DNA of 64,000 nucleotides. Source: Mumia quercus. Its GTDB lineage: Bacteria; Actinomycetota; Actinomycetes; Propionibacteriales; Nocardioidaceae. The stretch spans positions 124,001-188,000 of the forward strand of contig NZ_JANZYO010000004.1 in NCBI RefSeq assembly GCF_025506335.1, read 5' to 3'. Shown in pieces: positions 1 through 64,000 of this stretch. The first letter of the stretch is position 1. Each line of letters starts with the position of its first letter. The translations under genes and the position numbers were made by a program. The notes under the pieces were generated by a model. That model was not told where the DNA came from and ran no database searches. It saw nothing but the letters and a program-made list of their open reading frames with translations.

Positions 1-332
1 GCCGGACCGTCCACCCACAGCGCGCCCGCCGAGGCCCACATCGACCCGGCCGCACCGAGCAGGCCCGCCGCGACCGCCACCTCTGTCACCCCGCGACCCG
101 ACCCGGTGATGGGAGGAACGCTGCGGGCGAGCCCGACGACCAGGACCGCGAGCAGGAGCGCCGCGAACAGGAGCGCGGCATGACCCAGGTCCCCGGCGGT
201 CCCCCCGCCGTACCCGCCGTCCATCGCGTCGACGAGGCGCAGCAGGCCCGCGACGAGGATCAGCAGCGGCGCGACGAGCGCCGGGCCGACGACGAGCGGG
301 TGGCGCGGGCCGAGAGGAGCCATGGGTGTCAT
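1..332 (-). CDS. Membrane protein of unknown function (partial)
   Basis: This is the N-terminal part of a gene read leftward that runs off the left edge; about 110 codons are visible. The translation shows three hydrophobic stretches (roughly residues 12-33, 50-68 and 82-105) joined by a short Gly-rich loop, so it is a polytopic membrane protein. The first ATG (330-332) has GGAGAG almost touching it. A second in-frame ATG three codons later (321-323) has the same GGAGAG at a better distance and may be the true start. I recognise no family. The phosphoesterase gene lies 80 bases upstream on the same strand, so the two may share a transcript. Confidence 0.6.
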   Translation of the reverse strand, partial: MTPMAPLGPRHPLVVGPALVAPLLILVAGLLRLVDAMDGGYGGGTAGDLGHAALLFAALLLAVLVVGLARSVPPITGSGRGVTEVAVAAGLLGAAGSMWASAGALWVDGP

Positions 333-412
333 GCTCTCCACGGTGCACCGTACGGCGCCGGTGCGCCCATCGGTGAGACCACCGAGAGGACCCCGGAAGG
401 TCCCGGAGGCCC

Positions 413-2077
413 CTACTCGCCTGCCGTCTCCGGTGTGCTCGTCGAGGGCGTCGTGGTGGGGGCGTCGGCCGGCGAGGCCTCGGTCGCCAGGTCGAACGCG
501 ACGTACTCGGCGACCGCGATCGTCCCGTCGGGGTTGAAGTTCACCGGCTGGAGCCCGACCGGGCGACCGTCCTTGTAGGTGATCAGCGTGGCCTGCGCCT
601 GCCGCCGCAGCTTGCTGCCCAGCGCGAACGCGAACGCGGCGCCACCGGTGCTCGCGTTCGTGTACGAGACGGTCTGGCGGCCGTTCGGAGCCGTGGTCAC
701 CGTGGGACCCCGCTGGACGTGGAGGTGACCGGAGAGGACGAGGTCGACGCACCCGGACGCCGCGACCTCCTCGCCCGTCGTCGGGCTGTGCACGACGACC
801 GTGCTGACCCCTCCGTCCTCGCACGCGGTCTCCGTGAGCGCCTGGCCCTGCTCCCGGATCGAGGTGGAGCCCTGCTCCCACCCGGCCGTCAGCCCCGAGC
901 TGCGCGGATCGCTGTAGCCGAGAAAGCTGATGCCCTCGACGTCGGTCGGGTCGCCGTCGAGGACCGTGAAGCCCTCGTCCTTCATCTGCTCGGTGACGAA
1001 GTCGCCCTCGTCATGGTTGCCGGCGACCGCGACGGTCGGGATGTCGCGGAACTGGCGCGCGAGCGAGCGGATGCTGAAGCCTTCCCACGACCCCCCGGTC
1101 GAGGTGTCGTCGCCGGCGTCGATGAGCAGCGACGCGCTGACCTCGTCGGCCACCGCCCGAACCACCGAGTCCATGCCCACGTTGTCGTGCCGGTCCGCCA
1201 CGAGGACGGCGACGATCTCGCCCTCGGCCGGCTGGCGCAGCTCGGCCGCGATCTCCGGCACTCGGTCTGCCATCGCGCCGTAGAACTTCACCGACGTGCC
1301 GTACGTGGAGATCGCCGACTCGACGATCGCACGGCTCGCGTCGGTCGCACTGCCCGAGGAGATCTGGACCGCGCTGAGGTCGAGGTCGTCGGGGATCTCG
1401 GGGTACACCTCGCCGATCGGCCGCCAGCGCTTGTCCGCGACCTCCTGGACCGCCGGTTGCGGCCACGCCAGCAGGGCGACGGCGAGCACGGTCGCGAGGG
1501 CCAGGGCGACGAGAGCTCGTGCAGGTCCGTGCGGCAGCCGGCGACGGTGCCACGCGGCCCCCACCCGCTCGCCGAGCTCGTGGCGCCGGCGACGCCCGAC
1601 CAGCATCCACACCGCGACGAGCGCCAGGACCGTCAGGAGCCCGACCCCGAGCCCGCGCAGCGCCGACGCGATGGCGATGTCGCGGACGACCGTGCTGATC
1701 TGCTCGATCTCCGCCTCGGGCTGGGAGGCGATGACCGCGTCGCGCGCGACCAGCTCGTCGAGGCTGTCGGCCTCTGTGTCACCGATGTCGATCGAGACGC
1801 CGATGCCGAGGGGCGCGTCGATCGGCATCCGGACCTGGGGCAGGACGGAGCCGAAGTCGAGCGTCGCGTGCCCGTCGAACGTCGGGGTCACGACGCCGGA
1901 GTGCGCGCCGACGAGCACCGGGCGGTGCGCGTTCGTGAAGATCGTCAGCGCGACGACGCACGACACGGCGAGGCCGAGGACGACGAGCAGCATGACAGGG
2001 ATCCACCGGCGCCGGCCACGTCGAGCAGCGACGGGCACGGGATCGGCAGCAGCGGGGGTCTCGTTCGACTGAGGCAT
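413..2077 (-). CDS. Membrane-anchored calcineurin-like metallophosphoesterase
   Basis: The 554-residue protein has one N-terminal membrane helix (about residues 25-47), a roughly 90-residue loop domain, two more helices (about 141-160 and 186-205) and a C-terminal calcineurin-like phosphoesterase domain from about residue 285. The metal-binding motifs are visible in order: D-R-H (295-297), G-D-D (322-324), GNHD (353-356) and a late G-H-L-H. With three helices the catalytic domain is probably outside the membrane. The substrate is unknown; the family includes nucleotidases, phosphodiesterases and phospholipid phosphatases. The ATG at 2075-2077 is chosen because the protein becomes sensible there and GGAGGGG lies just before it. 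The C-terminal tail is Thr/Pro/Ala-rich. The gene is divergent from the amidohydrolase gene. Confidence 0.85.
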   Translation of the reverse strand: MPQSNETPAAADPVPVAARRGRRRWIPVMLLVVLGLAVSCVVALTIFTNAHRPVLVGAHSGVVTPTFDGHATLDFGSVLPQVRMPIDAPLGIGVSIDIGDTEADSLDELVARDAVIASQPEAEIEQISTVVRDIAIASALRGLGVGLLTVLALVAVWMLVGRRRRHELGERVGAAWHRRRLPHGPARALVALALATVLAVALLAWPQPAVQEVADKRWRPIGEVYPEIPDDLDLSAVQISSGSATDASRAIVESAISTYGTSVKFYGAMADRVPEIAAELRQPAEGEIVAVLVADRHDNVGMDSVVRAVADEVSASLLIDAGDDTSTGGSWEGFSIRSLARQFRDIPTVAVAGNHDEGDFVTEQMKDEGFTVLDGDPTDVEGISFLGYSDPRSSGLTAGWEQGSTSIREQGQALTETACEDGGVSTVVVHSPTTGEEVAASGCVDLVLSGHLHVQRGPTVTTAPNGRQTVSYTNASTGGAAFAFALGSKLRRQAQATLITYKDGRPVGLQPVNFNPDGTIAVAEYVAFDLATEASPADAPTTTPSTSTPETAGE

Positions 2078-2214
2078 CCCCTCCAGTCTGGCGTACGGGA
2101 CCGAGCGACGGCTGCGGCGTGTCTCACTCTCGGACACCTGCACAACTTGGACTGGCGTACAAGATGTGACGCACCTAACATTCACGTCCAAGTGGCGGGC
2201 GAGCGGAGGCGGGC

Positions 2215-4302
2215 GTGATGAGAGCGAGCAGCGGTCGAGGACGAGGACGCAGAGCACGGGCGGTCGGCGTGGTGGCGGCCGCGCTCGGGCTCCTGGTGGC
2301 GGCGACGGCGGGCGGTCCGGCCGCCGCGCAAGGCCAGTGGTGGGAGCCCACGAACCCGCCGGCGGTCGAGTCCGAGGTCAACGTGACGGGGGCGCCGTTC
2401 ACCGGCACCGCGCCGAGCGGCGACGTCCGCGGCTACGTCGACGCGCACACTCACATGTTCTCGGACGAGGGCTTCGGCGGGCACGCCGTCTGCGGGGAGA
2501 CGTTCAACCCCGACGGCATCGCGAAGGCGCTCCAGGACTGCGACGGCCACGGCGTCTCCTTGCTGGAGAACCTCACCAACTCCGCCAAGGGAGCCGGACC
2601 CCTCGACAAGCACGACACGACGGGCTGGCCGACGTTCCCCGAGTGGCCGACGTACTCGTCGTTCACGCACCAGCAGATGTACTACAAGTGGGTCGAGCGG
2701 GCGTGGCGCGGCGGCCAGCGGATCATGGTCAACGACCTCGTCTCCAACACGGGCCTCTGCACGATCCTCGGCCTGGTCGCCGGGCCGAACGAGGCACCGT
2801 GCGACGACATGGACGCCGTACGCAGGCAGGCCCGCAAGACGTACGAGCTCCAGTCGTACATCGACGCGCAGTACGGCGGTGCCGGCAAGGGCTGGTTCCG
2901 TGTCGTCACCACCCCGCAGCAGGCGCGCAGCGTCGTCGAGCAGGGCAAGCTGGCCGTGGTCCTCGGCGTCGAGGTCTCGGAGCCGTTCGGGTGCAAGCAG
3001 GTCCTCGGCGTCGCGCAGTGCAGCAAGGCTGACATCGACCGCGGTCTGGACGAGCTGAAGAGCCTCGGCGTCAGCAGCATGTTCCTCTGCCACAAGTTCG
3101 ACAACGCGCTCTGCGGCGTGCGCTACGACGCCGGGACCACCGGGCTCATCGTCAACATCGGCCAGTTCCTCACCACCGGCACCTGGTGGAACCCGCAGCC
3201 CTGCAAGCCGGGCCAGACCCCGGACAACACGGTGATCGGCGGCGTCATCCCGAAGGAGCTCGCCGTGATCCCGGGCCTTCCCGCGGTGCTCCCGGTCTAC
3301 CCGACCGGCCCGCACTGCAACCCGCGAGGGCTGAGCGACCTGGGCGAGTACGCCCTGAAGGGCATGCTGCAGCGCAACATGATGGTCGAGCTGGACCACA
3401 TGAGCGCCAAGGCCGCCGACCGCGCGTTCGAGGTCATGGAGGCGTCGGGCTACCCCGGCGCGCTCTCCAGCCACAGCTGGCTCGCCGGCACCTCGACGGA
3501 GCGCCTCTACAAGCTCGGCGGGTTCGCGACGCAGTACGGCCACTCCGTCGGCGAGTTCGTCGCCGACTGGCAGGCGACGCGCCCGCTGCGCCAGAAGTAC
3601 GGCGTCGCGTACGGGTACGGGACGGACATGAACGGGTTCGGCGGGACCCCCGCTCCCCCGGCGGACGACGCCCAGAAGATCACGTACCCCTTCACCTCCG
3701 TCGACGGTGGGGCGGTGCTCGACCGGCAGCGTACGGGCGAGCGCGTGTGGGACTACAACACCGAGGGCGTCGCGCACTACGGGATGGTCCCGGACTGGAT
3801 CGAGAGCCTGCGTCGTACGGCCGGGTCGGCGCTCACCGACGACCTGATGGCCGGCGCGCAGTCGTACCTCGACACGTGGACCGCGGCCGCTGCTTGGGCC
3901 CCGGGCCTCAACCTGGCGCGCGGCGCGGCGGCGAGCGCAAGCTCCACCGAGTGGACGCTGCTGGGGCGGCTCAAGCCGGCGCAGGCGGTCGACGGCTCGT
4001 TGTCGACGCGCTGGGCAAGCCGGTGGGGACACGACGACGAGTGGTTCCAGGTCGATCTCAACACCGCGCGGCAGGTCTCGCGGGTGACGATCGACTGGGA
4101 GGCGGCGTATGCGTCCCGGTACCGCGTCGAGGTCTCGACCGACGGCAAGACGTGGAGCACGGCAGCGACGGTCGACTCCTCCAACGGCGGCTCGGACACG
4201 GCGACGTTCCCCCCACGCTCGGCACGGTACGTACGGGTGCAGGGCGTCGACCGGGCGACGGACTACGGCATCTCGATCCGCGAGCTCGGCGTCTTCAGCT
4301 GA
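2215..4302 (+). CDS. Secreted membrane-dipeptidase-like amidohydrolase with C-terminal F5/8 type C domain
   Basis: The protein has 695 residues. A signal peptide covers roughly residues 10-39 (Arg-rich start, hydrophobic core, AAAQG cleavage region). The large central domain has metal-dependent hydrolase features: an H-T-H motif at 78-80, an ELDHMS segment and an SHSW segment, as in M19 (renal dipeptidase-like) enzymes. The last 130 or so residues form a discoidin (F5/8 type C) domain, recognisable by a DGSLSTRWAS segment, a WFQVDL strand and a final SIRELGVF strand; such domains usually bind carbohydrate. The enzyme is therefore exported and may be held on glycan surfaces. The substrate is not known. 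GTG 2215 and ATG 2218 are both served by GGAGG at 2205-2209. A strong hairpin follows the stop. Confidence 0.85.
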   Translation: MMRASSGRGRGRRARAVGVVAAALGLLVAATAGGPAAAQGQWWEPTNPPAVESEVNVTGAPFTGTAPSGDVRGYVDAHTHMFSDEGFGGHAVCGETFNPDGIAKALQDCDGHGVSLLENLTNSAKGAGPLDKHDTTGWPTFPEWPTYSSFTHQQMYYKWVERAWRGGQRIMVNDLVSNTGLCTILGLVAGPNEAPCDDMDAVRRQARKTYELQSYIDAQYGGAGKGWFRVVTTPQQARSVVEQGKLAVVLGVEVSEPFGCKQVLGVAQCSKADIDRGLDELKSLGVSSMFLCHKFDNALCGVRYDAGTTGLIVNIGQFLTTGTWWNPQPCKPGQTPDNTVIGGVIPKELAVIPGLPAVLPVYPTGPHCNPRGLSDLGEYALKGMLQRNMMVELDHMSAKAADRAFEVMEASGYPGALSSHSWLAGTSTERLYKLGGFATQYGHSVGEFVADWQATRPLRQKYGVAYGYGTDMNGFGGTPAPPADDAQKITYPFTSVDGGAVLDRQRTGERVWDYNTEGVAHYGMVPDWIESLRRTAGSALTDDLMAGAQSYLDTWTAAAAWAPGLNLARGAAASASSTEWTLLGRLKPAQAVDGSLSTRWASRWGHDDEWFQVDLNTARQVSRVTIDWEAAYASRYRVEVSTDGKTWSTAATVDSSNGGSDTATFPPRSARYVRVQGVDRATDYGISIRELGVFS

Positions 4303-4305
4303 CCC

Positions 4306-4357
4306 CGCGAGTCACCGCCACCGCGGTCGCGAGTCACGTTGCACGTGGCTCGCGACC
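4306..4357. repeat. Two CGCGAGTCAC repeat copies, the second inside a 15-bp hairpin
   Basis: CGCGAGTCAC occurs at 4306 and again at 4328, a 22-base spacing. The second copy forms the left arm of a near-perfect hairpin (4325-4339 against 4343-4357, one G-T pair, three-base loop). There is no T-tract. The hairpin lies just after the amidohydrolase stop and may end that transcript. The same core in inverse orientation follows the flavodoxin gene at 4904-4936 and recurs inside the AtuA gene. Confidence 0.7.
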
Positions 4358-4398
4358 CCGGTGCGGGTGCCCTAGCGTGACCACAGGGGGTGCGTGCG

Positions 4399-4908
4399 AT
4401 GGCGCGAGCAGAGGTCGTGTACGAGTCGATCTGGGGGAACACCGAGGCGGTCGCCCGCGCGGTCGCGGAGGGCATCGCCTCCCGGCTCGGCGAGGCGGAG
4501 GTCTCCGTACGAGCGGCGTCGGACGAGACCGGTCCGGATCCGTCGACGCAGCTCCTGGTCGTGGGCGGACCGACGCACGCGTTCGGCATGTCGCGACCCG
4601 CGACGCGAGAGAGCGCGAAGGAACGCGGCGCCACGACGATCCCCGCCCGCGGGATCCGCGAGTGGATCGACGCGCTAGGCGCGCCGCGTACGAGGGTCGC
4701 CGTCGCGACGTTCGACACGAGGACGGTCTCGCCACGCTTGCCGGGGTCGGCCGCGAAGAAGGCCCTGAAGCGGCTCGTCTCCCTCGGGTACGAGCCCGCC
4801 GCGAAGGCCGAGACCTTCGGCGTGCACGGGTACGAGGGTCCGCTCGCGGACGGCGAGCTCGAGCGTGCGCGCGCGTGGGGCGCGCAGCTCGCCGACCGCG
4901 CGCGGTGA
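4399..4908 (+). CDS. Flavodoxin-domain protein
   Basis: The 169-residue protein looks like a flavodoxin. Near its N-terminus is a phosphate-binding loop of the form YES-WGNTEAVA (about residues 7-17), which holds FMN in this fold, followed by a GGPTHAFGMS segment (about 54-63) that would contact the flavin ring. Its length is normal for a short-chain flavodoxin. The electron partners are unknown and no reductase gene is adjacent. The ATG at 4399 is chosen because GGGGG lies eight bases upstream; a GTG nine bases earlier lacks that spacing. A possible -10 element TAGCGT sits at 4373-4378. Short repeats flank the gene on both sides in inverted orientation. Confidence 0.8.
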   Translation: MARAEVVYESIWGNTEAVARAVAEGIASRLGEAEVSVRAASDETGPDPSTQLLVVGGPTHAFGMSRPATRESAKERGATTIPARGIREWIDALGAPRTRVAVATFDTRTVSPRLPGSAAKKALKRLVSLGYEPAAKAETFGVHGYEGPLADGELERARAWGAQLADRAR

Positions 4909-4936
4909 CTCGCGGGCACGCACACGGTGACTCGCG
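4904..4936. repeat. Two GGTGACTCGCGGG direct repeats, 22-base period
   Basis: GGTGACTCGCGGG begins at 4904 and GGTGACTCGCGGG again at 4926. The first copy overlaps the last codon and stop of the flavodoxin gene; the second ends just before the helR stop codon at 4940. The core is the reverse complement of the copies at 4306 and 4328. Confidence 0.7.
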
Positions 4937-4939
4937 GGC

Positions 4940-7072
4940 TCAGTGGCCGATGCGGTCCAGCCAGTCGCGCGTCGAGCCGACCGTCAGCAGCAGCTGCGTC
5001 GCACGGGTGAGCACGACGTAGAGCGTGCGCCAGCCTGCGTCGGACTCCGCGACGATCTGGTCCGGCTCCACCACGAGCACGGCGTCGAACTCCAGCCCCT
5101 TGGTGTCGAGACCGTCGAGCACGCGCAGGCGGTCGAACTCCTCCCGCTCCTCGGCGAGGGCGTCCGCGATCTCGTCACGGCGGGCCGCCGGGACGACGAC
5201 GGCGACCGTGCCCTCCACCGCGGCGAGCAGGTCGCGCACGCCGCTGCGCACCTCGGCGTGCACGAGGTCGGGCGCGACGAGCACGTGGCGCGGCTCCTGC
5301 CCCGTGCGGCGCACGGCGTCAGGGGTGTCAGCACCCGGGATCGTCGCGTGGGCGACCTCGGCCGCCAGGTCGTAGATCTCGGCGGAGTTGCGGTAGTTGG
5401 TCGACAGCCGGAAGAAGTGCTCGTCCTTCCCGTCGAGCGCGGCAGCGCGGGCGGCCGCCGCCTCGTCCGGGTACGGCCACGAGGACTGCGCCGGGTCGCC
5501 GACGATCGTCCAGCTCGCGTACTTGCCGCGCCGGCCCAGCATGCGCCACTGCATCGGCGAGAGGTCCTGGGCCTCGTCGACCAGCACGTGCGCGTACGAG
5601 TCGTCCTCGATCGACTGCGTCGCACGCTGCTTGCGCGACGCCTGCTCCTCGCGCTCGAACGACATCAGCTGCTTGACGTCGAACGGGTCGTCGTCCTCGT
5701 CGGCCGGCGGGACCTCACCGAGGAGGTAGCGCAGCTCGTCGATCAGCGGCACGTCCTCGATCGAGGGGACGCCCCCAGCCTCCTGCCACGCTGCGGCGAG
5801 CAGCTCGATCTCGCGACGCTTGAGAACGCCCTCGGCGTAGCGGCGCAGCACCTCGACGTCGGCGAGGGACTCCCACACGTCGACCGGGTCGAGCGGCGGC
5901 CACCACGCGGCGGCGAAGTCGAGGAACGCGTCGTCGCCCGTGAGGACCTTGTCGAACTCGTCGCGCTCCTTCTCGAGCGCACGCTCGCCCTCGACCTGCG
6001 CCCACAGCGCGTCGAGGAGGGTCTTCTGGACGCGCCCGTACGCACGGTTGCGCTGCTGTCCCGAGACGAGCTGGCGACGCAGCCGGTCGAGCGCGGCGGC
6101 ATCGAGGCGCAGGACGTCGTCGCGGTAGAAGTAGCGGAACTCGGTCGGCTCGCCCGGCTGGGCGGCGCGGGCGGCGCGGGTCAGCACCTCGACCATGCGC
6201 GCCGAGCCCTTGACGGCGGCGACGTCGGCGCGGTCGTGCGCGCCGGCGGAGACGCCGTCGACGACCTCGCCAAGCGAGCGCAGCGTCACCGAGGTCTCGC
6301 CGAGGCTCGGGAGGACGCGCTCGATGTAGTTCATGAAGACGCCCGACGGCCCGACGACGAGCACGCCTCCGCTCTCGAAGCGGCGACGGTCGACGTACAG
6401 GAGGTACGCGGCGCGGTGCAGGGCGACGACGGTCTTGCCTGTGCCCGGGCCGCCCCCGATGGTGGTGGCACCGCGGCTGGGTGCGCGAATCGCCTCGTCC
6501 TGCTCCTTCTGGATCGTGGCGACGACCGAGTGCATGGACGCGTCGCGGGCGCGCGACAGGCTGGCGAGCAGCGCGCCCTCGCCGACGACCACCATGTCGT
6601 CGGGGGCGTGCTCGCCGTCGAGGAGGTCGTCCTCGACACCGACCACCGTGGAACCGCGGCTGCGGAGCACCCGGCGACGCACGACGCCGGCCGGGTCCTG
6701 CGCCGTGGCCTGGTAGAACACCGCCGCCGCGGGAGCGCGCCAGTCGATGAGCAGCACCTCGCGCTCGGCGTCGCGGACCCCGATGCGGCCGATGTAGCGT
6801 CGGTCGCCGTCACGAAGGTCGAGGCGGCCGAAGACGAGCCCCTCGTGCGCGGCGTTCAGCGCGGCGATGCGCTTGGAGGCCTGGTAGACCATCGCGTCCC
6901 GCTCCACGAGACCGCCCTCGTGACCGACGTGCCCGCGCGCGTAGCCCTCACGGGCCAGCGCCTGGGCCGCCTTCGTCGACTCCTCGAGACGTCCGTAGAC
7001 GACGTCGACGTACGCCTGCTCGGCAGCGATCTCTCGCTGCTCGGCCGACGGCTGGCTGGGGTGGTCTGCCAC
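4940..7072 (-). CDS. helR: RNA polymerase recycling helicase HelD/HelR
   Basis: The 710-residue protein is a UvrD/Rep-like superfamily 1 ATPase of the HelD/HelR type. An N-terminal coiled segment (residues 10-45) is followed by the Walker A loop GGGPGTGKT (about 206-214), a VDEAQDLSP Walker B motif, a STNYRNS motif and a C-terminal VVLTRA motif. HelD proteins insert into the RNA polymerase channels and release stalled enzyme. Actinobacterial HelR can also displace rifamycins. The GTG at 7072 is chosen because GAGGAG lies five bases upstream and the family N-terminus begins there. On its own strand a TTGACA sits about 45 bases upstream of the start, without a clear -10. Downstream lie two short repeats. 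Confidence 0.88.
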   Translation of the reverse strand: MADHPSQPSAEQREIAAEQAYVDVVYGRLEESTKAAQALAREGYARGHVGHEGGLVERDAMVYQASKRIAALNAAHEGLVFGRLDLRDGDRRYIGRIGVRDAEREVLLIDWRAPAAAVFYQATAQDPAGVVRRRVLRSRGSTVVGVEDDLLDGEHAPDDMVVVGEGALLASLSRARDASMHSVVATIQKEQDEAIRAPSRGATTIGGGPGTGKTVVALHRAAYLLYVDRRRFESGGVLVVGPSGVFMNYIERVLPSLGETSVTLRSLGEVVDGVSAGAHDRADVAAVKGSARMVEVLTRAARAAQPGEPTEFRYFYRDDVLRLDAAALDRLRRQLVSGQQRNRAYGRVQKTLLDALWAQVEGERALEKERDEFDKVLTGDDAFLDFAAAWWPPLDPVDVWESLADVEVLRRYAEGVLKRREIELLAAAWQEAGGVPSIEDVPLIDELRYLLGEVPPADEDDDPFDVKQLMSFEREEQASRKQRATQSIEDDSYAHVLVDEAQDLSPMQWRMLGRRGKYASWTIVGDPAQSSWPYPDEAAAARAAALDGKDEHFFRLSTNYRNSAEIYDLAAEVAHATIPGADTPDAVRRTGQEPRHVLVAPDLVHAEVRSGVRDLLAAVEGTVAVVVPAARRDEIADALAEEREEFDRLRVLDGLDTKGLEFDAVLVVEPDQIVAESDAGWRTLYVVLTRATQLLLTVGSTRDWLDRIGH

Positions 7073-7199
7073 GTTGCTCCTCGTTCGCGACACCAGGGAC
7101 AGAACTGTCAAGTGTATCTGGACCGTCCGGCATTCCCGCCGTCGTCCCGGCACTGCGTCCCGCCGTGCTCGCAGGCACCGACTCTGCCACGGTGGAGCC

Positions 7200-8111
7200 A
7201 TGGTCGAGCTGCTGACGGACACCGCCGTGCTGGCGACCTTGCGTGCCCGTGACGCGGTCCAGTGGATGAAGGACGCAGCCGTCGCCGCGCACCGCGGGCA
7301 GCTCCACGCCCCCGCCCGCATCCGCGCCGACATCGGGGCCGGTTCGCTGGTCGTGACGGCAGGCCACCTGGACGGCCGGTGGTACGGCTACCGGGCGTAC
7401 GACACGTTCGGGCTGGTCGCCGGTGAGCAGGTCGTGGTGGTCCACGACGCGGAGCTCGGCCGCGTCCACGCGATGGCCGTCGGCGCCGAGCTCGGCCCTC
7501 GCCGCACGGGCGCGCTCGGTGGCGCCGCGGCCGACGTCCTCGCGACGGCCGACGCCTCGCGTCTCGCGCTGATCGGGGCGGGCACCCAGGCGTGGACGCA
7601 GCTGTGGGCGATCGATGCCGTACGCGACCTGGCGGAGGTGCGCGTCTTCACCCGCGACCCTGCCCACGCCGACGGCTTCGCCCGACGCGCCCGCGAACAG
7701 CTGGGCGTCGCCTGCGTTCCGAGCCGCTCGGCGCGCGACGCCGTCGACGGAGCGGACCTGGTCGTGTGCGCGACGCCGAGCACCGAGCCGGTGCTGTCGT
7801 ACGACTGGCTGGCCCCCGGCGCGTACGTCGCGACCCTCGGCCCGAAGCAGATGGGCCGTCACGAGATCGGGATCGACCTCCTCGAGGCCGCAGACGTGGT
7901 GGTCACCGACTCGCTTGCGCAGGCGCTGGAGCAGGAACCGCCCAGCACCGTCGTCGGGACACGCGTCGAGGACCACCTCCACGAGCTCGGCGCCGTCCTG
8001 GACGGCGCGGCCACCGGACGGACGTCGCACGACCAGGTCTGCGTCTTCTACTCCGTCGGCCTCGCGGGGACCGAGCCGTACCTCCTGGCGAAGCTCACCA
8101 GCCTGGGCTGA
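7200..8111 (+). CDS. Ornithine cyclodeaminase / mu-crystallin family protein
   Basis: The 303-residue protein matches the ornithine cyclodeaminase/mu-crystallin family: an N-terminal dimerisation part, a Rossmann dinucleotide fold with the loop GAGTQA (about residues 123-128), and a VVVTDSLAQALE segment near the end. Members deaminate or reduce small amino acid-type substrates using NAD(P); true ornithine cyclodeaminase, alanine dehydrogenase and ketimine reductases all belong here, so the substrate cannot be named. The length is slightly short for the family (usually 310-340). The ATG at 7200 has GGTGGAG close before it. It is divergent from helR and convergent with the ABC importer genes. 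Confidence 0.8.
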   Translation: MVELLTDTAVLATLRARDAVQWMKDAAVAAHRGQLHAPARIRADIGAGSLVVTAGHLDGRWYGYRAYDTFGLVAGEQVVVVHDAELGRVHAMAVGAELGPRRTGALGGAAADVLATADASRLALIGAGTQAWTQLWAIDAVRDLAEVRVFTRDPAHADGFARRAREQLGVACVPSRSARDAVDGADLVVCATPSTEPVLSYDWLAPGAYVATLGPKQMGRHEIGIDLLEAADVVVTDSLAQALEQEPPSTVVGTRVEDHLHELGAVLDGAATGRTSHDQVCVFYSVGLAGTEPYLLAKLTSLG

Positions 8112-8141
8112 CCGTCGAGCTGACGTCCGGGCAGGCGCCGG

Positions 8142-8855
8142 TCACGCCTCCACGGGCACGTTGAGCAGCGCCAGGAGCCGACGCCGCAGCGCACCGAACT
8201 GCGGATCGTCGACCGCACGCGGGTGCGGCATCGGCACCACGATCTCCTCGACGAGCCGCCCCCCGTCGAGCACGAGGAGGCGGTCGGCGAGGAGGACGGC
8301 CTCGTCGACGTCGTGCGTCACCAGCAGCGCCGCGAAGTCGTGGGCCGACTGGAGCTCACGGAACAGTCGCTGCATCTTGAGCCGGTTGAGGGCGTCGAGC
8401 GCGCCGAAGGGCTCGTCGAGCAGCAGCAGCTCGGGACGTCGTACGAGCGCGCGGGCGATCGCGACGCGCTGCGACTGACCGCCGGAGAGCTCGCCCGGCC
8501 ACGCCCGCCCGCGATCGGCGAGTCCGACCTCGCCCAACGCGGCCGAGACCCGCCCGGCCACGTCGGCCCCTCGTACGCCGAGCGCGACGTTGCCCGCGAC
8601 CCGCTTCCACGGGAGCAGCCGGTGCTCCTGGAAGACGACGGCGGACGACGCCGAGACCTCGACCTCGCCCGTCGCCTCGTGGTCGAGGCCGGCGAGGATC
8701 CGTAGCAGGGTGCTCTTGCCCGAGCCGCTCGCACCGAGCAGCGCGACGACCTCGCCGCGCTCGAGGTGGAGGTCGATGCCGTCGAGCACGACCGTGTCGC
8801 CGAAGGACCGGCGCACGTCGCGCGCGGCTACGACGCCTGCAGTCCGCGTCGCCAC
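8142..8855 (-). CDS. ABC transporter ATP-binding protein (sulfonate/nitrate/taurine type)
   Basis: The 237-residue ATPase has Walker A GASGSGKST, a Q-loop region VVFQEHRLLPW, the signature LSGGQSQR, Walker B LLLDEPF and a VTHD switch. The EHRLLPW segment and short length are typical of SsuB/TauB/NrtD-type importers. It powers uptake with the permease and binding protein encoded just upstream. The GTG at 8855 is chosen because AGAGGAGG lies about eight bases before it; the start overlaps the end of the permease gene by 28 bases, indicating translational coupling. Confidence 0.9.
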   Translation of the reverse strand: MATRTAGVVAARDVRRSFGDTVVLDGIDLHLERGEVVALLGASGSGKSTLLRILAGLDHEATGEVEVSASSAVVFQEHRLLPWKRVAGNVALGVRGADVAGRVSAALGEVGLADRGRAWPGELSGGQSQRVAIARALVRRPELLLLDEPFGALDALNRLKMQRLFRELQSAHDFAALLVTHDVDEAVLLADRLLVLDGGRLVEEIVVPMPHPRAVDDPQFGALRRRLLALLNVPVEA

Positions 8856-9679
8856 GAGAGCGCCCTCCTCTCTGCCGCGCGCAGCGCGATGTCGGACAGC
8901 AGCCCCAGCACCGCGTACGAGAGGAGACCGAGGAGCACGATCTCGGTCTGGGAGAACTCGCGTGCCTCCATCATCATGAAGCCGAGCCCCGAGTCGGTGT
9001 TCACCTGCTCCCCCACCACGAGGCTCAGCCAGCCTGCCGCGAAGGCGAGCCGCACGCCGAGGAACAGCGACGGCATCGCGCCGGGGACGACCACGTGCCG
9101 GACGCGCTCGAGCGCCGACAACCCGCAGGTCCGTGCCGCCTCGACGAGGCGTTCGTCGATGTTGCGGATGCCGGCGTAGAGGTTCAGGTAGATCGGGAAG
9201 AACGCGCCGAGAGCGACCAGGGTGATCTTGAGCGGCTCCCCGATGCCCAGCCAGATGATGAGCAGCGGGACGAGGCCGAGGTGCGGGAGCATGCGCGCCA
9301 TCTGGACGGTGGGGTCGACCAACGCGTCGCCGACGCGGAGCAGTCCCGCGAACGCGCCCAGGACGAGCGCGAGCCCGCCCCCGATCGCCAGCCCGACGAC
9401 CGCGCGGGTCAGCGACTCGTACACGTGGGCGGGGAGGCTCCCGTCCTGCGTCAGCCGCCAGCCGGCGGCGAGCACCTCGCTGGGTGGCGGCAGCTTGTCC
9501 GGTGACAGGACGCCCACCCGGGCGAGGACTTCCCACGCGCCGAGAAGCACCACCGGCGTCATCAGCCGGACACGGCGCAGCCGCACGTCCGCTCGGGAGC
9601 GGAGACGGCCGGACCGCGGGCGCGCGCTCGTCGCCGTCGGCGGACCGGTCGCGGCGGGAGCCAGCCGTACGTCGCTCAC
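8828..9679 (-). CDS. ABC transporter permease (sulfonate/nitrate/taurine type)
   Basis: The 283-residue protein has a long charged N-terminal tail (about 38 residues, Arg-rich) and then about six membrane helices of the BPD_transp_1 fold. The EAA loop reads roughly EAARTCGLSALERVRHVVVPGAMPS and contacts the ATPase. It belongs with SsuC/TauC-type permeases. Its ATG overlaps the stop of the binding protein gene by four bases (9676-9679), so the three genes form one operon read leftward in the order binding protein, permease, ATPase. Confidence 0.9.
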   Translation of the reverse strand: MSDVRLAPAATGPPTATSARPRSGRLRSRADVRLRRVRLMTPVVLLGAWEVLARVGVLSPDKLPPPSEVLAAGWRLTQDGSLPAHVYESLTRAVVGLAIGGGLALVLGAFAGLLRVGDALVDPTVQMARMLPHLGLVPLLIIWLGIGEPLKITLVALGAFFPIYLNLYAGIRNIDERLVEAARTCGLSALERVRHVVVPGAMPSLFLGVRLAFAAGWLSLVVGEQVNTDSGLGFMMMEAREFSQTEIVLLGLLSYAVLGLLSDIALRAAERRALSWRRGLQAS

Positions 9680-10620
9680 TCGAGGATGTCCGAGTAGCGG
9701 TCGTCGACGCGGCCGGCGATGTCGACCGGCTCCGGGATCAGCTCGAGGTCGGCGAAGCCGTCGGCGATCTCCTGCAGCTCGGCAGCGATCTCGGGAGTGA
9801 GCGCGGCGAGCGGCTGCGCGCTTCGCTCCAGGGCGCGCGTGGTCGTGTCGAGCGGGATCTTGAGCTCGGGCGCGAGGAGCGTGGCTCGCTCCTGCGGGTG
9901 GGCAATCCCCCAGTCGGTGACCTCGCGGTACTCCTTCAGGAACGCCTCCACCTTCTCCGGCTTCTCCTCCAGCGCCTCCGGGGTGACCAGCACGTACTCA
10001 CGGTTGTGCGCGAGCCCGGTGGCGTCGACGAGCACCTTCACGCCGGGCTGCTCGGCGAGCGCGAAGTAGGGGTCCCAGATGATCCACGCGTCGACCTGGT
10101 CGTTGTCGAAGGCGGGTCGTGCCTCGGCGGGCTTGAGGTACTTGACGTCGATGTCGTCGATCGTCATGTCGTTCGCCTCGAGCAGCTTCACGAGCAGCCA
10201 GTTGACGTTCGAGCCTTTGTTGAGCGCCACGGTCTTGCCCTTGAGGTCGGTGAAGGACGTGAAGCCGCTCTTCTCCTTCACCAGGACGGCCTCCCCCTTG
10301 GGGACGGGCGCCGACGTCGCGACGATCCGGAAGTCCGTCTTGCCCGCCGCAGCGAAGATCGGCGGCGCCTCGCCGGTCTGGCCGATGTCGATGGCGCCGG
10401 CCTTGAGCGCCTCGGTGAGTGCCGGGCCGCTCTCGAACAAGGACCACTCGGCGTCGGGTGCGGCCTCCTTCGCCTTGACGAGGCTCAGGCCGCCGAAGCG
10501 CTGGTAGCCGATCTTGAGCGGCTCGTACGCGTCGGCCTCCCCCTCACCACCGCAGGCCGACAGCCAGCTCGCCATCAGGAGGGCGACAGCGGCGGTCAGG
10601 GTGGCGGTGGTGCGGCGCAT
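9676..10620 (-). CDS. ABC transporter substrate-binding lipoprotein (aliphatic sulfonate/taurine/nitrate type)
   Basis: The 314-residue protein begins with a lipoprotein signal ending in LSAC, so Cys23 would be lipidated after cleavage. The mature part is a type 2 periplasmic-binding fold of the NMT1/SsuA class: an early KIGYQRFGG strand, GQTGEAPPIFAAA, and a LKGKTVALNKGSNVNWLL segment. Related proteins bind alkanesulfonates, taurine or nitrate. No sulfonate monooxygenase gene is adjacent, so the ligand stays open. The ATG at 10620 has GGAGAG-like bases upstream (GAGGACTCTCC). I saw no recognisable riboswitch in the 261-base gap to the divergent hydrolase gene. Confidence 0.88.
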   Translation of the reverse strand: MRRTTATLTAAVALLMASWLSACGGEGEADAYEPLKIGYQRFGGLSLVKAKEAAPDAEWSLFESGPALTEALKAGAIDIGQTGEAPPIFAAAGKTDFRIVATSAPVPKGEAVLVKEKSGFTSFTDLKGKTVALNKGSNVNWLLVKLLEANDMTIDDIDVKYLKPAEARPAFDNDQVDAWIIWDPYFALAEQPGVKVLVDATGLAHNREYVLVTPEALEEKPEKVEAFLKEYREVTDWGIAHPQERATLLAPELKIPLDTTTRALERSAQPLAALTPEIAAELQEIADGFADLELIPEPVDIAGRVDDRYSDILE

Positions 10621-10881
10621 GGAGAGTCCTCAGAGGTCGACCGGAGCAACGGCGGCCAGTCTTCCGAGGGGGGTGAGGGCCAGCCAGGGTTGCGCTCGTG
10701 CCGAGGGAAACGCTCCGCCGCGGGCGCGGTGGCCGGATCCGGACAAAGGGCCGAATTTACGTTCTTGACACACAGCCGTCTTCATTCATGCGACGACGAA
10801 TTTTAGCGTCCTTCGCGGGAGCCGAACCTGTGCTCCGCGGTTTAGCGTCTGCCCTCACAGACGCCCGAGCTGGAGTCCTTT

Positions 10882-13800
10882 GTGAAGAGAACAACCACTA
10901 CCCGGCGGCTGGTGCACGGCCTGCTCGCCGCGGGTCTGACCGCAAGCGTCATCGCCGCCTCACCGCTCGCCGCGCAGGCCGACGACGGCGCGCTCCGCAG
11001 CGGTGACGGGTTCACCGTCACCGACCTCGGCGGCGCGTACCAAGTGACCGTCGAGCTCGACGAGCCCCTGCCGATGAAGTCCGACGCTCCGACGATCGAG
11101 GCCGACGGCCACAGCATCGGCCTCGCGGCCGAGTCGGTCGACGGCACCACACTGACCACCGTCACCTCCGACGCCTCCGTCCTCACCGCGACGTCGCTCG
11201 AGCCTGGCTGGTCGAGCATCGAGAGCGCCGCCGTCGACGCCGCCGCGAAGGCACGCGGTGCCGTCGCCGCGACGGCACCGGACCTCGACGACGCGCAGGC
11301 CACGATCGACGAGGACCCGGGGTCGCGCGGCTCGTACGCGTGGGACGAGGACATCTACGACTTCGGCGACCAGGCCATCGACCTCACCTCGATCGGCGGC
11401 ATCCGGGGCGAGGTCCGCGGCAAGGTCTACCTGCCCCGTACGGGCGGAGCGCGCCCGGTCGTGATCTTCATGCACGGCCGCCACACCTCCTGCTCGCAGG
11501 GCACCGCCAACCCGAACCGCTGGCCCTGCGGCCCGAACCAGGTGCGGATCCCCAGCTACCAGGGGTACGACGACGCCGCCCGCGCGCTGGCCAGCCACGG
11601 CTACGCGGTCGTGTCGATCTCGGCCAACGCGATCAACGCCAACGACAACCAGCTGTCGATCGACTACGGCCAGCTGACCCGCGGCCAGCTCACGCTCGAC
11701 ACCCTGTCGCTGCTCAAGGACGCGAACGAGGGCAAGGCGATCTCGCTGTACGACGCCGACCTCGACCGTGACGTCACGCTCGACCAGGCGCTGGCCGAGA
11801 CCGACGACGAGATGCTCGACGCCGAGCACGAGGCGGCGCTGACCGCGGCGGACCTCGAGGGCCGCTTCGACTTCTCGAGCATCGGACTCATGGGCCACTC
11901 CCGCGGTGGTGAAGGCGTCGCCTCCGCCGCCGTGCTCAACGCGGCGCTGGACGAGCCGTGGGCGATCAAGTCCGTGCTGCCGCTCGCGCCGGTCGACTTC
12001 AACCGTTTCACGATCCCCGACGTCACGATGATGACGTTGCTGCCGTACTGCGACGGCGACGTCTCCAACCAGCAGGGCCAGCACATGTTCGACGACTCGC
12101 GCTACGCGTTCGACGACGACGTGCTCCGCTCGGCGATGTGGGTGATGGGCGCCAACCACAACTTCTTCAACACGGTCTGGACCCCGGGCGTCTACCCGTA
12201 CTCGGTCTCCGACGACTGGAGCCGCTCGACCGACCCGGTCTGCGGCACCGCCGAATCCGTCGCAAGCACCTCGATCCGCATGTCGCCGTCGGAGCAGTAC
12301 GACGTGGGCACCGCTCTCGTCGCCGGCTTCTTCCGCCTCACCCTGGGCGAGGAGGAGCAGCTGCTGCCGATCTTCGACGGCACGGGCGCCGTCGCCGGCA
12401 GCCTCGTCGGCAAGGACATCCGCACGACCGCCGTCCAGGCGCCGTCGGCCCGTACCGACATCGAGACGTTCACCGAGGCGGGCAACAACCTGCGCCCGTA
12501 CGGCACCGCGACGGTCGCGGTCTGCGCCAGCCAGTCGGGCCGTCCCGTCTCGCAGAAGCTGCCCGGGTGCGCAACCACCGCGCTCGCCAGCGCGCAGGTG
12601 CCGCACTGGGCCGCGATGCGCTGGAGCGAGGACGTCCCCGCCTCGCCGATGGGTGCGTTCTCGTGGACGACCGCGACCGGCGAGGTCCGCCTCACCGTCC
12701 CGCGCGAGGCACGCGACGCCTCCTCGTACGAGCGCCTCGCGCTGAAGGTCGCCGCGGGCGAGTCCGTGGCCACGGGCACCGACATGGCGATCACGCTCGT
12801 CGACGGCTCCGGCGCCTCCGTCACCAAGAAGGTCTCGGAGCTCAACCCGCTGGCGCTCCAGCGGATGCCGATCAGCACCGGCACGGGTGCCGCCATGCTC
12901 GGCAAGATCGTGCTCCAGCAGGTGAACCTGCCGCTGGAGGGCCTGGGCCTCGACCTCACGGACCTGCGTGAGGTCCGCTTCGGGGCGGGTACGGCCGAGG
13001 CCGGGGCGGTCTTCCTCTCCGATCTCGCGCTGGAGTCGCCGACGCTGGGCAACCCGGAGTCAGTCACCCGCTCGTCGGTCAACGTCGGTGCGCAGAACGT
13101 CGACGAGGGCCGTGGGCCGGGCACGGTCGACGTCGCCGTGACCCTCGACCGTCCGTCGGACGAGCCCGTGGTCGCCTATGCCTCGGTGCTCGGCACGGCC
13201 AGCGCCACAGCGAAGGTCGGCCGCGCGATGCAGAAGGTGACCTTCGCGCCCGGCGAGGTGTGCAAGGTCGTCTCCGCCCCGACGTACGGCGACGCCGACC
13301 CGTCGGCGTCCCCGTCCGTGACGTTCCGCGCCACGGTCACGAACACCAGCAACGGTGTCATGGGCACCGGCGCGCTCGACTGGCTGACGGTCCGTGAGGA
13401 CGACAACGACGCGTCGACCTCTGCACCTGCCGTCGGCACGCCGGGCGACCCGTGCGCGGAGCTGGCGGCCCGCGGCACCACCGCAGAGCTGGAGGCGAGC
13501 GACCCGACGCCGGGACCGGGCGAGACCACCACGCTGACCGCGGGCGGCTTCCGCGCCGGCGAGTCGGTCACTGTCACCCTGGGAGACGACACGGTCGGGT
13601 CCGCGGTGGCCGACACCGCCGGACTCGTCTCGTACGACCTGGTCGTGCCGGCGGACGCCGAGACCGGTCCGGTCTCGGTGACGGCGAAGGGCGCCGGCTC
13701 GCTGCGTACGGCGGCCACCGAGCTCACCGTCCTCGGCACCACCACGACGGCGCTCACGATCGACCCGGCCCTGCCGGCGGTCGGCCAGCCCGTGACCCTG

Positions 13801-14592
13801 ACGGCGACGGTCTCCGGCGCCACCACGGGGACGGTGACGTTCACCGACGGCTCGACCACGCTCGGCACGGCCGAGGTCGTCGACGGTGTCGCGACGCTCG
13901 AGCTCGCCGGCCTCAAGGCCGGCAAGCACGCGCTCACGGCCTCGTACGCCGCCACCGCGACCACCGACGCGTCGGTCTCGGAGACGACGACGCTGACGCT
14001 CGAGAAGGGCAGCTCCACCGTCGCGCTGACGCTGTCGACGACGGCCAGCACCTTCGGGTCGCGGGTCAGCGGCACGGTCGCGGTCGAGGGTTCGGCTTCC
14101 GGCCCGGTCGAGATCCGCTACGGCACCGCGACCGCACAGGTGACGGCGAAGGGCGGCAAGGCGACGTTCACCCTGCCGGCGACGCTCGCCCCCGGGACGT
14201 ACGCGGTCCGGGCGACCTTCCTCGGGACCGACGAGGTGGCGCCGAGCGGCACCGCCACGGTGACCCTCAAGGTCGCCAAGAAGGCCACCACCACGGCGGT
14301 CTCGACCAAGGCGTCGGTCAAGCGCGGCAAGAAGCTGACGGTCAGCACGAAGGTGCGCGGCGCTGTCGCCGGGACCCAGCCGACCGGCACGGTGACGGTG
14401 TACGTCAAGAAGGACGGCGGGACGTACAAGGCCGTCAAGAGCGTCCGCCTCGCCGCCGCCCAGAAGGGCACGGTGAAGGTCTCGTCCACGGCGCCGAGCG
14501 CGAAGAAGCTGCGCGTGAAGGTCGTCTACAGCGGTGACGCCCGCTACGGCAAGAGCACCTCGGCCGTGAAGGTGGTGACCGTGAAGCGCTGA
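10882..14592 (+). CDS. Large secreted alpha/beta hydrolase with C-terminal Ig-like repeats
   Basis: The 1236-residue protein starts with a signal peptide (residues 1-33, cleavage near AQADD). Residues about 140-530 form an alpha/beta-hydrolase domain: an IFMHGRHTSC oxyanion segment, the nucleophile elbow GHSRGG with Ser340, an acidic CDGD segment and a GANHNFFN segment that could supply the His. A beta-rich region follows, with a Calx-beta-like stretch near 740-855. The C-terminal third is two or three Ig-like (Big_3-type) repeats with TGTVTF or TGTVTV strands, ending in a Lys/Arg-rich tail. It is probably exported and cell-surface associated; the substrate is unknown. The GTG at 10882 has GGAG six bases upstream (10872-10875). 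A strong terminator follows. Confidence 0.82.
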   Translation: MKRTTTTRRLVHGLLAAGLTASVIAASPLAAQADDGALRSGDGFTVTDLGGAYQVTVELDEPLPMKSDAPTIEADGHSIGLAAESVDGTTLTTVTSDASVLTATSLEPGWSSIESAAVDAAAKARGAVAATAPDLDDAQATIDEDPGSRGSYAWDEDIYDFGDQAIDLTSIGGIRGEVRGKVYLPRTGGARPVVIFMHGRHTSCSQGTANPNRWPCGPNQVRIPSYQGYDDAARALASHGYAVVSISANAINANDNQLSIDYGQLTRGQLTLDTLSLLKDANEGKAISLYDADLDRDVTLDQALAETDDEMLDAEHEAALTAADLEGRFDFSSIGLMGHSRGGEGVASAAVLNAALDEPWAIKSVLPLAPVDFNRFTIPDVTMMTLLPYCDGDVSNQQGQHMFDDSRYAFDDDVLRSAMWVMGANHNFFNTVWTPGVYPYSVSDDWSRSTDPVCGTAESVASTSIRMSPSEQYDVGTALVAGFFRLTLGEEEQLLPIFDGTGAVAGSLVGKDIRTTAVQAPSARTDIETFTEAGNNLRPYGTATVAVCASQSGRPVSQKLPGCATTALASAQVPHWAAMRWSEDVPASPMGAFSWTTATGEVRLTVPREARDASSYERLALKVAAGESVATGTDMAITLVDGSGASVTKKVSELNPLALQRMPISTGTGAAMLGKIVLQQVNLPLEGLGLDLTDLREVRFGAGTAEAGAVFLSDLALESPTLGNPESVTRSSVNVGAQNVDEGRGPGTVDVAVTLDRPSDEPVVAYASVLGTASATAKVGRAMQKVTFAPGEVCKVVSAPTYGDADPSASPSVTFRATVTNTSNGVMGTGALDWLTVREDDNDASTSAPAVGTPGDPCAELAARGTTAELEASDPTPGPGETTTLTAGGFRAGESVTVTLGDDTVGSAVADTAGLVSYDLVVPADAETGPVSVTAKGAGSLRTAATELTVLGTTTTALTIDPALPAVGQPVTLTATVSGATTGTVTFTDGSTTLGTAEVVDGVATLELAGLKAGKHALTASYAATATTDASVSETTTLTLEKGSSTVALTLSTTASTFGSRVSGTVAVEGSASGPVEIRYGTATAQVTAKGGKATFTLPATLAPGTYAVRATFLGTDEVAPSGTATVTLKVAKKATTTAVSTKASVKRGKKLTVSTKVRGAVAGTQPTGTVTVYVKKDGGTYKAVKSVRLAAAQKGTVKVSSTAPSAKKLRVKVVYSGDARYGKSTSAVKVVTVKR

Positions 14593-14611
14593 CGCGCACG
14601 GCCGACGCGGA

Positions 14612-14643
14612 GGGGCGGCACCTGCTTCGGCAGGGTCCGCCCC
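14612..14643 (+). terminator. Intrinsic terminator after the secreted hydrolase gene
   Basis: A 14-base-pair stem with two central mismatches is capped by a TTCG tetraloop: left arm from 14612 (GGGGCGG...), right arm ending GTCCGCCCC at 14643, followed by TTCT. It lies 20 bases after the stop codon. Confidence 0.85.
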
Positions 14644-14749
14644 TTCTCGTGTCACGGTTCGGAAAACAGCGTTTCGCGCGAGCTGTGGCGCCCTCTAGTC
14701 TGAGCGCGCACGCCGACCCCGGCGAGCCTGACTCCGACCGAGGTCCCGT

Positions 14750-15973
14750 ATGCGTCGCACTCTCGCCCCTGCTCTCGTGCTCGCCCTCATGCCGTTCGTG
14801 GCGGCGTCACCGGCCGATGCCGGTCCCTCGACCCCGTCGGTCGTGACGCCGACGAGCGGCCCGGTGACCTTCTCCTTCACCCTGCCCGAGGCGTTGAACG
14901 CCGTGGTGCTCGAGATCCGTCGAACCGGCACCACCACAGTCGTGGCCTCCGCCGACCTCGGAGACCTCCTGCCGGGCGCGGCCAGCGCCACCTGGGACGC
15001 GCGGACGGCCACCGGCATGCCTGTGCCGGACGGCACGTACGTCGCCACCCTTCGCGCCGCGGGGAGCGAGACGCCGCTCGCCGACACGTCGAACGTCCGT
15101 GTCAACCTCGTCGCGCCCCGCGCCACCGTGGCCCCGGCGGTCTCCGCGACCAGCGTGTTCCCGTGGACCGACGGCTACCGAGACGCCGTGACCATCACGG
15201 GCCCTGCCCCGGTGACGGAGACCGGGGCCAACGCCTCGATCCAGGTGCTCAACGCCGCAGGCACCGTGGTGTGGTCCGCGGCCGGCTCGTCTGCGCGATG
15301 GACCGGGCGCACCAGCAACGGCTCGATCGCGCCCGCCGGGACGTACCGGGTGCGCTCGCGCTTCGTCGACTCCGACGGGCTCGTCGGTTACAGCCCCACG
15401 CGGGCGCTCACCGTCTCGGCGAAGCGGTTGGTGACCCGGAAGATGGTCGAGAAGGTCTCGCCGCGCAGGTACGCCACGGGCGTTTACACCGGCAAGTGCG
15501 GCAAGACGTTCGCGCCCGCACGCAAGGGCAAGGCATGGAAGAAGTCGGTGGGGATCGCGAGCCGCCACAAGTGCAAGGGCGGGAAGTACTCCGGCCTCGT
15601 CGAGGCGCAGTTCGGCGCGTGGTGGCCCGAGGCGTACGACGTCCGTTCGCTGAAGCTCGAGGTGACTGGCGCCGGGCACACGAAGAGCAAGCGCAACTGG
15701 GCCATCGGCTACAGCAGGAAGAAGAACGGCACGCTCGGCAAGGACCGCCGGCTCTCGCACCGCTCGGGCACGCGGACGATGCTCTCGCTCTCGGCCGCAG
15801 GAGCGCGCGCGTACCTCACCAACCGCCACGAGCTCTACTGGGGCGTGGCTGCGCTCGAAGGAAGTCGCTACGACATTAAGGCGTTCCGGATCACGATCAC
15901 GTACCGCACGCTGGTCGACCCGAACGCGCGCGGCGCACACGCCGTGCCCAGCAGCGTCCAGCCCGTCGGCTGA
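14750..15973 (+). CDS. Secreted protein with FlgD-type Ig-like repeats
   Basis: The 407-residue protein has a signal peptide (residues 1-24, ending SPADAG). Two FlgD/Ig-like modules follow, each with the pattern W-x-A/G-R-T-x-x-G and a later G-T-Y (about residues 83-102 and 183-203). The C-terminal half (about 225-395) is Lys/Arg-rich with two or three Cys residues and conserved-looking Trp/Tyr positions, and I recognise no domain in it. A cell-surface or secreted structural role is likely, but no enzymatic motif is visible. The ATG at 14750 has GAGG about six bases upstream. A possible -10 TAGTCT lies about 55 bases before the start. Confidence 0.75.
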   Translation: MRRTLAPALVLALMPFVAASPADAGPSTPSVVTPTSGPVTFSFTLPEALNAVVLEIRRTGTTTVVASADLGDLLPGAASATWDARTATGMPVPDGTYVATLRAAGSETPLADTSNVRVNLVAPRATVAPAVSATSVFPWTDGYRDAVTITGPAPVTETGANASIQVLNAAGTVVWSAAGSSARWTGRTSNGSIAPAGTYRVRSRFVDSDGLVGYSPTRALTVSAKRLVTRKMVEKVSPRRYATGVYTGKCGKTFAPARKGKAWKKSVGIASRHKCKGGKYSGLVEAQFGAWWPEAYDVRSLKLEVTGAGHTKSKRNWAIGYSRKKNGTLGKDRRLSHRSGTRTMLSLSAAGARAYLTNRHELYWGVAALEGSRYDIKAFRITITYRTLVDPNARGAHAVPSSVQPVG

Positions 15974-16065
15974 GTCGCGCGATCTGGCGCACGCGCGACC
16001 GATGTCGCTAGTGTGTCGGACTCGACCGCCGACCCCGCGGCGGTCTCGTGACCAAGGGAGACCTC

Positions 16066-16290
16066 GTGGTACGTACGTCCAGGAAAGCCTCCACCCGTCA
16101 AGTCGTCACCGTCATCGTCGTGGTGTGGCTCGTGATCGGCGCCCTCGCTGCAGCCCAGCGCGGCTACTTCAAGGGCTCGGACGCGACCTGTGCCAAGCTC
16201 GGGACGATCACGGTGACGATCATCGCCGGCCCGCTCAACTACGTCGGCGCGAACCCGAAGATCGACTGCGACATCGAGCCCAGCAAGTAG
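16066..16290 (+). CDS. Small single-pass membrane protein
   Basis: The 74-residue protein has a basic N-terminus, one membrane helix (about residues 12-33) and a short outer part with two Cys residues and the strings [11 protein letters not shown] and DCDIEPSK. Similar small proteins of unknown function are common in Nocardioidaceae as far as I recall. The GTG at 16066 is preferred because GGGAG lies five bases upstream; an earlier in-frame GTG at 16048 lacks this. A -10-like TAGTGT is at 16009-16014. The gene is followed by a strong bidirectional terminator and converges on metI. Confidence 0.7.
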
Positions 16291-16297
16291 GCGACGC

Positions 16298-16336
16298 GAC
16301 GGCGACCCGCACCCGAGGACGGGGCGGGTCGCCGTC
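16298..16336. terminator. Bidirectional terminator between the small membrane protein gene and metI
   Basis: A perfect 13-base-pair stem (GACGGCGACCCGC at 16298-16310 pairing with 16324-16336) encloses a 13-base loop in the gap between two convergent stop codons. Confidence 0.8.
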
Positions 16337-16342
16337 GTCGTG

Positions 16343-17047
16343 TCAGCGTCGCAGGACGCGGCGGGCGAGCGCGTTCCCGCCGAACTGCACGACCTGGACG
16401 AGGATCACGATCATGATCACCGCGGTCCAGGTGACGACCGTGTCGAACTGGCGGTAGCCGTACTGCAGGGCGAAGTTGCCCAGCCCGCCGCCGCCGATGA
16501 CACCGGCGATCGCCGACATGTCCACGATCGCGACGAAGGCGAACGTGTAGCCGAGGATCAACGGGCCGAGCGCCTCGGGGACCAGCACCGTACGCACGAT
16601 GCGCATCCGGCTCGCTCCCATCGAGCGTGCCGCCTCGATGACGCCGGGATCGACGGTGACGAGGTTCTGCTCGACGATGCGCGAGATCCCGAACGCCGCC
16701 GCGAACGTCATCGCGAAGATGATCGCCTTGTTGCCGATCCCGATGCCGACGACCAGGCGCGCCATCGGCTGCAGCGCCGCGATGAGGATGACGAACGGGA
16801 TCGGACGGAAGAAGTTCACGAACACGTTCAGGACGACGCTCACGATGCGGTTCGGGTAGAGACCCGAGGGACGCGTCACGTACAGGGCGAGCCCGAGACC
16901 CATCCCGATGAGCCCACCGAGCGTCAGCGCGATCGCGACGATGTAGAGCGTCTGCCACGTCGCCTCCCAGAACAACGGCCACAGCTCGCCCATCTGGGTG
17001 TCGGCCGCCAGCACCTCGGTGGCTGCGAGGTCGAACGACGGGCTCAT
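16343..17047 (-). CDS. metI: Methionine ABC transporter permease MetI
   Basis: The 234-residue permease has about five membrane helices and the MetI-type EAA loop with the sequence [22 protein letters not shown]-like spacing near residues 128-150, preceded by [11 protein letters not shown] and followed by [11 protein letters not shown], both characteristic of the D-methionine importer family. With MetN and MetQ it imports methionine or its derivatives. Its start overlaps the metN stop by four bases (17044-17047). Confidence 0.92.
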
Positions 17048-18072
17048 CGCAGCTCCCTCGTCTCGAGACGCGCGCCGATCGCGCGCAGCGCCGCGTCGAC
17101 GTCGGTGTCGGCGCCCCGCAGCGACAGCGTGAGGTTGCCGAACGTACGGCCGCCGATGTCCTCCATCCCGCCGTGGACCAGCTCGAACGTCACGTCGCGC
17201 GCGATCAGCTCCGCGAAGACCTCGGCCTGCCGCACGCCCTCGTCACGGAAGGCGAGCCGCACGAAGCGGCCGGGGTGCCGTTCGCGCAGCGCGCCCAGCG
17301 CCTCGGGGTCGGGCAGGTCGTCGATGATCGTCGACACGAAGCGACGGGTCACCGGCTGCTGCGGGTCGGAGAACACGTCGAACACCGGACCGCGCTCGAC
17401 GATCCGGCCGGCCTCCATCACCGCGACCTTGTGGGCGATCGACTTCACGACGTCCATCTCGTGGGTGATGACCATGATCGTGAGGCCGAGCTCCTCGTTG
17501 ACCCGACGCAGCAGACCGAGGACCTCCTGCGTCGTCTCCGGGTCCAGGGCGCTCGTCGACTCGTCGGCGAGCAGCAGCTTGGGTGAGGTCGCGAGCGCAC
17601 GGGCGATGCCGACACGCTGCTTCTGTCCACCGGAGAGCTGGTCGGTGTAGGTGTGCGCCTTCTCGGCGAGCCCGACGAACTGGAGCAGCTCGGCGACCCG
17701 CGCGTGCGCCTCCGCCTTGCCGACCCCCGCGACCTGGAGCGGATAGATCACGTTGCCGTAGACGGTGCGCGACCGCAGGAGGTTGAACTGCTGGAAGATC
17801 ATGCCGATCCCCAGCCGTACCTTCTGCAGCTGCCGCTCACGGAGCCCGGTGATCTCCGTGCCGTCGACCCTGATCGACCCGGCCGTCGCGCTCTCGAGCG
17901 CGTTGACCAGGCGGATCAGGGTCGACTTCCCGGCGCCGGAGTAGCCGACGATCCCGTAGATCTCCCCCGCCTCGACGTCCAGATCGACGTCGTCGATCGC
18001 ATGGACGGGCGAGCCGTCACGCGACGCAGCGGGGAAGACCTTCGAGACGCCGCGCATCTCGACGAGAGCCAT
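17044..18072 (-). CDS. metN: Methionine ABC transporter ATP-binding protein MetN
   Basis: The 342-residue ATPase has Walker [10 protein letters not shown], signature LSGGQKQR, Walker [12 protein letters not shown] and VITHEMD. The C-terminal 75 or so residues form the NIL regulatory domain, which in MetN binds methionine and slows transport when the cell is replete. The gene follows metQ after six bases and overlaps metI by four, so metQNI is one operon. Confidence 0.93.
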
Positions 18073-18078
18073 GCGGAC

Positions 18079-18999
18079 CTACTGCTCCCGGATCTTCGAC
18101 TGGACGTCCTCGAGCGTGCCGGCGAGCTCGTCGCCCGACAGCTTGACGACCTCCGCCGTGTCACCCGAGACCTCCTGCAGACCGTCGATGACGGGCTGGC
18201 TGTTCTGGAAGATCTCGACGAGCTTGAGGTAGGTCTCGTTGTCCTTGTCCTCTGCGCGGACCGCGAAGATGTTGACGTACGGCTGCGCGCTCGGGTCGCT
18301 CGCGTCATCCGTGACCAGCGCGTCGGAGAACGTGAGACCGGCCTTCTCGACGAAGTCGTTGTTGATGACGGCCGCGGCGACGTCCGGCAGGGAGGTCGGC
18401 GTCAGGTCGGCCTTGATCGCCTGGACCTTGACGCGCGAGGACTCCTCGACGTCGTTGAGCGTGGAGAACGGGCTGCCGCCGTCCTTCAGCGAGATGAGAC
18501 CGGCCGACTGAAGGAGCAGCAGGGCGCGCGCCTGGTTGGTGTCGTCGTCGGGCACGACGACCGTGTCGCCGTCCTTGATCGCCTCGACCGAGTCGACCTT
18601 CTGCGAGTAGAGACCGAGCGGGTAGATCGCCGTCGACCCGATCGGGTAGAGGTCGTCGTCGTTCTTCACGTTGTAGTCGGCGAGGTAGATGATGTGCTGG
18701 AACTGGTTGATGTCGATCTCACCCTCGCTGACCGACGGGTTCGGCTGCGCGTAGTCGGCGAAGTCGATGACCTCGACGTCGATGTCCTCCTTGGCAGCCT
18801 CCTCCTTGAACGTCTTCCAGTACGGGTCGCTCGCTCCGACCACGCCGAGCTTGACCTTGGTCATCCCCGCGGCTGCGTCGTCTCCCCCACGTACGGCGAA
18901 GAAGACGCCGACGGCCACGGCGAGCGCGACGACGGCGGCGACGATCCACACCCCCTTGCGGGACTTCGGCGGTGCGACCTGGGGGACCTGCTCAGACAT
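18079..18999 (-). CDS. metQ: Methionine ABC transporter substrate-binding protein MetQ, membrane-anchored form
   Basis: The 306-residue protein is an NlpA/MetQ-family binding protein: the mature part has VKLGVVGAS, a YWKTFKEEA segment, EGEIDINQFQH (a family hallmark) and VVPDDDTNQARAL. Most MetQ proteins are lipoproteins, but this one has no Cys near the N-terminus; it has a Lys/Arg-flanked hydrophobic helix (about residues 16-36) and would be held by a transmembrane anchor. Two ATGs are adjacent; the second (18999) has the better distance from GAGGAG. A short palindrome lies about 80 bases upstream. Confidence 0.9.
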   Translation of the reverse strand: MSEQVPQVAPPKSRKGVWIVAAVVALAVAVGVFFAVRGGDDAAAGMTKVKLGVVGASDPYWKTFKEEAAKEDIDVEVIDFADYAQPNPSVSEGEIDINQFQHIIYLADYNVKNDDDLYPIGSTAIYPLGLYSQKVDSVEAIKDGDTVVVPDDDTNQARALLLLQSAGLISLKDGGSPFSTLNDVEESSRVKVQAIKADLTPTSLPDVAAAVINNDFVEKAGLTFSDALVTDDASDPSAQPYVNIFAVRAEDKDNETYLKLVEIFQNSQPVIDGLQEVSGDTAEVVKLSGDELAGTLEDVQSKIREQ

Positions 19000-19078
19000 C
19001 ATGGCTCCTCGTATGGATGGTTTCGGAATGTTCGCCCGCCATCGAGACTGCGTCGCGATCCCGCATTCTGACCAGTCG

Positions 19079-19093
19079 TCTCACGATCTGAGA
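19079..19093. promoter_or_regulatory. Palindrome upstream of metQ, candidate operator
   Basis: TCTCA-CGATC-TGAGA is a perfect 5-base inverted repeat with a 5-base centre, about 80 bases upstream of the metQ start. On the metQ strand a -10-like CAGAAT lies just downstream. I did not find S-box (SAM riboswitch) hallmarks here, so control by a repressor binding this site is only a guess. Confidence 0.35.
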
Positions 19094-19181
19094 TCCAGGA
19101 CGAGTCGGAAATCCCCGGGAAACATGGGGATCGACGAGAAGCCGCGTGACGGACACCACGAAACCGGCACCCCACCGCAGA

Positions 19182-19219
19182 GTGCGTGCCCCACTGGAAG
19201 CAACCAGTGGGGCACGCAC
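19182..19219 (-). terminator. Perfect 16-bp hairpin after the TAXI gene
   Basis: Arms 19182-19197 (GTGCGTGCCCCACTGG) and 19204-19219 are exactly complementary, with a six-base loop. It lies about 30 bases beyond the TAXI gene stop and probably ends that operon. No T-run follows on either strand. Confidence 0.75.
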
Positions 19220-19251
19220 GCTGCGTGGGGCCGACGAAGAGCCCGCCGCCG

Positions 19252-20238
19252 CTACTGCAAGTCGTCGATCGCGCGCTGCGAGCCCGGGTGGACCGGGATC
19301 GGGTCGGACGAGGCGGCGTCCTCGAGGCGGATGTCCTTCGCCGCCGGGTGCACGGCGGTCAACGCGTCGGTCTCCTCGAAGACGATCGTCGTCAGCGCGC
19401 AGGCCACGTTGTCGGCCATGTCGTTGCGCGCGAGCAGGACGTTCGGGACGACGACCGTCGGCACGTCGGCGTCGAGCTCGTACGTCGCCGCCGGGATGCT
19501 GCCCTCCTCGTACACGGGGTTGATCTCCTGGAGGGCCGGGAGCTCGGTCGTGATGTCGAGGAACGTCACCTTGTCGCCCATCGACGTGAAGAGGTCGGTG
19601 ATGGCCGGCGTCGGGAGGCCACCGGACCACACGAGTCCGTCGATCGAGCCGTCCTTCATGCCGTCGACGGTCTTGGTGAGGTCGAGGCGCTGCGCCGACA
19701 CGTCCTCCTGGGACAGGCCGGCCGCCTCGATGAGCCGCTGGGCGATGACCTCCGTGCCCGACTTCGGCGAGCCGGTCGAGATCCGCTTGCCCTTGAAGTC
19801 CGCGATCGACGAGATGCCGGAGTCGGTACGGACGATGACCTGCGTGTAGTTGGGGTAGATGCGCCCGATCGAGGAGACCTCCTGCTTCTCCGTGAACGAG
19901 CCGGTCCCCGCCACCGCGTCGGCGGCGGTGTCAGCGAGGGAGAATGCGAGGTCGTAGTCGCCGGCGACGAGCTGCTGCACGTTCTGCACCGACGCCCCGG
20001 TCTCGGCCGCGGTGGCCTTGAGGTCGGTCTCGTCGCTGATGATCTTCGCGAGACCACCGCCGACCACGTAGTAGACGCCGGTCGAGTTGCCGGTCGCGAT
20101 GCCGATGCGTCCGGATCCGGCGTCGCAGCTGTCGGCGTCGCCGCCGGACTGGTTGTCGTCCTGCTGTCCCCCGCACGCCGCGAGGGCGAGGGAGGCGGTG
20201 AGCGCGCCGACGGCGAGCAGCGTACGGGTCTGTCTCAT
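19252..20238 (-). CDS. TAXI-family TRAP transporter substrate-binding lipoprotein
   Basis: The 328-residue protein has a lipoprotein signal ending LALAAC (Cys22). The mature part is of the TAXI type: an IGIATGNSTGVYYVVGGGLA segment, a SVQNVQQLVAGDYDLAFSLAD segment and a GKRISTGSPKSGTEVIA segment. TAXI proteins bring organic acids such as glutamate or 2-oxoglutarate-like compounds to a fused TRAP permease, driven by an ion gradient. The permease gene lies immediately upstream (seven-base gap). AGGAG is about ten bases before the ATG. Confidence 0.9.
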   Translation of the reverse strand: MRQTRTLLAVGALTASLALAACGGQQDDNQSGGDADSCDAGSGRIGIATGNSTGVYYVVGGGLAKIISDETDLKATAAETGASVQNVQQLVAGDYDLAFSLADTAADAVAGTGSFTEKQEVSSIGRIYPNYTQVIVRTDSGISSIADFKGKRISTGSPKSGTEVIAQRLIEAAGLSQEDVSAQRLDLTKTVDGMKDGSIDGLVWSGGLPTPAITDLFTSMGDKVTFLDITTELPALQEINPVYEEGSIPAATYELDADVPTVVVPNVLLARNDMADNVACALTTIVFEETDALTAVHPAAKDIRLEDAASSDPIPVHPGSQRAIDDLQ

Positions 20239-20245
20239 GGGTTCT

Positions 20246-22369
20246 TCACTCCTGGGTGGTGGGTGTGGCGGACGGTGTCGTGGTGGGTGGGTTCGTACGG
20301 CGGCCGACGACGTGGAGCGCCACCGCCGCGGCGAGGAGCGCGAGCCCGATCGCGATCGAGAGCGGGACGAGGTAGAGGAGGAGCAAAGCGGCGGGGATGC
20401 AGAGCAGCCGCTCCGGGCGCCGCGTCGGTCCGAACATCCAGCCCGAGGTCGCGACGGCGAGCGCAGCGACGGCAAGACCGGCGACGACGGTGGTCCACAC
20501 GACGTCGATCAGCGCGCCCTGACCCAGCAGGTGCTCGCCGTTGTCGGTCATGAGGAAGGCCATCGGCGCGAGGAAGGCAGGCAGCGTGTACTTGCACGCC
20601 TGCCACATCGTCGGGATGACCTTGCCGCCGGTGATCGCCGCCGAGGCGACCGCCGCCAGCGCGGTCGGCGGCGACACCTCCGACAGGACGGCGTAGTAGA
20701 AGATGAACATCGCGACCTCGGGGCCGCCCGCACCGAGGCTGATCAGCGCCGGGCCGATGATGATCCAGCTGAGGATGAAGGACGCGGTCACCGGGACGGC
20801 GAGCCCGAGGACGATGATCGCGACGGCCGAGAACAACGCGCTCAGCACGACGAGCGACGCGTCGTTGGGCGCGAGGGCGTCCGCGGCGTCGACGAGGAGC
20901 GACGAGAGCACCTGCCCGAGGCCGGTCTTGGCGATCGTGGAGGTGATGACACCTGCCGCCGCGCACACCGCGATGACGGGCACCGCGGCGCGGATCCCCG
21001 TCGCGAGCGCCACGTACAGCCGGTGCACGTAGTCGCTCAGCGACTCCCGCAGCGGCAGGCGCTCGGCGTCCTCAGGCCGCTCGTCGATGCCGCCGACGAA
21101 GCGGCGACGCGACAGCAGCGCCTCCAGCAGTCCGAAGAAGGCCGCGACCCCGGTCGCGTACACGACGGCCTTGAACGGCGGGACGTCCATGGCGAGGAAG
21201 ACGACGATGACGCCCAGGCTGACGAAGTGGTAGCCGAACCGCCCGAGGAGCGCCCACGGGCTGTTCACGTCGACGTCGACGCGACGCGCTCCGAACCGGC
21301 GAGCGTCGATCTCGACGGCGAGGAAGATGCCGAGGTAGTAGAGCAGGGTGGGGACGAGCGCCCAGCCGAGCACCTGGAGGTACGAGACGCCGAGGTACTC
21401 CGCGATGATGAACGCGGCCGCACCCAGGGTCGGCGGAGACAGGATCGCCCCGATGCCGGAGGCCGCGAGCATGCCGCCCGCCGCCTCGCGCGGGTAGCCG
21501 GCCCGCTTGAGGATCGGCCACGCGAACGACCCGAGCGTCACTGCGGTGGCGGTGCCCGACCCGGATACGGTTCCTAACAAGAAGCCCGAGGTCGCGACCG
21601 TACGCCCCGGCGCCGTGCCCGACTTCCGGAACAGCGAGAAGCTGAACTCCACGAAGAAGCGCCCGGCCCCCATCCGGTCGAGGACAGCACCGTAGATCGT
21701 GAACAGCACGATGTAGGTCGCGGCGACGTCCAGCGGCACCCCGAAGAAGCCGCTCGCCTCGTTGTAGAGGGCGTTGACGATCTGGTCGATGTCCTCGCCG
21801 CGGTGCGAGATCGCCCACGAGAGCGGCAGCAGCCCGCCGTAGTACGCGTACGCGAGGAACACCGCGCAGACGATCGGCAGCACCCAGCCGGTCGTACGGC
21901 GGGTCGCCTCGAGGACGAGCACCAGAAGGAGAAGGCCGGCCGCGACGTCGATCGCACCGAGGGCGCCCTGCCGGTCCAGGAAGGCGGAGAACCCTCCTCC
22001 CCCTTGCTCCCACTCCGGGAGCGGGAGGACCGGGTAGAGGCCGACGACGAGCGCCGCGAGCGCGAGCGCCCAGTCGACGGGACCCGGGTCGTCGCGGCCG
22101 TACTTGCTCCGTCGGGCGCGACCGCGGTAGAGGAGGAACGCCAGCGGCAGAGTGACACCCAGGAACACCACGAGGTAGTACTGGTTGCCCTCCCGCAGAG
22201 GGAAGAACACCTGGCGCAGCACGAACACCGCGACCACGAAGCACCAGAGCGTGATCAGGCGCTCCCAGCGAGGAGACAGTCGCCGGGACGGGCGCTCCTC
22301 GTCGTACTCGGCGGCGAGGTGGTCGAGGTCGGTCTGGTCGACCGGGGTGTCGGAGGTTGCCCTGGGCAT
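20246..22369 (-). CDS. Fused TRAP transporter permease (DctQM-like)
   Basis: The 707-residue protein has about eighteen hydrophobic helices and matches the fused TRAP permease family, in which small (DctQ) and large (DctM) subunits are joined. Recognisable segments are GFLLGTVSGSGTATAVTLGSFAWP and a second SEVSPPTALA half-site, which frame the substrate and Na+ sites of DctM. It works with the TAXI protein next door. The ATG at 22369 begins MPRATSD; an upstream GTG ten codons earlier is possible. Neither has a Shine-Dalgarno sequence, so a leaderless or weakly translated start is likely. The promoter region is shared with the divergent response regulator gene. Confidence 0.88.
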   Translation of the reverse strand: MPRATSDTPVDQTDLDHLAAEYDEERPSRRLSPRWERLITLWCFVVAVFVLRQVFFPLREGNQYYLVVFLGVTLPLAFLLYRGRARRSKYGRDDPGPVDWALALAALVVGLYPVLPLPEWEQGGGGFSAFLDRQGALGAIDVAAGLLLLVLVLEATRRTTGWVLPIVCAVFLAYAYYGGLLPLSWAISHRGEDIDQIVNALYNEASGFFGVPLDVAATYIVLFTIYGAVLDRMGAGRFFVEFSFSLFRKSGTAPGRTVATSGFLLGTVSGSGTATAVTLGSFAWPILKRAGYPREAAGGMLAASGIGAILSPPTLGAAAFIIAEYLGVSYLQVLGWALVPTLLYYLGIFLAVEIDARRFGARRVDVDVNSPWALLGRFGYHFVSLGVIVVFLAMDVPPFKAVVYATGVAAFFGLLEALLSRRRFVGGIDERPEDAERLPLRESLSDYVHRLYVALATGIRAAVPVIAVCAAAGVITSTIAKTGLGQVLSSLLVDAADALAPNDASLVVLSALFSAVAIIVLGLAVPVTASFILSWIIIGPALISLGAGGPEVAMFIFYYAVLSEVSPPTALAAVASAAITGGKVIPTMWQACKYTLPAFLAPMAFLMTDNGEHLLGQGALIDVVWTTVVAGLAVAALAVATSGWMFGPTRRPERLLCIPAALLLLYLVPLSIAIGLALLAAAVALHVVGRRTNPPTTTPSATPTTQE

Positions 22370-22419
22370 GACGGGTAACGTAACCGTGAGCCACGTCACA
22401 CCCGTGCACGCGGGCTCGA

Positions 22420-22438
22420 GGCTTTACACAGGCTTGAC
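22420..22438. promoter_or_regulatory. Direct repeat GGCTTTAC/GGCTTGAC, candidate OmpR-type operator
   Basis: GGCTTTAC (22420-22427) and GGCTTGAC (22431-22438) are spaced by exactly 11 bases, one helical turn, as in operators for OmpR/PhoB-family regulators. The site lies between the TRAP permease gene and the response regulator gene, about 30 bases before the regulator's start. A neighbouring inverted repeat GTGA-N6-TCAC is at 22386-22399. Confidence 0.45.
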
Positions 22439-22468
22439 GTCCGCACGGACACCCCCGGGAGGACCCTC

Positions 22469-23128
22469 GTGCGCGTGCTGCTCGTCGAGGACGACGACGC
22501 GGTGGCTGGTGCGCTCGGAGCAGCCCTTCAGCGGGTCGGTCTGGCCGTCGACCGCGCCGCTGACGCCGAGGAGGGATGGCGCAAGCACACCCAGGCGTCG
22601 CTCGTCCTGCTGGACATGGGGCTTCCGGACTCCGACGGCCTCGCGCTGGCGCGCCGGATCCGTTCCGCGAGCGAGGTCCCGATCATCGCGGTCACCGCAC
22701 GCCGCGCCGAGGCGTCGGTGGTGGCGGCGCTGCAGGCCGGCGTCGACGACTACGTCACCAAGCCGTACAGCACCCAGGTGCTGCTCGCCCGGATCGATGC
22801 CGTCATGCGGAGGAGCGGTCGCGGTGTCGCCGTGGGCGAGGTTCGGGTCGGTGCTCTCGCGCTGGAGCCGCAGGAGCAGCGGGCGACGTACGGCGGCGAG
22901 CTGCTCGACCTCACGAGGAAGGAGTTCGCCCTGCTGCTCGTCCTCGCGCAGAACGCCGGCCACGTCGTCACGCGCGCGGAGCTGATGGAGCGGATCTGGC
23001 AGACCACCTGGGTCGGCGGTTCGCGGACCCTCGACGTCCACGTCGCGAGCCTGCGCGCCAAGCTCGGCGACGGCGACCTCGTCGAGACCATCAGGGGGAC
23101 CGGCTACCGCCTCCGCGCCCCGGGGTGA
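22469..23128 (+). CDS. OmpR/TctD-type response regulator
   Basis: The 219-residue protein has a receiver domain with acidic pocket (E7, D8, D9), phospho-acceptor Asp49 (LLDMGLPD), a conserved Thr (VTA) and Lys (TKPY). Residues about 130-217 form a winged-helix DNA-binding domain (LTRKEFALLLVLAQN, IRGTGYRL). It is likely to control the divergent TRAP transporter in response to the sensor kinase encoded next. The GTG at 22469 has GGGAGGA six bases upstream. The stop overlaps the kinase start by four bases. Confidence 0.92.
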   Translation: MRVLLVEDDDAVAGALGAALQRVGLAVDRAADAEEGWRKHTQASLVLLDMGLPDSDGLALARRIRSASEVPIIAVTARRAEASVVAALQAGVDDYVTKPYSTQVLLARIDAVMRRSGRGVAVGEVRVGALALEPQEQRATYGGELLDLTRKEFALLLVLAQNAGHVVTRAELMERIWQTTWVGGSRTLDVHVASLRAKLGDGDLVETIRGTGYRLRAPG

Positions 23129-24507
23129 TCGTGCGCCGTCGCCTCCTCACGCTCTCGACGATCGCCCTGTCGGCCCTGCTCGCGGCGATGATCGTCCCGC
23201 TGATCGGCACGTACGCGTCGGACCGCACGCAGGAGCTGTTCGTCACCCGGCAGGCCGACGTCAACCGCTTCGCGGTGGTCGCCGGGACCGCGCTCGAGAC
23301 GGGGTCGGTCGCCTCGTTGCGCGCGGAGCTCGATCGGTACGAGGAGGTGCACGGCGCGCGCGTCGTCGTGGTCGACGCCGACCGCCAGACGGTCGCGACG
23401 TCGCCTGGCGACCTCGACCCAGGGACGGTCGCCCGGCCGGTGGCACGGGCACTCGCCGGCAACAGCGCCGAGAAGCCCGATCCCGTCTGGCCCTGGTCGG
23501 ACGACACGTTCGTGATCGCGTCGCCGATCGGGCGCGACGCCCACGTGCTGGGCGCCGTGGTCATGGAGACGCCCACGGCGGCGGCGCGCCACGACGTCGC
23601 GATGCGGCTCGCCCTGCTCGTCGCGGCCGGGTTCGCGGTGCTGCTGGCCGCGGCGGCGGGAGTGGCCGTCCCGCTCGTGCGGTGGATCTTGCGTCCCGTC
23701 GGCGATCTCGACGACGCCGCCCGCCGCGTGGCTCACGGCGAGCTCACGACCCGCGTGCCGGAGAGCACCGGGCCGCCCGAGCTGCGCCGGCTCGCGACGT
23801 CGTTCAACGACATGGCCAACCACGTCCAGCTCGCCCAGCGCCAGCAGAGCGACCTCGTCGCCGACGCGTCCCACCAGCTCGGCAACCCGCTGACCGCGCT
23901 GCGCCTGCGGGTCGAGACGCTGTCGGCCGACGCCTCGCCGGAGGACGCCGCCCAGCTCGACCTCGTGCTCGCCGAGACGGACCGGCTCACCCGGATCGTG
24001 GACTCGCTGCTCGACCTCGGGCAGGTCGGTGCCGATCCGCCGCCGGTGAAGGAGGTCGACCTCGTCGTCGCCGTCCGGGAGCGCTGCCGGATGTGGGAGC
24101 CCGCCCTGCCCGGCCTCGTCGTCGACGCTCCGGCGGAGGCGGTCGCGCTCGCGAGCGACGAGGTCGTCGACGTCTTCCTCGACGCCGCGCTCGACAACGC
24201 GGCGAAGTTCGCGCCCGGCTCGCCGGTCGAGGTGACGGTGGCCCGCCCTCTCGACGGCGTGTCCGTCGCGGTCAGGGACCACGGCGAGGGGATCCGGGGC
24301 GACGACCTCGAGAAGGTCGGATCGCGGTTCTTCCGCAGCGCCCAGCACCAGAACGTCCGGGGCACCGGACTCGGCCTGGCGATCGTGCGCGCCCACGTCG
24401 TACGGGTCGGGGGGACCTTCTCCGTCGCCGGACCTCCTGATGGGGGCTTCGAGGTGCGGGTCACGCTGCCCCACCCGTGCCGCCGCCCGTCCCCAGGTCA
24501 GGCGTAG
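23125..24507 (+). CDS. Sensor histidine kinase paired with the TctD-type regulator
   Basis: The 460-residue kinase has an N-terminal membrane helix (about 7-28), an extracellular sensor part of about 130 residues, a second helix (about 168-190), a HAMP linker, a DHp helix with phospho-acceptor His250 (ADASHQLGNPL) and a catalytic domain with an N box (DAALDNAAKF), DHGEGI and GTGLGLAIV. The Gln after the His replaces the more common Glu (HQLGNPL instead of HELRTPL), a known variant in TctE-like kinases. The GTG at 23125 overlaps the regulator's stop. Its 3-prime end overlaps the convergent SRPBCC gene by ten bases. Confidence 0.9.
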   Translation: MIVRRRLLTLSTIALSALLAAMIVPLIGTYASDRTQELFVTRQADVNRFAVVAGTALETGSVASLRAELDRYEEVHGARVVVVDADRQTVATSPGDLDPGTVARPVARALAGNSAEKPDPVWPWSDDTFVIASPIGRDAHVLGAVVMETPTAAARHDVAMRLALLVAAGFAVLLAAAAGVAVPLVRWILRPVGDLDDAARRVAHGELTTRVPESTGPPELRRLATSFNDMANHVQLAQRQQSDLVADASHQLGNPLTALRLRVETLSADASPEDAAQLDLVLAETDRLTRIVDSLLDLGQVGADPPPVKEVDLVVAVRERCRMWEPALPGLVVDAPAEAVALASDEVVDVFLDAALDNAAKFAPGSPVEVTVARPLDGVSVAVRDHGEGIRGDDLEKVGSRFFRSAQHQNVRGTGLGLAIVRAHVVRVGGTFSVAGPPDGGFEVRVTLPHPCRRPSPGQA

Positions 24508-24971
24508 AAGCCCTCGCGCAGGTTGATGCCGTGCTCGAGCCACACCTTGAGCGCGGCGAGCATGCCCGTCCATCCGGCGCAGTTGCCGAACGCGTTCTCC
24601 GCGCCGGCCTCCGTCGCTCGCCATGACGACTCGGTGATCGTCACGAGCGTGCGGGTGTCGCCGTCGACGGGGTCGAGCGTGAAGGTGGTGGTGGTCTTGC
24701 CGTCGTCGGCAGCCGACTCCTGACCGTCCCAGCGGATCACGAGCCGCCGCGGCGGGTCGGCCTCGACGACCACCACAGGGAACTCGCCCGGGAAGTCGTG
24801 GAAGTCCCAGGTGACGGTGCTGCCCGCCTCGAGCCGACCGCGAGCACCTCCCGTCGTGAAGTAGCGAGAGAGCTGCTCCGGGTCGGCGATCGCCTCGTAC
24901 ACCTCGGCGCACGGCCTCGCGACGTGACCGGACACGGTGAACCGGAGCTCGTGAAGGGCGCTGTCGTTCAT
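24498..24971 (-). CDS. SRPBCC (AHSA1-like) domain protein
   Basis: The 157-residue protein has the START-like/AHSA1 fold: an opening FTVSGHVARPCAEVYEAIADP strand-helix, a middle WDFHDFPGEFPV, and the closing CAGWTGMLAALKVWLEHG helix. Members bind hydrophobic ligands or have unknown roles. The gene is divergent from an ArsR-type regulator with only 16 bases between the two start codons, an arrangement seen many times, so the regulator probably controls it. Confidence 0.82.
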   Translation of the reverse strand: MNDSALHELRFTVSGHVARPCAEVYEAIADPEQLSRYFTTGGARGRLEAGSTVTWDFHDFPGEFPVVVVEADPPRRLVIRWDGQESAADDGKTTTTFTLDPVDGDTRTLVTITESSWRATEAGAENAFGNCAGWTGMLAALKVWLEHGINLREGFYA

Positions 24972-24987
24972 GTGATATTTTTACAAC
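24972..24987. promoter_or_regulatory. AT-rich 16-base divergent promoter/operator
   Basis: The whole gap between the two start codons is GTGATATTTTTACAAC, strikingly AT-rich for this genome. With flanking bases it forms an imperfect dyad TGT-N9-ACA centred in the gap. There is no room for Shine-Dalgarno sequences, so both mRNAs would begin within or next to the start codons unless the promoters lie inside the opposing gene. Confidence 0.45.
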
Positions 24988-25335
24988 ATGTCGCCCGGTG
25001 CCCACAACCCCACGGACGACGACCTCGTCTTCAAGGCGCTCGCGTCGCCGACCCGACGCAGGATGCTCGACCTCCTCCGCGAGGACACCCGGACCACGGG
25101 CGAGCTCTGCGCGCTCCTCCCCGACCTCGACCGGACCACCGTGCTGCAGCACCTGCGCGTGCTGGAGCGCGCCGCCCTGGTCACCGGGCGCAAGGTGGGC
25201 AGGGAGCGTCGGCTCGCGCTCGCCCCGCTCCCGATCAAACGCATCCACGACCGGTGGATCAGCGACTACACGCGGGCCGCGGTCGACCTGCTCGCAGGCC
25301 TGGACTCCGACGTTCCCGACGACCCCGCTCGATGA
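24988..25335 (+). CDS. ArsR-family helix-turn-helix regulator
   Basis: The 115-residue protein is a winged-helix regulator: ALASPTRRRMLDLLRE, then TTGELCALLPDLDRTTVLQHLRVLERAALV (recognition helix region about residues 38-68) and a basic wing. No metal-binding Cys pair is present (one Cys only), so it is not a metal sensor of the classic ArsR type. It most likely represses itself and the divergent SRPBCC gene. Its stop lies three bases from the convergent TAXI gene's stop. Confidence 0.85.
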   Translation: MSPGAHNPTDDDLVFKALASPTRRRMLDLLREDTRTTGELCALLPDLDRTTVLQHLRVLERAALVTGRKVGRERRLALAPLPIKRIHDRWISDYTRAAVDLLAGLDSDVPDDPAR

Positions 25336-25338
25336 CGC

Positions 25339-26310
25339 TCAGCCGCTCCGCTCACGGTAGTAGCGCAGCGCACCGGGGTGCAGAGCCAGCGGCGACGTGA
25401 AGATCGCCGCTCCGAGCGTCGGCTGCCCTACCCCGGGCTCGAGGCGCTCGATCTCGTCCTGCCGCTCGAACGCGACCCGCGTGACGGCGTACGCCAGCGG
25501 CTCCGGCATCGCCGGGCTGGCGATCAGGTAGTTCTTGACGCTGAGCGTGCTCACCGCGTCGCGCAGGCCGTACGCCGAAGGCGGGATCGGCGCGCGGACG
25601 TACTGCGGGCCGTGCGCGGCGACCATCGGCTCGACGGTGCCGCCGAGCTCGAGGAGCCGCAGCGGGACGTCGCGCGCCAGCGCCGCGATCGCCTGGTTGG
25701 GGAGCCCACTCACGAAGAAGAACGCGTCCAGCCGACCCGCCCGCAACGCCTCTGCCGACGTCTCGAGCGCAGTGTCGACGAACGTCGCAGCCGGCGCCCG
25801 GACGTCGTGGACCTCGAGGATGCGCGTCGCGATCACCTGCGTCCCGGAGCCGTCGGCACCGACACCGATCCGAGCGCGCGCGAGGTCCGCGACCTCGCGG
25901 TGAGGCGAGTCCTCGCGGACGACCAGGTGGACGAAGCTGTCGTACATCCGGGCGAGCGCGACCAGCTCGTACGCGCGCGCCGTCGCCGCGGACGTCGGCG
26001 GGACGACCGCCTGGGCCGCAGCGTCGCCGAGCGAGAACCCGAGGTCGCACGCGCCGTCCGCGACGAGGCGGAGGTTCTCGAGGGAGGCGTTCGTCGTACG
26101 TGTCCGCACGCGCGCGCCGTCGAGCTCGCGCTCGAGCACTGCCGCGAGCGCCCGGCCGTAACGGACGAAGACGCCGCCCGGGTTGCCCGTCGCGACCGAG
26201 AGCTCGGCGCCGTCGACGGCGTCCCAGCGCGGTCCGACACAGCCGGTCAGGCCGGCGAGCAGAGGCAGGCCGAGAGCAGCCAGGGCGCGACGGCGGCTCA
26301 GCTCGGGCAC
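25339..26310 (-). CDS. Second TAXI-family substrate-binding lipoprotein, not next to a permease gene
   Basis: The 323-residue protein has a signal ending LAGLTGC (Cys24) and the TAXI fold: LSVATGNPGGVFVRYGRALA, LRLVADGACDLGFSLGDAAAQA and RIGVGADGSGTQVIATRI. It is clearly related to, but quite different from, the TAXI protein at 19252. No TRAP permease is adjacent; the closest is about 3 kb away beyond the two-component genes. It could feed that permease with another ligand, or present ligand to the sensor kinase. The GTG start at 26310 has AGGA about seven bases upstream. Confidence 0.85.
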   Translation of the reverse strand: MPELSRRRALAALGLPLLAGLTGCVGPRWDAVDGAELSVATGNPGGVFVRYGRALAAVLERELDGARVRTRTTNASLENLRLVADGACDLGFSLGDAAAQAVVPPTSAATARAYELVALARMYDSFVHLVVREDSPHREVADLARARIGVGADGSGTQVIATRILEVHDVRAPAATFVDTALETSAEALRAGRLDAFFFVSGLPNQAIAALARDVPLRLLELGGTVEPMVAAHGPQYVRAPIPPSAYGLRDAVSTLSVKNYLIASPAMPEPLAYAVTRVAFERQDEIERLEPGVGQPTLGAAIFTSPLALHPGALRYYRERSG

Positions 26311-26380
26311 AGGGGGATCCTAGCCGCTTGCAGCTCGTACAGATGTTCGGATACGCTGCAGGTCCGGGGGAAGCAAGAAG

Positions 26381-26424
26381 GCCCGTGGGCACGACCGGAC
26401 GGGGGACCGATCGTGCCCACGGGC
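26381..26424 (-). terminator. Terminator of the acyl-CoA carboxylase operon
   Basis: GCCCGTGGGCACGA (26381-26394) pairs perfectly with 26411-26424, a 14-base-pair stem with a 16-base loop, ten bases beyond the enoyl-CoA hydratase stop. Confidence 0.78.
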
Positions 26425-26433
26425 GCTTGCGCG

Positions 26434-27183
26434 TCAGCCCTTCTTGCGGTTGAGGAACGCCAGCATCGCCGTGCGCGCCTCGTCCGAGCCGAAGAGCCGG
26501 CCCGACAGCTCCGCGACCTCGTCACCGAGGCGGTCGATCCGCGCCACGAGGTCGGCATTGAGGAGCGCCTTGGTCTCGCGCAGGCCCTGCGGGTACGCCT
26601 TGCGGAGCTCGTCGAGGACCTGACCGAGCGCCGCGTCGAGCGCGTCGGGCGCCACCGCCTCGGTGACCAGCCCGTACTCGACGGCCTGGGCCGCCGTGAA
26701 CTTCGCGCCCGTGAGGAACGTCCGTGCCGCAGCACGGGGTGTCATCCTCTCCAGCGCGGTCAACGAGATCACCGCAGGCGCGAGCGCCAGGCGGACCTCG
26801 GTGAAGGCGAACGTCACGTCGTCGGAGCAGACGACGACGTCGGCAGCACCCACGATCCCGAGCCCTCCTGCGCGGACCGGCCCGTGGAGGCGGACCACGA
26901 CCGGCTTGGACAGGGTGGCGATGAGGCGCTGGAGGGCGACCAGCCCCTTCGCGCCCTCGACCATCCCGCCGCCCGCCGCCTCGGAGAGATCGGCGCCGGA
27001 GCAGAACACCGGACCGGCCGCGGCGATCACGACGACGAGCGCGTCGGGATCGGCCGCCGCGGTCTCGAGGTGGCCGACGAGCTCGGTCACGAGCTGCGCC
27101 GACAAGGCGTTGCGGTTGTGCTGGCTGTCGAGTGTGATCGTGGCGACCTGGTCGGCGACCTCGAGGCGGACGAGCTCGGTCAT
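26434..27183 (-). CDS. Enoyl-CoA hydratase/isomerase family protein
   Basis: The 249-residue crotonase-fold protein has the oxyanion-hole segments SGADLSEA and GPVRAGGLGIVGAADVV, and FTEVRLALAPAVISL where a catalytic Glu is expected. It would hydrate an unsaturated acyl-CoA made by the dehydrogenases or carboxylase of this operon, a role like AtuE or LiuC. It is the last gene of the operon, 40 bases after the dehydrogenase. AAGGAG lies eight bases before the ATG. The substrate is inferred from context only. Confidence 0.85.
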   Translation of the reverse strand: MTELVRLEVADQVATITLDSQHNRNALSAQLVTELVGHLETAAADPDALVVVIAAAGPVFCSGADLSEAAGGGMVEGAKGLVALQRLIATLSKPVVVRLHGPVRAGGLGIVGAADVVVCSDDVTFAFTEVRLALAPAVISLTALERMTPRAAARTFLTGAKFTAAQAVEYGLVTEAVAPDALDAALGQVLDELRKAYPQGLRETKALLNADLVARIDRLGDEVAELSGRLFGSDEARTAMLAFLNRKKG

Positions 27184-27223
27184 GCGGTGACTCCTTCGAC
27201 GTGGGTGCGGGTCGGGGCGGGCA

Positions 27224-28393
27224 TCAGTACGACTTCGGCAGGCCGAGCGAGAACTGCGCGATGAAGTTGAGCACCATCTCACGGCTGACCGGCGCGATGC
27301 GCGACAGCCGCGACGCCGCAAGCATCTGCACCAGCCCGTACTCCTCCGCCAGTCCGTTGCCGCCATGCGTCTGGATCGCCCGGTCCACGGCGTTGCACAC
27401 GACCTCGCCGGCCGCGTACTTCGCCATGTTCGCCGCTTCGCCTGCCCCCATGTGGTCACCGGCCGCGTAGAGCGCGGCGGCCTTCTGCGTCATCAGGCGG
27501 GCGAGCTCGATCTCGATGTGCGTCTGCGCGAGCGGGTGGGCGACCGCCTGGTGGGCACCGATCGGCGCCTTCCAGACCTGCCGGGTCTTGGCGTACTCGG
27601 TCGCGATCTCGAGCGCGAGCCGCGCCGTGCCGGTCGCGAACGAAGCCGCCATGATGCGCTCGGGGTTGAGGCCCGCGAAGAGCTGTTCGATCCCGGCGTC
27701 CTCGCTGCCGATGAGCGCGTCGTACGGCAGGGCGACGTCGTCGAAGAACAGCGTGAACTGCTTCTCCGGGCTCACGATCCCCATCGGGATCTCCTGGTAC
27801 GTGAACCCCGGCGTGTCGGTCGGCACGAGGAACAGCGCCGGCTTGAGGTTGCCGGTCTTGTGGTCCTCGGTCCGCGCGACGACCAGGACGTGGCTCGCCT
27901 CGTCGACACCGGAGATGTACGTCTTGCCGCCGGTCAGACGCCAGCCGCCGTCCTCCTCGCGGTAGGCGGTGGTGATGATCTTGTGCGAGTTCGAGCCCGC
28001 GTCGGGCTCGGTGATCGAGAACGCGAACGTGCTCGTCCCGTCGGCCAGGCCCGGCAGCCAGCGCTGCTTCTGCTCGTCGGTGCCGTACTGGGCGATGATC
28101 GTGCCGACGATCGCCGGCGACACGACCATGAGCAGGAGCGGGCTGCCGGTGGCGGCCAGCTCCTCGCAGACCGCGGCGAGGTCACCGATCTCGCCGCCGC
28201 CGCCCCCGTACTCCTCGGGCACGGCGACACCGAGGTAGCCGAGCTTGCCGGCCTCCTCCCAGAGCTCGGTGGTCTTGCGACCCTCGGCAGCGGCCCGGTT
28301 GAAGTAGTCACGGCCGTACTTGCGTCCCAGGTCGCGGACCGCCTTGCGCAGGGCCTGACGCTCCTCGGACTCGGAGAATGCGGTGGTGGTCAT
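27224..28393 (-). CDS. Acyl-CoA dehydrogenase (first of two)
   Basis: The 389-residue FAD-dependent dehydrogenase has the N-terminal helix bundle with VPEEYGGGGGEIGDL, the substrate/FAD strand SITEPDAGSN, GGKTYISG and the C-terminal QTHGGNGLAEEYGL. At the place where medium-chain enzymes carry the catalytic Glu in a YEG motif this protein reads RIAPVSREM, so the base must sit elsewhere, as in isovaleryl- and long-chain-type enzymes. This fits a branched acyl-CoA such as isovaleryl- or citronellyl-CoA. Its ATG overlaps the carboxylase stop by four bases (28390-28393), with AAGGAG upstream. Confidence 0.88.
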   Translation of the reverse strand: MTTTAFSESEERQALRKAVRDLGRKYGRDYFNRAAAEGRKTTELWEEAGKLGYLGVAVPEEYGGGGGEIGDLAAVCEELAATGSPLLLMVVSPAIVGTIIAQYGTDEQKQRWLPGLADGTSTFAFSITEPDAGSNSHKIITTAYREEDGGWRLTGGKTYISGVDEASHVLVVARTEDHKTGNLKPALFLVPTDTPGFTYQEIPMGIVSPEKQFTLFFDDVALPYDALIGSEDAGIEQLFAGLNPERIMAASFATGTARLALEIATEYAKTRQVWKAPIGAHQAVAHPLAQTHIEIELARLMTQKAAALYAAGDHMGAGEAANMAKYAAGEVVCNAVDRAIQTHGGNGLAEEYGLVQMLAASRLSRIAPVSREMVLNFIAQFSLGLPKSY

Positions 28394-30408
28394 GCGGGGT
28401 CTCCTTCGACGTTCTCCTGAGCGGCGGCTTCCTCGATCACGGCGAGGACGGCACCGGACTCGACCTGGCTGCCGGCCGCGACCGCGAGCTCGGCGACGAC
28501 ACCGTCGGTCGGCGCGGTGATGGTGTGCTGCATCTTCATGGCCTCGAGGACGAGGACGACGTCGCCCTTCGCCACGCTCTGGCCCTGCTCGACCGCCACC
28601 GACACCACGGATCCGGGCATCGGGGCCAGCAGCGAGCCCTCGGCCACCTGGTCGGCCGGGTCGACGAAACGCGGGACGACCGCGAGGTCCAGCGGACCCT
28701 GCGGCCCGTCGACATCGACGAAGCCCGCACCGAGGGTGACCGCGTACGACTCCTCCACGCCGTCGTGGACGAGGACGACCCGGTCGGCAGCGACGCTCGC
28801 CGCCGTGGTGGCCTCGTCCTCGCCGACCGGCACGAGCCGGCCGCGCTGGGACGCGTACGCGACCGTCAGCTCCTCGCCGCCGACGGCGTACGAGGCGGTG
28901 AGGGGCTGGGACGGCACGTTGCGGAAGCCGGCGGGGATGCGCGAGAGCACTCGCGCCCCCTGCGCCGCGGCGGTGGCCGAGGCGAGCGCCGCGGCGACCG
29001 CGTACCGGCGGACGACGGAAGCGTCGCCGCGCGGCTGCGACCAGTCCGCGAGCTTCTCCTCCAGGAGCAGCGTGCTCAGCGCGGCGGGGTCGGAGAACTC
29101 CCCCGCCCCGAGGATCCCGCGGAGCAGGTCGAGGTTGGTCGCGACGCCGTGGATCCGCGTCCGGTCGAGCGCGCCGCGCAGCGCGCGCGTCGCCGTCGCG
29201 CGGTCCGGCCCGTACGCGATGATCTTGGCGAGCATCGCGTCGTAGTGGATGCCGACCTCGCTGCCGCCCTCGATGCCGGAGTCGAGACGAAGCCCGTGCC
29301 CCGTGAGCGTCCCGAAGCGTGTCGTCGCGCCCGGCACCTCGAACGCCCGCACGGTGCCCGTCTGGGGAGCGAACCCGTCGGCCGGGTCCTCCGCGTAGAG
29401 ACGGACCTCGATCGCGTGACCCCGTGACACCGGCGGCTCGGCGAGCCCGGTGACCTCGTGCAGCGCCCGCCCCTCGGCGACGGCGATCTGCAGCGCTACC
29501 AGGTCGAGCCCGGTGACGGCCTCGGTCACGGGGTGCTCCACCTGCAGGCGGGTGTTCATCTCCAGGAACGACACCAGGGCATCGCGGTCGTCGCGCTCGG
29601 CGACGAGGAACTCGACGGTGCCGGCGCCGGTGTAGCCGACCTGCTTGACCAGGGCACGCGCTGCGTCGTGCAGCGTGGTGCGGGTGGCCTCGGAGAGGCC
29701 GGGCGCCGGCGCCTCCTCGACGACCTTCTGGTGACGGCGCTGCAGCGAGCAGTCGCGGTCGCCGACGACCCAGCAGGTGCCGTGGACGTCGGCCATCACC
29801 TGGACCTCGACGTGCCGCGCGTGCTCGAGGTAGTGCTCCACGAACACCGTGGCGTCACCGAACGCCGAGCCGGCCTCGGCCGCTGCCTGCTCGAGCGCCG
29901 CAGGAAGGGCGTCCAGCTCGCGCACGACACGCATGCCGCGCCCGCCGCCGCCGGACGACGCCTTCACCACCAGCGGCAGGTCGGCCTCGGTCATCGCCTC
30001 CGGCTCGAGCATGCCCGCCACGGGCCCACCGGCCTGGGCCATGAGCTCCTTGGAGCGGACCTTCGAGCCCATCGCCTCGATCGCCTCGGGGTCCGGACCG
30101 ATCCAGACCAGGCCCGCCTCGCGTACGGCCGCGGCGAACTCGGCGTTCTCGGAGAGGAAGCCGTAGCCGGGGTGGATCGCGTCGGCGCCGGTGGCCTTCG
30201 CTGCCGCGATGACGAGGTCACCACGCAGGTACGTCTCGGCGGGCGCGTTGCCCGGGAGGCGTACGGCCGCGTCGGCGTCGGTCACGAACGGCGCGTCCGC
30301 GTCGGCGTCGGAGTGCACCGCCACGGTCGCGATGCCGAGCGCACGGCACGTCGCGAACACACGGCGTGCGATCTCGCCGCGGTTGGCGACGAGCACCTTC
30401 TGGATCAT
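28390..30408 (-). CDS. Acyl-CoA carboxylase alpha subunit (biotin carboxylase plus biotin carrier)
   Basis: The 672-residue protein has an ATP-grasp biotin carboxylase domain (MIQKVLVANRGEIARR start, SSGGGGRGMR glycine loop, EMNTRLQVEHPVTE) and a C-terminal biotinyl domain with EAMKMQH, Lys625 being the biotin site. It carries out the ATP- and bicarbonate-dependent step, passing the carboxyl group to the beta subunit encoded just upstream. Length and order match methylcrotonyl-, geranyl- and propionyl-type alpha subunits. The operon context (AtuA, two acyl-CoA dehydrogenases) favours methylcrotonyl- or geranyl-CoA. The ATG at 30408 has GGAGAG about eight bases upstream. Confidence 0.92.
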   Translation of the reverse strand: MIQKVLVANRGEIARRVFATCRALGIATVAVHSDADADAPFVTDADAAVRLPGNAPAETYLRGDLVIAAAKATGADAIHPGYGFLSENAEFAAAVREAGLVWIGPDPEAIEAMGSKVRSKELMAQAGGPVAGMLEPEAMTEADLPLVVKASSGGGGRGMRVVRELDALPAALEQAAAEAGSAFGDATVFVEHYLEHARHVEVQVMADVHGTCWVVGDRDCSLQRRHQKVVEEAPAPGLSEATRTTLHDAARALVKQVGYTGAGTVEFLVAERDDRDALVSFLEMNTRLQVEHPVTEAVTGLDLVALQIAVAEGRALHEVTGLAEPPVSRGHAIEVRLYAEDPADGFAPQTGTVRAFEVPGATTRFGTLTGHGLRLDSGIEGGSEVGIHYDAMLAKIIAYGPDRATATRALRGALDRTRIHGVATNLDLLRGILGAGEFSDPAALSTLLLEEKLADWSQPRGDASVVRRYAVAAALASATAAAQGARVLSRIPAGFRNVPSQPLTASYAVGGEELTVAYASQRGRLVPVGEDEATTAASVAADRVVLVHDGVEESYAVTLGAGFVDVDGPQGPLDLAVVPRFVDPADQVAEGSLLAPMPGSVVSVAVEQGQSVAKGDVVLVLEAMKMQHTITAPTDGVVAELAVAAGSQVESGAVLAVIEEAAAQENVEGDPA

Positions 30409-30434
30409 CTTGCTCTCTCCGTTGGTAGAAACCG

Positions 30435-32042
30435 TCACAGCCGGAACACCCCGTAGCCACGGGCCCCTTCGATCGGGGCGTTCGCGATCGCGCTCAGGCA
30501 GATGCCGAGCACGGTGCGCGTGTCGCGCGGGTCGATGACACCGTCGTCGTACAGCAGCCCGGACGTGAAGTACGCCAGCGACTGCTCCTCGATCTGCTTC
30601 TCGATGAACGCGCGCATCTGCTTGTCGCCGTCCTCGTCGTACGGCATGCCCTTGGCCTCGGCCGCTCCGCGGGCGACGATCGAGATCACGCCGGCCAGCT
30701 GAGCCGGACCCATGACGGCCGACTTGGCGTTGGGCCAGCTGAACATGAACCGCGGGTCGTACGCACGACCGCTCATGCCGTAGTGCCCGGCACCGTACGA
30801 GGCGCCCATGACGACCGAGATGTGCGGCACCGTCGAGTTGGAGACCGCGTTGATCATCTGCGCGCCGTGCTTGATGATGCCGCCCTGCTCGTACTCCGCG
30901 CCCACCATGTAGCCGGTGGTGTTGTGGAGGAACAGCAGCGGGGTGTCCGTCTGGTTGGCCAGCTGGATGAACTGCGCCGCCTTCTGCGCCTCCTCGCTGA
31001 ACAGGACGCCCTGCGCGTTGGCCAGGATGCCGATCGGGTAGCCGTGGATCTGGGCGAACCCCGTGACCAGCGACGACCCGTACAGCGGCTTGAACTCGTC
31101 GAAGCCCGTCCCACCGTCGACCTCCGGGCCGTCCACGATGCGCGCGATCACCTCGCGCGGGTCGAACGGGACCTTCAGGTCGCTCGGGACGATCCCGAGC
31201 AGCTCCTCGGGGTCGTACGCCGGCTCGGCGTACGACGCCTTCGGCGTCGGACCCTGCTTGCGCCAGTTGAGGCGGCGCACGATCTGGCGGCCGAGGCGGA
31301 TCGCGTCGCGCTCGTCCACCGCGAGGTAGTCGGCGAGACCCGAGACGCGGGCGTGCATCTCCGCACCGCCCAGCGACTCGTCGTCGGACTCCTCGCCGGT
31401 GGCCATCTTCACCAGCGGCGGGCCGCCGAGGAAGACCTTGGCGCCCTCCTTGACCATGACGACGTAGTCGCTCATGCCCGGGACGTACGCGCCACCGGCG
31501 GTCGAGTTGCCGAAGACGAGCGCCACGGTCGGTACGCGCGCGGCGCTCGACTGCGTGATGTTGCGGAACGTCGCGCCGCCGGGGATGAAGATGTCCTTCT
31601 GCGTCGGCAGGTCGGCGCCGCCGGACTCGACGAGGTTGATCGTCGGGAGCCGGTTCTCGGCGGCGATCTGCGCGGCGCGCAGGCCCTTCTTGACGGTGAG
31701 GGGGTTGCTGGAGCCGCCCTTCACCGTCGGGTCGTTCGCGATGATCATGCACTCGACGCCCTCGACGACGCCGATGCCGGAGATCAGCGAGCCGCCGACC
31801 GGGAAGTCGGTGCCCCACGCGGCCAGCGTGGACAGCTCCAGGAACGGCGCGCCTTCGTCGAGCAGCAGCTCGATGCGCTCGCGCGCGAGCAGCTTCCCAC
31901 GCTTGTGGTGGCGGGCGACGTACTTCTCACCGCCTCCCGCGAGCGCCTTCGCGTGCTGCTCGGCGAGGTCGTCGATCTTCTCGAGCAACGCCTCGCGGTT
32001 CTCGTGGTACGTGGGTGACGCGGTGTCCACCGTCGTCGTCAT
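30435..32042 (-). CDS. Acyl-CoA carboxylase beta subunit (carboxyltransferase)
   Basis: The 535-residue protein is a carboxyltransferase beta subunit of the MCC/GCC type. It has the opening KLLARERIELLLDEGAPFLEL, the acyl-CoA site NDPTVKGGSSNPLTVKK, GGGATFRNI-like GGATFRN, and the second site MGASYGAGHYGMSGRAYDPRF. The GMSGRAYDPRF string is typical of methylcrotonyl/geranyl-CoA carboxylases, and less of propionyl-CoA ones. It forms the holoenzyme with the alpha subunit, 26 bases downstream. Its ATG overlaps the stop of the winged-helix gene by four bases. Confidence 0.92.
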   Translation of the reverse strand: MTTTVDTASPTYHENREALLEKIDDLAEQHAKALAGGGEKYVARHHKRGKLLARERIELLLDEGAPFLELSTLAAWGTDFPVGGSLISGIGVVEGVECMIIANDPTVKGGSSNPLTVKKGLRAAQIAAENRLPTINLVESGGADLPTQKDIFIPGGATFRNITQSSAARVPTVALVFGNSTAGGAYVPGMSDYVVMVKEGAKVFLGGPPLVKMATGEESDDESLGGAEMHARVSGLADYLAVDERDAIRLGRQIVRRLNWRKQGPTPKASYAEPAYDPEELLGIVPSDLKVPFDPREVIARIVDGPEVDGGTGFDEFKPLYGSSLVTGFAQIHGYPIGILANAQGVLFSEEAQKAAQFIQLANQTDTPLLFLHNTTGYMVGAEYEQGGIIKHGAQMINAVSNSTVPHISVVMGASYGAGHYGMSGRAYDPRFMFSWPNAKSAVMGPAQLAGVISIVARGAAEAKGMPYDEDGDKQMRAFIEKQIEEQSLAYFTSGLLYDDGVIDPRDTRTVLGICLSAIANAPIEGARGYGVFRL

Positions 32043-33292
32043 CGTGGTGCCTCCATGATCAGCTCGACCCGGGTGTCGAGGTAGTGGGAGAAGCGGTCGG
32101 CCTGCTCCGCGAACCTGTCGCGGACGGCCGAGGTCGTGTCGGTGAGGAGCGTCAGGCTGACGCTCGCGGGATCGTTCTTGCGGGTGGGGCGCGTCCACTT
32201 CCAGCCGCCGACGACGCGCCCTTCGTCGACGGCGAGGCCCCAGAAGAAGAGGCCTTCGATCGGCTCGCGCACGTAGTCCGTGCTCGCGTCGACGGCCTGG
32301 CGGTTCTTGTAGGCGATGAGGTACTCGTCGTACGGCGGCAGCAGCCGGCTGGTCGAGCCCTCCACGCTGGTCGAGTAGGCCGAGCCGCTAGGCGAGGCCG
32401 TATCGAGACCCTCCACGCTGGTCGAGTAGGCCGAGCCGCTAGGCGAGGCCGTATCGAGACCCCCCACGCTGGTCGAGTAGGCCGAGCCGCTAGGCGAGGC
32501 CGTATCGAGACCCTCCAGGTCCCAGTACGTCAGCCCCTCGCGCTCGTACGAGACCGCGCCGGCCGCCTCGTACCCGCGCCGCGCGTCGCCGACCGTGATG
32601 CCGCCCCACCAGGAGAGGTCGTGCGGCGTCGCCGGGCCGTGGCCGCGGAGGTAGCACTCCGCCAGCCGGGCGACCGCCTCGTCGTGGTCGACGGGGTCGG
32701 CGGCCGGCACCCGGTCGTCGAAGGCGGCGAAGGTCTGCTGCTTGCCCTGCGGCGCACCGCTGATCGCGACCCGGTCGAGCTCGGCGGCGAGGGTGAGGAA
32801 GCCTGCGCGTTTCGTCGTGTCGACGCCGCGCGCCTCGAGCCGCTCCGCGATCTGCTTGCGGGTGAGGTGCTCGCCGTCGGCGAGGATCTCACCGACGGCG
32901 TCGAGGATCCGGGCCCGCTCGTGCGGGTCGTCGAGCCCGTTCGCCCGCCACGCCGACGCCAAGGAGCGCACGATGCGTGGCCCGGTGAGCTCCAGCATCC
33001 AGCGCGCATCCGCGGGACGCACGAAGTGCCAGGTCGGGCGCAGCACGTGGGTGCGCAGGATCTCTCCGGCCGCCACCAGCGCCTCGACCTCGGCCGCCGT
33101 CGGGGCGCCCTCGCTGCGTTGCGAGAGCGCCCACCCGGCGTCGACGTACTCCTGCGCCTGCACCGCGCCGAGCCGCTCGACCACGTCGACCGGGGAGGCG
33201 AACGGCTCGCCGACGAGCCGCTGCCGGCTCAGGCGGGCGCTGCGCAGCGGCGACCAGTCACCGTCTGCGGGCTCGGAGTACGTGGCGACCAT
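32039..33292 (-). CDS. AlkZ-like winged-helix (HTH_42) DNA glycosylase family protein with in-frame repeats
   Basis: The 417-residue protein belongs to the HTH_42 winged-helix family, whose studied members (AlkZ, YcaQ) are DNA glycosylases acting on alkylated or crosslinked bases. A Q-A-Q triad (Gln45, Gln47) matches the catalytic QxQ motif of AlkZ. Further family strings are LRPTWHFVRPADARW and LLPPYDEYLIAYKNRQ. Residues about 261-311 are three copies of GLDTASPSGSAYSTSVE (encoded by a 51-base DNA repeat) sitting between YWDLE and LLPPYDEYL, where relatives have a short linker. GAGGAG is seven bases before the ATG. A repair-type gene inside an acyl-CoA operon is unexpected; ATGA overlap with the carboxylase shows it is truly embedded. 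Confidence 0.82.
   Translation of the reverse strand: MVATYSEPADGDWSPLRSARLSRQRLVGEPFASPVDVVERLGAVQAQEYVDAGWALSQRSEGAPTAAEVEALVAAGEILRTHVLRPTWHFVRPADARWMLELTGPRIVRSLASAWRANGLDDPHERARILDAVGEILADGEHLTRKQIAERLEARGVDTTKRAGFLTLAAELDRVAISGAPQGKQQTFAAFDDRVPAADPVDHDEAVARLAECYLRGHGPATPHDLSWWGGITVGDARRGYEAAGAVSYEREGLTYWDLEGLDTASPSGSAYSTSVGGLDTASPSGSAYSTSVEGLDTASPSGSAYSTSVEGSTSRLLPPYDEYLIAYKNRQAVDASTDYVREPIEGLFFWGLAVDEGRVVGGWKWTRPTRKNDPASVSLTLLTDTTSAVRDRFAEQADRFSHYLDTRVELIMEAPR
32360..32512. repeat. Three tandem 51-base repeats inside the winged-helix gene
   Basis: Units 32360-32410, 32411-32461 and 32462-32512 are identical apart from one base (CTCC to CCCC at the start of the third). On the coding strand each unit contains GGTCTCGATACGG at one end and CTACTCGACCAGCG at the other, and is exactly 17 codons long, so frame is kept. 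Confidence 0.95.
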
Positions 33293-33302
33293 GGAGAACT
33301 CC

Positions 33303-34505
33303 TCAGAACCCCAGGATCTTGGCGACCAGGTCGTTCATCACCTCGGTGGCGCCGCCACCGATGCCGAGGATGCGCGCGTCACGGTAGTGGCGCTCGACCT
33401 CCGTCTCGCGCATGTATCCGGCGCCGCCGAAGATCTGCACTGCCTCGTTCACGACGAACTCGCAGGCCGCGACCGCGTCGTTCTTCGCCACAGCGGCGTC
33501 AGCGGCCAGACGCATCTGGTCGATGTCGGCACCTGCGGAGGCCGCAGCCGCGCGCTCGACGACCTGCCGCGTGAACGCGCGCGCCGTCGTGGTCGCCCGG
33601 TGCATCTCGACCAGCTTGTGCCGGATCACCTGGCGGCTCGCGAGCGGCCGCCCGAACGTCTCGCGCTCCTTGGTGTAGCCGGCGGCGAGGTCGAGAGCAC
33701 GCTGCGCGGTCGCGTACGCCTGGACCGCGAGGCTCAGCCGCTCGTTCACGAACTGCTGCATGACGAGGACGAAGCCGCCGTTCTCCTCGCCGACGAGGTT
33801 CTCGGCAGGCACGCGGACGTCGTCGAAGGCGAGCTCGGCGGTGTCCGAGCAGTGCCACCCCATCTTGCGCAACGGGCGTTGGACGGCGAAGCCCGGCGTC
33901 CCCTTGTCGACGACGAGCAGCGAGATGCCTCCGAAGCCGTCGCCACCGGTGCGCACCGCGGTCGTCACGAAGTCGGCGCGGACGCCGGAGGTGATGAAGG
34001 TCTTCGCGCCGTTGACGACGTACGCGTCGCCGTCGCGCGCCGCGCGGGTGCGCAGGTTGGCGACGTCGGAGCCGCCGCTCGGCTCGGTCACGCCGAGCGA
34101 GCCGATCATCTCGCCGGCCAGCGTCGGGCGGACGTACCGCTCGACCAGCGCCTCGGTGCGCTCGGTCGGCGCCATCCGGTGGGCGCTGACCAGGTGCGGC
34201 AGCGCGATGCCGTGCGTGAAGAGCGCCGCGATCAGTCCGGAGGAGCCGCCGGCCTCGATGATCGCCTCGCTGACGACCGAGATGTCGACGATGTCACCAC
34301 CCTGGCCGCCGACCTCCTCGGGAAAGGCGATGCCGAGGATCCCCGCGGCGGCTGCCTTCTTGTGCAGCTCGCGCGGGATCTCGCCGTCGTCCTCCCAGCC
34401 GGCGAGGAACGGGGTGATCTCCGTGGTCGTGAAGCGGGTGACGGCCTCGCGCAGCGCCGTGCGCTCGGGCGTCGACCAGGCGTCGTACGGGGCGGACACG
34501 GTCAT
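33303..34505 (-). CDS. Acyl-CoA dehydrogenase (second of two)
   Basis: The 400-residue dehydrogenase has FPEEVGGQGGDIVDI, GVTEPSGGSDVANL, GAKTFITSG, and the C-terminal QIFGGAGYMRETEVERHYRDARILGI signature. The usual catalytic YEG is replaced by IGGGATEVM, the pattern of isovaleryl- and long-chain-type enzymes, whose catalytic Glu lies in another helix. It probably oxidises a different chain length from the enzyme at 27224, as AtuD and LiuA do in Pseudomonas terpene/leucine breakdown. It overlaps atuA by four bases (34502-34505), with GGAGGAG-like bases upstream. Confidence 0.88.
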   Translation of the reverse strand: MTVSAPYDAWSTPERTALREAVTRFTTTEITPFLAGWEDDGEIPRELHKKAAAAGILGIAFPEEVGGQGGDIVDISVVSEAIIEAGGSSGLIAALFTHGIALPHLVSAHRMAPTERTEALVERYVRPTLAGEMIGSLGVTEPSGGSDVANLRTRAARDGDAYVVNGAKTFITSGVRADFVTTAVRTGGDGFGGISLLVVDKGTPGFAVQRPLRKMGWHCSDTAELAFDDVRVPAENLVGEENGGFVLVMQQFVNERLSLAVQAYATAQRALDLAAGYTKERETFGRPLASRQVIRHKLVEMHRATTTARAFTRQVVERAAAASAGADIDQMRLAADAAVAKNDAVAACEFVVNEAVQIFGGAGYMRETEVERHYRDARILGIGGGATEVMNDLVAKILGF

Positions 34506-36277
34506 GGGAGGAGCTCCTCGGGGACGTCGACGACACGGGCACGGAGCCACTCGCCCAGCGCCTTGGCCTGGGGGTCGAAGCGGGTGGATGCGGCAACCCC
34601 GTCACCGAGGAAGCCGTGCGCGACCACGTTGACGGCGCGCAGGTTGGGCAGCGGGTGGATCTCGAGGTCGAGGTCGGCCGCCTCGGGGATCAATGTCCTG
34701 AAGGTCTCGGCGTCGAGCAGCTCGACCAGCCACGCGTACGCCGCGTCGGGGTCGGCGACGTCGCTGCGGACCCAGACGCCGACGTTGGCGTCGCCGCCCT
34801 TGTCGCCGCTGCGGGTGTGGACCACCCGCCCCAGCGGCACCGCTCGCGAGTCACCGCGTGCGGGGTCGCGAGTCACCGCGGGTGCGGAATCCTCTCGCGA
34901 GTGTGCGCGAGGTGACTCGCGAGTGTGCGCGGGGTGACTCGCGAGCGTGGAAGTGGGGGCGGGGATGTCGAGGCGGGTGCCGTCGGCGAGCACCACGGTG
35001 TGCGGGACGACCTCCTGCGGGACGTAGGCCGGGGTGTAGACCCCGTACGGCGTCCCCGCCGCGGGCGGCCGGGTGACGGTGAAGCCGGGGTACGACGCGA
35101 GGGCGAGCTCGACCGCCGCGGAGGAGAACGCGCGCCCGACCGGGTCGGGAGACATCGCCTTCACGTGGCAGCGCAGGAGCGCGGTCGCGCGTCCCTGCGT
35201 CTCGGGGTCCTCGACGTCGGTGCGGTCGAGGTCCCAGACGACCTCGTCGGGTATCCCCGCCGGCGACTGCGCGAGGGCGTCCTCGACCTGCAGCCGCACC
35301 AGCGCGGCCTTCTCCTCGATGTCGAGCCCGGTCAGCACGAACTCGACGCTGTTGCGGAAACCGCCGAAGGAGTTGAGCGCGACCTTCGTCGTCGCCGGCG
35401 GAGCGGACCCGCGCACTCCGGACACCGCCACCCTGTCCTCGCCGTCCTGCGTGAGGACGACCGAGTCCAGGTGGGTGACGACGTCAGGGCCGGCGTACGC
35501 GGGGCCGCCGATCTCGTACACGAGCTGCGCCGTGACGGTGTCGACGGAGACGACGCCTCCGGTCCCCTCGTGCTTGGTGATGACGCTGCTGCCGTCGGCG
35601 GCGATCTCGGCGATCGGGAAGCCGGGGTGCAGCATCGTCTTGGGGTCGAGCGTCGCGAATCCGGAGAAGTTGCCGCCGGTCGCCTGCGCCCCGCACTCGA
35701 CGACGTGACCGGCGACGACGGCGCCGGCGAGGGCGTCGTAGTCCTCGCGCCCCCACCCGTACGCGTGGATCGCCGGTCCGACGACGACCGAGGCGTCGGT
35801 GACGCGGCCGGTCACGACGACGTCCGCACCGGCGTCGAGGGCGGCGGCGATGCCGAACGCGCCCAGGTAGGCGTTGGCGGTGATCGGCGGCTGCCCGCCG
35901 TGGCCGACGAGGCCGAGCTCGTCGGCCCGCGGCCGCAGGTCGTCGCCCTCGACGTGGGCGACGACGATGTCGAGACCCTGCTCGGAGGCGATCTCGCGCA
36001 GCTTCTCGGCGAGGCCTGCCGGGTTGAGGCCGCCGGCGTTGGTGACGATCCGGACGCCGCGCTCCTTCGCCAGGCCCATGCAGTCGGTCATCTGGCGGAC
36101 GAACGTCTTGGCGTAGCCGAGCGAGGCGTCCTTCATCCGGTCGCGGCCGAGGATGAGCATCGTGAGCTCGGCAAGGTAGTCGCCGGTCAGGTAGTCGAGG
36201 TCGCCGTCGGTCAGCATCTCCCGCATGGCGGCGAGACGGTCACCGTAGAAGCCGGAGCAGTTGCCGATGCGGATCAT
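34502..36277 (-). CDS. atuA: Acyclic terpene utilisation family protein AtuA, with repeat insertion
   Basis: The 591-residue protein matches the AtuA (DUF1446) family: it opens IRIGNCSGFYGDRLAAM, continues with VVTGRVTDASVVVGPA and a GGVVSVDTVTAQLVYEIGGP segment, and ends with the smaller C-terminal domain (HTRSGDKGGDANVGVWV). AtuA is required for citronellol/geraniol growth in Pseudomonas, but its chemistry is not settled. Residues about 443-478 (HTRESPRAHSRED and flanking low-complexity sequence) are encoded by short DNA repeats and sit exactly between the two domains. GGAGGG lies seven bases before the ATG. Start overlaps the TIGR03084 gene's stop. Confidence 0.88.
   Translation of the reverse strand: MIRIGNCSGFYGDRLAAMREMLTDGDLDYLTGDYLAELTMLILGRDRMKDASLGYAKTFVRQMTDCMGLAKERGVRIVTNAGGLNPAGLAEKLREIASEQGLDIVVAHVEGDDLRPRADELGLVGHGGQPPITANAYLGAFGIAAALDAGADVVVTGRVTDASVVVGPAIHAYGWGREDYDALAGAVVAGHVVECGAQATGGNFSGFATLDPKTMLHPGFPIAEIAADGSSVITKHEGTGGVVSVDTVTAQLVYEIGGPAYAGPDVVTHLDSVVLTQDGEDRVAVSGVRGSAPPATTKVALNSFGGFRNSVEFVLTGLDIEEKAALVRLQVEDALAQSPAGIPDEVVWDLDRTDVEDPETQGRATALLRCHVKAMSPDPVGRAFSSAAVELALASYPGFTVTRPPAAGTPYGVYTPAYVPQEVVPHTVVLADGTRLDIPAPTSTLASHPAHTRESPRAHSREDSAPAVTRDPARGDSRAVPLGRVVHTRSGDKGGDANVGVWVRSDVADPDAAYAWLVELLDAETFRTLIPEAADLDLEIHPLPNLRAVNVVAHGFLGDGVAASTRFDPQAKALGEWLRARVVDVPEELLP
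34844..34944. repeat. Cluster of TCGCGAGTCACC repeats inside atuA
   Basis: TCGCGAGTCACC occurs at 34844 and 34866 (22-base spacing). Then a 22-base unit starting TCGCGAGTGTGCGCG is repeated at 34895 and 34917, carrying the inverse core GGTGACTCGCGA at 34911 and 34933. The region is thus two copies in each orientation. Matching cores flank the flavodoxin gene 30 kb away (4306-4357, 4904-4936). Confidence 0.9.
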
Positions 36278-37131
36278 GCCGCGCCCTCCCCGGTCTGCTT
36301 GCTTCCGCGCGGCTGCGGGTCGGGACCCGGGAGCCCGGCGAAGGCCTGGATGATGTCGAGCCACTCGTCGGCGGCGTCGCCGTGGGCGACGACGTCGACG
36401 TCGTCGCGGGTACGGCGGCGGGTGGCGAGCAGCGCGAAGTCGTAGCCGTCACCGGTCACGCGGTCGGTCGCGTCCTCCGGCCCCCAGGCCCAGGTCTCGC
36501 CGTCGGTCCCGACGAGCTCGACGCGCACGGGCGTGGACGGGATCTCCCGACCGCGGACGAGGTAGGCGAAGCCGCGGGTACGGAAGCCGAGGTTGGCGAC
36601 GTGCTTGGCCCGCGCCGTGCGCGGGAGCTCGATGCCGAACGCCTCGGCGACGTCGCGGCCGTGGGCCCAGGTCTCCATGAGGCGCGCGGTCGCCATCGAC
36701 GCCGGGCTCATCGGCGGGCCGAACCACGCGATCTTCTCGCCCGCGGGCACCGCACGCAGCGCGTCGGCGAGCGCGCGGCGTCCCTCGCGCCACGTGGCGA
36801 GGAGCTCCTGGGGGGTGAGCGCGGCGAGGCGGTCGGCCTCGGCGTCGACGTAGCCGGTCGGGTTGTCGACCGCGTTCTTGATCAGCGTCGCGAACGCCTC
36901 GCCACCCTCGATCGCCGCCAGCGAGGCGCTGTCGGTCCAGTGGAGGTGCGCGATCTGGTGCGCGACGTCCCAGCCTGGCGCGGGCGTCGGGGTGGCCCAG
37001 CCGTCGTCGTCGAGGCCGGCCACGATCGCGTCGAGCTCCTGGCTCTCGGCGTCGAGGTCGGCGAGCACGGACTCGAGGACCGCGGAGCGGCTCGGGTCGG
37101 CGGTCGGGTCGGGCGAGTTTTCGGTGCTCAT
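36274..37131 (-). CDS. TIGR03084-family DinB-like protein
   Basis: The 285-residue protein has the DinB/mycothiol-dependent maleylpyruvate isomerase-like helical N-domain, with the metal-ligand segment WDVAHQIAHLHWTD (about residues 63-76), a METWAHGRD segment carrying another possible His ligand, and a C-terminal beta part. TIGR03084 proteins are conserved in actinobacteria, often beside AtuA genes; a mycothiol- or metal-dependent role in acyl-CoA or terpene acid catabolism is a guess. It overlaps the TetR stop by one base and atuA by four. Confidence 0.82.
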   Translation of the reverse strand: MSTENSPDPTADPSRSAVLESVLADLDAESQELDAIVAGLDDDGWATPTPAPGWDVAHQIAHLHWTDSASLAAIEGGEAFATLIKNAVDNPTGYVDAEADRLAALTPQELLATWREGRRALADALRAVPAGEKIAWFGPPMSPASMATARLMETWAHGRDVAEAFGIELPRTARAKHVANLGFRTRGFAYLVRGREIPSTPVRVELVGTDGETWAWGPEDATDRVTGDGYDFALLATRRRTRDDVDVVAHGDAADEWLDIIQAFAGLPGPDPQPRGSKQTGEGAA

Positions 37132-37730
37132 CAGCGTTCCAGCTCCGTGTCGAGGGTGATCGCCCACGCGTCGAGGATCGACGTGCGGCGTGCGGTGTCG
37201 TCTGAGAGAGAGGCGGCGAGCCCGAGCCCGCGCATGAGGTCGAGCGTCGCCTGCACGAGCTGCCGGTTGCGGCCGCGGTTGTCGTCGATGCCCAGCAGGT
37301 CGACGGCGTACGCGTGCACCTCGCGGCCGACGCGGCGCTCCAGCGGACCGACCGCGGCGCGCAGCTCGTCGTCGGTGCGCGCGGCGACCCACAGCTCGAG
37401 CGCGGCGAAGAAGACCGGGGAGACGAACTGGGCGGCGAGGACGTCGAGGACCGCCCGCGTACGCCCCTGGGCGGGCAGGGCCTGGACAGCGGCGGCGAGC
37501 TCCTCGCGGCGTCGCTCGGTCAGGTGCTCGACCGCGGCGATGACGAGGGCCTGCTTGCTCGGGAAGTGGTGCAGCTGGGCGCCTCGGGAGACACCCGCGC
37601 GTTGGGAGACGACGGTCGTGCTCGTCCCGGACCAGCCGAGCTCGACGAGCGAGTCGACGGTCGCCTCGAGCAGCCGCTGGCGCATCAGCCGGCTGCGTTC
37701 ACCCTGCGGGGTCCGTGTGGTCGCCGTCAC
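37131..37730 (-). CDS. TetR-family regulator at the head of the acyl-CoA carboxylase operon
   Basis: The 199-residue protein has a TetR helix-turn-helix (TVDSLVELGWSGTSTTVVSQRAGVSRGAQLHHFPSK spacing, about residues 24-60) and a helical ligand-binding domain. It is the first gene of the leftward operon and probably represses it until an acyl-CoA intermediate binds. The GTG at 37730 is chosen because a promoter (TTGACT, 17 bases, TGATGA) would start transcription at or next to it, giving a leaderless mRNA; a TTG seven codons earlier is possible but would lie inside the promoter. Confidence 0.82.
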   Translation of the reverse strand: MTATTRTPQGERSRLMRQRLLEATVDSLVELGWSGTSTTVVSQRAGVSRGAQLHHFPSKQALVIAAVEHLTERRREELAAAVQALPAQGRTRAVLDVLAAQFVSPVFFAALELWVAARTDDELRAAVGPLERRVGREVHAYAVDLLGIDDNRGRNRQLVQATLDLMRGLGLAASLSDDTARRTSILDAWAITLDTELER

Positions 37731-37737
37731 CGTGCCA

Positions 37738-37766
37738 TCATCACTCGCCAACTAACAAACAGTCAA
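37738..37766 (-). promoter_or_regulatory. Promoter of the TetR/atuA/carboxylase operon
   Basis: On the minus strand TTGACT (37761-37766) is followed after 17 bases by TGATGA (37738-37743); the GTG start is seven bases further on. The spacer holds the AT-rich ACT-N7-AGT element (GACTGTTTGTTAGTT), which could be the TetR operator. Confidence 0.5.
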
Positions 37767-37834
37767 CCCTGTCTTTTTCTGCGAGACGGCAAAAGCCGGT
37801 CGAGCCGCCGCGTCGCTCCCCCTACGCTGACCCC

Positions 37835-38659
37835 GTGCGCATCGCGTCTCTGCACCTCTATCCCGTCAAGTCCACCGCCGCCCACGACGTGGACCGCGCC
37901 ACGGTCGAGCCGTGGGGACTGGCCGGCGACAGACGGTGGCTCGTGGTGGGTCCGGACGGACACAAGGTCGACGCCATCGCACACCCCCGGATCCTGTCGG
38001 TGCGTGCGACCCCCACGGTCGACGGGCTTCTCCTGCGGGCCGACGGGCTCGCCGAGCTGGCGGTCGCCCGACCGGTCCACGGCACGCCGGTGCCCGTCGG
38101 CGTGTCCCGGCTCGAGACCCTGCGGTACGCGGGGCGCCACGCCGAGGCCTGGATGTCCAAGGCGATCGGCACGCCCGCACGACTCGTGTGGCTGGACGAT
38201 CCGCAGCGGCGTCCGATGTCGCTGTCCCACGGGGGGACGGGCAGCGAGCCGCTGTCGCTCGCCGACACCGCACCGATCCTGCTCACCACCACGCCCTCGC
38301 TCGCCCGGCTCGACGAGTGGATCGCCGAGACGTCGGACCACGCCCCGCTCGCGATGGCCCGCTTCCGCCCCAACGTCGTCGTCGAGGCGGACCCCGACGA
38401 GCTCGCGCCGTTCGCGGAGGACCGGTGGCGGACCGTTCTGCTGGGCGACGTGCCCTTCCGCTTCGCCGAGCTGTGCGACCGCTGCGCGATCACGCTCGTC
38501 GATCCGCAGACCCTCGAACGCGGGCACGAGCCCATCCGTACCTTGGCCCGCCGGCGCAAGTGGGACGGAGTCACGTGGTTCGGCGTGCGGATGGCGCCGA
38601 CGGCCATCGGCACCCTCGAGGTCGGCGCCCCGGTGACGGTGACCCGCGCACTACCGTGA
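37835..38659 (+). CDS. MOSC domain protein with N-terminal beta-barrel domain
   Basis: The 274-residue protein has the MOSC_N beta-barrel (IASLHLYPVKS, WGLAGDRRWLVV) and a C-terminal MOSC domain (RFRPNVVVE, CDRC, a late LGVR-like FGVRM). The family includes molybdenum-cofactor sulfurase C-termini and mARC amidoxime reductases, which bind Moco; the Cys of CDRC is at the usual cofactor Cys position. No partner gene is nearby. TACGCT (37823-37828) lies seven bases before the GTG, the pattern of a leaderless actinobacterial promoter. Confidence 0.85.
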   Translation: MRIASLHLYPVKSTAAHDVDRATVEPWGLAGDRRWLVVGPDGHKVDAIAHPRILSVRATPTVDGLLLRADGLAELAVARPVHGTPVPVGVSRLETLRYAGRHAEAWMSKAIGTPARLVWLDDPQRRPMSLSHGGTGSEPLSLADTAPILLTTTPSLARLDEWIAETSDHAPLAMARFRPNVVVEADPDELAPFAEDRWRTVLLGDVPFRFAELCDRCAITLVDPQTLERGHEPIRTLARRRKWDGVTWFGVRMAPTAIGTLEVGAPVTVTRALP

Positions 38660-38663
38660 CCGC

Positions 38664-39651
38664 ATGCGCGAGCGCGAGATCACCACGCCTGTCGACCTCT
38701 GCCGTCCCGACGGGCGCCTGAACCCCGACGCGGTCGGCTGGACGCGCCGGCCGCTGCACCGCGCGAACCTCCGCGGCTGGGGCCGGACGAAGCGGTGGGA
38801 GTACTGGGGAGTCGTCTCCCCCACGCACGTGATCGGTCTCCAGGTGGCGTCGCTGGACTACGCGGCGGTGCACGGCCTGTACGTCCTCGACCGCCGCAGC
38901 GGCGAGGAGTGGCGTCACGACGCGACGGTCCCGCTCGGCCGCGGCGTCGTCCTTCCCGACCGCGCCGGCAGCGGGCGCGTCGCCGTCGTCGCCGGCGACC
39001 TGACGGTCGACATCGAGCAGCCGACCGCGGGGACGACCGGGCCGACGACGATCCGCGCGACCGCGCCTCGGATCTCCGTGGCGCTCACCGTCGATCAGCC
39101 CGAGGGCCACGAGTCGATGGGGGTCGTGGTGCCGTGGAGCCGGCGGCGGTTCCAATACACGGTGAAGGACCTCGCCCGCCCTGCCCGCGGCACGCTCGGG
39201 ATCGACGGCGTCGCCCACCCGGTCACCGACGCGTACGCCGTGCTCGACCACGGACGCGGCGTGTGGCCGTACCGGATGACGTGGAACTGGGGCGCCGGAT
39301 CCGGCCCCGGAGGCGACGCCGTCCAGCTCGGCGGCCGCTGGACCGACGGCACCGGCTCGACCGAGAACGCCCTCGTCGTCGGCGGCACTGTCCACAAGAT
39401 CGGCGCGCCGCTCACCTGGTCGTACGACCGCGACGACTGGCGGGCGCCGTGGCGCGTCACGGGCGACGGCGCCCGCCGCGACCTTCCTCCCCGAGCACGT
39501 CCGCGTGGCTCGTACGGAGCTCGTCGTCCTCGGCAGCTCCACCCACCAGGCCTTCGGCACCTGGACGGGGTCCGCACGGGCCGACGACGGGACCACGCTG
39601 GCTCTCGACGGCCTCGTCGGGTGGGCGGAGGAGGCCCGTAACCGCTGGTGA
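38664..39651 (+). pseudogene. DUF2804 protein, C-terminus broken by a frameshift
   Basis: The first 270 or so codons encode a good DUF2804 protein (LCRPDGRLNPDAVGW start, HGRGVWPYRMTWNW, WSYDRDDWRAPWRVTGDG). After about 39478 the reading frame becomes Arg/Pro-rich nonsense and stops at 39641. From 39481 a different frame (shifted by one base) continues with a fitting C-terminus, TFLPEHVRVARTELVVLG and ending WAEEARNRW at 39651. One extra base in the GC-rich stretch 39470-39480 explains this. It is either a recent mutation or a sequencing error. The role of DUF2804 is unknown. Confidence 0.8.
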
Positions 39652-39723
39652 GCGCGGGTGTCCTGCGCGAACCCCCTCGCGTGGTTACAGTCACCGCAGA
39701 TTCACATGGCGATCGGGGGAACG

Positions 39724-42018
39724 ATGTCAGGGGACGATTCAGCAGGAGCGGCGGACTCCGCCGCACGGCTGACCCTGGAGCAGAAGGCGTCGCTGACGTC
39801 CGGCAGCGACTTCTGGCACACGCAGCCGGTCGAGGAGGCCGACGTCCCGGCGATCATGATGGCCGACGGGCCGACAGGGCTGCGCAAGCAGGCAGGTGAA
39901 CCCGGTCTCTCGCTCGGGATGGGGAAGAGCGTGCCCGCGACCTGCTTCCCCACGGCGACGTCGCTGGGCTCCTCGTGGGACCCCGACCTCGTCGAGCGCG
40001 TGGCCGCCGCGATCGCGCGCGAGGCCCGCGCCGAGGGCGTCTCGGTCATCCTCGCGCCGGGGGTCAACATCAAGCGATCGCCGCTGTGCGGCCGCAACTT
40101 CGAGTACCTCTCGGAGGACCCGTACCTCTCGGGCGAGCTCGGACTGGCGTTCGTGCGTGGCCTGCAGGCCGAAGGCGTCGGCGCCTCGGTCAAGCACTTC
40201 GCCGCCAACAACGCCGAGACCGACCGCATGAGGGTGTCGGCCGACGTCGACGAGCGGACGCTCCACGAGATCTACCTCGCCGCGTTCGAACGGGTCGTCA
40301 CCGCAGGCGACCCGTGGACGGTGATGGCCTCGTACAACAAGGTCAACGGCACCTATGCCACCGAGAACGCCTGGCTGCTGCGCGAGGTGCTGCGCGACAC
40401 GTGGGGGTTCGACGGCGTGGTGGTCTCCGACTGGGGTGCCGTGCACGACCGCGTCGCCGCGCTGCGCGGAGGCACCGACCTCGCGATGCCGCCCTTCGGC
40501 GACGACGAGGTGGTCGTCGAGGCGGTACGCGGCGGGACGCTCGAGGAGGGCGTCCTCGACGAGGCCGTACGCCGAGTGCTGGCGCTGGTCGACCGCGCCG
40601 GCGAGGCGGCCGAGGCCAACACCCACACGCTGGACCCGCACGCGCTCGCCCGTGAGGCAGCCGTCGCCGGATCGGTGCTGCTCAAGAACGAGCCCGTCGG
40701 TGGCGCACCGCTGCTGCCCTTGAGCGAGTCGGCGGAGGTGGTGGTCGTCGGCGAGCTCGCCCGTACCCCTCGCTTCCAAGGCTCCGGCTCGTCGCGGGTG
40801 AACCCGACGCGCGTCGACGTCCCGCTCGACGCGCTGCGCGAGACCTGGGGCGACGACGTGCCGTTCGCCGCCGGCTACACGCTCGACGGGAGCCCGGAGG
40901 AGGACCGCGCGTTGCGCGCCGAGGCCGTCGAGGCCGCGCGAGGCGGGCGTACGGTCGTCTGCCTGCTGGGCCTGCCGGAGTCGTACGAGTCGGAGGGGTA
41001 CGACCGGAACCACCTCGACCTGCCGCCCGCGCAGGTCGAGCTCGTCCAAGAGCTCGTGGCGGTGAACCCGCGGGTCGTCGTGGTGCTCGCCAACGGCGGC
41101 ATCGTCACGCCCGTCGCCTGGTCGCGCGAGGTCCCTGCGCTGCTCGAGACGTGGCTGGCCGGGCAGGCCGTCGGGTCGGCGATCGCCGAGGTGCTCAGCG
41201 GGCGCGCCGAGCCGACCGGCAGGCTGGCCGAGACGATCCCGTTCCGGCTGGAGGACACGCCTGCGTTCCTCGACTTCCCTGGCCACCTCGGACACTCGCG
41301 GTACGGGGAGGGTGTCTTCGTCGGCTACCGGTACTACGACGTGAAGCGCATCCCGCCGGCCTACCCGTTCGGCCACGGCCTGGGCTACACGACGTTCTCG
41401 CAGGGTGACCTCTCGGTCGAGGTCACCGGCAGCGGGGACGAGGTGCGGGCGAGCGTCTCGGTGACGGTGACGAACACCGGCGGGCGTACGGGCACGGACG
41501 TCGTGCAGGTCTACGTCAGCGACCTGGACTCCCCCGTCGCGCGCCCCGAGCGGGAGCTGAAGGGCTTCGCGAAGGTGACGCTCGAGCCCGGGGCCTCCGA
41601 GCGCGTCGAGCTGGAGCTCGGACCACGCGCGTTCGCGTACTGGCACCCTGTCCTGCGCCGCTGGGTCGTCGAGCCCGGCACGTTCACCGTCTCGGTCGGC
41701 GCCTCGGCCGCCGACCTGCGCCGCAGCGTGACGGTCACGGTGGAGGGGACCGAGATCCGTACGCCGCTGACCCCGCAGTCGACGGTGGCCGAGTGGGAGG
41801 CCGACCCTGTCGGCGGACCGCTCCTCGCGAGCGCGTTCGGCGCGCGGGGCGCCGAGCTGAAGGCCAACCCGATGGCGGCAGAGGTGCCGCTCGACGTCCT
41901 CGTGGGCCTGGCCGGCTTCCCGCGCGAGAACATCGACGCCCTCGTCGAGGCGGCGGGCGGCGCCGACACCTCAGACGACGACGCCCAGGACGACGGGGCC
42001 CAGGACGACGGGGCCTGA
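39724..42018 (+). CDS. Glycoside hydrolase family 3 beta-glucosidase-like enzyme
   Basis: The 764-residue protein has the GH3 TIM barrel with KHFAANNAET and the nucleophile Asp236 in VVVSDWGAVH, the alpha/beta sandwich domain (QGSGSSRVNPT) and a C-terminal fibronectin III-like domain (TNTGGRTGTDVVQVYVSD, LKGFAKVTLEPG). It has no signal peptide, so it would cleave beta-glucosides or related sugars in the cytoplasm. The ATG at 39724 is chosen for the GGGGGA just upstream; an earlier in-frame ATG at 39706 has no such site. The last residues are two copies of QDDGA encoded by an exact 15-base repeat. Confidence 0.9.
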   Translation: MSGDDSAGAADSAARLTLEQKASLTSGSDFWHTQPVEEADVPAIMMADGPTGLRKQAGEPGLSLGMGKSVPATCFPTATSLGSSWDPDLVERVAAAIAREARAEGVSVILAPGVNIKRSPLCGRNFEYLSEDPYLSGELGLAFVRGLQAEGVGASVKHFAANNAETDRMRVSADVDERTLHEIYLAAFERVVTAGDPWTVMASYNKVNGTYATENAWLLREVLRDTWGFDGVVVSDWGAVHDRVAALRGGTDLAMPPFGDDEVVVEAVRGGTLEEGVLDEAVRRVLALVDRAGEAAEANTHTLDPHALAREAAVAGSVLLKNEPVGGAPLLPLSESAEVVVVGELARTPRFQGSGSSRVNPTRVDVPLDALRETWGDDVPFAAGYTLDGSPEEDRALRAEAVEAARGGRTVVCLLGLPESYESEGYDRNHLDLPPAQVELVQELVAVNPRVVVVLANGGIVTPVAWSREVPALLETWLAGQAVGSAIAEVLSGRAEPTGRLAETIPFRLEDTPAFLDFPGHLGHSRYGEGVFVGYRYYDVKRIPPAYPFGHGLGYTTFSQGDLSVEVTGSGDEVRASVSVTVTNTGGRTGTDVVQVYVSDLDSPVARPERELKGFAKVTLEPGASERVELELGPRAFAYWHPVLRRWVVEPGTFTVSVGASAADLRRSVTVTVEGTEIRTPLTPQSTVAEWEADPVGGPLLASAFGARGAELKANPMAAEVPLDVLVGLAGFPRENIDALVEAAGGADTSDDDAQDDGAQDDGA
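41986..42015 (+). repeat. Two tandem 15-base repeats at the end of the GH3 gene
   Basis: CAGGACGACGGGGCC occurs at 41986-42000 and 42001-42015 and encodes QDDGA twice, directly before the stop codon. An imperfect earlier copy precedes it. Confidence 0.9.
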
Positions 42019-42019
42019 C

Positions 42020-42493
42020 CTACTCGCTGATGTCGGCGCGCTCGGCCCCGAGGGCCTCGGCCAGCGCGTCGGCGTCGACGGTGAGACCGACGCCGTGGCC
42101 GCCGCCACCGACGGAGATCGGGCCCGCGATGCTCGCATCCATCACGACAGGCCAGGCTGTGGTGCTGCCCAGGGGCGTGATCGTGCCGCGCTCGTACCCC
42201 GTGACCTCCTGCGCGGTGGCGGCGTCGGGCATCGACACGCGGTTGACGCCGAGCAGCGCGCGCAGCTTGGGCCAGGAGAACTCGCGGTCGCCCGGCACCA
42301 TGACGAAGCGGTAGTCGCCGTCGCGCACCCGCACCACGAGCGTCTTGAGCAGCGCACGCGGCGCGATGCCCCGTGCGGCCGCAGCCTCCTCGAGGGAGCG
42401 GGCGCGTCCGTGGCGCGTGACGGCGTGGTCGAGCCCGAGAGCCTCGGCAGCGGCGATCGCACGCGCCGAGCGGTCGGAGGGATCAGCAGTCAT
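42020..42493 (-). CDS. YbaK/EbsC-type aminoacyl-tRNA deacylase
   Basis: The 157-residue protein has the YbaK/ProX fold: an early DHAVTRHGRARSLEEAA helix, LKTLVVRVRDGDYRFVMVPGDRE with the catalytic-site Lys and the substrate strand, and a GGGGHGVGLTVDADAL glycine-rich end. Such proteins hydrolyse mischarged tRNAs (for example Cys-tRNA-Pro). Its stop is one base from the convergent GH3 stop. Confidence 0.85.
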   Translation of the reverse strand: MTADPSDRSARAIAAAEALGLDHAVTRHGRARSLEEAAAARGIAPRALLKTLVVRVRDGDYRFVMVPGDREFSWPKLRALLGVNRVSMPDAATAQEVTGYERGTITPLGSTTAWPVVMDASIAGPISVGGGGHGVGLTVDADALAEALGAERADISE

Positions 42494-42505
42494 GCCGCCA
42501 TCGAA

Positions 42506-43111
42506 TCACGACGGCGGAGCGGGCATCGGCCGTTCCGCCAACGCCTTCGCCACTGCCACCAGGTTGGCGGCCATCGCGCGCCCCGTCCGGTACGACCACT
42601 CGCGTCCTTCCGAGGTCTCGCTGAAGGTGGGGCCTGGCCCGGGGCCGCGGTTCCAGTACGTCCACGCCTGGCCCGGGATCGTGAACCCGATGTCGACCAA
42701 CGCCCCGGCGACCTCGGAGATGACGTGGTGCGCGCCGTCCTCGTTGCCGGTGACCACGACTCCGGCCACCTTGTCGTACGCGACCGGGCGGCCGTCGTCC
42801 CCGGTCTCGGAGATCATCGCGTCCATCCGCTCGATCGCCTGCTGGGCGAGCGAGCTGGGGTGCCCGACCCAGGTCGGCGTGGCGACGACGAGGATCTGGC
42901 TGGCCAGGATCGACTGGTGGACCCGCGGCCACTCGTCGCCCTCGCCGAGTTCCGTCGCGACCCCGTGCGCCAGCCGCAGGTCGGCGAGGCGGTACGAGGT
43001 GGTCTCGACGCCCCAGCCCTTCATCACTGCGACGACGGAGTCCGCGAGCATCTGGGTGTTCGACGGCTCGGGCGAGCGCTTCAACGAGCAGTTGAGCAGC
43101 GTGGCGTGCAC
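42506..43111 (-). CDS. NADPH-dependent FMN reductase / flavodoxin-fold oxidoreductase
   Basis: The 201-residue protein has the flavodoxin-like fold of FMN reductases: NCSLKRSPEPSNTQML near the start binds the FMN phosphate, VVATPTWVGHPSSLAQQAIERMD follows the central strand, and VVVTGNEDGAHHVISE lines the flavin. It probably reduces quinones, flavins or other small acceptors. GAGGAGG lies four bases before the GTG at 43111, which decides the start. Confidence 0.85.
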   Translation of the reverse strand: MHATLLNCSLKRSPEPSNTQMLADSVVAVMKGWGVETTSYRLADLRLAHGVATELGEGDEWPRVHQSILASQILVVATPTWVGHPSSLAQQAIERMDAMISETGDDGRPVAYDKVAGVVVTGNEDGAHHVISEVAGALVDIGFTIPGQAWTYWNRGPGPGPTFSETSEGREWSYRTGRAMAANLVAVAKALAERPMPAPPS

Positions 43112-43154
43112 GGGTCCTCCTCGGTTCGCTACCTCGAGGCGTACCCGTCCCGGC

Positions 43155-43913
43155 TCAGACCATGCGGCGGACGATCCCCAGCGGCGCGTGGCGCAGCACG
43201 AACGACACGGGGCGCCACGGCCACGCGGGCACGATGCGCTCGGGCTTCTCGGTCTCGATCGCGGCCACCAGCGCACGGGACCCGGTCTCGTTGTCGACCA
43301 TGCCCTTCGGCTTCTGCTCGACCTTCTCGTTCATCTCCGACGCGATGTATCCCGGGTAGACGGTGGTCACCGCGATGTCGTGCCCCTTGCGGTTGACGAG
43401 GTCCGACCGGATCCCCTCCGCGAGCGCGGCGAGCCCCGCCTTGGTCGCCGCGTAGGTCGTCATCGAGCTGGGCATCCCCCGCATCGCCGAGACGGAGGAC
43501 ACGACGACGAGGTGGCCCGCGCGGCGCTCGTAGAAGTGCTCCATCGCGGCCTCGCACTGCGCGAGCGCGGCGACGAAGTTGGTCTCCGCGGTCTCGCGGT
43601 TGGCCTCGAACTTCCCGGTGCCGATCCGCCCGCCCTTGCCCAGACCGGCGTTGACGACGACGCGGTCGAGGCCACCGAGGTCCTGCGCGGCACGGGCGAA
43701 GACGCGGAAGACCTCCGCGTGGTCGGTGACGTCGAGCGCGTGCACGACCACCCTGATCGACGGGTGCGCCGCCTCGAGCTCGGCCTTGAGCGCCTCGAGC
43801 CGCTCGACGCGCCGCGCGGTCAGCGCGAGGTCGTGGCCCTGGGCGGCCCAGACGCGGGCCATGCCGGCACCGAGGCCGGAGCTGGCACCGGTGATGAGGA
43901 TCGTCTTGCGCAC
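43155..43913 (-). CDS. Short-chain dehydrogenase/reductase
   Basis: The 252-residue SDR has TGASSGLGAG for NAD(P) binding, an NAG motif (VVNAGLG), a catalytic Ser in VVSSVSA and Y-A-A-T-K. After the catalytic motif come VTTVYPGYIASEMN and a C-terminal extension with a hydrophobic helix, typical of SDRs acting on lipophilic substrates. The substrate is unknown. AAGGAG is six bases before the GTG. It follows the phosphatase gene by 17 bases. Confidence 0.87.
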   Translation of the reverse strand: MRKTILITGASSGLGAGMARVWAAQGHDLALTARRVERLEALKAELEAAHPSIRVVVHALDVTDHAEVFRVFARAAQDLGGLDRVVVNAGLGKGGRIGTGKFEANRETAETNFVAALAQCEAAMEHFYERRAGHLVVVSSVSAMRGMPSSMTTYAATKAGLAALAEGIRSDLVNRKGHDIAVTTVYPGYIASEMNEKVEQKPKGMVDNETGSRALVAAIETEKPERIVPAWPWRPVSFVLRHAPLGIVRRMV

Positions 43914-43930
43914 GGGGGGCTCCTTGGTGG

Positions 43931-44602
43931 TCAGCGGTAGGTCACGAGGTCGTACGGGAGGTGGGTGTGCTCGTTGAACGACAGCAGCGTGCGTCCGGAC
44001 GACCCGGTGACGACGGTCGTCACCCCCGCGTTGATCGTCACGGTGTTGAGGCGAGGCCAGATCGCCTGCGCCTGCGGCGTCCACCGCGGGGCGTCTCCGG
44101 CCAGCAGGTGGGCGGCGACGACGGCGAGCGGCCCGCCCGAGGTGAAGACGACGGCGCTCTCGCCTCGCCCGAGCGAGGCGGTCAGCCGGTCGAACGCGCC
44201 GAGGACGCGGGCGGTGAAGTGCGGGTACGGCTCCGCGTACTCGTCGTCGTGCTCGCCGCCGGCCCAGCGCCCGACCGCCGAGACGAAGATCTTCTGGAAC
44301 TCCTTCGGGTCGTCGGTCACCAGCCCGGGCGCGTACGCCTCCACGACCGACTCGTGGGGGAACTCGTCCCACCCCTCGTCCACGTCGTAGCCGTCGGAGG
44401 GTCCTGCGGCGTCGAGAGCGGCGATCGCGGTCTGCGCGTGCCGCTTCATCGAGCCCGCGACCGCGTGCGTCGGCAGGAACCCCGAGGCCTCCCACGACTG
44501 ACCCAGGGCCGACGCCTGCGCGTACCCGAGGTCGGACAGCTGGTCGTACTCGTCGGCACCGAACGACGCCTGGCCGTGCCGCACCAGGTAGAGCGCGCTC
44601 AC
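43931..44602 (-). CDS. Histidine phosphatase (phosphoglycerate mutase-like)
   Basis: The 223-residue protein has the RHG signature at the N-terminus (YLVRHGQASFG, His9 catalytic), SMKRHAQTAIAAL, and a late second His in the TSGGPLAVVAAHLLAG region. Members act on phosphosugars, phosphoproteins or phosphomonoesters; the substrate cannot be told. Its GTG start overlaps the stop of the SDR at 44599 by four bases, so it is co-translated with it. Confidence 0.85.
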   Translation of the reverse strand: MSALYLVRHGQASFGADEYDQLSDLGYAQASALGQSWEASGFLPTHAVAGSMKRHAQTAIAALDAAGPSDGYDVDEGWDEFPHESVVEAYAPGLVTDDPKEFQKIFVSAVGRWAGGEHDDEYAEPYPHFTARVLGAFDRLTASLGRGESAVVFTSGGPLAVVAAHLLAGDAPRWTPQAQAIWPRLNTVTINAGVTTVVTGSSGRTLLSFNEHTHLPYDLVTYR

Positions 44603-45447
44603 CGAGTCACCTGCGCGCCGGCGGTCCGGGCGCCACCGGCGGCGGCCTCCTCGGCCGCGGCCTTGCGGGCGGCGCGTCGCATCGCCGCCGCGTACAGCCG
44701 CGGGGCGAACCGCTTTGCCGCGTACGCCGCGCGGGCCTCGCGGTCGGGCAGGACGAGGAACGTGCCGGCGTCGACCTGCCGGAGGACCTCGCGTGCGACC
44801 GTGTCGGCGCTGCGCTTGGCTCCGTCGATGAGCGTGCGCGCGGACTCCTGCGCGCTCGGGTCGGCGCTGCGGATCGAGTCGGCCAGGTTGGTCTTGAAGA
44901 AGCTGGGGCAGATCACCGAGACGGCGACGCCGTACGGCTCGAGCTCCCACCGCAGAGTCTCGCTCAGGGCGACCACGCCGGCCTTCACGGCGTTGTACTC
45001 GCTCATCCGGGGCGGGTGCACGAGCCCCGCGGCCGAGGCGGTGTTGACGATCCGCCCCGTGCGCTGCGCCTTGAGCACCGGCGCGAAGGTCCGGCAGCCG
45101 CGGGCGACGCCGAGCAGGTTGATCTGGGTGATCCACTCCCACTCGTCGGGCGTGGTGAGCTCGATCCGGCCACCCGACGCGACGCCGGCATTGTTGACGA
45201 CGAGGTCGACGCCCTTCCAGGTCTCCTCCACCCAGGCCCGGGCGTCGTCCCAGTCGGCGTCGCTGCGGACGTCGAGGTGCCGGTACGTGACGTCGCCGGC
45301 GACCGCGCCCACCGGCCCGGGCGTCTGCGCGTGGACATCGGTGGCGAGGACCCGGCAGCCCCGCTCCGCGAGCCTGGCCACGAGGGCGAGGCCCAGCCCG
45401 GAGGCGGCACCGGTGACGAGGACGCGGTCACCCGTACGTACAGTCAT
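44599..45447 (-). CDS. Short-chain dehydrogenase/reductase
   Basis: The 282-residue SDR has TGAASGLGLAL, NNAGVASGG, the catalytic NTASAAG and Y-N-A-V-K. The C-terminal 50 or so residues are Ala/Arg-rich beyond the core. It heads a three-gene leftward operon (SDR, phosphatase, SDR). The ATG at 45447 is chosen because the fold starts there; TACGCT (45455-45460) lies seven bases upstream on its strand, so the mRNA is probably leaderless. Confidence 0.87.
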   Translation of the reverse strand: MTVRTGDRVLVTGAASGLGLALVARLAERGCRVLATDVHAQTPGPVGAVAGDVTYRHLDVRSDADWDDARAWVEETWKGVDLVVNNAGVASGGRIELTTPDEWEWITQINLLGVARGCRTFAPVLKAQRTGRIVNTASAAGLVHPPRMSEYNAVKAGVVALSETLRWELEPYGVAVSVICPSFFKTNLADSIRSADPSAQESARTLIDGAKRSADTVAREVLRQVDAGTFLVLPDREARAAYAAKRFAPRLYAAAMRRAARKAAAEEAAAGGARTAGAQVTR

Positions 45448-45454
45448 GCGCCGA

Positions 45455-45471
45455 AGCGTACCGAGCGCTCG
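45455..45471 (-). promoter_or_regulatory. -10 element TACGCT abutting palindrome CGAGCGCTCG
   Basis: On the minus strand the -10-like TACGCT (45455-45460) is immediately preceded by the perfect ten-base palindrome CGAGCGCTCG (45462-45471), where a repressor could block the promoter of the SDR operon. Confidence 0.4.
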
Positions 45472-45500
45472 CTTACCTCGGGCCCGGCTCGGGGAGAGGG

Positions 45501-45573
45501 CCACGAAGCGACGGCTTCCGGTACCAAGCGCGCCTTGTACGTGTGGCTTCGTCCCAGAAACCGTGGCTTCGTC
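45501..45573. repeat. GTGGCTTCGTC short repeats in the intergenic region
   Basis: GTGGCTTCGTC occurs at 45543-45553 and 45563-45573 (20-base spacing), with an inverse copy of the core, CCACGAAGC, at 45501-45509. These bases are not part of any gene. Confidence 0.75.
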
Positions 45574-45621
45574 GCGGCACGTGCTGTGGGACGACGCGTG
45601 TCACGTTTGTGTAACGAGGCA

Positions 45622-45635
45622 TGGGAGCGCTCCCA
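45622..45635. promoter_or_regulatory. CebR operator 1
   Basis: TGGGAGCGCTCCCA, a perfect 14-base palindrome identical to the known CebR/CelR operator of Streptomyces and Thermobifida. It lies just upstream of the -35 of the cebE promoter. Confidence 0.9.
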
Positions 45636-45642
45636 TCCCCTC

Positions 45643-45672
45643 TTGACCGTAGCGTGTGAGCCAGGCCACAGT
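45643..45672 (+). promoter_or_regulatory. Candidate cebE promoter between two CebR operators
   Basis: TTGACC (45643-45648) and CACAGT (45667-45672) are spaced by 18 bases and bracketed by the two CebR palindromes. The -35 is good; the -10 is weak. Confidence 0.5.
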
Positions 45673-45675
45673 GCA

Positions 45676-45689
45676 TGGGAGCGCTCCCA
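45676..45689. promoter_or_regulatory. CebR operator 2
   Basis: A second perfect TGGGAGCGCTCCCA, 54 bases from the first, overlapping the expected transcription start of cebE. Two sites on either side of a promoter suit strong repression. Confidence 0.9.
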
Positions 45690-45719
45690 CCGGCGGGAGC
45701 GGCGAAGGAGAGGGTCACC

Positions 45720-47018
45720 GTGTCACACACACGCCGTTCGCGCTGGCTGGCTGGAGCAGCCGCGCTCGCCAGCTTGTCGTTGCTGGCCACCGCCTGTGGC
45801 GGTTCGGACTCCGACAGCGGGTCCGGGGACGACGTCACGCTCCGCGTGAACCTGTTCGGGAAGTTCGGGTACACCGAGCTCTACAAGCAGTTCGAGAAGG
45901 AGCACCCGGGCGTCAAGATCGTCGAGACCGCCGAGGGCGACCTCGGCAAGTACAACACCGTGCTCACCCAGCGCATCGCCGCCGGCTCGGGCGCCGGTGA
46001 CGTCGTCGCGATCGAGGAGGGCCAGGCGGTCAACTTCCTCGCGAGCGCGGACAAGTTCGTCAACCTGCAGGACCACGGGGCGAACGACCTCAAGGACCAG
46101 TACCTCCCGTGGAAGTTCGAGGGCGCCACGACCGCCGACGGCTCGACGACCATCGGGCTCGGGACCGACGTCGGCGGCCTCGCGATGTGCTACCGGCGCG
46201 ACCTCTTCGAGAAGGCCGGCCTGCCGACCGACCGTGAGGCCGTAGCCGCGCTGTGGCCGACCTGGGACGACTTCATCGCCACCGGCGAGAAGTTCCAGGA
46301 CGGGATCGGCAACGGCAAGGCGAAGTTCATCGACAGCGCCACCAACACGTACAACTCGATCCTCATGCAGAGCGCCGACCACACGTACTTCGACCGCGAG
46401 GACAACCTCGTGATCGAGTCGAACCCGGCCGTCAAGGCGGCGTGGGACAAGGCGCTGGAGATGGACGAGAAGGGCATCTCCGCAGAGCTGAAGTCGTTCT
46501 CGCCGGAGTGGAACGCCGGCTTCAAGAACGGCGACTTCGCCACCATCGCGTGCCCCGCGTGGATGACCGGCTACATCAAGGACCAGGCCGGCGAGCAGAA
46601 CGCCGGCAAGTGGGACATCGCCACTGTTCCCGGCGGCGGCGGCAACTGGGGCGGCTCCTGGCTCGCGGTCCCCGCAGCCAGCAAGAACCAGGACGTCGCG
46701 ATCGAGCTCGTGAAGTTCCTCAGCAGCGCCGACGGCCAGCTCGCGGCGTTCAAGGAGGTCGGCAACCTCCCGTCCAACCCCAACCTGTACGAGGACCCGG
46801 CGCTCCAGGAGGCCACGAACCCGTACTTCAACGACGCGCCCGTCGGACAGCTCTTCATCGCCGGCGCCTCGCAGCTCGAGCCGGTCTTCCTCGGTGCGAA
46901 GAACCAGCCCGTCCGCGACGCCGTCGAGAACGCCATGCGGTCGGTCGAGAACGGCCAGCGCAACGCGTCGGAGGGCTGGTCGACCGCGGTCAAGGACGCC
47001 GAGAAGGCGGCAGGCTAG
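45720..47018 (+). CDS. cebE: Cello-oligosaccharide-type ABC transporter substrate-binding lipoprotein
   Basis: The 432-residue protein has a lipoprotein signal ending LLATAC (Cys26) and the fold of family 1 sugar-binding proteins (LRVNLFGKFGYTELYKQFEKEHPG, TDVGGLAMCYRRDLFEKAGL, ACPAWMTGYIKD). Its place between CebR operators and cebF-cebG-GH1-cebR points to cellobiose or cellotriose as ligand. The GTG at 45720 is chosen because AAGGAG lies about nine bases upstream. A strong hairpin follows the stop, probably limiting expression of the permease genes relative to this one. Confidence 0.88.
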   Translation: MSHTRRSRWLAGAAALASLSLLATACGGSDSDSGSGDDVTLRVNLFGKFGYTELYKQFEKEHPGVKIVETAEGDLGKYNTVLTQRIAAGSGAGDVVAIEEGQAVNFLASADKFVNLQDHGANDLKDQYLPWKFEGATTADGSTTIGLGTDVGGLAMCYRRDLFEKAGLPTDREAVAALWPTWDDFIATGEKFQDGIGNGKAKFIDSATNTYNSILMQSADHTYFDREDNLVIESNPAVKAAWDKALEMDEKGISAELKSFSPEWNAGFKNGDFATIACPAWMTGYIKDQAGEQNAGKWDIATVPGGGGNWGGSWLAVPAASKNQDVAIELVKFLSSADGQLAAFKEVGNLPSNPNLYEDPALQEATNPYFNDAPVGQLFIAGASQLEPVFLGAKNQPVRDAVENAMRSVENGQRNASEGWSTAVKDAEKAAG

Positions 47019-47048
47019 GTCGAGAGGTCTCGCGGAGACCCTGAACCC

Positions 47049-47090
47049 GTGGTGCCCGCGCCGCGCCCCCTACCGCGGCGCGGGCACCAC
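47049..47090 (+). terminator. 17-bp intercistronic hairpin between cebE and cebF
   Basis: Arms 47049-47065 and 47074-47090 pair perfectly (GTGGTGCCCGCGCCGCG and its complement) with an eight-base loop. No T-run follows. Such hairpins often protect the binding-protein mRNA or partly end transcription. Confidence 0.8.
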
Positions 47091-47128
47091 GCGCCACCCG
47101 TCCGCCCCCTCGACCTCGGGAGCACCTC

Positions 47129-48040
47129 ATGCACCTGCGCGACCGGCTCGCCCGGCTCGAGATCAGCAGCGCGCCCTACCTGTTCATCGCCCCCTTCTTC
47201 GTGCTCTTCGGCATCTTCGGGCTCTTCCCGCTCGGCTACACCCTCTGGGTGTCGCTGCACGACTGGAGCCTGCTGGGCGGCAACGAAGGCTGGGTCGGGT
47301 TCGCCAACTACACCGAGCTGGTCAGCGACGACTACTTCTGGAACAGCCTGCTCAACACGTTCGCGATCTTCCTCATCGCGACCATCCCGCAGATCCTGGC
47401 GGCGCTCGCGCTCGCCCAGGTCCTCAACAGCAGCCTGCGGGCGCTGACGTTCTGGCGGATCGGCGTCATCATCCCTACCGCCACGTCGATCGCGGCCGTC
47501 GGCATCATCTTCGCGATGATGTTCTCCCGGGACTTCGGGATCGTGAACTGGTTCATCGGGCTCTTCGGCGTCGAGCCGATCGCCTGGAACCAGGAACGCC
47601 TCCCGTCGTGGCTGGCGATCGCGACGATGGTCGACTGGCGCTGGACCGGCTACAACGCCCTGATCCTGCTCGCCGCCCTCCAGGCGGTGCCCAAGGAGCT
47701 CTACGAGTCCGCACGGCTCGACGGGGCGTCGGCGCTGCGGCAGTTCCGCTCGATCACGATCCCGATGCTGCGACCGACGCTGATGTTCGTGGTCACGGTC
47801 GCGACGATCGGCGGCATCCAGCTCTTCACCGAGCCGCTGCTGTTCAACCCCGGGGCCAACGCGATCACCGGCGGCGACACCCGGCAGTTCCAGACGAGCG
47901 CGATGTACCTCGTCGAGCAGGCGTTCACCGGTCAGCGGTTCGGGTACGCCGCGACGGTGGCCTGGATCCTGTTCGCGGTCATCGTCGTCGTCTCGATCGT
48001 GAACTCCCTGCTCGTACGCCGCATCCGCTCGGTCGACTGA
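47129..48040 (+). CDS. cebF: Sugar ABC transporter permease CebF
   Basis: The 303-residue permease has six membrane helices and the MalF-type EAA loop (ELYESARLDGASALRQFRSITIPML). The FPLGYTLWVSLHDW opening is typical of cello-oligosaccharide permeases. It pairs with CebG. No ATPase gene is in the cluster; in Streptomyces the shared ATPase MsiK serves such importers, and the same is likely here. It starts 38 bases after the intercistronic hairpin with GGGAG upstream. Confidence 0.9.
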   Translation: MHLRDRLARLEISSAPYLFIAPFFVLFGIFGLFPLGYTLWVSLHDWSLLGGNEGWVGFANYTELVSDDYFWNSLLNTFAIFLIATIPQILAALALAQVLNSSLRALTFWRIGVIIPTATSIAAVGIIFAMMFSRDFGIVNWFIGLFGVEPIAWNQERLPSWLAIATMVDWRWTGYNALILLAALQAVPKELYESARLDGASALRQFRSITIPMLRPTLMFVVTVATIGGIQLFTEPLLFNPGANAITGGDTRQFQTSAMYLVEQAFTGQRFGYAATVAWILFAVIVVVSIVNSLLVRRIRSVD

Positions 48041-48050
48041 GGAGCCTCGC

Positions 48051-48959
48051 ATGACCACACCTCTCATCCCCGTGGCCACGGTCGCGCAGGACCTCGACGA
48101 GCCGGAGCCCGTACGCCGCCGCCGTCGGCGGGTGCGCAGCCGCAAGGCGTCGCCGCTGACGTACCTCGTCCTCGTCTTCGTGGTCCTCGCCTCGATCGGG
48201 CCGCTCTACTACATGCTGGTGATGGCCTCGCGGCCCAACAGCGACATCACGTCCAACCCACCGCCGCTCACCCCGGGCGACCAGCTCGGCGAGAACGTCA
48301 CGCGGGTCTTCGACAACCCCGACGTGGTCTTCGCGCAGGCGCTGCTCAACTCGCTGATGGTCTCGGCCGTCGCGACGCTCACGGTGGTGACGCTCTCGTC
48401 GCTCGCCGGGTTCGCGTTCGCGAAGCTGCGCTTCCGCGGCAAGAACATCTTCCTGCTGGCGGTGATCGGCACGATGATGGTGCCGGTCCAGCTGGGGCTC
48501 GTCCCTCTCTACATGCTGATGGGCTGGCTCGGTCTGGCCGGCAGCCTCTGGTCGGCGGTGCTGCCGTTCCTCGTGACGGGCTTCGGCGTGTTCTTCATGC
48601 GCCAGTACGTCAGCCAGGCGATCCCGGACGAGCTGATCGAGGCCGCCCGCGTCGACGGCGCGTCGACCTTCCGCATCTTCGCGCAGGTCGTCTTCCCCGC
48701 GCTGCGACCGGCGGTCGCCGTCCTCGGGCTGCTCACGTTCATGGAGCGGTGGAACGACTTCATGTGGCCCTACCTCACGCTCGCGCCCGAGAACCCGACC
48801 GTCCAGGTCGCCCTCTCTCGGCTGTCGGGCGGCTACTACACCGACCAGGCGCTGGTGATGGCGGGCACGCTGCTCGCCACCGTCCCGCTCGTCCTGGTCT
48901 TCATCCTCTTCGGTCGCCGCATCGTCGGCGGAATCATGGAAGGTGGGCTCAAGGGATGA
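48051..48959 (+). CDS. cebG: Sugar ABC transporter permease CebG
   Basis: The 302-residue permease has an Arg-rich cytoplasmic tail (residues about 18-32), six helices and the MalG-type EAA loop (ELIEAARVDGASTFRIFAQVVFPALRP). It starts ten bases after cebF and its stop overlaps the GH1 start by four bases. Confidence 0.9.
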   Translation: MTTPLIPVATVAQDLDEPEPVRRRRRRVRSRKASPLTYLVLVFVVLASIGPLYYMLVMASRPNSDITSNPPPLTPGDQLGENVTRVFDNPDVVFAQALLNSLMVSAVATLTVVTLSSLAGFAFAKLRFRGKNIFLLAVIGTMMVPVQLGLVPLYMLMGWLGLAGSLWSAVLPFLVTGFGVFFMRQYVSQAIPDELIEAARVDGASTFRIFAQVVFPALRPAVAVLGLLTFMERWNDFMWPYLTLAPENPTVQVALSRLSGGYYTDQALVMAGTLLATVPLVLVFILFGRRIVGGIMEGGLKG

Positions 48960-50362
48960 CCGACGTCGTCACCGATCCCCTCACCACGCTCGCAGCGTCG
49001 TTCCCGTCCGACTTCGTCTTCGGCGCCGCCACCGCGGCGTACCAGGTCGAAGGCGCCGTCCGCGAGGACGGCCGGACCCCGTCGATCTGGGACGCCTTCT
49101 CCCACGAGCCCGGACGCGTCGCCAACGGCGACACGGGCGACGTCGCCGTCGACCACTACCACCGGATGACCTCCGACGTGGAGCTGATGAGCGACCTCGG
49201 CCTCGGGGCGTACCGGTTCTCGATCTCGTGGCCGCGGCTGCAGCCCGGCGGCTCCGGACCCGTCAACACGAAGGGGCTCGCCTTCTACGACCGCCTGGTC
49301 GACACGCTGCTCGACCGGGGCGTCGCGCCCTGGGCGACGCTCTACCACTGGGACCTTCCCGTGGAGCTGGAGGAGGCGGGCGGCTGGCCGGCGCGCGACA
49401 CGGCGGAGCGGTTCGCCGAGTACGCCGGGATCGTCGCGGACGCGCTCGGCGACCGGCTCCACGGCCTCATCACGCTCAACGAGCCGTGGTGCTCGGCGTT
49501 CCTCGGCTACGGCAACGGGATCCACGCCCCGGGACGCACCGACGGCGCAGCCGCGCTCGCCGCGTCGCACCACCTGCTCCTCGGGCACGGTCTGGCCGCG
49601 CAGGCGATCCGGGCAGCGGCCCCGGAGACCCCGCTCGGGATCACGCTCAACCTCTACCCGACGTCTCCGGCGCTGCCGGAGGGGTACGACGGCCCGGACC
49701 GCGCCGCGTACGACGACGCGGTCCGCCGTGTCGACGGGCTGTGCAACCGCTGGTTCCTCGACCCCGTCTTCGGCCGCGGCTACCCCGCCGACGTCGTCGA
49801 GGACGTTCGCCCCACGTCGTCGCTGGAGTTCGTCCACGACGGCGACACCGAACTCATCGCGGCACCGCTGGACTTCCTCGGCGTGAACTACTACACGCGC
49901 CACATGGTCGCCCCGGGCGCGTACCCCGGCACCGCGTCGGTGGAGTTCCGCAAGCGGGGCTGGCCGACGACGGCGATGGGGTGGGAGGTCGACCCCGACG
50001 GGCTGTACGACGTCGTGCGCCGGGTCCACGACGAGTACCCGGCCCTGCCGATCTACCTCACCGAGAACGGCGCCGCGTACGAGGACGTCGTGTCGGCCGA
50101 CGGGCAGGTGCACGACGTCGAACGGCTCGCCTACCTCAAGTCCCACCTCGAGGCGATGGCGCGGCTGGCCGCCGACGACGTCGCCGTCGCGGGCTACTTC
50201 GCGTGGTCGCTGGTCGACAACTTCGAGTGGGCCGAGGGCTACGCGAAGCGGTTCGGCCTCGTCCATGTCGACTACGACACGCAGCTGCGGACGCCCAAGG
50301 ACAGCGCGCGGTGGTACGCATCGCTCATGGCGGCGCACCGGAGCGGGATACTGGGCGCATGA
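48956..50362 (+). CDS. bglC: Glycoside hydrolase family 1 beta-glucosidase
   Basis: The 468-residue enzyme has the GH1 barrel: FVFGAATAAYQVEGA start, acid/base Glu176 in TLNEPW and nucleophile Glu370 in YLTENGAA, plus a SLVDNFEWAEGY aglycone segment. There is no signal peptide, so it splits imported cellobiose to glucose inside the cell. It is translated from an ATG overlapping cebG and overlaps cebR in turn. In Streptomyces the equivalent BglC also frees the sensed sugar. Confidence 0.92.
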   Translation: MTDVVTDPLTTLAASFPSDFVFGAATAAYQVEGAVREDGRTPSIWDAFSHEPGRVANGDTGDVAVDHYHRMTSDVELMSDLGLGAYRFSISWPRLQPGGSGPVNTKGLAFYDRLVDTLLDRGVAPWATLYHWDLPVELEEAGGWPARDTAERFAEYAGIVADALGDRLHGLITLNEPWCSAFLGYGNGIHAPGRTDGAAALAASHHLLLGHGLAAQAIRAAAPETPLGITLNLYPTSPALPEGYDGPDRAAYDDAVRRVDGLCNRWFLDPVFGRGYPADVVEDVRPTSSLEFVHDGDTELIAAPLDFLGVNYYTRHMVAPGAYPGTASVEFRKRGWPTTAMGWEVDPDGLYDVVRRVHDEYPALPIYLTENGAAYEDVVSADGQVHDVERLAYLKSHLEAMARLAADDVAVAGYFAWSLVDNFEWAEGYAKRFGLVHVDYDTQLRTPKDSARWYASLMAAHRSGILGA

Positions 50363-51393
50363 CGGGTGGGGCGGAGACGGGTCGGCGTCCGACGCTCGAG
50401 CAGGTGGCGGCGCTTGCCGGCGTCGGACGGGGTACCGCCTCGCGGGTCATCAACGGCTCGCCCTCGGTCGCGCCGCAGACGCGGGACGCCGTCATGAAGG
50501 CGGTCGCCGAGCTCGGGTACGTCCCCAACCAGGCGGCGCGCTCGCTGGTGACCCGTCGCACGGGGGCGATCGCGCTGGTGATCTCCGAGCCCGAGGAGCG
50601 ACTGTTCAGCGAGCCGTTCTTCGCGGGGGTCGTCCGCGGGATCTCGCAGGTGATGGACGAGCGCGACCGCCAGCTGGTCCTCGTCCTCGTCCACGGAGCC
50701 GAACAACGGCGTGACGAGCCGGCGGCGTACCTGAGTCCCCAGCACGTCGACGGTGCGCTGCTGCTCTCCCAGCACGAGGGCGACGACCTGCCCCAGCAGC
50801 TGCGCGAGCGCGGGCTGGTGCTCGTGCACGGTGGCCGGCCGCCGGGCGTGGAGAACGCCAGCTACGTGGACGTCGACAACGTCGGCGGAGCGCGCGCGGC
50901 CCTGCACCACCTCCTTGAGCGCGGGAGCCGGACCGTGGCGACGATCGCCGGCCCTCCGGACATGCAGGCCGGTCGCGACCGTCTTCAGGGCTACCGGGAG
51001 GCGCTCGCCGCCGCCGGCGTCGCGTACGACCCGAGCCTGGTCGAGGAGGGCGACTTCACCGAGCCCGGCGGCTGGCAGGCGATGCGTCGGCTGCTGGCGC
51101 GCAGGCCGGACGTGGACGCGGTGTTCGCGGCGTCCGACCCGATGGCGCTCGGGGCCCTGCGGGCGCTGCGCGAGTCAGGGTGCGCCGTTCCGAGCGACGT
51201 CGCGGTCGTCGGCTTCGACGACTCCCCGATGGCGGCGATGAGCGACCCGCCGCTGACGACCATCAACCAGCCGGCCGACCGGCTCGGTCGCGAGATGGCG
51301 GAGATGCTCCTGGCCGCGCTGGCCGAGCCGGAGGGCGAGGAGACCCGCAGCGTGGTCCTGCCGACCAGCCTGGTCGTGCGCGGCACGACCTGA
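50359..51393 (+). CDS. cebR: LacI-family repressor CebR
   Basis: The 344-residue protein has a LacI helix-turn-helix (TLEQVAALAGVGRGTASRVINGS, about residues 12-34), a hinge (VPNQAARSLVTRRTGAI) and a sugar-binding core. It most likely binds the two TGGGAGCGCTCCCA sites before cebE and is released by cellobiose. Being the last gene of the operon it represses itself. Its ATG overlaps the GH1 stop by four bases. Confidence 0.92.
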   Translation: MTGGAETGRRPTLEQVAALAGVGRGTASRVINGSPSVAPQTRDAVMKAVAELGYVPNQAARSLVTRRTGAIALVISEPEERLFSEPFFAGVVRGISQVMDERDRQLVLVLVHGAEQRRDEPAAYLSPQHVDGALLLSQHEGDDLPQQLRERGLVLVHGGRPPGVENASYVDVDNVGGARAALHHLLERGSRTVATIAGPPDMQAGRDRLQGYREALAAAGVAYDPSLVEEGDFTEPGGWQAMRRLLARRPDVDAVFAASDPMALGALRALRESGCAVPSDVAVVGFDDSPMAAMSDPPLTTINQPADRLGREMAEMLLAALAEPEGEETRSVVLPTSLVVRGTT

Positions 51394-51398
51394 GGTCC

Positions 51399-51439
51399 GT
51401 CCTGAGGGTGGCCCGCCGGTGGCGGGCCACCCTCAGGAC
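51399..51439. terminator. Bidirectional terminator after cebR
   Basis: Arms 51399-51416 (GTCCTGAGGGTGGCCCGC) and 51422-51439 form a perfect 18-base-pair stem with a five-base loop. The right arm contains the stop codon of the convergent GntR gene, so the hairpin can end both transcripts. Confidence 0.88.
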
Positions 51440-52107
51440 GTGTATGCCTTACCCGTGTCCCCCGTCACGGGTGAGGCAGTCTGTGGCGCCGTCGCGGGCG
51501 CGAGGATGCCCGTGCACGCCGCGGCGGCAGCGTCGGGATCCCCGCGGACGACGGCGACGGCGAGGTCGTCCAGGCGCGAGCGCAGGCCCGACGTCTCCTC
51601 AGGGTCGGCGCACTGCGCCGCGAGCACGTCGTCAAGCTCGACGAGGAGGCTCTTGCCGGCGAGGCGGCGCACGCAGCGCCAGACCTCGTCGAAGGTCGGG
51701 ATCGTTCCGTCGTCGCCGAGCATCGCGATCCGCATGCCCTTGTGAGGGTGGCTCGCGGCGGCGCGCGCGACACCGACCATGACCGCCTCGCGGGCGACCG
51801 CCACCTCGGACGTGGGGTGGGCCGCGATACGGCCGGTGAGGTCACCGGGTGGCGGCGCCTGACGGACGAGGGCACCGACGCCGTGACGGACCTCGACCCG
51901 ACCCTGGGTCTCGAGGGCTGCGAGCGCCCGCGTGAGCGTGGCGCGGCTGACGCCGAGGTCACGAGCGAGCTGCCGCTCGGGAGGAAGTCGGTCGCCAGCG
52001 ACGAGGCCCTGCGCTTCGATGAAGGACGCGATGTGCTGCGCGAGGTGCTCGTAGAGCCGAGGACGCTGCACGGGCCGCGGCCCGCGCTGTTCGTCGGACT
52101 GGCGCAT
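51433..52107 (-). CDS. GntR-family regulator (FadR type)
   Basis: The 224-residue protein has a GntR winged helix (LYEHLAQHIASFIEAQGLVAGDRLPPERQLARDLGVSRATLTRALAALETQGRVEV spacing, residues about 18-73) and a helical C-terminal domain of about 130 residues like FadR/FCD regulators. It is divergent from the carboxylate transporter gene and probably controls it. Its stop lies in the shared terminator stem. Confidence 0.85.
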   Translation of the reverse strand: MRQSDEQRGPRPVQRPRLYEHLAQHIASFIEAQGLVAGDRLPPERQLARDLGVSRATLTRALAALETQGRVEVRHGVGALVRQAPPPGDLTGRIAAHPTSEVAVAREAVMVGVARAAASHPHKGMRIAMLGDDGTIPTFDEVWRCVRRLAGKSLLVELDDVLAAQCADPEETSGLRSRLDDLAVAVVRGDPDAAAAACTGILAPATAPQTASPVTGDTGKAYTS

Positions 52108-52137
52108 GGTGGGAGAATACGTGAGATCCAGGCCTTT

Positions 52138-52162
52138 GGCTCAGAGGCCAGGCCACTGAGCC
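52138..52162. promoter_or_regulatory. Inverted repeat between the GntR and transporter genes
   Basis: GGCTCAG (52138-52144) and CTGAGCC (52156-52162) form a 7-base inverted repeat 11 bases apart in the divergent promoter region, a candidate operator for the GntR protein. Confidence 0.45.
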
Positions 52163-52209
52163 TGTGGTCTCCCCCACATCGAAGACTCCCGGTTCGAAAG
52201 GTGACGGGC

Positions 52210-53532
52210 GTGCCCCCCGAAGTCATTGCGCTGGCCGTGCTCGCACTGGTCTTCCTGGTCGCGACCCTGCGCAGCATCAACATGGGCGCGCTCGCGCTCG
52301 TGGCGGCCTTCGTCGTCGGGCTGAGCGTCTTCGGTGAGGACGCCGACGCGATCGTCGCCGGCTTCCCCGGTGACCTGTTCGTCATCCTCGTCGGCGTCAC
52401 CTACCTCTTCGCGCTCGCGAAGAACAACGGCACCGTGGACTGGATCGTCCAGGGCGCCGTACGCGCGGTCCGCGGGCGCGTCGCTCTCGTGCCGTGGGCG
52501 ATGTTCTTCGTCTGCGCGGCCGTCACCAGCATCGGCGCCGTCAGCCCTGCCGCGGTCGCGATCGTCGCTCCGGTGGCGACGGGCTTCGCCCACCGCTACC
52601 GCATCCACCCCGTCATGATGGGGATGATGGTGGTCCAGGGGGCGACCGGTGGCAGCTTCTCGCCGATCGGCATCTTCGGCAGCATCACCAACGGCGTCGT
52701 CGAGGCGAACCATCTCGACAGCAGCCCGACCTTCCTCTTCCTCTCCGCGATGGCGGCGGCGCTCCTGATCGCCCTGGCCACCTACGTCGCCTTCGGAGGG
52801 CACGAGCTGATCCGGCGCGGCAAGGATGAGCGTGCACTCAGAGGGCTCGGGACGGCCGCCACCGCCGCGAGCCGGACCGCGACCCAGCGCCCCGTCCCCG
52901 CGGCTTCCAGCAGCGGCCCTGCCACGGACGACGGTCGGCTCAACGCGGAGCGGTCGACCACCCTCGTCGGCCTCGTCGCCCTCATCGTCGGCGCCCTCGC
53001 CTTCGACCTCGACGTCGGCTTCACCGCACTGACCGTCGCCGTCGCGCTGACACTTGTCTTCCCACCCTCGGCCAGAGGCGCGGTCGAGAAGATCGGCTGG
53101 GGCACGATCCTGCTGGTCGGCGGCATCGTCACCTACGTCAACCTCCTCCAGAGCCACGGTGTCGTCACCTGGCTGGGGGACCGCGTCGCCGAGGTCGGGG
53201 CCCCGCTCCTCGCCGCCCTCCTCATCTGCGTGATCGGCGCGGTCGTCTCGGCGTTCGCGTCGACGACCGGCATCATCGGGGCCCTCATCCCGCTGGCGGT
53301 CCCCTTCCTGCTCATCGACGAGGTCAGCGCCGTCGGTCTCGTCGCGGCGCTCGCGATCTCGAGCTCCGTCGTCGACTGCAGCCCGTTCTCCACCAACGGG
53401 GCGCTGATCGTGGCCAACGCCGACGAGGACGACCGCGAGCTGGTCTTCACACGCCTCATGCGGTGGGGCATGTCCCTCGTCGTGCTCGCCCCGCTGACGA
53501 CATGGGCGGTCCTCGTGCTCCCCACGACCTGA
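52210..53532 (+). CDS. MatC/SLC13-like dicarboxylate transporter
   Basis: The 440-residue protein has about 11 hydrophobic helices in two halves separated by a cytoplasmic Ala/Ser-rich linker (about residues 205-245). The N-terminal half matches the MatC (malonate/dicarboxylate carrier) domain (AMFFVCAAVTSIGAVSPAAVAIVAPVA, GGSFSPIGIFGS), and the second half has an ASTTGIIGALIPLAVPFL element. It likely imports malonate or another small dicarboxylate with Na+ or H+. The GTG at 52210 is preferred (AAAGG about eight bases upstream); GTG 52201 is possible. Confidence 0.8.
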   Translation: MPPEVIALAVLALVFLVATLRSINMGALALVAAFVVGLSVFGEDADAIVAGFPGDLFVILVGVTYLFALAKNNGTVDWIVQGAVRAVRGRVALVPWAMFFVCAAVTSIGAVSPAAVAIVAPVATGFAHRYRIHPVMMGMMVVQGATGGSFSPIGIFGSITNGVVEANHLDSSPTFLFLSAMAAALLIALATYVAFGGHELIRRGKDERALRGLGTAATAASRTATQRPVPAASSSGPATDDGRLNAERSTTLVGLVALIVGALAFDLDVGFTALTVAVALTLVFPPSARGAVEKIGWGTILLVGGIVTYVNLLQSHGVVTWLGDRVAEVGAPLLAALLICVIGAVVSAFASTTGIIGALIPLAVPFLLIDEVSAVGLVAALAISSSVVDCSPFSTNGALIVANADEDDRELVFTRLMRWGMSLVVLAPLTTWAVLVLPTT

Positions 53533-53543
53533 GGCGGTGCGGG

Positions 53544-54032
53544 TCACCCCTCGCCGGGAGCGGGAAAGGCGGACACGAGTCGACGGTGCCGGTGGGAGAA
53601 GAGCGCCGACACGAGGCGGGTCGCGAGAGCGTCGGCACCCGGGAGCGCGGCCAGACCCCGCCGTACGGTGAAGGTCAGGACGTCGCGCAGCTCGCACGCC
53701 TCGTCGGTGAGCGGTCGCACGGAGCGCTCGTGCTCCCAGCGCGCCAGGGTGAGCATCCGGGAGCGCTCGTGGAAGCAGGTCTCCTCGACGTCGACGAGCG
53801 TCATGTCGTCGTACTCGACGGGGAGCACGCCTCCGAGGAGCACCCACGCCTTGCCCAGCGGCCCGCCGACGACCGCATCACGGTCGGCGAGGGTCTTGCC
53901 GCGCAGCCCGGGCGGCACCGTCATCGACAGCCAAGGCGCGAGCTCGTCGGCGATCCCTTCGGGCGTGGTGACGCGGGCCCACACCTGCTCCGCCGGGGCC
54001 GAGAGAACGGCACGGCGGTCGACGACGGGCAT
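53544..54032 (-). CDS. SRPBCC-like protein of unknown function
   Basis: The 162-residue protein has an SRPBCC/START-like start (VDRRAVLSAPAEQVWARVTTPEGIADELAPWLSM spacing) and end (RLVSALFSHRHRRL). The substrate or ligand is unknown. The gene is three bases after the stress protein gene, so it is probably the last member of the GntR-permease-stress protein operon. Confidence 0.65.
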   Translation of the reverse strand: MPVVDRRAVLSAPAEQVWARVTTPEGIADELAPWLSMTVPPGLRGKTLADRDAVVGGPLGKAWVLLGGVLPVEYDDMTLVDVEETCFHERSRMLTLARWEHERSVRPLTDEACELRDVLTFTVRRGLAALPGADALATRLVSALFSHRHRRLVSAFPAPGEG

Positions 54033-54035
54033 CGG

Positions 54036-54920
54036 CTACCTCCGAGGAAGCGTGAGGACGGGGACCGGGACGTGACTCATGATCCTCGGCGCGTTCGACC
54101 CGAGGAAGATCCGGCGGACCGGTCCTTCGCGGCTCGACGTCATCACGAGAAGGTCGCCCTCACGCCAGTGGAGCTTGTCGACCGCACCTCGCCAGGAGTC
54201 GGCGACCGCGACGATCCGGTCGGTGACGGGGACGCCGGTCTCCACCACGAGCGACGCCGCCCGCGCCTGGAGAACGTCGATGTCCTCGCGCCACGCCTCG
54301 TACACGGCGTCGTCGGCCCGACGGCCCCCTCCGTCCGGCAGCGCCGGCAGCCGCCGGACCCCGAACGTCGCGAGCCCGATGCCCACACCGGCCCGACGCG
54401 CCAACCAGGTGGTGGCATCGAGCGCGGAGTCGACGGCGGCGTCGGAGTCGACGGCCAGGACGAGCCGTTCGAGGCGGTCGTCCGGCTCCGACCAGAACGA
54501 CCGCGGGGCGAGGACCACCGGCAGCGGCGCACGGTGGAGCAGCCACGTGCTCACGTTGCCGAGCGCGACGTGGCCCATGAGTGCGTCCCCGGCCGAGCCG
54601 ACCACCAGCATCGACGCCTCGACCCGCTCGGACTCGGCGACCAGCTCGCGCGGCACGGAGCGCGACGTGCGCACGACCGCGTCCACCCGTACGTCCGGCG
54701 GCGGGATGTCACGTGCCTCCGCGACGGCGTCGCTCGCCATCGCCTCCAGGTGACGGCGCCAGTCGGCGTCGGGCCCCGACACCGCCGTCCCCCTGCCCCA
54801 CGCGTCCGAGACGACGCAGCACAGGAGGAGGTCCTCGCCCGTCGACGCGGCGATGCGACCGGCAAGGTGGACGGCGTGCGTCCCCCTGCCGTCCGGGCCG
54901 ATCCCCGCCACGACGGTCAT
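54036..54920 (-). CDS. Tandem universal stress protein
   Basis: The 294-residue protein has two UspA domains (about 1-145 and 150-294). The first has GSAGDALMGHVALGNVS, close to the ATP-binding G-x2-G-x9-G-S pattern; in the second the loop is altered (TSSREGPVRRIFLGSNA) yet recognisable. Such proteins bind ATP and help under starvation or hypoxia. The ATG at 54920 overlaps the permease stop by four bases, so the two are co-translated, which suggests the stress protein modulates the transporter. Confidence 0.88.
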   Translation of the reverse strand: MTVVAGIGPDGRGTHAVHLAGRIAASTGEDLLLCCVVSDAWGRGTAVSGPDADWRRHLEAMASDAVAEARDIPPPDVRVDAVVRTSRSVPRELVAESERVEASMLVVGSAGDALMGHVALGNVSTWLLHRAPLPVVLAPRSFWSEPDDRLERLVLAVDSDAAVDSALDATTWLARRAGVGIGLATFGVRRLPALPDGGGRRADDAVYEAWREDIDVLQARAASLVVETGVPVTDRIVAVADSWRGAVDKLHWREGDLLVMTSSREGPVRRIFLGSNAPRIMSHVPVPVLTLPRR

Positions 54921-56353
54921 GGCGCCCGTCCTTCGTCGCCGCTCCCCGCCCCTGCCCGCAAGGTCGAACGCCGGAACCCGTACGCGAAGTAGAACGCCAG
55001 GACGACCGCGACCCACACGAGGAACACCACCCAGGTGACCAGCGCGAGGCCTGTGAGCACGTAGAGGCAGGCGGCGATCGACAGCAGCGGCAGGACCGGA
55101 TACAGGGGCACCTTGAAGGTGCGCTCGAGGTCGGGCGCGCGGCGGCGCAGGATGATGACGCCCAGCGACACGACCATGAAGGCGACGAGCGTGCCGATGC
55201 TGACGGTGTCGAGCAGCCAGTTCAGCGGGATGAACCCTGCGATGAGCGCCACCACCACCGCCACGATGATCGTGTTGGGGATCGGGGTCAGCGTGCGAGG
55301 GTTCACCCGCGCGAAGATCGGGGGCAGCATCCGGTCGCGCCCCATCGTGAAGAGGATGCGTGTCTGCCCGTACATCACGACGAGCGTGATGCTGAAGATC
55401 GAGATGACCGCGCCGGCGGCGAGCACGGTGCTCGGCCAGGTCGAGCCGGTGACGTTCTCCAGGATCTGCGCCAGCCCGGCCTGCTGGCCCTCGAAGTCCT
55501 GCCAGGGCTGCGCAGCGACCGCGGTGAGGGCGACCGCGACGTACAGGGTGGAGACGATGATCAGCGAGAGGATGATCGCCTTCGGCATCGTCCTCGCCGG
55601 GTCCTTCACCTCGTCCCCGGCCGTCGAGACCGCGTCGAGCCCGATGTAGGAGAAGAAGATCGTTGCCGACGCCGCCTGGATGCCGGCGACGCCGAACGGG
55701 GCGAAGTCGGCCAGGTTGTCGCTGTTCCAGCCGGTCGCCGCGATCGCGATGAAGAGGAGGAGCACCCCGACCTTGATGGCGACCATGATCGTGTTCACGG
55801 TCGCGGACTCGCTCGCGCCGCGGATGAGCAGCAGGGCGCAGAGGGCGACGAGCACCATCGCCGGGAGGTTGACGACGCCACCGGCCTCGGGCGCGTACGA
55901 CAGCGCGTGCGGGATCTCGACACCGAAGAGGTTGTCGAGGAGCTGGTTCAGGTACTCCGACCACCCGACCGCGACGGCCGACGCGGACACGCCGTACTCG
56001 AGCAGGAGGCAGGCGGCGACGACCATCGCCACGACCTCGCCGAGCGTCGCGTAGGCGTAGGAGTACGACGACCCCGACACGGGGACGCTGCCGGCGAGCT
56101 CGGCGTAGCAGAGCGCGGTCAGGCCGGCGGTGACGGCAGCGATGACGAACGAGACCACGACCCCCGGACCCGCGTCCGGCACGGCCTCGGTCAGGACGAA
56201 GAAGATGCCGGTGCCGACGGTGGCGCCGACGCCGAAGCCGACCAGCTGGACCAGACCGATGCTGCGCTTGAGCCCTTCCTCGGTGTGCGGACGCCGACCT
56301 ACCGGCATGCGTCGGAAGATCTGCGCGGCGAACGACGTCGGGTGCTCGGCCAT
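54917..56353 (-). CDS. APC-family amino acid permease
   Basis: The 478-residue protein has about 12-13 helices and the APC signature near the N-terminus (GFGVGATVGTGIFFVLTEAVPDAGPGVVVSF). The pattern SYIGLDAVSTAGDEVKDPARTMP is that of cationic amino acid transporter (CAT/YfnA-type) permeases. It imports an amino acid or amine, unidentified. A GntR regulator gene lies 65 bases upstream on the same strand. Confidence 0.9.
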   Translation of the reverse strand: MAEHPTSFAAQIFRRMPVGRRPHTEEGLKRSIGLVQLVGFGVGATVGTGIFFVLTEAVPDAGPGVVVSFVIAAVTAGLTALCYAELAGSVPVSGSSYSYAYATLGEVVAMVVAACLLLEYGVSASAVAVGWSEYLNQLLDNLFGVEIPHALSYAPEAGGVVNLPAMVLVALCALLLIRGASESATVNTIMVAIKVGVLLLFIAIAATGWNSDNLADFAPFGVAGIQAASATIFFSYIGLDAVSTAGDEVKDPARTMPKAIILSLIIVSTLYVAVALTAVAAQPWQDFEGQQAGLAQILENVTGSTWPSTVLAAGAVISIFSITLVVMYGQTRILFTMGRDRMLPPIFARVNPRTLTPIPNTIIVAVVVALIAGFIPLNWLLDTVSIGTLVAFMVVSLGVIILRRRAPDLERTFKVPLYPVLPLLSIAACLYVLTGLALVTWVVFLVWVAVVLAFYFAYGFRRSTLRAGAGSGDEGRAP

Positions 56354-56418
56354 GACCGATCAAACGCACGCCGGTGTCGATGGCGCAAGTCGGAAGCCGG
56401 CGCGGGAGCGGTACCGCG

Positions 56419-57069
56419 CTAGCGGCGGGCGCCCGGCTGGCTGGTCACGGCGTGGACGACCGAGCCCCGGGCGTGCGCCTCGACGAGCGCGACCGCGCCC
56501 TCGACGTCGGCCGCCACCAGCGCCGCGTACAAGGCCTCGTGCTCCGCGTGGATCGGCGCCGGGTCGGTGTGCTGACGCATCAGCCAGCGCCGCCGCTCGC
56601 CGATCGTGGTGAGCACCTCCCCCACGATCGTTCCGCGGCCGAGCTCCTGGAGGACCTCGTGGAAGCGCGCGTTCGCGGCCACCGCCGCCGGCACGTCGCC
56701 GGCACCGATGACGAACGCGGCCTCGTCGAGGACGTCGCGAAGCGGCGCGAGGTCCGACGGCCGCGCATAGGTGGCGAGCCGGCGGACGAGGACCGCTTCG
56801 AGCGCACCGCCGACCTGAGCGAGGTCGGCGATCTGCGCGGCGTCGTAGCTGCGCACCGCGATGCCCCTCGTCAGACGGTCCTCCGCGAACCCCTCGAGGA
56901 CGAGAGCCTGCAGCGCCTCCCGTACGGGCACGCGCGAGACGCCGAGCTCGCTGGCGATCGTCCGTTCGACCAGGCGTGTGCCGGGAGCATAGGTGCCGCT
57001 CGTGATGCGTGACCGGAGCTCGTCGCGCACCTCCTCGCGCAGCGGCCGGAAGTGGGCGAGACCGGACAT
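56419..57069 (-). CDS. GntR-family regulator (FCD domain)
   Basis: The 216-residue protein has the GntR winged helix (LREEVRDELRSRITSGTYAPGTRLVERTIASELGVSRVPVREALQAL spacing) and an FCD ligand-binding domain; its His residues (ARFHEVL, HTDPAPIHAEHEAL, EAHARGSVVHA) are typical metal/ligand positions. It is first in the operon with the amino acid permease and stress protein and likely senses the permease substrate or a product. ATG 57069 is chosen because the promoter/operator lies just before it. Confidence 0.85.
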   Translation of the reverse strand: MSGLAHFRPLREEVRDELRSRITSGTYAPGTRLVERTIASELGVSRVPVREALQALVLEGFAEDRLTRGIAVRSYDAAQIADLAQVGGALEAVLVRRLATYARPSDLAPLRDVLDEAAFVIGAGDVPAAVAANARFHEVLQELGRGTIVGEVLTTIGERRRWLMRQHTDPAPIHAEHEALYAALVAADVEGAVALVEAHARGSVVHAVTSQPGARR

Positions 57070-57078
57070 ATAGCCGAG

Positions 57079-57086
57079 GGTATACC
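57079..57086 (-). promoter_or_regulatory. GGTATACC palindrome overlapping a -10
   Basis: GGTATACC is a perfect eight-base palindrome ten bases before the GntR start. TATACC on the minus strand would serve as -10, and TATAC-centred palindromes are typical operators of FCD-type GntR proteins, so autoregulation is likely. Confidence 0.5.
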
Positions 57087-57168
57087 GGCACGCGCCTCTC
57101 GGCGCGGGAAATCGCGGTGCATGACGAGGCACAAGCACGGGTACTAGCCGTCCGTCGGAGGGAGGAGC

Positions 57169-57719
57169 ATGACCACGTCCGCAGCGACGCGCGAGTACGC
57201 ACGGTCGGCGCACCCCCCTCCCTCCGGCTTCCCGGCCTCGTCCTGGGAGTCGGGCTCGGCGGCTTCGTCGACGGGATCCTGCTGCACCAGATCCTGCAGT
57301 GGCACCACATGCTGACGTCGACCGGCAGCGACAACGTCGGCATCCCGACGTATCCGGCCGACACCGTCCATGGCCTGCGGATGAACACGGTCTGGGACGG
57401 CGTCTTCCACACGTTCACCTGGGTGATGGTGCTCCTCGGCCTGGCGCTCCTCTACTCGCGCATCCAGCACTCGCGCGGACGCGTGTGGGCCTCGCGCGCG
57501 CTGTGGGGGTGGGTGCTCGCGGGATGGGGCGTCTTCAACCTCGTCGAAGGGATCGTCGACCACCACATCCTCGGCATCCACCACGTCCGCAGCGGCCCGA
57601 ACGAGCTGGCGTGGGACCTCGGCTTCCTGGCGCTCGGCGCCGTGCTCGTCGTCGCCGGGTACCTCCTGCAACGGGGCGCGACGTACACCGACGCCACGCG
57701 TGACCGCGGCGAGGCATGA
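57169..57719 (+). pseudogene. DUF2243 membrane protein, frameshifted in a C-tract
   Basis: An ATG at 57169 with an excellent GGAGGAG opens MTTSAATREYARSAHPP, but the conserved body (LPGLVLGVGLGGFVDGILLHQ onward, four membrane helices, WHHMLTSTG, VEGIVDHHILGIHHV) is in another frame without any usable start codon before it. One more C in the C6 run at 57213-57218 would join them into a normal DUF2243 protein of about 184 residues. So the gene is either inactivated by a slipped-strand deletion or mis-sequenced. DUF2243 genes often accompany caa3 oxidase assembly factor CtaG, as here. Confidence 0.82.
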
Positions 57720-58654
57720 GGCTACCGCTGACGTCGCACGGCGTCCTGGTCGCGCACGGCCCCGGTGACAGCGACGGGACGTTCGCGCGGGCGTTCGACC
57801 TCCTGCTGGCGACGGTGCCGTTGGCCGTCGTCGCGATCGCCGTGACGGCGTACGTCGCGGCGGCCGTCGCCGAGCGCCGCGGGCGCGGATGGCCGACCGC
57901 CCGCACCCTCGCGTTCGTCGGTGGAGGCCTCGTGCTCGCACTGTCGCTCTCACCTCCGATGGAGCGGCTCTCGGACGAGAGCTTCTCCGGGCACGCCGCG
58001 CAGCACCTCCTGCTCGCCATGCTCGCTCCGCTCCTCCTGGTACTCGGCGCACCGGTGACCCTGGCGCTCCGGGCGCTGCCGCGCCGACGCGCGCTGGCCC
58101 TGGGCCACGTGCTGCGCTCACGCCCGGTCGCCCTGCTCAGCCGGCCGTCCGTCGCGCTCCTGCTCAACAGCGGCGGGCTGCTCGTCCTCTACCTCACCCC
58201 GCTGTACGCGTGGAGCACGCAGAGCACGGCGGTCCACGCCCTCGTGCACGTGCACCTGCTGCTCGCGGGGCTGCTGTTCGCGTGGGTCATCGCCGGGCCG
58301 GACCCGGCACCCGGCCGACCCTCCGTACGCGTGCGCCTCGTTGTCCTCGGCGTGGCCATCGCGCTGCACGCCACCGTGTCGCAGCTCCTGTACGCCGGCC
58401 TCTTCGTCCAGGTCGACGCACCGGCCGACGAGCTGCGCGCCGCCGGCAGCCTCATGTACTTCGGCGGCGACATCGTCGAGCTGATGCTCGCCCTCGCACT
58501 GCTGCTCACCTGGCGGCCCGACGTGCGCCGGACGCGCGAAGGCCCCGAGACCGTACGGTCCCGGGGCCTCGCAGCGTCGATCGGCTCGCGGTGGCCGATC
58601 AGAAGAACTTCTCGTCCTTCGACGCCTTCTCGAGCAGCAGCGCCGGCGGAGTGA
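57716..58654 (+). CDS. Cytochrome c oxidase assembly factor CtaG (caa3 type)
   Basis: The 312-residue membrane protein has about seven helices and the CtaG_caa3 pattern: FSGHAAQHLLLAMLAPLLLVLGAPVTLALRAL, YLTPLYAW, and HVHLLLAGLLFAWVIAGPDP. It helps insert copper into cytochrome oxidase. Its ATG overlaps the DUF2243 stop by four bases. The last 45 or so residues are Arg/Ser-rich and run through a terminator hairpin and 56 bases into the convergent fadB gene, so the natural end may have been around 58530. Confidence 0.82.
   Translation: MRLPLTSHGVLVAHGPGDSDGTFARAFDLLLATVPLAVVAIAVTAYVAAAVAERRGRGWPTARTLAFVGGGLVLALSLSPPMERLSDESFSGHAAQHLLLAMLAPLLLVLGAPVTLALRALPRRRALALGHVLRSRPVALLSRPSVALLLNSGGLLVLYLTPLYAWSTQSTAVHALVHVHLLLAGLLFAWVIAGPDPAPGRPSVRVRLVVLGVAIALHATVSQLLYAGLFVQVDAPADELRAAGSLMYFGGDIVELMLALALLLTWRPDVRRTREGPETVRSRGLAASIGSRWPIRRTSRPSTPSRAAAPAE
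58540..58569 (-). terminator. Terminator of fadAB inside the CtaG reading frame
   Basis: AGGCCCCGAGACCGT (58540-58554) pairs with 58555-58569 along 15 bases with one mismatch. On the minus strand it lies 30 bases after the fadB stop. Confidence 0.7.
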
Positions 58655-60800
58655 AGCGCTCGCCGTAACGCTCCGCGAGCTCCTGAGCACGCTCGGTGAA
58701 CGCCTTCACGCCGATGCGGCCGTCAGCGGCCTCGTACCCGTTGATGTACTGCAGCGCGCCGCCGTACAGCGGGGGGAAGCCGATGCCGAAGATCGAGCCG
58801 ATGTTGGCGTCGGCGACCGTGCGCAGCACGCCCTCCTCGAGGCAGCGGACCGTCTCGAGGGCCATGATGAACGTGTACCGCTCCTGCATGTCCTCCCACG
58901 GGATCTCCGCGCCTTCCTTGCGGAACTGCGAGAGGCCGTCCCAGAGACGCTTCTTGGCGTCGGCGGGGTACTCGTAGAACCCGGCACCGGCCGCCTTGCC
59001 CTTGCGGTCCTGGTCGACGAGCGCGTTGATGACGTCCATCGCCGCGCTGTCGGGGAACGCCTTGCCCTCGCCCTCCGCGGCCGCCTTGGCCTCCGCGTTG
59101 ATCTTCTGCGGGAGCGTCAGGGTGACCTCGTCGATCATCGCCAGCGGCGGGGCCGGGAAGCCCTTGGTCGTCGCGGCGCGCTCGATCGCCACCGGATCGA
59201 GACCCTCGGCGAGCATCTCGACACCCTCCATCGTCAGGGTGCCGAAGACGCGGCTGGTGAAGAAGCCGCGGCTGTCGTTGACGACGATCGGGGTCTTCTT
59301 GATCTGCTTGACGTAGTCCAGCGCACGCGCAATGGCCTCGTCCGAGGTCTTTTCGCCCACGATGATCTCGACCAGCGGCATCTTGTCGACCGGCGAGAAG
59401 AAGTGGATCCCGATGAAGTCCTCAGGACGCTTCACGCCCTCGGCGAGGATCGTGATCGGCAGCGTCGACGTGTTGGAGCCGAGCAGCGCGTCCGGCTTCA
59501 CGACCGGCTCGAGGTCGCCGAAGACCTGCTTCTTGAGGTCGACCGACTCGAAGACGGCCTCGATGACGAAGTCGCAGCCCTCGAGGTCGGCGTAGTCGGC
59601 GGTCGGGTGGATGCGGGCGAGGATCTCGTCGCGCTTCTCCGGCGTCAGGCGGCCCTTCTCGACCTGCTTGTCGAGCAGCTTGGTGCTGTAGGACTTGCCC
59701 TTCTCGGCGGCCTCGAGCGAGACGTCCTTCAGGACGACGTCGATGCCGGCGCGCGCCGACACGTACGCCACGCCGGCGCCCATCATGCCCGCGCCGAGGA
59801 TGGCGAGCTTGGTCGCCTTCGTCTTCTCGATGCCGGCCGGACGCGAGCCGCCCGCGTTGATGGCACCGAGGTCGAAGAAGAACGCCTGGGTCATGTTCTT
59901 GAACTGCTGGCCGGTGACCAGGTCCACGAAGTAGCGCGACTCGATCCGCGAGGCGGTGTCGAAGTCGACCTGCGCACCCTCGACGGCTGCCGACATGATG
60001 TTGCGCGGTGCCTTCATCGGCGCGCCCTTGGTCTGCTTGCGCAGGTTCGAGGGGAACGCGGGGAGGAACTGCGCGAGCTTCGGCGAGGACGGCGTGCCGC
60101 CCGGCATCCGGTAGCCCTTCTTGTCCCAGGGCTGGGTGAAGGCGTCGGCATCGTCCTTGTTGGCGAGGATCCACGCCTTGGCGGCCGGGACGAGCTCGTC
60201 CTGCGTCGCGACGATCTCGTCGATCAGACCGGTCTCCTTGGCGCGGGCCGGCTTCATGCGCGGGCCCTGGAGGAGCACCTCCATGAGCGCCTTCTGGAGG
60301 CCGAACATGCGGACCGTACGCGTGACGCCGCCGCCTGCGGGCAGCAGACCGAGGGTGACCTCGGGGAGGCCGATCTCGTAGCGGCCGTCGACTGCGATGC
60401 GGCGGTGCGCGGCGAGCGCGATCTCGAGCCCGCCACCGAGGGCGGCCCCGTTGATCGCGGCGACCACGGGCTTGCCGAGGGTCTCCAGCGTGCGCAGCGT
60501 CGCCTTCATCGACTCGACCTCGGTGAAGACGGCCTCGGCGTCCGCCGGGGTCATCTGCGTCATGAGCTTGAGGTCGCCACCGGCGAAGAAGGTGCTCTTG
60601 GCGCTGGCGATGACGACGCCGACGACGTCGTCGCGCTCGGCGACCAGACGCTCGACGGCCTTGGCCATCGAGGCCTGGTAGGCCGCGTTCATCGTGTTGG
60701 CGCTCTGGTTGGGGTCGTCGAGGACCAGGGTGACGATGCCGTCCTCGTCACGCTCGTAGCGGACGGCCTCGGCCGCCGACGGCACAGTGTTGTCAGTCAT
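58599..60800 (-). CDS. fadB: Fatty acid oxidation multifunctional protein (enoyl-CoA hydratase/3-hydroxyacyl-CoA dehydrogenase)
   Basis: The 733-residue protein has an N-terminal crotonase domain (GGDLKLM, NGAALGGGLEIALAAH oxyanion hole, GLPEVTLGLLPAGGG) and a 3-hydroxyacyl-CoA dehydrogenase part from about residue 330 (LAILGAGMMGAGVAYV for NAD, GSNTSTLPI, HFFSPVDKMPLVEII catalytic His, DSRGFFTSR) plus a second C-terminal domain. It performs two steps of beta-oxidation, feeding the thiolase encoded 36 bases upstream. The domain order is that of FadJ/FadB-type proteins. Confidence 0.93.
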   Translation of the reverse strand: MTDNTVPSAAEAVRYERDEDGIVTLVLDDPNQSANTMNAAYQASMAKAVERLVAERDDVVGVVIASAKSTFFAGGDLKLMTQMTPADAEAVFTEVESMKATLRTLETLGKPVVAAINGAALGGGLEIALAAHRRIAVDGRYEIGLPEVTLGLLPAGGGVTRTVRMFGLQKALMEVLLQGPRMKPARAKETGLIDEIVATQDELVPAAKAWILANKDDADAFTQPWDKKGYRMPGGTPSSPKLAQFLPAFPSNLRKQTKGAPMKAPRNIMSAAVEGAQVDFDTASRIESRYFVDLVTGQQFKNMTQAFFFDLGAINAGGSRPAGIEKTKATKLAILGAGMMGAGVAYVSARAGIDVVLKDVSLEAAEKGKSYSTKLLDKQVEKGRLTPEKRDEILARIHPTADYADLEGCDFVIEAVFESVDLKKQVFGDLEPVVKPDALLGSNTSTLPITILAEGVKRPEDFIGIHFFSPVDKMPLVEIIVGEKTSDEAIARALDYVKQIKKTPIVVNDSRGFFTSRVFGTLTMEGVEMLAEGLDPVAIERAATTKGFPAPPLAMIDEVTLTLPQKINAEAKAAAEGEGKAFPDSAAMDVINALVDQDRKGKAAGAGFYEYPADAKKRLWDGLSQFRKEGAEIPWEDMQERYTFIMALETVRCLEEGVLRTVADANIGSIFGIGFPPLYGGALQYINGYEAADGRIGVKAFTERAQELAERYGERFTPPALLLEKASKDEKFF

Positions 60801-60836
60801 GAAAATCTGCTCCGTGTGTGAGTCGGTGGGCGAGGG

Positions 60837-62048
60837 TCAGAGACGCTCGACGACGGTGGCGATGCCCATGCCGCCGCCGACGCACAGCGTGGCGACGCCG
60901 TAGCGCTGGTCGCGACGCTCGAGCTCGTCGACGAGGGTGCCGAGGATCATCGCGCCGGTGGCACCGAGGGGGTGGCCGAGGGCGATGGCGCCGCCGTTGA
61001 CGTTGACGATGTCGTGCGGGACCGACATGTCCTTCATGAAGCGCAGGACGACCGCGGCGAACGCCTCGTTCATCTCGTACAGGTCGATGTCGCTCGCCTC
61101 GAGGCCGGCCTTGGCCAGCGCCTTGCGGGTCGCCGGCGCCGGGCCGGTGAGCATGATGGTCGGCTCGGAGCCGGAGACGGCCGTCGCCAGGATCCGCGCG
61201 CGGGGGGTCAGGCCGTTGCGCTTGCCGGCCTCCTCGCTGCCGATGACGACGATCGCGGCGCCGTCCACGATGCCCGAGCTGTTGCCGGCGTGGTGGACGT
61301 GGTTGATCTTCTCGACGTGGCGGTACTTCTCGAGGGCCACCGAGTCGAAGCCGCCGAAGTCGCCGATCGCCTCGAAGGACGGCGGCAGGCTGCTGAGCGA
61401 CTCGACGGTCGTGCCGGGACGGACGAACTCGTCGTGGTCGAGGATCGTGAGGCCGTTGATGTCGGTCACCGGCACGACGGACTTGGCGAAGTAGCCGTTG
61501 GCGATCGCCTTGGCGGCACGCGCCTGCGACTCGGCGGCGTACGTGTCGACGTCGGTGCGCGTGAAGCCCTCGATGGTCGCGATGAGGTCGGCGCCGATGC
61601 CCTGGGGCACGAAGTCGGTGTCGAACGCGGTCTGCGGGTCCATGGCCCACGCGCCGCCGTCGCTGGCCATCGGGACGCGGCTCATCGACTCGACACCGCC
61701 GGCGAGGATCAGGTCCTCCCAGCCGGAGCGCACGCGCTGCGCGGCCTGGTTGACGGCCTCGAGACCCGAGGCGCAGAAGCGGTTGAGCTGGACACCGGCG
61801 ACGGTGTCGGGGAGGCCGGCGGCGAGCGCGGCGGTCTTCGCGATGTCGGCACCCTGGTCGCCGACGGGCGTGACGCACCCGAGGACGACGTCCTCGACCT
61901 GCCCCGCGTCCAGCGTCGGGTTGCGCTTCTGGACCTCCTCGAGGAGGCCGGTCACGAGGCTGATGGGCTTCACCTCGTGCAGGGATCCGGTCTTCTTGCC
62001 GCGCCCGCGGGGGGTGCGGATCGCGTCGTAGATGAATGCCTCAGTCAT
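60837..62048 (-). CDS. fadA: Acetyl-CoA acetyltransferase / 3-ketoacyl-CoA thiolase
   Basis: The 403-residue thiolase has the nucleophile Cys92 in [11 protein letters not shown], the [14 protein letters not shown] segment, [20 protein letters not shown] with the catalytic His, and the second Cys in CVGGGMG. It cleaves 3-ketoacyl-CoA to acetyl-CoA. It is the first gene of the fadAB operon. GAAGGA lies six bases before the ATG at 62048. The promoter upstream contains a strong operator. Confidence 0.93.
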
Positions 62049-62079
62049 GGCGGTCCTTCGTTCGTTGACGACCCGGCAA

Positions 62080-62108
62080 AAGTTACTTGCGAGTAACGAG
62101 TAAGTCAA
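62080..62108 (-). promoter_or_regulatory. fadAB promoter with embedded operator
   Basis: On the minus strand TTGACT (62103-62108), a 17-base spacer and TAACTT (62080-62085) make a near-consensus promoter. The palindrome GTTACT-TGCG-AGTAAC (62082-62097) covers the -10 and most of the spacer, with an extra GAGTAA half-site beside it. This is the layout of a TetR- or FadR-type repressor site. Confidence 0.75.
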
Positions 62109-62125
62109 TGATACCGACATCACTA

Positions 62126-62147
62126 TGACAGCAGCACTGTCACAGTG
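62126..62147. promoter_or_regulatory. Nested palindromes between fadA promoter and hydrolase stop
   Basis: TGACAG-CAGCA-CTGTCA (62126-62142) overlaps CACTGT-C-ACAGTG (62135-62147). They lie between the fadA promoter and the stop of the hydrolase gene and could be a weak terminator of the upstream transcript or another operator. Confidence 0.4.
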
Positions 62148-62163
62148 CCAAGCGGCCCTTGGG

Positions 62164-63039
62164 CTACCCAGACGGGCGACGCCACTCCCCGACGAGCGCC
62201 TGCAGCGAGGCGATCAGCGCCACCGGCTGGTCGAGCATGATGTGGTGCCCGGCGTCGGGGATCACGGTGACGGGGACGTGACCGCCGAGCCGTTCGGCGA
62301 CGGTCGAGGTGATGTCGGTGGTCGCCAGCCCGCGCTCGCCTCGGATCAGCGCCGCCGGGCAGACCGACTCGGCGAGCTCCTCCGGCTCCATCGCGGAACC
62401 GAAGAAGATGGCAGGGTCGAACTTCCAGGACCAGCCTCCCTCGACCTCGCGGACCGAGGCGGCCGCGACGTGGTCCTTCACGTACGGCAGGACCGGGCCG
62501 TCGTTCGGGAGCGGGCGGAACCGCGCGAGGACAGCCTCGCGCGACGGGTAGACCTTGTTGTCGGGCGGGCGCTGACCGGACTCGCGCCAGGCACGTGCCT
62601 CGGGAGACATCTGCCGCACCGGCGAGTCGATCGCGCACACCCCCGCCAGGCGCGCCCCGTGGTCACGAGCCGCCGTGAGCGCGACGAACCCGCCCATGCT
62701 GTGGCCGATCACGCAGGGGTTCTCCTCCCCGGAGGACGCCTCCGCCTCCGCGACCGCAAGCACCTCGGCGGCGTACGTCTCGAGGTCGTACGCCGGGCGC
62801 CGGCCGGAGTCGCCGTGGCCTGACAGGTCCAGCGCGACCACGCGGTGAGCGGTGGCCAGGAACGGCGCCACGTGGTCCCACCAACCGGCATGGGCGGCAC
62901 CCCCGTGGACGAGGACGACGACGGGCGCCCCCGCCGCCCCCCACGTGCGGTACGTGATGCGGGCGCCCTGGACCTCGACCTCGCGGCGGTCGTACGGGGT
63001 CTCCACGGCGTGTGTGAACCAGGCGGGCACGTCGGACAC
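62164..63039 (-). CDS. Alpha/beta hydrolase
   Basis: The 291-residue protein has the alpha/beta-hydrolase fold: oxyanion [12 protein letters not shown], nucleophile elbow GHSMGG, and the catalytic His in [12 protein letters not shown]. The acid is expected near [11 protein letters not shown]. The substrate is unknown; it is co-directional with a MerR regulator and a stress protein. The GTG at 63039 is chosen because GGAGGAGG lies four bases upstream; an upstream GTG at 63078 has no such site. Confidence 0.85.
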
Positions 63040-63079
63040 GGCGCCTCCTCCGGGACGGACAGCGAACGGCGCTGACACC

Positions 63080-63814
63080 CTACGTGCGGCGGCGCACGGT
63101 CTCTCGCTTGGTCTCGTTGACGGCGCTCTCGTACGCGGTGACCAGCGCCTGCACCGTCAGCGGCTTGAACCGCTCGACCATCGCGGTGATCGCCTCGGCG
63201 GACTCCCCGCTCGCGCGGTAGTGCGGCAGGACCTTCTGCCGGAAGATGTCGGTCAGCTCGCGGGCGATCGCGCGCGCGTGGGACTCGAAGAGGCGCTCGG
63301 CCTCGACGGCGGCGTCCAGCGGCAGGCCGAGGTCGATCATCGCCACCCCGACGGACAGGTGCGCAGGCGACACCCGGAAGACGTCCTCGTCCGGCGTCGG
63401 CTCGACGACGCGGAGGGCCACGAGCAGCTCGACGTCGTCGTCACTGAGCGAACGCCCTGCCCGGATCTCCAGCACGTCGCGGGCGACGGTCTCGGGGAGG
63501 TCGGAGAGCCACGGCGCGAGCATCGTGCGCTGGAGCGCGACGTCGGCGGGCGACGCCGTGGCCGGGAGGCGCTCGAGGTAGCCCTCGATGGCCGAGAGGG
63601 TGAACCCGTGCGCCTGCAGCTCACGCACCAGCTCGAGGCGGGCGAGGTGGTCGGGGCCGTAGAAGCCGTTGCGCCCCTCTCGCACGGGCGGCGGGATGAG
63701 GCCGCGCCCGGCGTAGAAGCGGATCGTCCGGACGGTCATCCCGACGCGCTCGGCGAGCTGCTCGACCGTCATCCGCTCGGACGACGTCGGCATGCCCGCA
63801 CGGGGGTCGCTCAC
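63080..63814 (-). CDS. MerR-family regulator
   Basis: The 244-residue protein has a MerR winged helix (MTVEQLAERVGMTVRTIRFYAGRGLIPPPVREGRNGFYGPDHLARLELVRELQAHGFTLSAIEGYL, residues about 15-80) followed by a long helical C-domain of about 160 residues with no Cys, so it is not a metal sensor. Its GTG overlaps the stop of the stress protein gene by four bases. It could regulate the hydrolase downstream or the beta-oxidation genes, but nothing in the sequence proves either. Confidence 0.85.
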   Translation of the reverse strand: MSDPRAGMPTSSERMTVEQLAERVGMTVRTIRFYAGRGLIPPPVREGRNGFYGPDHLARLELVRELQAHGFTLSAIEGYLERLPATASPADVALQRTMLAPWLSDLPETVARDVLEIRAGRSLSDDDVELLVALRVVEPTPDEDVFRVSPAHLSVGVAMIDLGLPLDAAVEAERLFESHARAIARELTDIFRQKVLPHYRASGESAEAITAMVERFKPLTVQALVTAYESAVNETKRETVRRRT

Positions 63815-64000
63815 GCGGCACCCATCGGGAGGATGACGACCGGGCACGGCGCCGTCCGGGCGAGCACGTCGCTGACCGACCCGAGCGCGTTGTGGCGGAT
63901 CGAGGAGGTGCCGTGGCTGCCGATGACGAGCATCTGCGCGCCGGCCGCCTCCGAGAGGAGCACGTCCACCGGCAGCCCCTCGTGGACTCCGACGGTGACC
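63811..64000 (-). CDS. Universal stress protein (C-terminal part only)
   Basis: The last 63 codons of a gene entering from the right edge are visible. They read AAGAQMLVIGSHGTSSIR, GSVSDVLARTAPCPVVILP, the end of a UspA domain with the GSHG and G-S ATP-binding elements. The rest is outside the window. The stop overlaps the MerR start (GTGA). Confidence 0.85.
   Translation of the reverse strand, partial: VTVGVHEGLPVDVLLSEAAGAQMLVIGSHGTSSIRHNALGSVSDVLARTAPCPVVILPMGAA

Follow-up and report, generated by a model that had tools for sequence, protein, structure and literature searches.

REPs located inside genes, repair genes included, and palindromes that code for protein in Rickettsia are established in bacteria (PMC3733652). 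In that paper (Di Nocera et al., 2013; PMC3733652), GTAG-REPs and BIMEs are described as short imperfect palindromes with GTAG at the foot of the stem, present in high copy number and inverted pairs mostly beside gene 3' ends; some lie within genes, among them repair genes. The Rickettsia palindromic elements (RPEs) of the same account are in-frame palindromes within genes whose products probably work. The main text makes no mention of Actinobacteria.

The repeat of the actinobacterial genus Mumia analyzed here resembles the GTAG-REPs in all the features listed above, and it resembles the RPEs in its in-frame location within genes that probably encode working proteins. Relative to GTAG-REPs as described in that source, in-frame tandem expansion and the occupancy of orthologous linkers by each species' own repeat type are Mumia features, and the Mumia repeat also differs in that no RAYT (PF01797) was found in the repeat-bearing genomes. 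Relative to the RPEs described there, it has another sequence, belongs to an unrelated phylum, and uses multiple frames and both orientations. We found it in frame in AlkZ-like, NarG-like, and PabB-PabC genes; however, it lacks the CGTC tag of the R. conorii elements and carries GTAG instead, and it therefore works like an RPE but is none. As far as these descriptions go, the Mumia repeat is the same kind of phenomenon as REPs and RPEs, in Actinobacteria.

The AlkZ-like gene and its array

The window is a stretch of 64,000 nt (positions 124001-188000 of contig C8) from a 4.1-Mb Mumia genome, G000, whose nearest named relative is Mumia xiangluensis. Its features are as follows.

32039..33292, minus strand: AlkZ-like (PF06224) gene, 417 aa; Q-Phi-Q motif QAQ, residues 45-47, intact
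32462..32512, minus strand: unit 1, 51 bp, GLDTASPSGSAYSTSVG, residues 261-277; core repeat 32470-32512
32411..32461, minus strand: unit 2, 51 bp, GLDTASPSGSAYSTSVE, residues 278-294; core repeat 32419-32461
32360..32410, minus strand: unit 3, 51 bp, GLDTASPSGSAYSTSVE, residues 295-311; core repeat 32368-32410
32345..32359, minus strand: partial unit tail TCGACCAGC / GGCTCGACCAGCCGG (residues GSTSR), directly before LLPPYDEYL; 18-nt spacing

The original prediction placed three in-frame units of 51 bases, or 17 codons, at 32360-32512 inside this gene, and this was borne out by the ORF and by TRF, which reported a period of 51 with 3.3 copies and a 97% match at 32353-32517 of the window. The array adds 51 residues in frame (residues 261-311); the units read GLDTASPSGSAYSTSV(G/E) and are followed by the partial tail GSTSR and then by LLPPYDEYL. 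The further claim that the same residues appear three times holds for units 2 and 3, both ending in SVE, and needs correction for unit 1, which differs from them by a single substitution (GGG/GAG) and thus by one residue. Rfam gave no match to the array.

The product matches the AlkZ-like family PF06224, and its similarity to the solved AlkZ structure (PDB 5uuj) is recognizable. The Q-Phi-Q motif described for AlkZ-like proteins (PMC9040887) is present as QAQ, with alanine at the Phi position. The protein thus shares the family domain and the motif with AlkZ and AlkZ-like glycosylases, and is putatively a glycosylase itself, but is unlike known AlkZ in its linker of 59 aa, consisting mostly of repeat units. 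In 85 AlkZ homologs, by comparison, the linker spans 12-30 aa. An AlphaFold2 model built with 54 sequences (pTM 0.86) has pLDDT of at least 90 at 319 of 417 residues and below 50 at residues 268-310. The insert is accordingly predicted to form a floppy, disordered loop that connects two beta strands and leaves the fold intact.

A dispersed hairpin repeat

The 43-nt core of the unit is common to 77-96 loci across the genome. The pattern GGTCTCGATACG-N5..30-CTACTCGACCA has 77 matches (38+39) and a looser pattern has 96, compared to none for either in the same genome reversed, and thus chance is excluded. The repeat consists of constant ends enclosing a stem-loop whose stem covaries: among 49 distinct variants, stem pairs 2, 3, and 4 are paired in 42, 49, and 41, respectively, whereas the shuffle maxima are 34, 37, and 37. 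Every copy listed ends in ...CTACTCGA, which is TCGAGTAG plus the stem on the other strand, where GTAG precedes the stem.

The 96 copies form 44 clusters, 34 of them between genes, five at contig edges, and five inside called ORFs; the intergenic clusters lie between co-directional (18), convergent (11), or divergent (5) genes. Near gene 3' ends the repeat provides tails or stop codons. Clusters are often alternating BIME-like dimers, with many -+ pairs. An imperfect palindrome with a supported stem, a GTAG foot, and a high, mostly extragenic copy number with inverted dimers thus place the repeat beside the GTAG-REPs. The suggestion that the unit ends come from an intergenic repeat common in Nocardioides-type genomes was supported, in that the repeat is dispersed, lies mostly between genes, and also occurs in other genomes of this family.

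In contigs C1, C2, C9, and C11, repeat arrays are found approximately 150-210 bp from a contig end. The assembly was probably interrupted by them and may lack arrays of greater length. The window also contains a second, unrelated inverted repeat, based on GTGACTCGCGAG / CTCGCGAGTCACCGCG (34825-34963, 4299-4337, and 4901-4943), with a 22-bp tandem version at 34894-34949.

Copies in other genes and the reading frame

Mumia has many such events besides the one in AlkZ. In the same genome, a NarG-like gene contains an in-frame inverted dimer and a partial tandem copy, the linker between PabB and PabC of a fused aminodeoxychorismate synthase contains one full and two partial copies in frame, and a small membrane protein also carries the repeat in frame. 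In the sampled stretches of congeners, repeats inside called genes number 28 of 61 in G003, 7 of 25 in G005, and 8 of 29 in G001; these counts are approximate because genes were called by a simple codon score. By eye, we take the repeat-bearing genes of congeners to include an acyltransferase E2, a DnaX-like protein, and a UvrD/RecB-like protein. Intragenic repeats use multiple frames and both orientations, and the encoded peptide varies with the frame and the repeat type. Hence, the original idea that a repeat entered a gene and multiplied there stands in its core, but not as a single event.

In two further cases a repeat lies at the apparent start of a gene. In an HutF-like gene on contig C10 (L153:3004-4197), a copy begins two codons downstream of the presumed start, with no in-frame sign of the usual N-terminal domain. 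In G003 (L207:18923-19164), a called ORF opens with nine 27-bp units of a GGTTTCGACAGGCTCAACC-type repeat, translated as GFDRLNQRL; these units may form a true N-terminus or may belong to an array upstream of the gene.

Of the 21 tandem arrays with the repeat core that lie inside genes, 20 have a period divisible by three, compared to 12 of the 32 outside (Fisher P=1.5e-5), with the gene calls resting on a simple codon score, gene-breaking arrays by definition not counted as inside genes, and a few short-period arrays holding the core motif alone and possibly being unrelated. Duplication is therefore blind to frame, and selection removes the frame-breaking steps and retains those divisible by three, a rule seen statistically over many genes.

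Distribution and age of the linker insert

Of the 79 genomes in the relatives set, 9 carry the long type with exact ends, and of the 247 in the class set, 13 do; both counts include G000 itself. Within these sets the long type is confined to two families, the second of which includes a genome with 280 copies. Among Mumia genomes, copies number 89 in G000, 39 in G001, 5 in G003, and 2 in G005, with none in G002 and G004. G003 has its own short type, GGTCTCGACAGGCTCGACC, in many cases followed by GGCGG; 67 exact copies of it occur in G003 and none in G000. In G024, from a related family (L164-L167), long regular arrays with approximately 158-165 bp per period are formed by inverted pairs with fully covarying stems.

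Three congeners have an AlkZ ortholog, with linkers of 17, 21, and 26 aa that lack the 17-aa unit. In all four Mumia orthologs, linker DNA resembles the species' own repeat type: G005 has the own-type-like GGTCTCGATCGACTCCGTCGCCTCGACCAGCGG, G003 has GGTCTCGAGACGTCCTCGACCGGCGG, to be compared with its genome type GGTCTCGACAGGCTCGACC, and G001 has a degenerate form ending in CTCAACCAGCGG. The repeat-like sequence is imperfect in G003 and G001, and for this reason we infer, rather than observe, that the occupied site goes back to a common ancestor. The PabB-PabC linker (L184-L189) of G000, G001, G003, and G005 shows a comparable own-type pattern, with an intact inverted dimer in G001 and a decayed long-type copy in G003, and two NarG loops (L176-L182) hold own-type repeats in several Mumia species. 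Judging from these sequences, the AlkZ linker was probably colonized before the Mumia species split. The AlkZ, PabB-PabC, and NarG linkers would all have been occupied before speciation, and their copies would later have been replaced via gene conversion or new insertions. Shared repeat sites have a precedent in REPs described at about the same recB site in two Xanthomonas species (PMC3733652).

The insert had been proposed to be recent. This is true of the triplication in the window's lineage, given one base difference among three units; it probably does not extend to the arrival of the repeat, since the linkers of three congeners hold the repeat types of their own species.

Search for a mobilizer

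Searches for the RAYT-type Y1 transposase (PF01797) detected none in G000 or in any other repeat-bearing genome covered; a direct search of 13 repeat-bearing genomes at a single threshold gave none, while control genomes responded. The four relatives that do have PF01797 lack long-type repeats. Given this absence, we do not classify the repeat as a RAYT-REP, and a very divergent Y1 enzyme may exist in the repeat-bearing genomes, or one may have been lost recently. The ORFs enclosed by two repeat pairs (C8:561953-563957 and C6:404649-406845) are, by eye, ordinary-looking genes with no transposase among them. Alignment of nine loci between G000 and G003 revealed neither a clean insertion boundary nor a target-site duplication in flanks that are intergenic and too diverged, with the short repeat of G003 itself present at several sites. 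Mobility of the repeat is thus deduced from its copy number and patchy distribution.

Origin of the array

Our preferred explanation, to which we assign a probability of about 0.75, is that the array consists of copies of a dispersed REP-like hairpin repeat inside a coding gene, with an early arrival, a later triplication, selection acting as a filter on frame, and a neutral disordered linker as the outcome. A copy would have settled in the AlkZ-like linker, probably earlier than the divergence of the Mumia species sampled. The linker copy in the lineage of the window belongs to the genome's own long type, GGTCTCGATACG-stem-CTACTCGACC, and would have been duplicated in tandem to three units, likely by replication slippage or unequal recombination at the hairpin. 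Such duplication would be frame-blind, with selection leaving the steps divisible by three. Since the encoded Gly/Ser/Pro-rich peptide is predicted to form a disordered loop, the AlkZ-like fold would be left intact.

The timing of arrival is where another scenario competes most seriously. The repeat could have entered AlkZ in the window's lineage alone, with the repeat-like sequence of the congener linkers arising from separate insertions into this tolerant loop. At the shared sites the repeat type is that of the species concerned, in several cases near its genome consensus, and these sites are loops that tolerate changes of length. However, several species have repeats in the AlkZ and PabB-PabC linkers and in two NarG loops, a pattern that scattered insertion would hardly produce unless such loops were strongly preferred, and we consider this scenario plausible but doubtful. 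Duplication of an ordinary low-complexity coding stretch, with a coincidental likeness to intergenic DNA, would have the advantage that tandem duplications are common in linkers. A covarying stem would not arise from a coding origin, though, and a core found at so many loci and never in the control leads us to reject a purely coding origin of the unit, leaving it practically no chance.

A longer linker or a variable number of units might be useful, for instance by providing a spacer that can be tuned or a site that can be switched. The recurrence of repeats in the linkers of several enzymes, and the potential of the array to vary by whole units, would agree with that; yet many unrelated proteins are affected, their peptides change with frame and repeat type, and the AlkZ insert is predicted to be disordered. 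Since changes by 51-bp units preserve the frame, they should not cause on/off switching, and selection for the array is improbable. Still less credible is an error of assembly in the number of units. Contig ends near other arrays do suggest breaks at repeats, but the AlkZ array is internal to its contig, its unit 1 is one base off the other two, and the insert is continuous in frame with the coding sequence at either end, whatever the unit number.

Significance

Literature searches with the core DNA strings returned no paper, or unrelated ones that resembled chance strings in primers or probes, and those on intragenic palindromes in Actinobacteria returned nothing closer than the GTAG-REP paper. 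Provisionally, within an incomplete coverage of the literature, in-frame tandem expansion as a rule, own-type repeats in orthologous linkers, and the lack of a detectable RAYT appear to be new.

The data suggest that hairpin repeats keep colonizing and stretching protein linkers. A one-gene oddity thus becomes a testable rule, by which frame-blind hairpin duplication together with selection lengthens the disordered linkers of metabolic and repair enzymes. For a REP-like family with no detectable RAYT, a comparison of species rich in the repeat with species free of it offers a way to look for the mobilizer. More speculatively, Actinobacteria may carry a REP-like superfamily with ends GGTCTCGA...TCGACC, mobilized by some enzyme that is not RAYT, that repeatedly colonizes the same interdomain linkers and rewrites them from one species to the next. 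If so, dispersed hairpin DNA would be a continuing source of new protein linkers.
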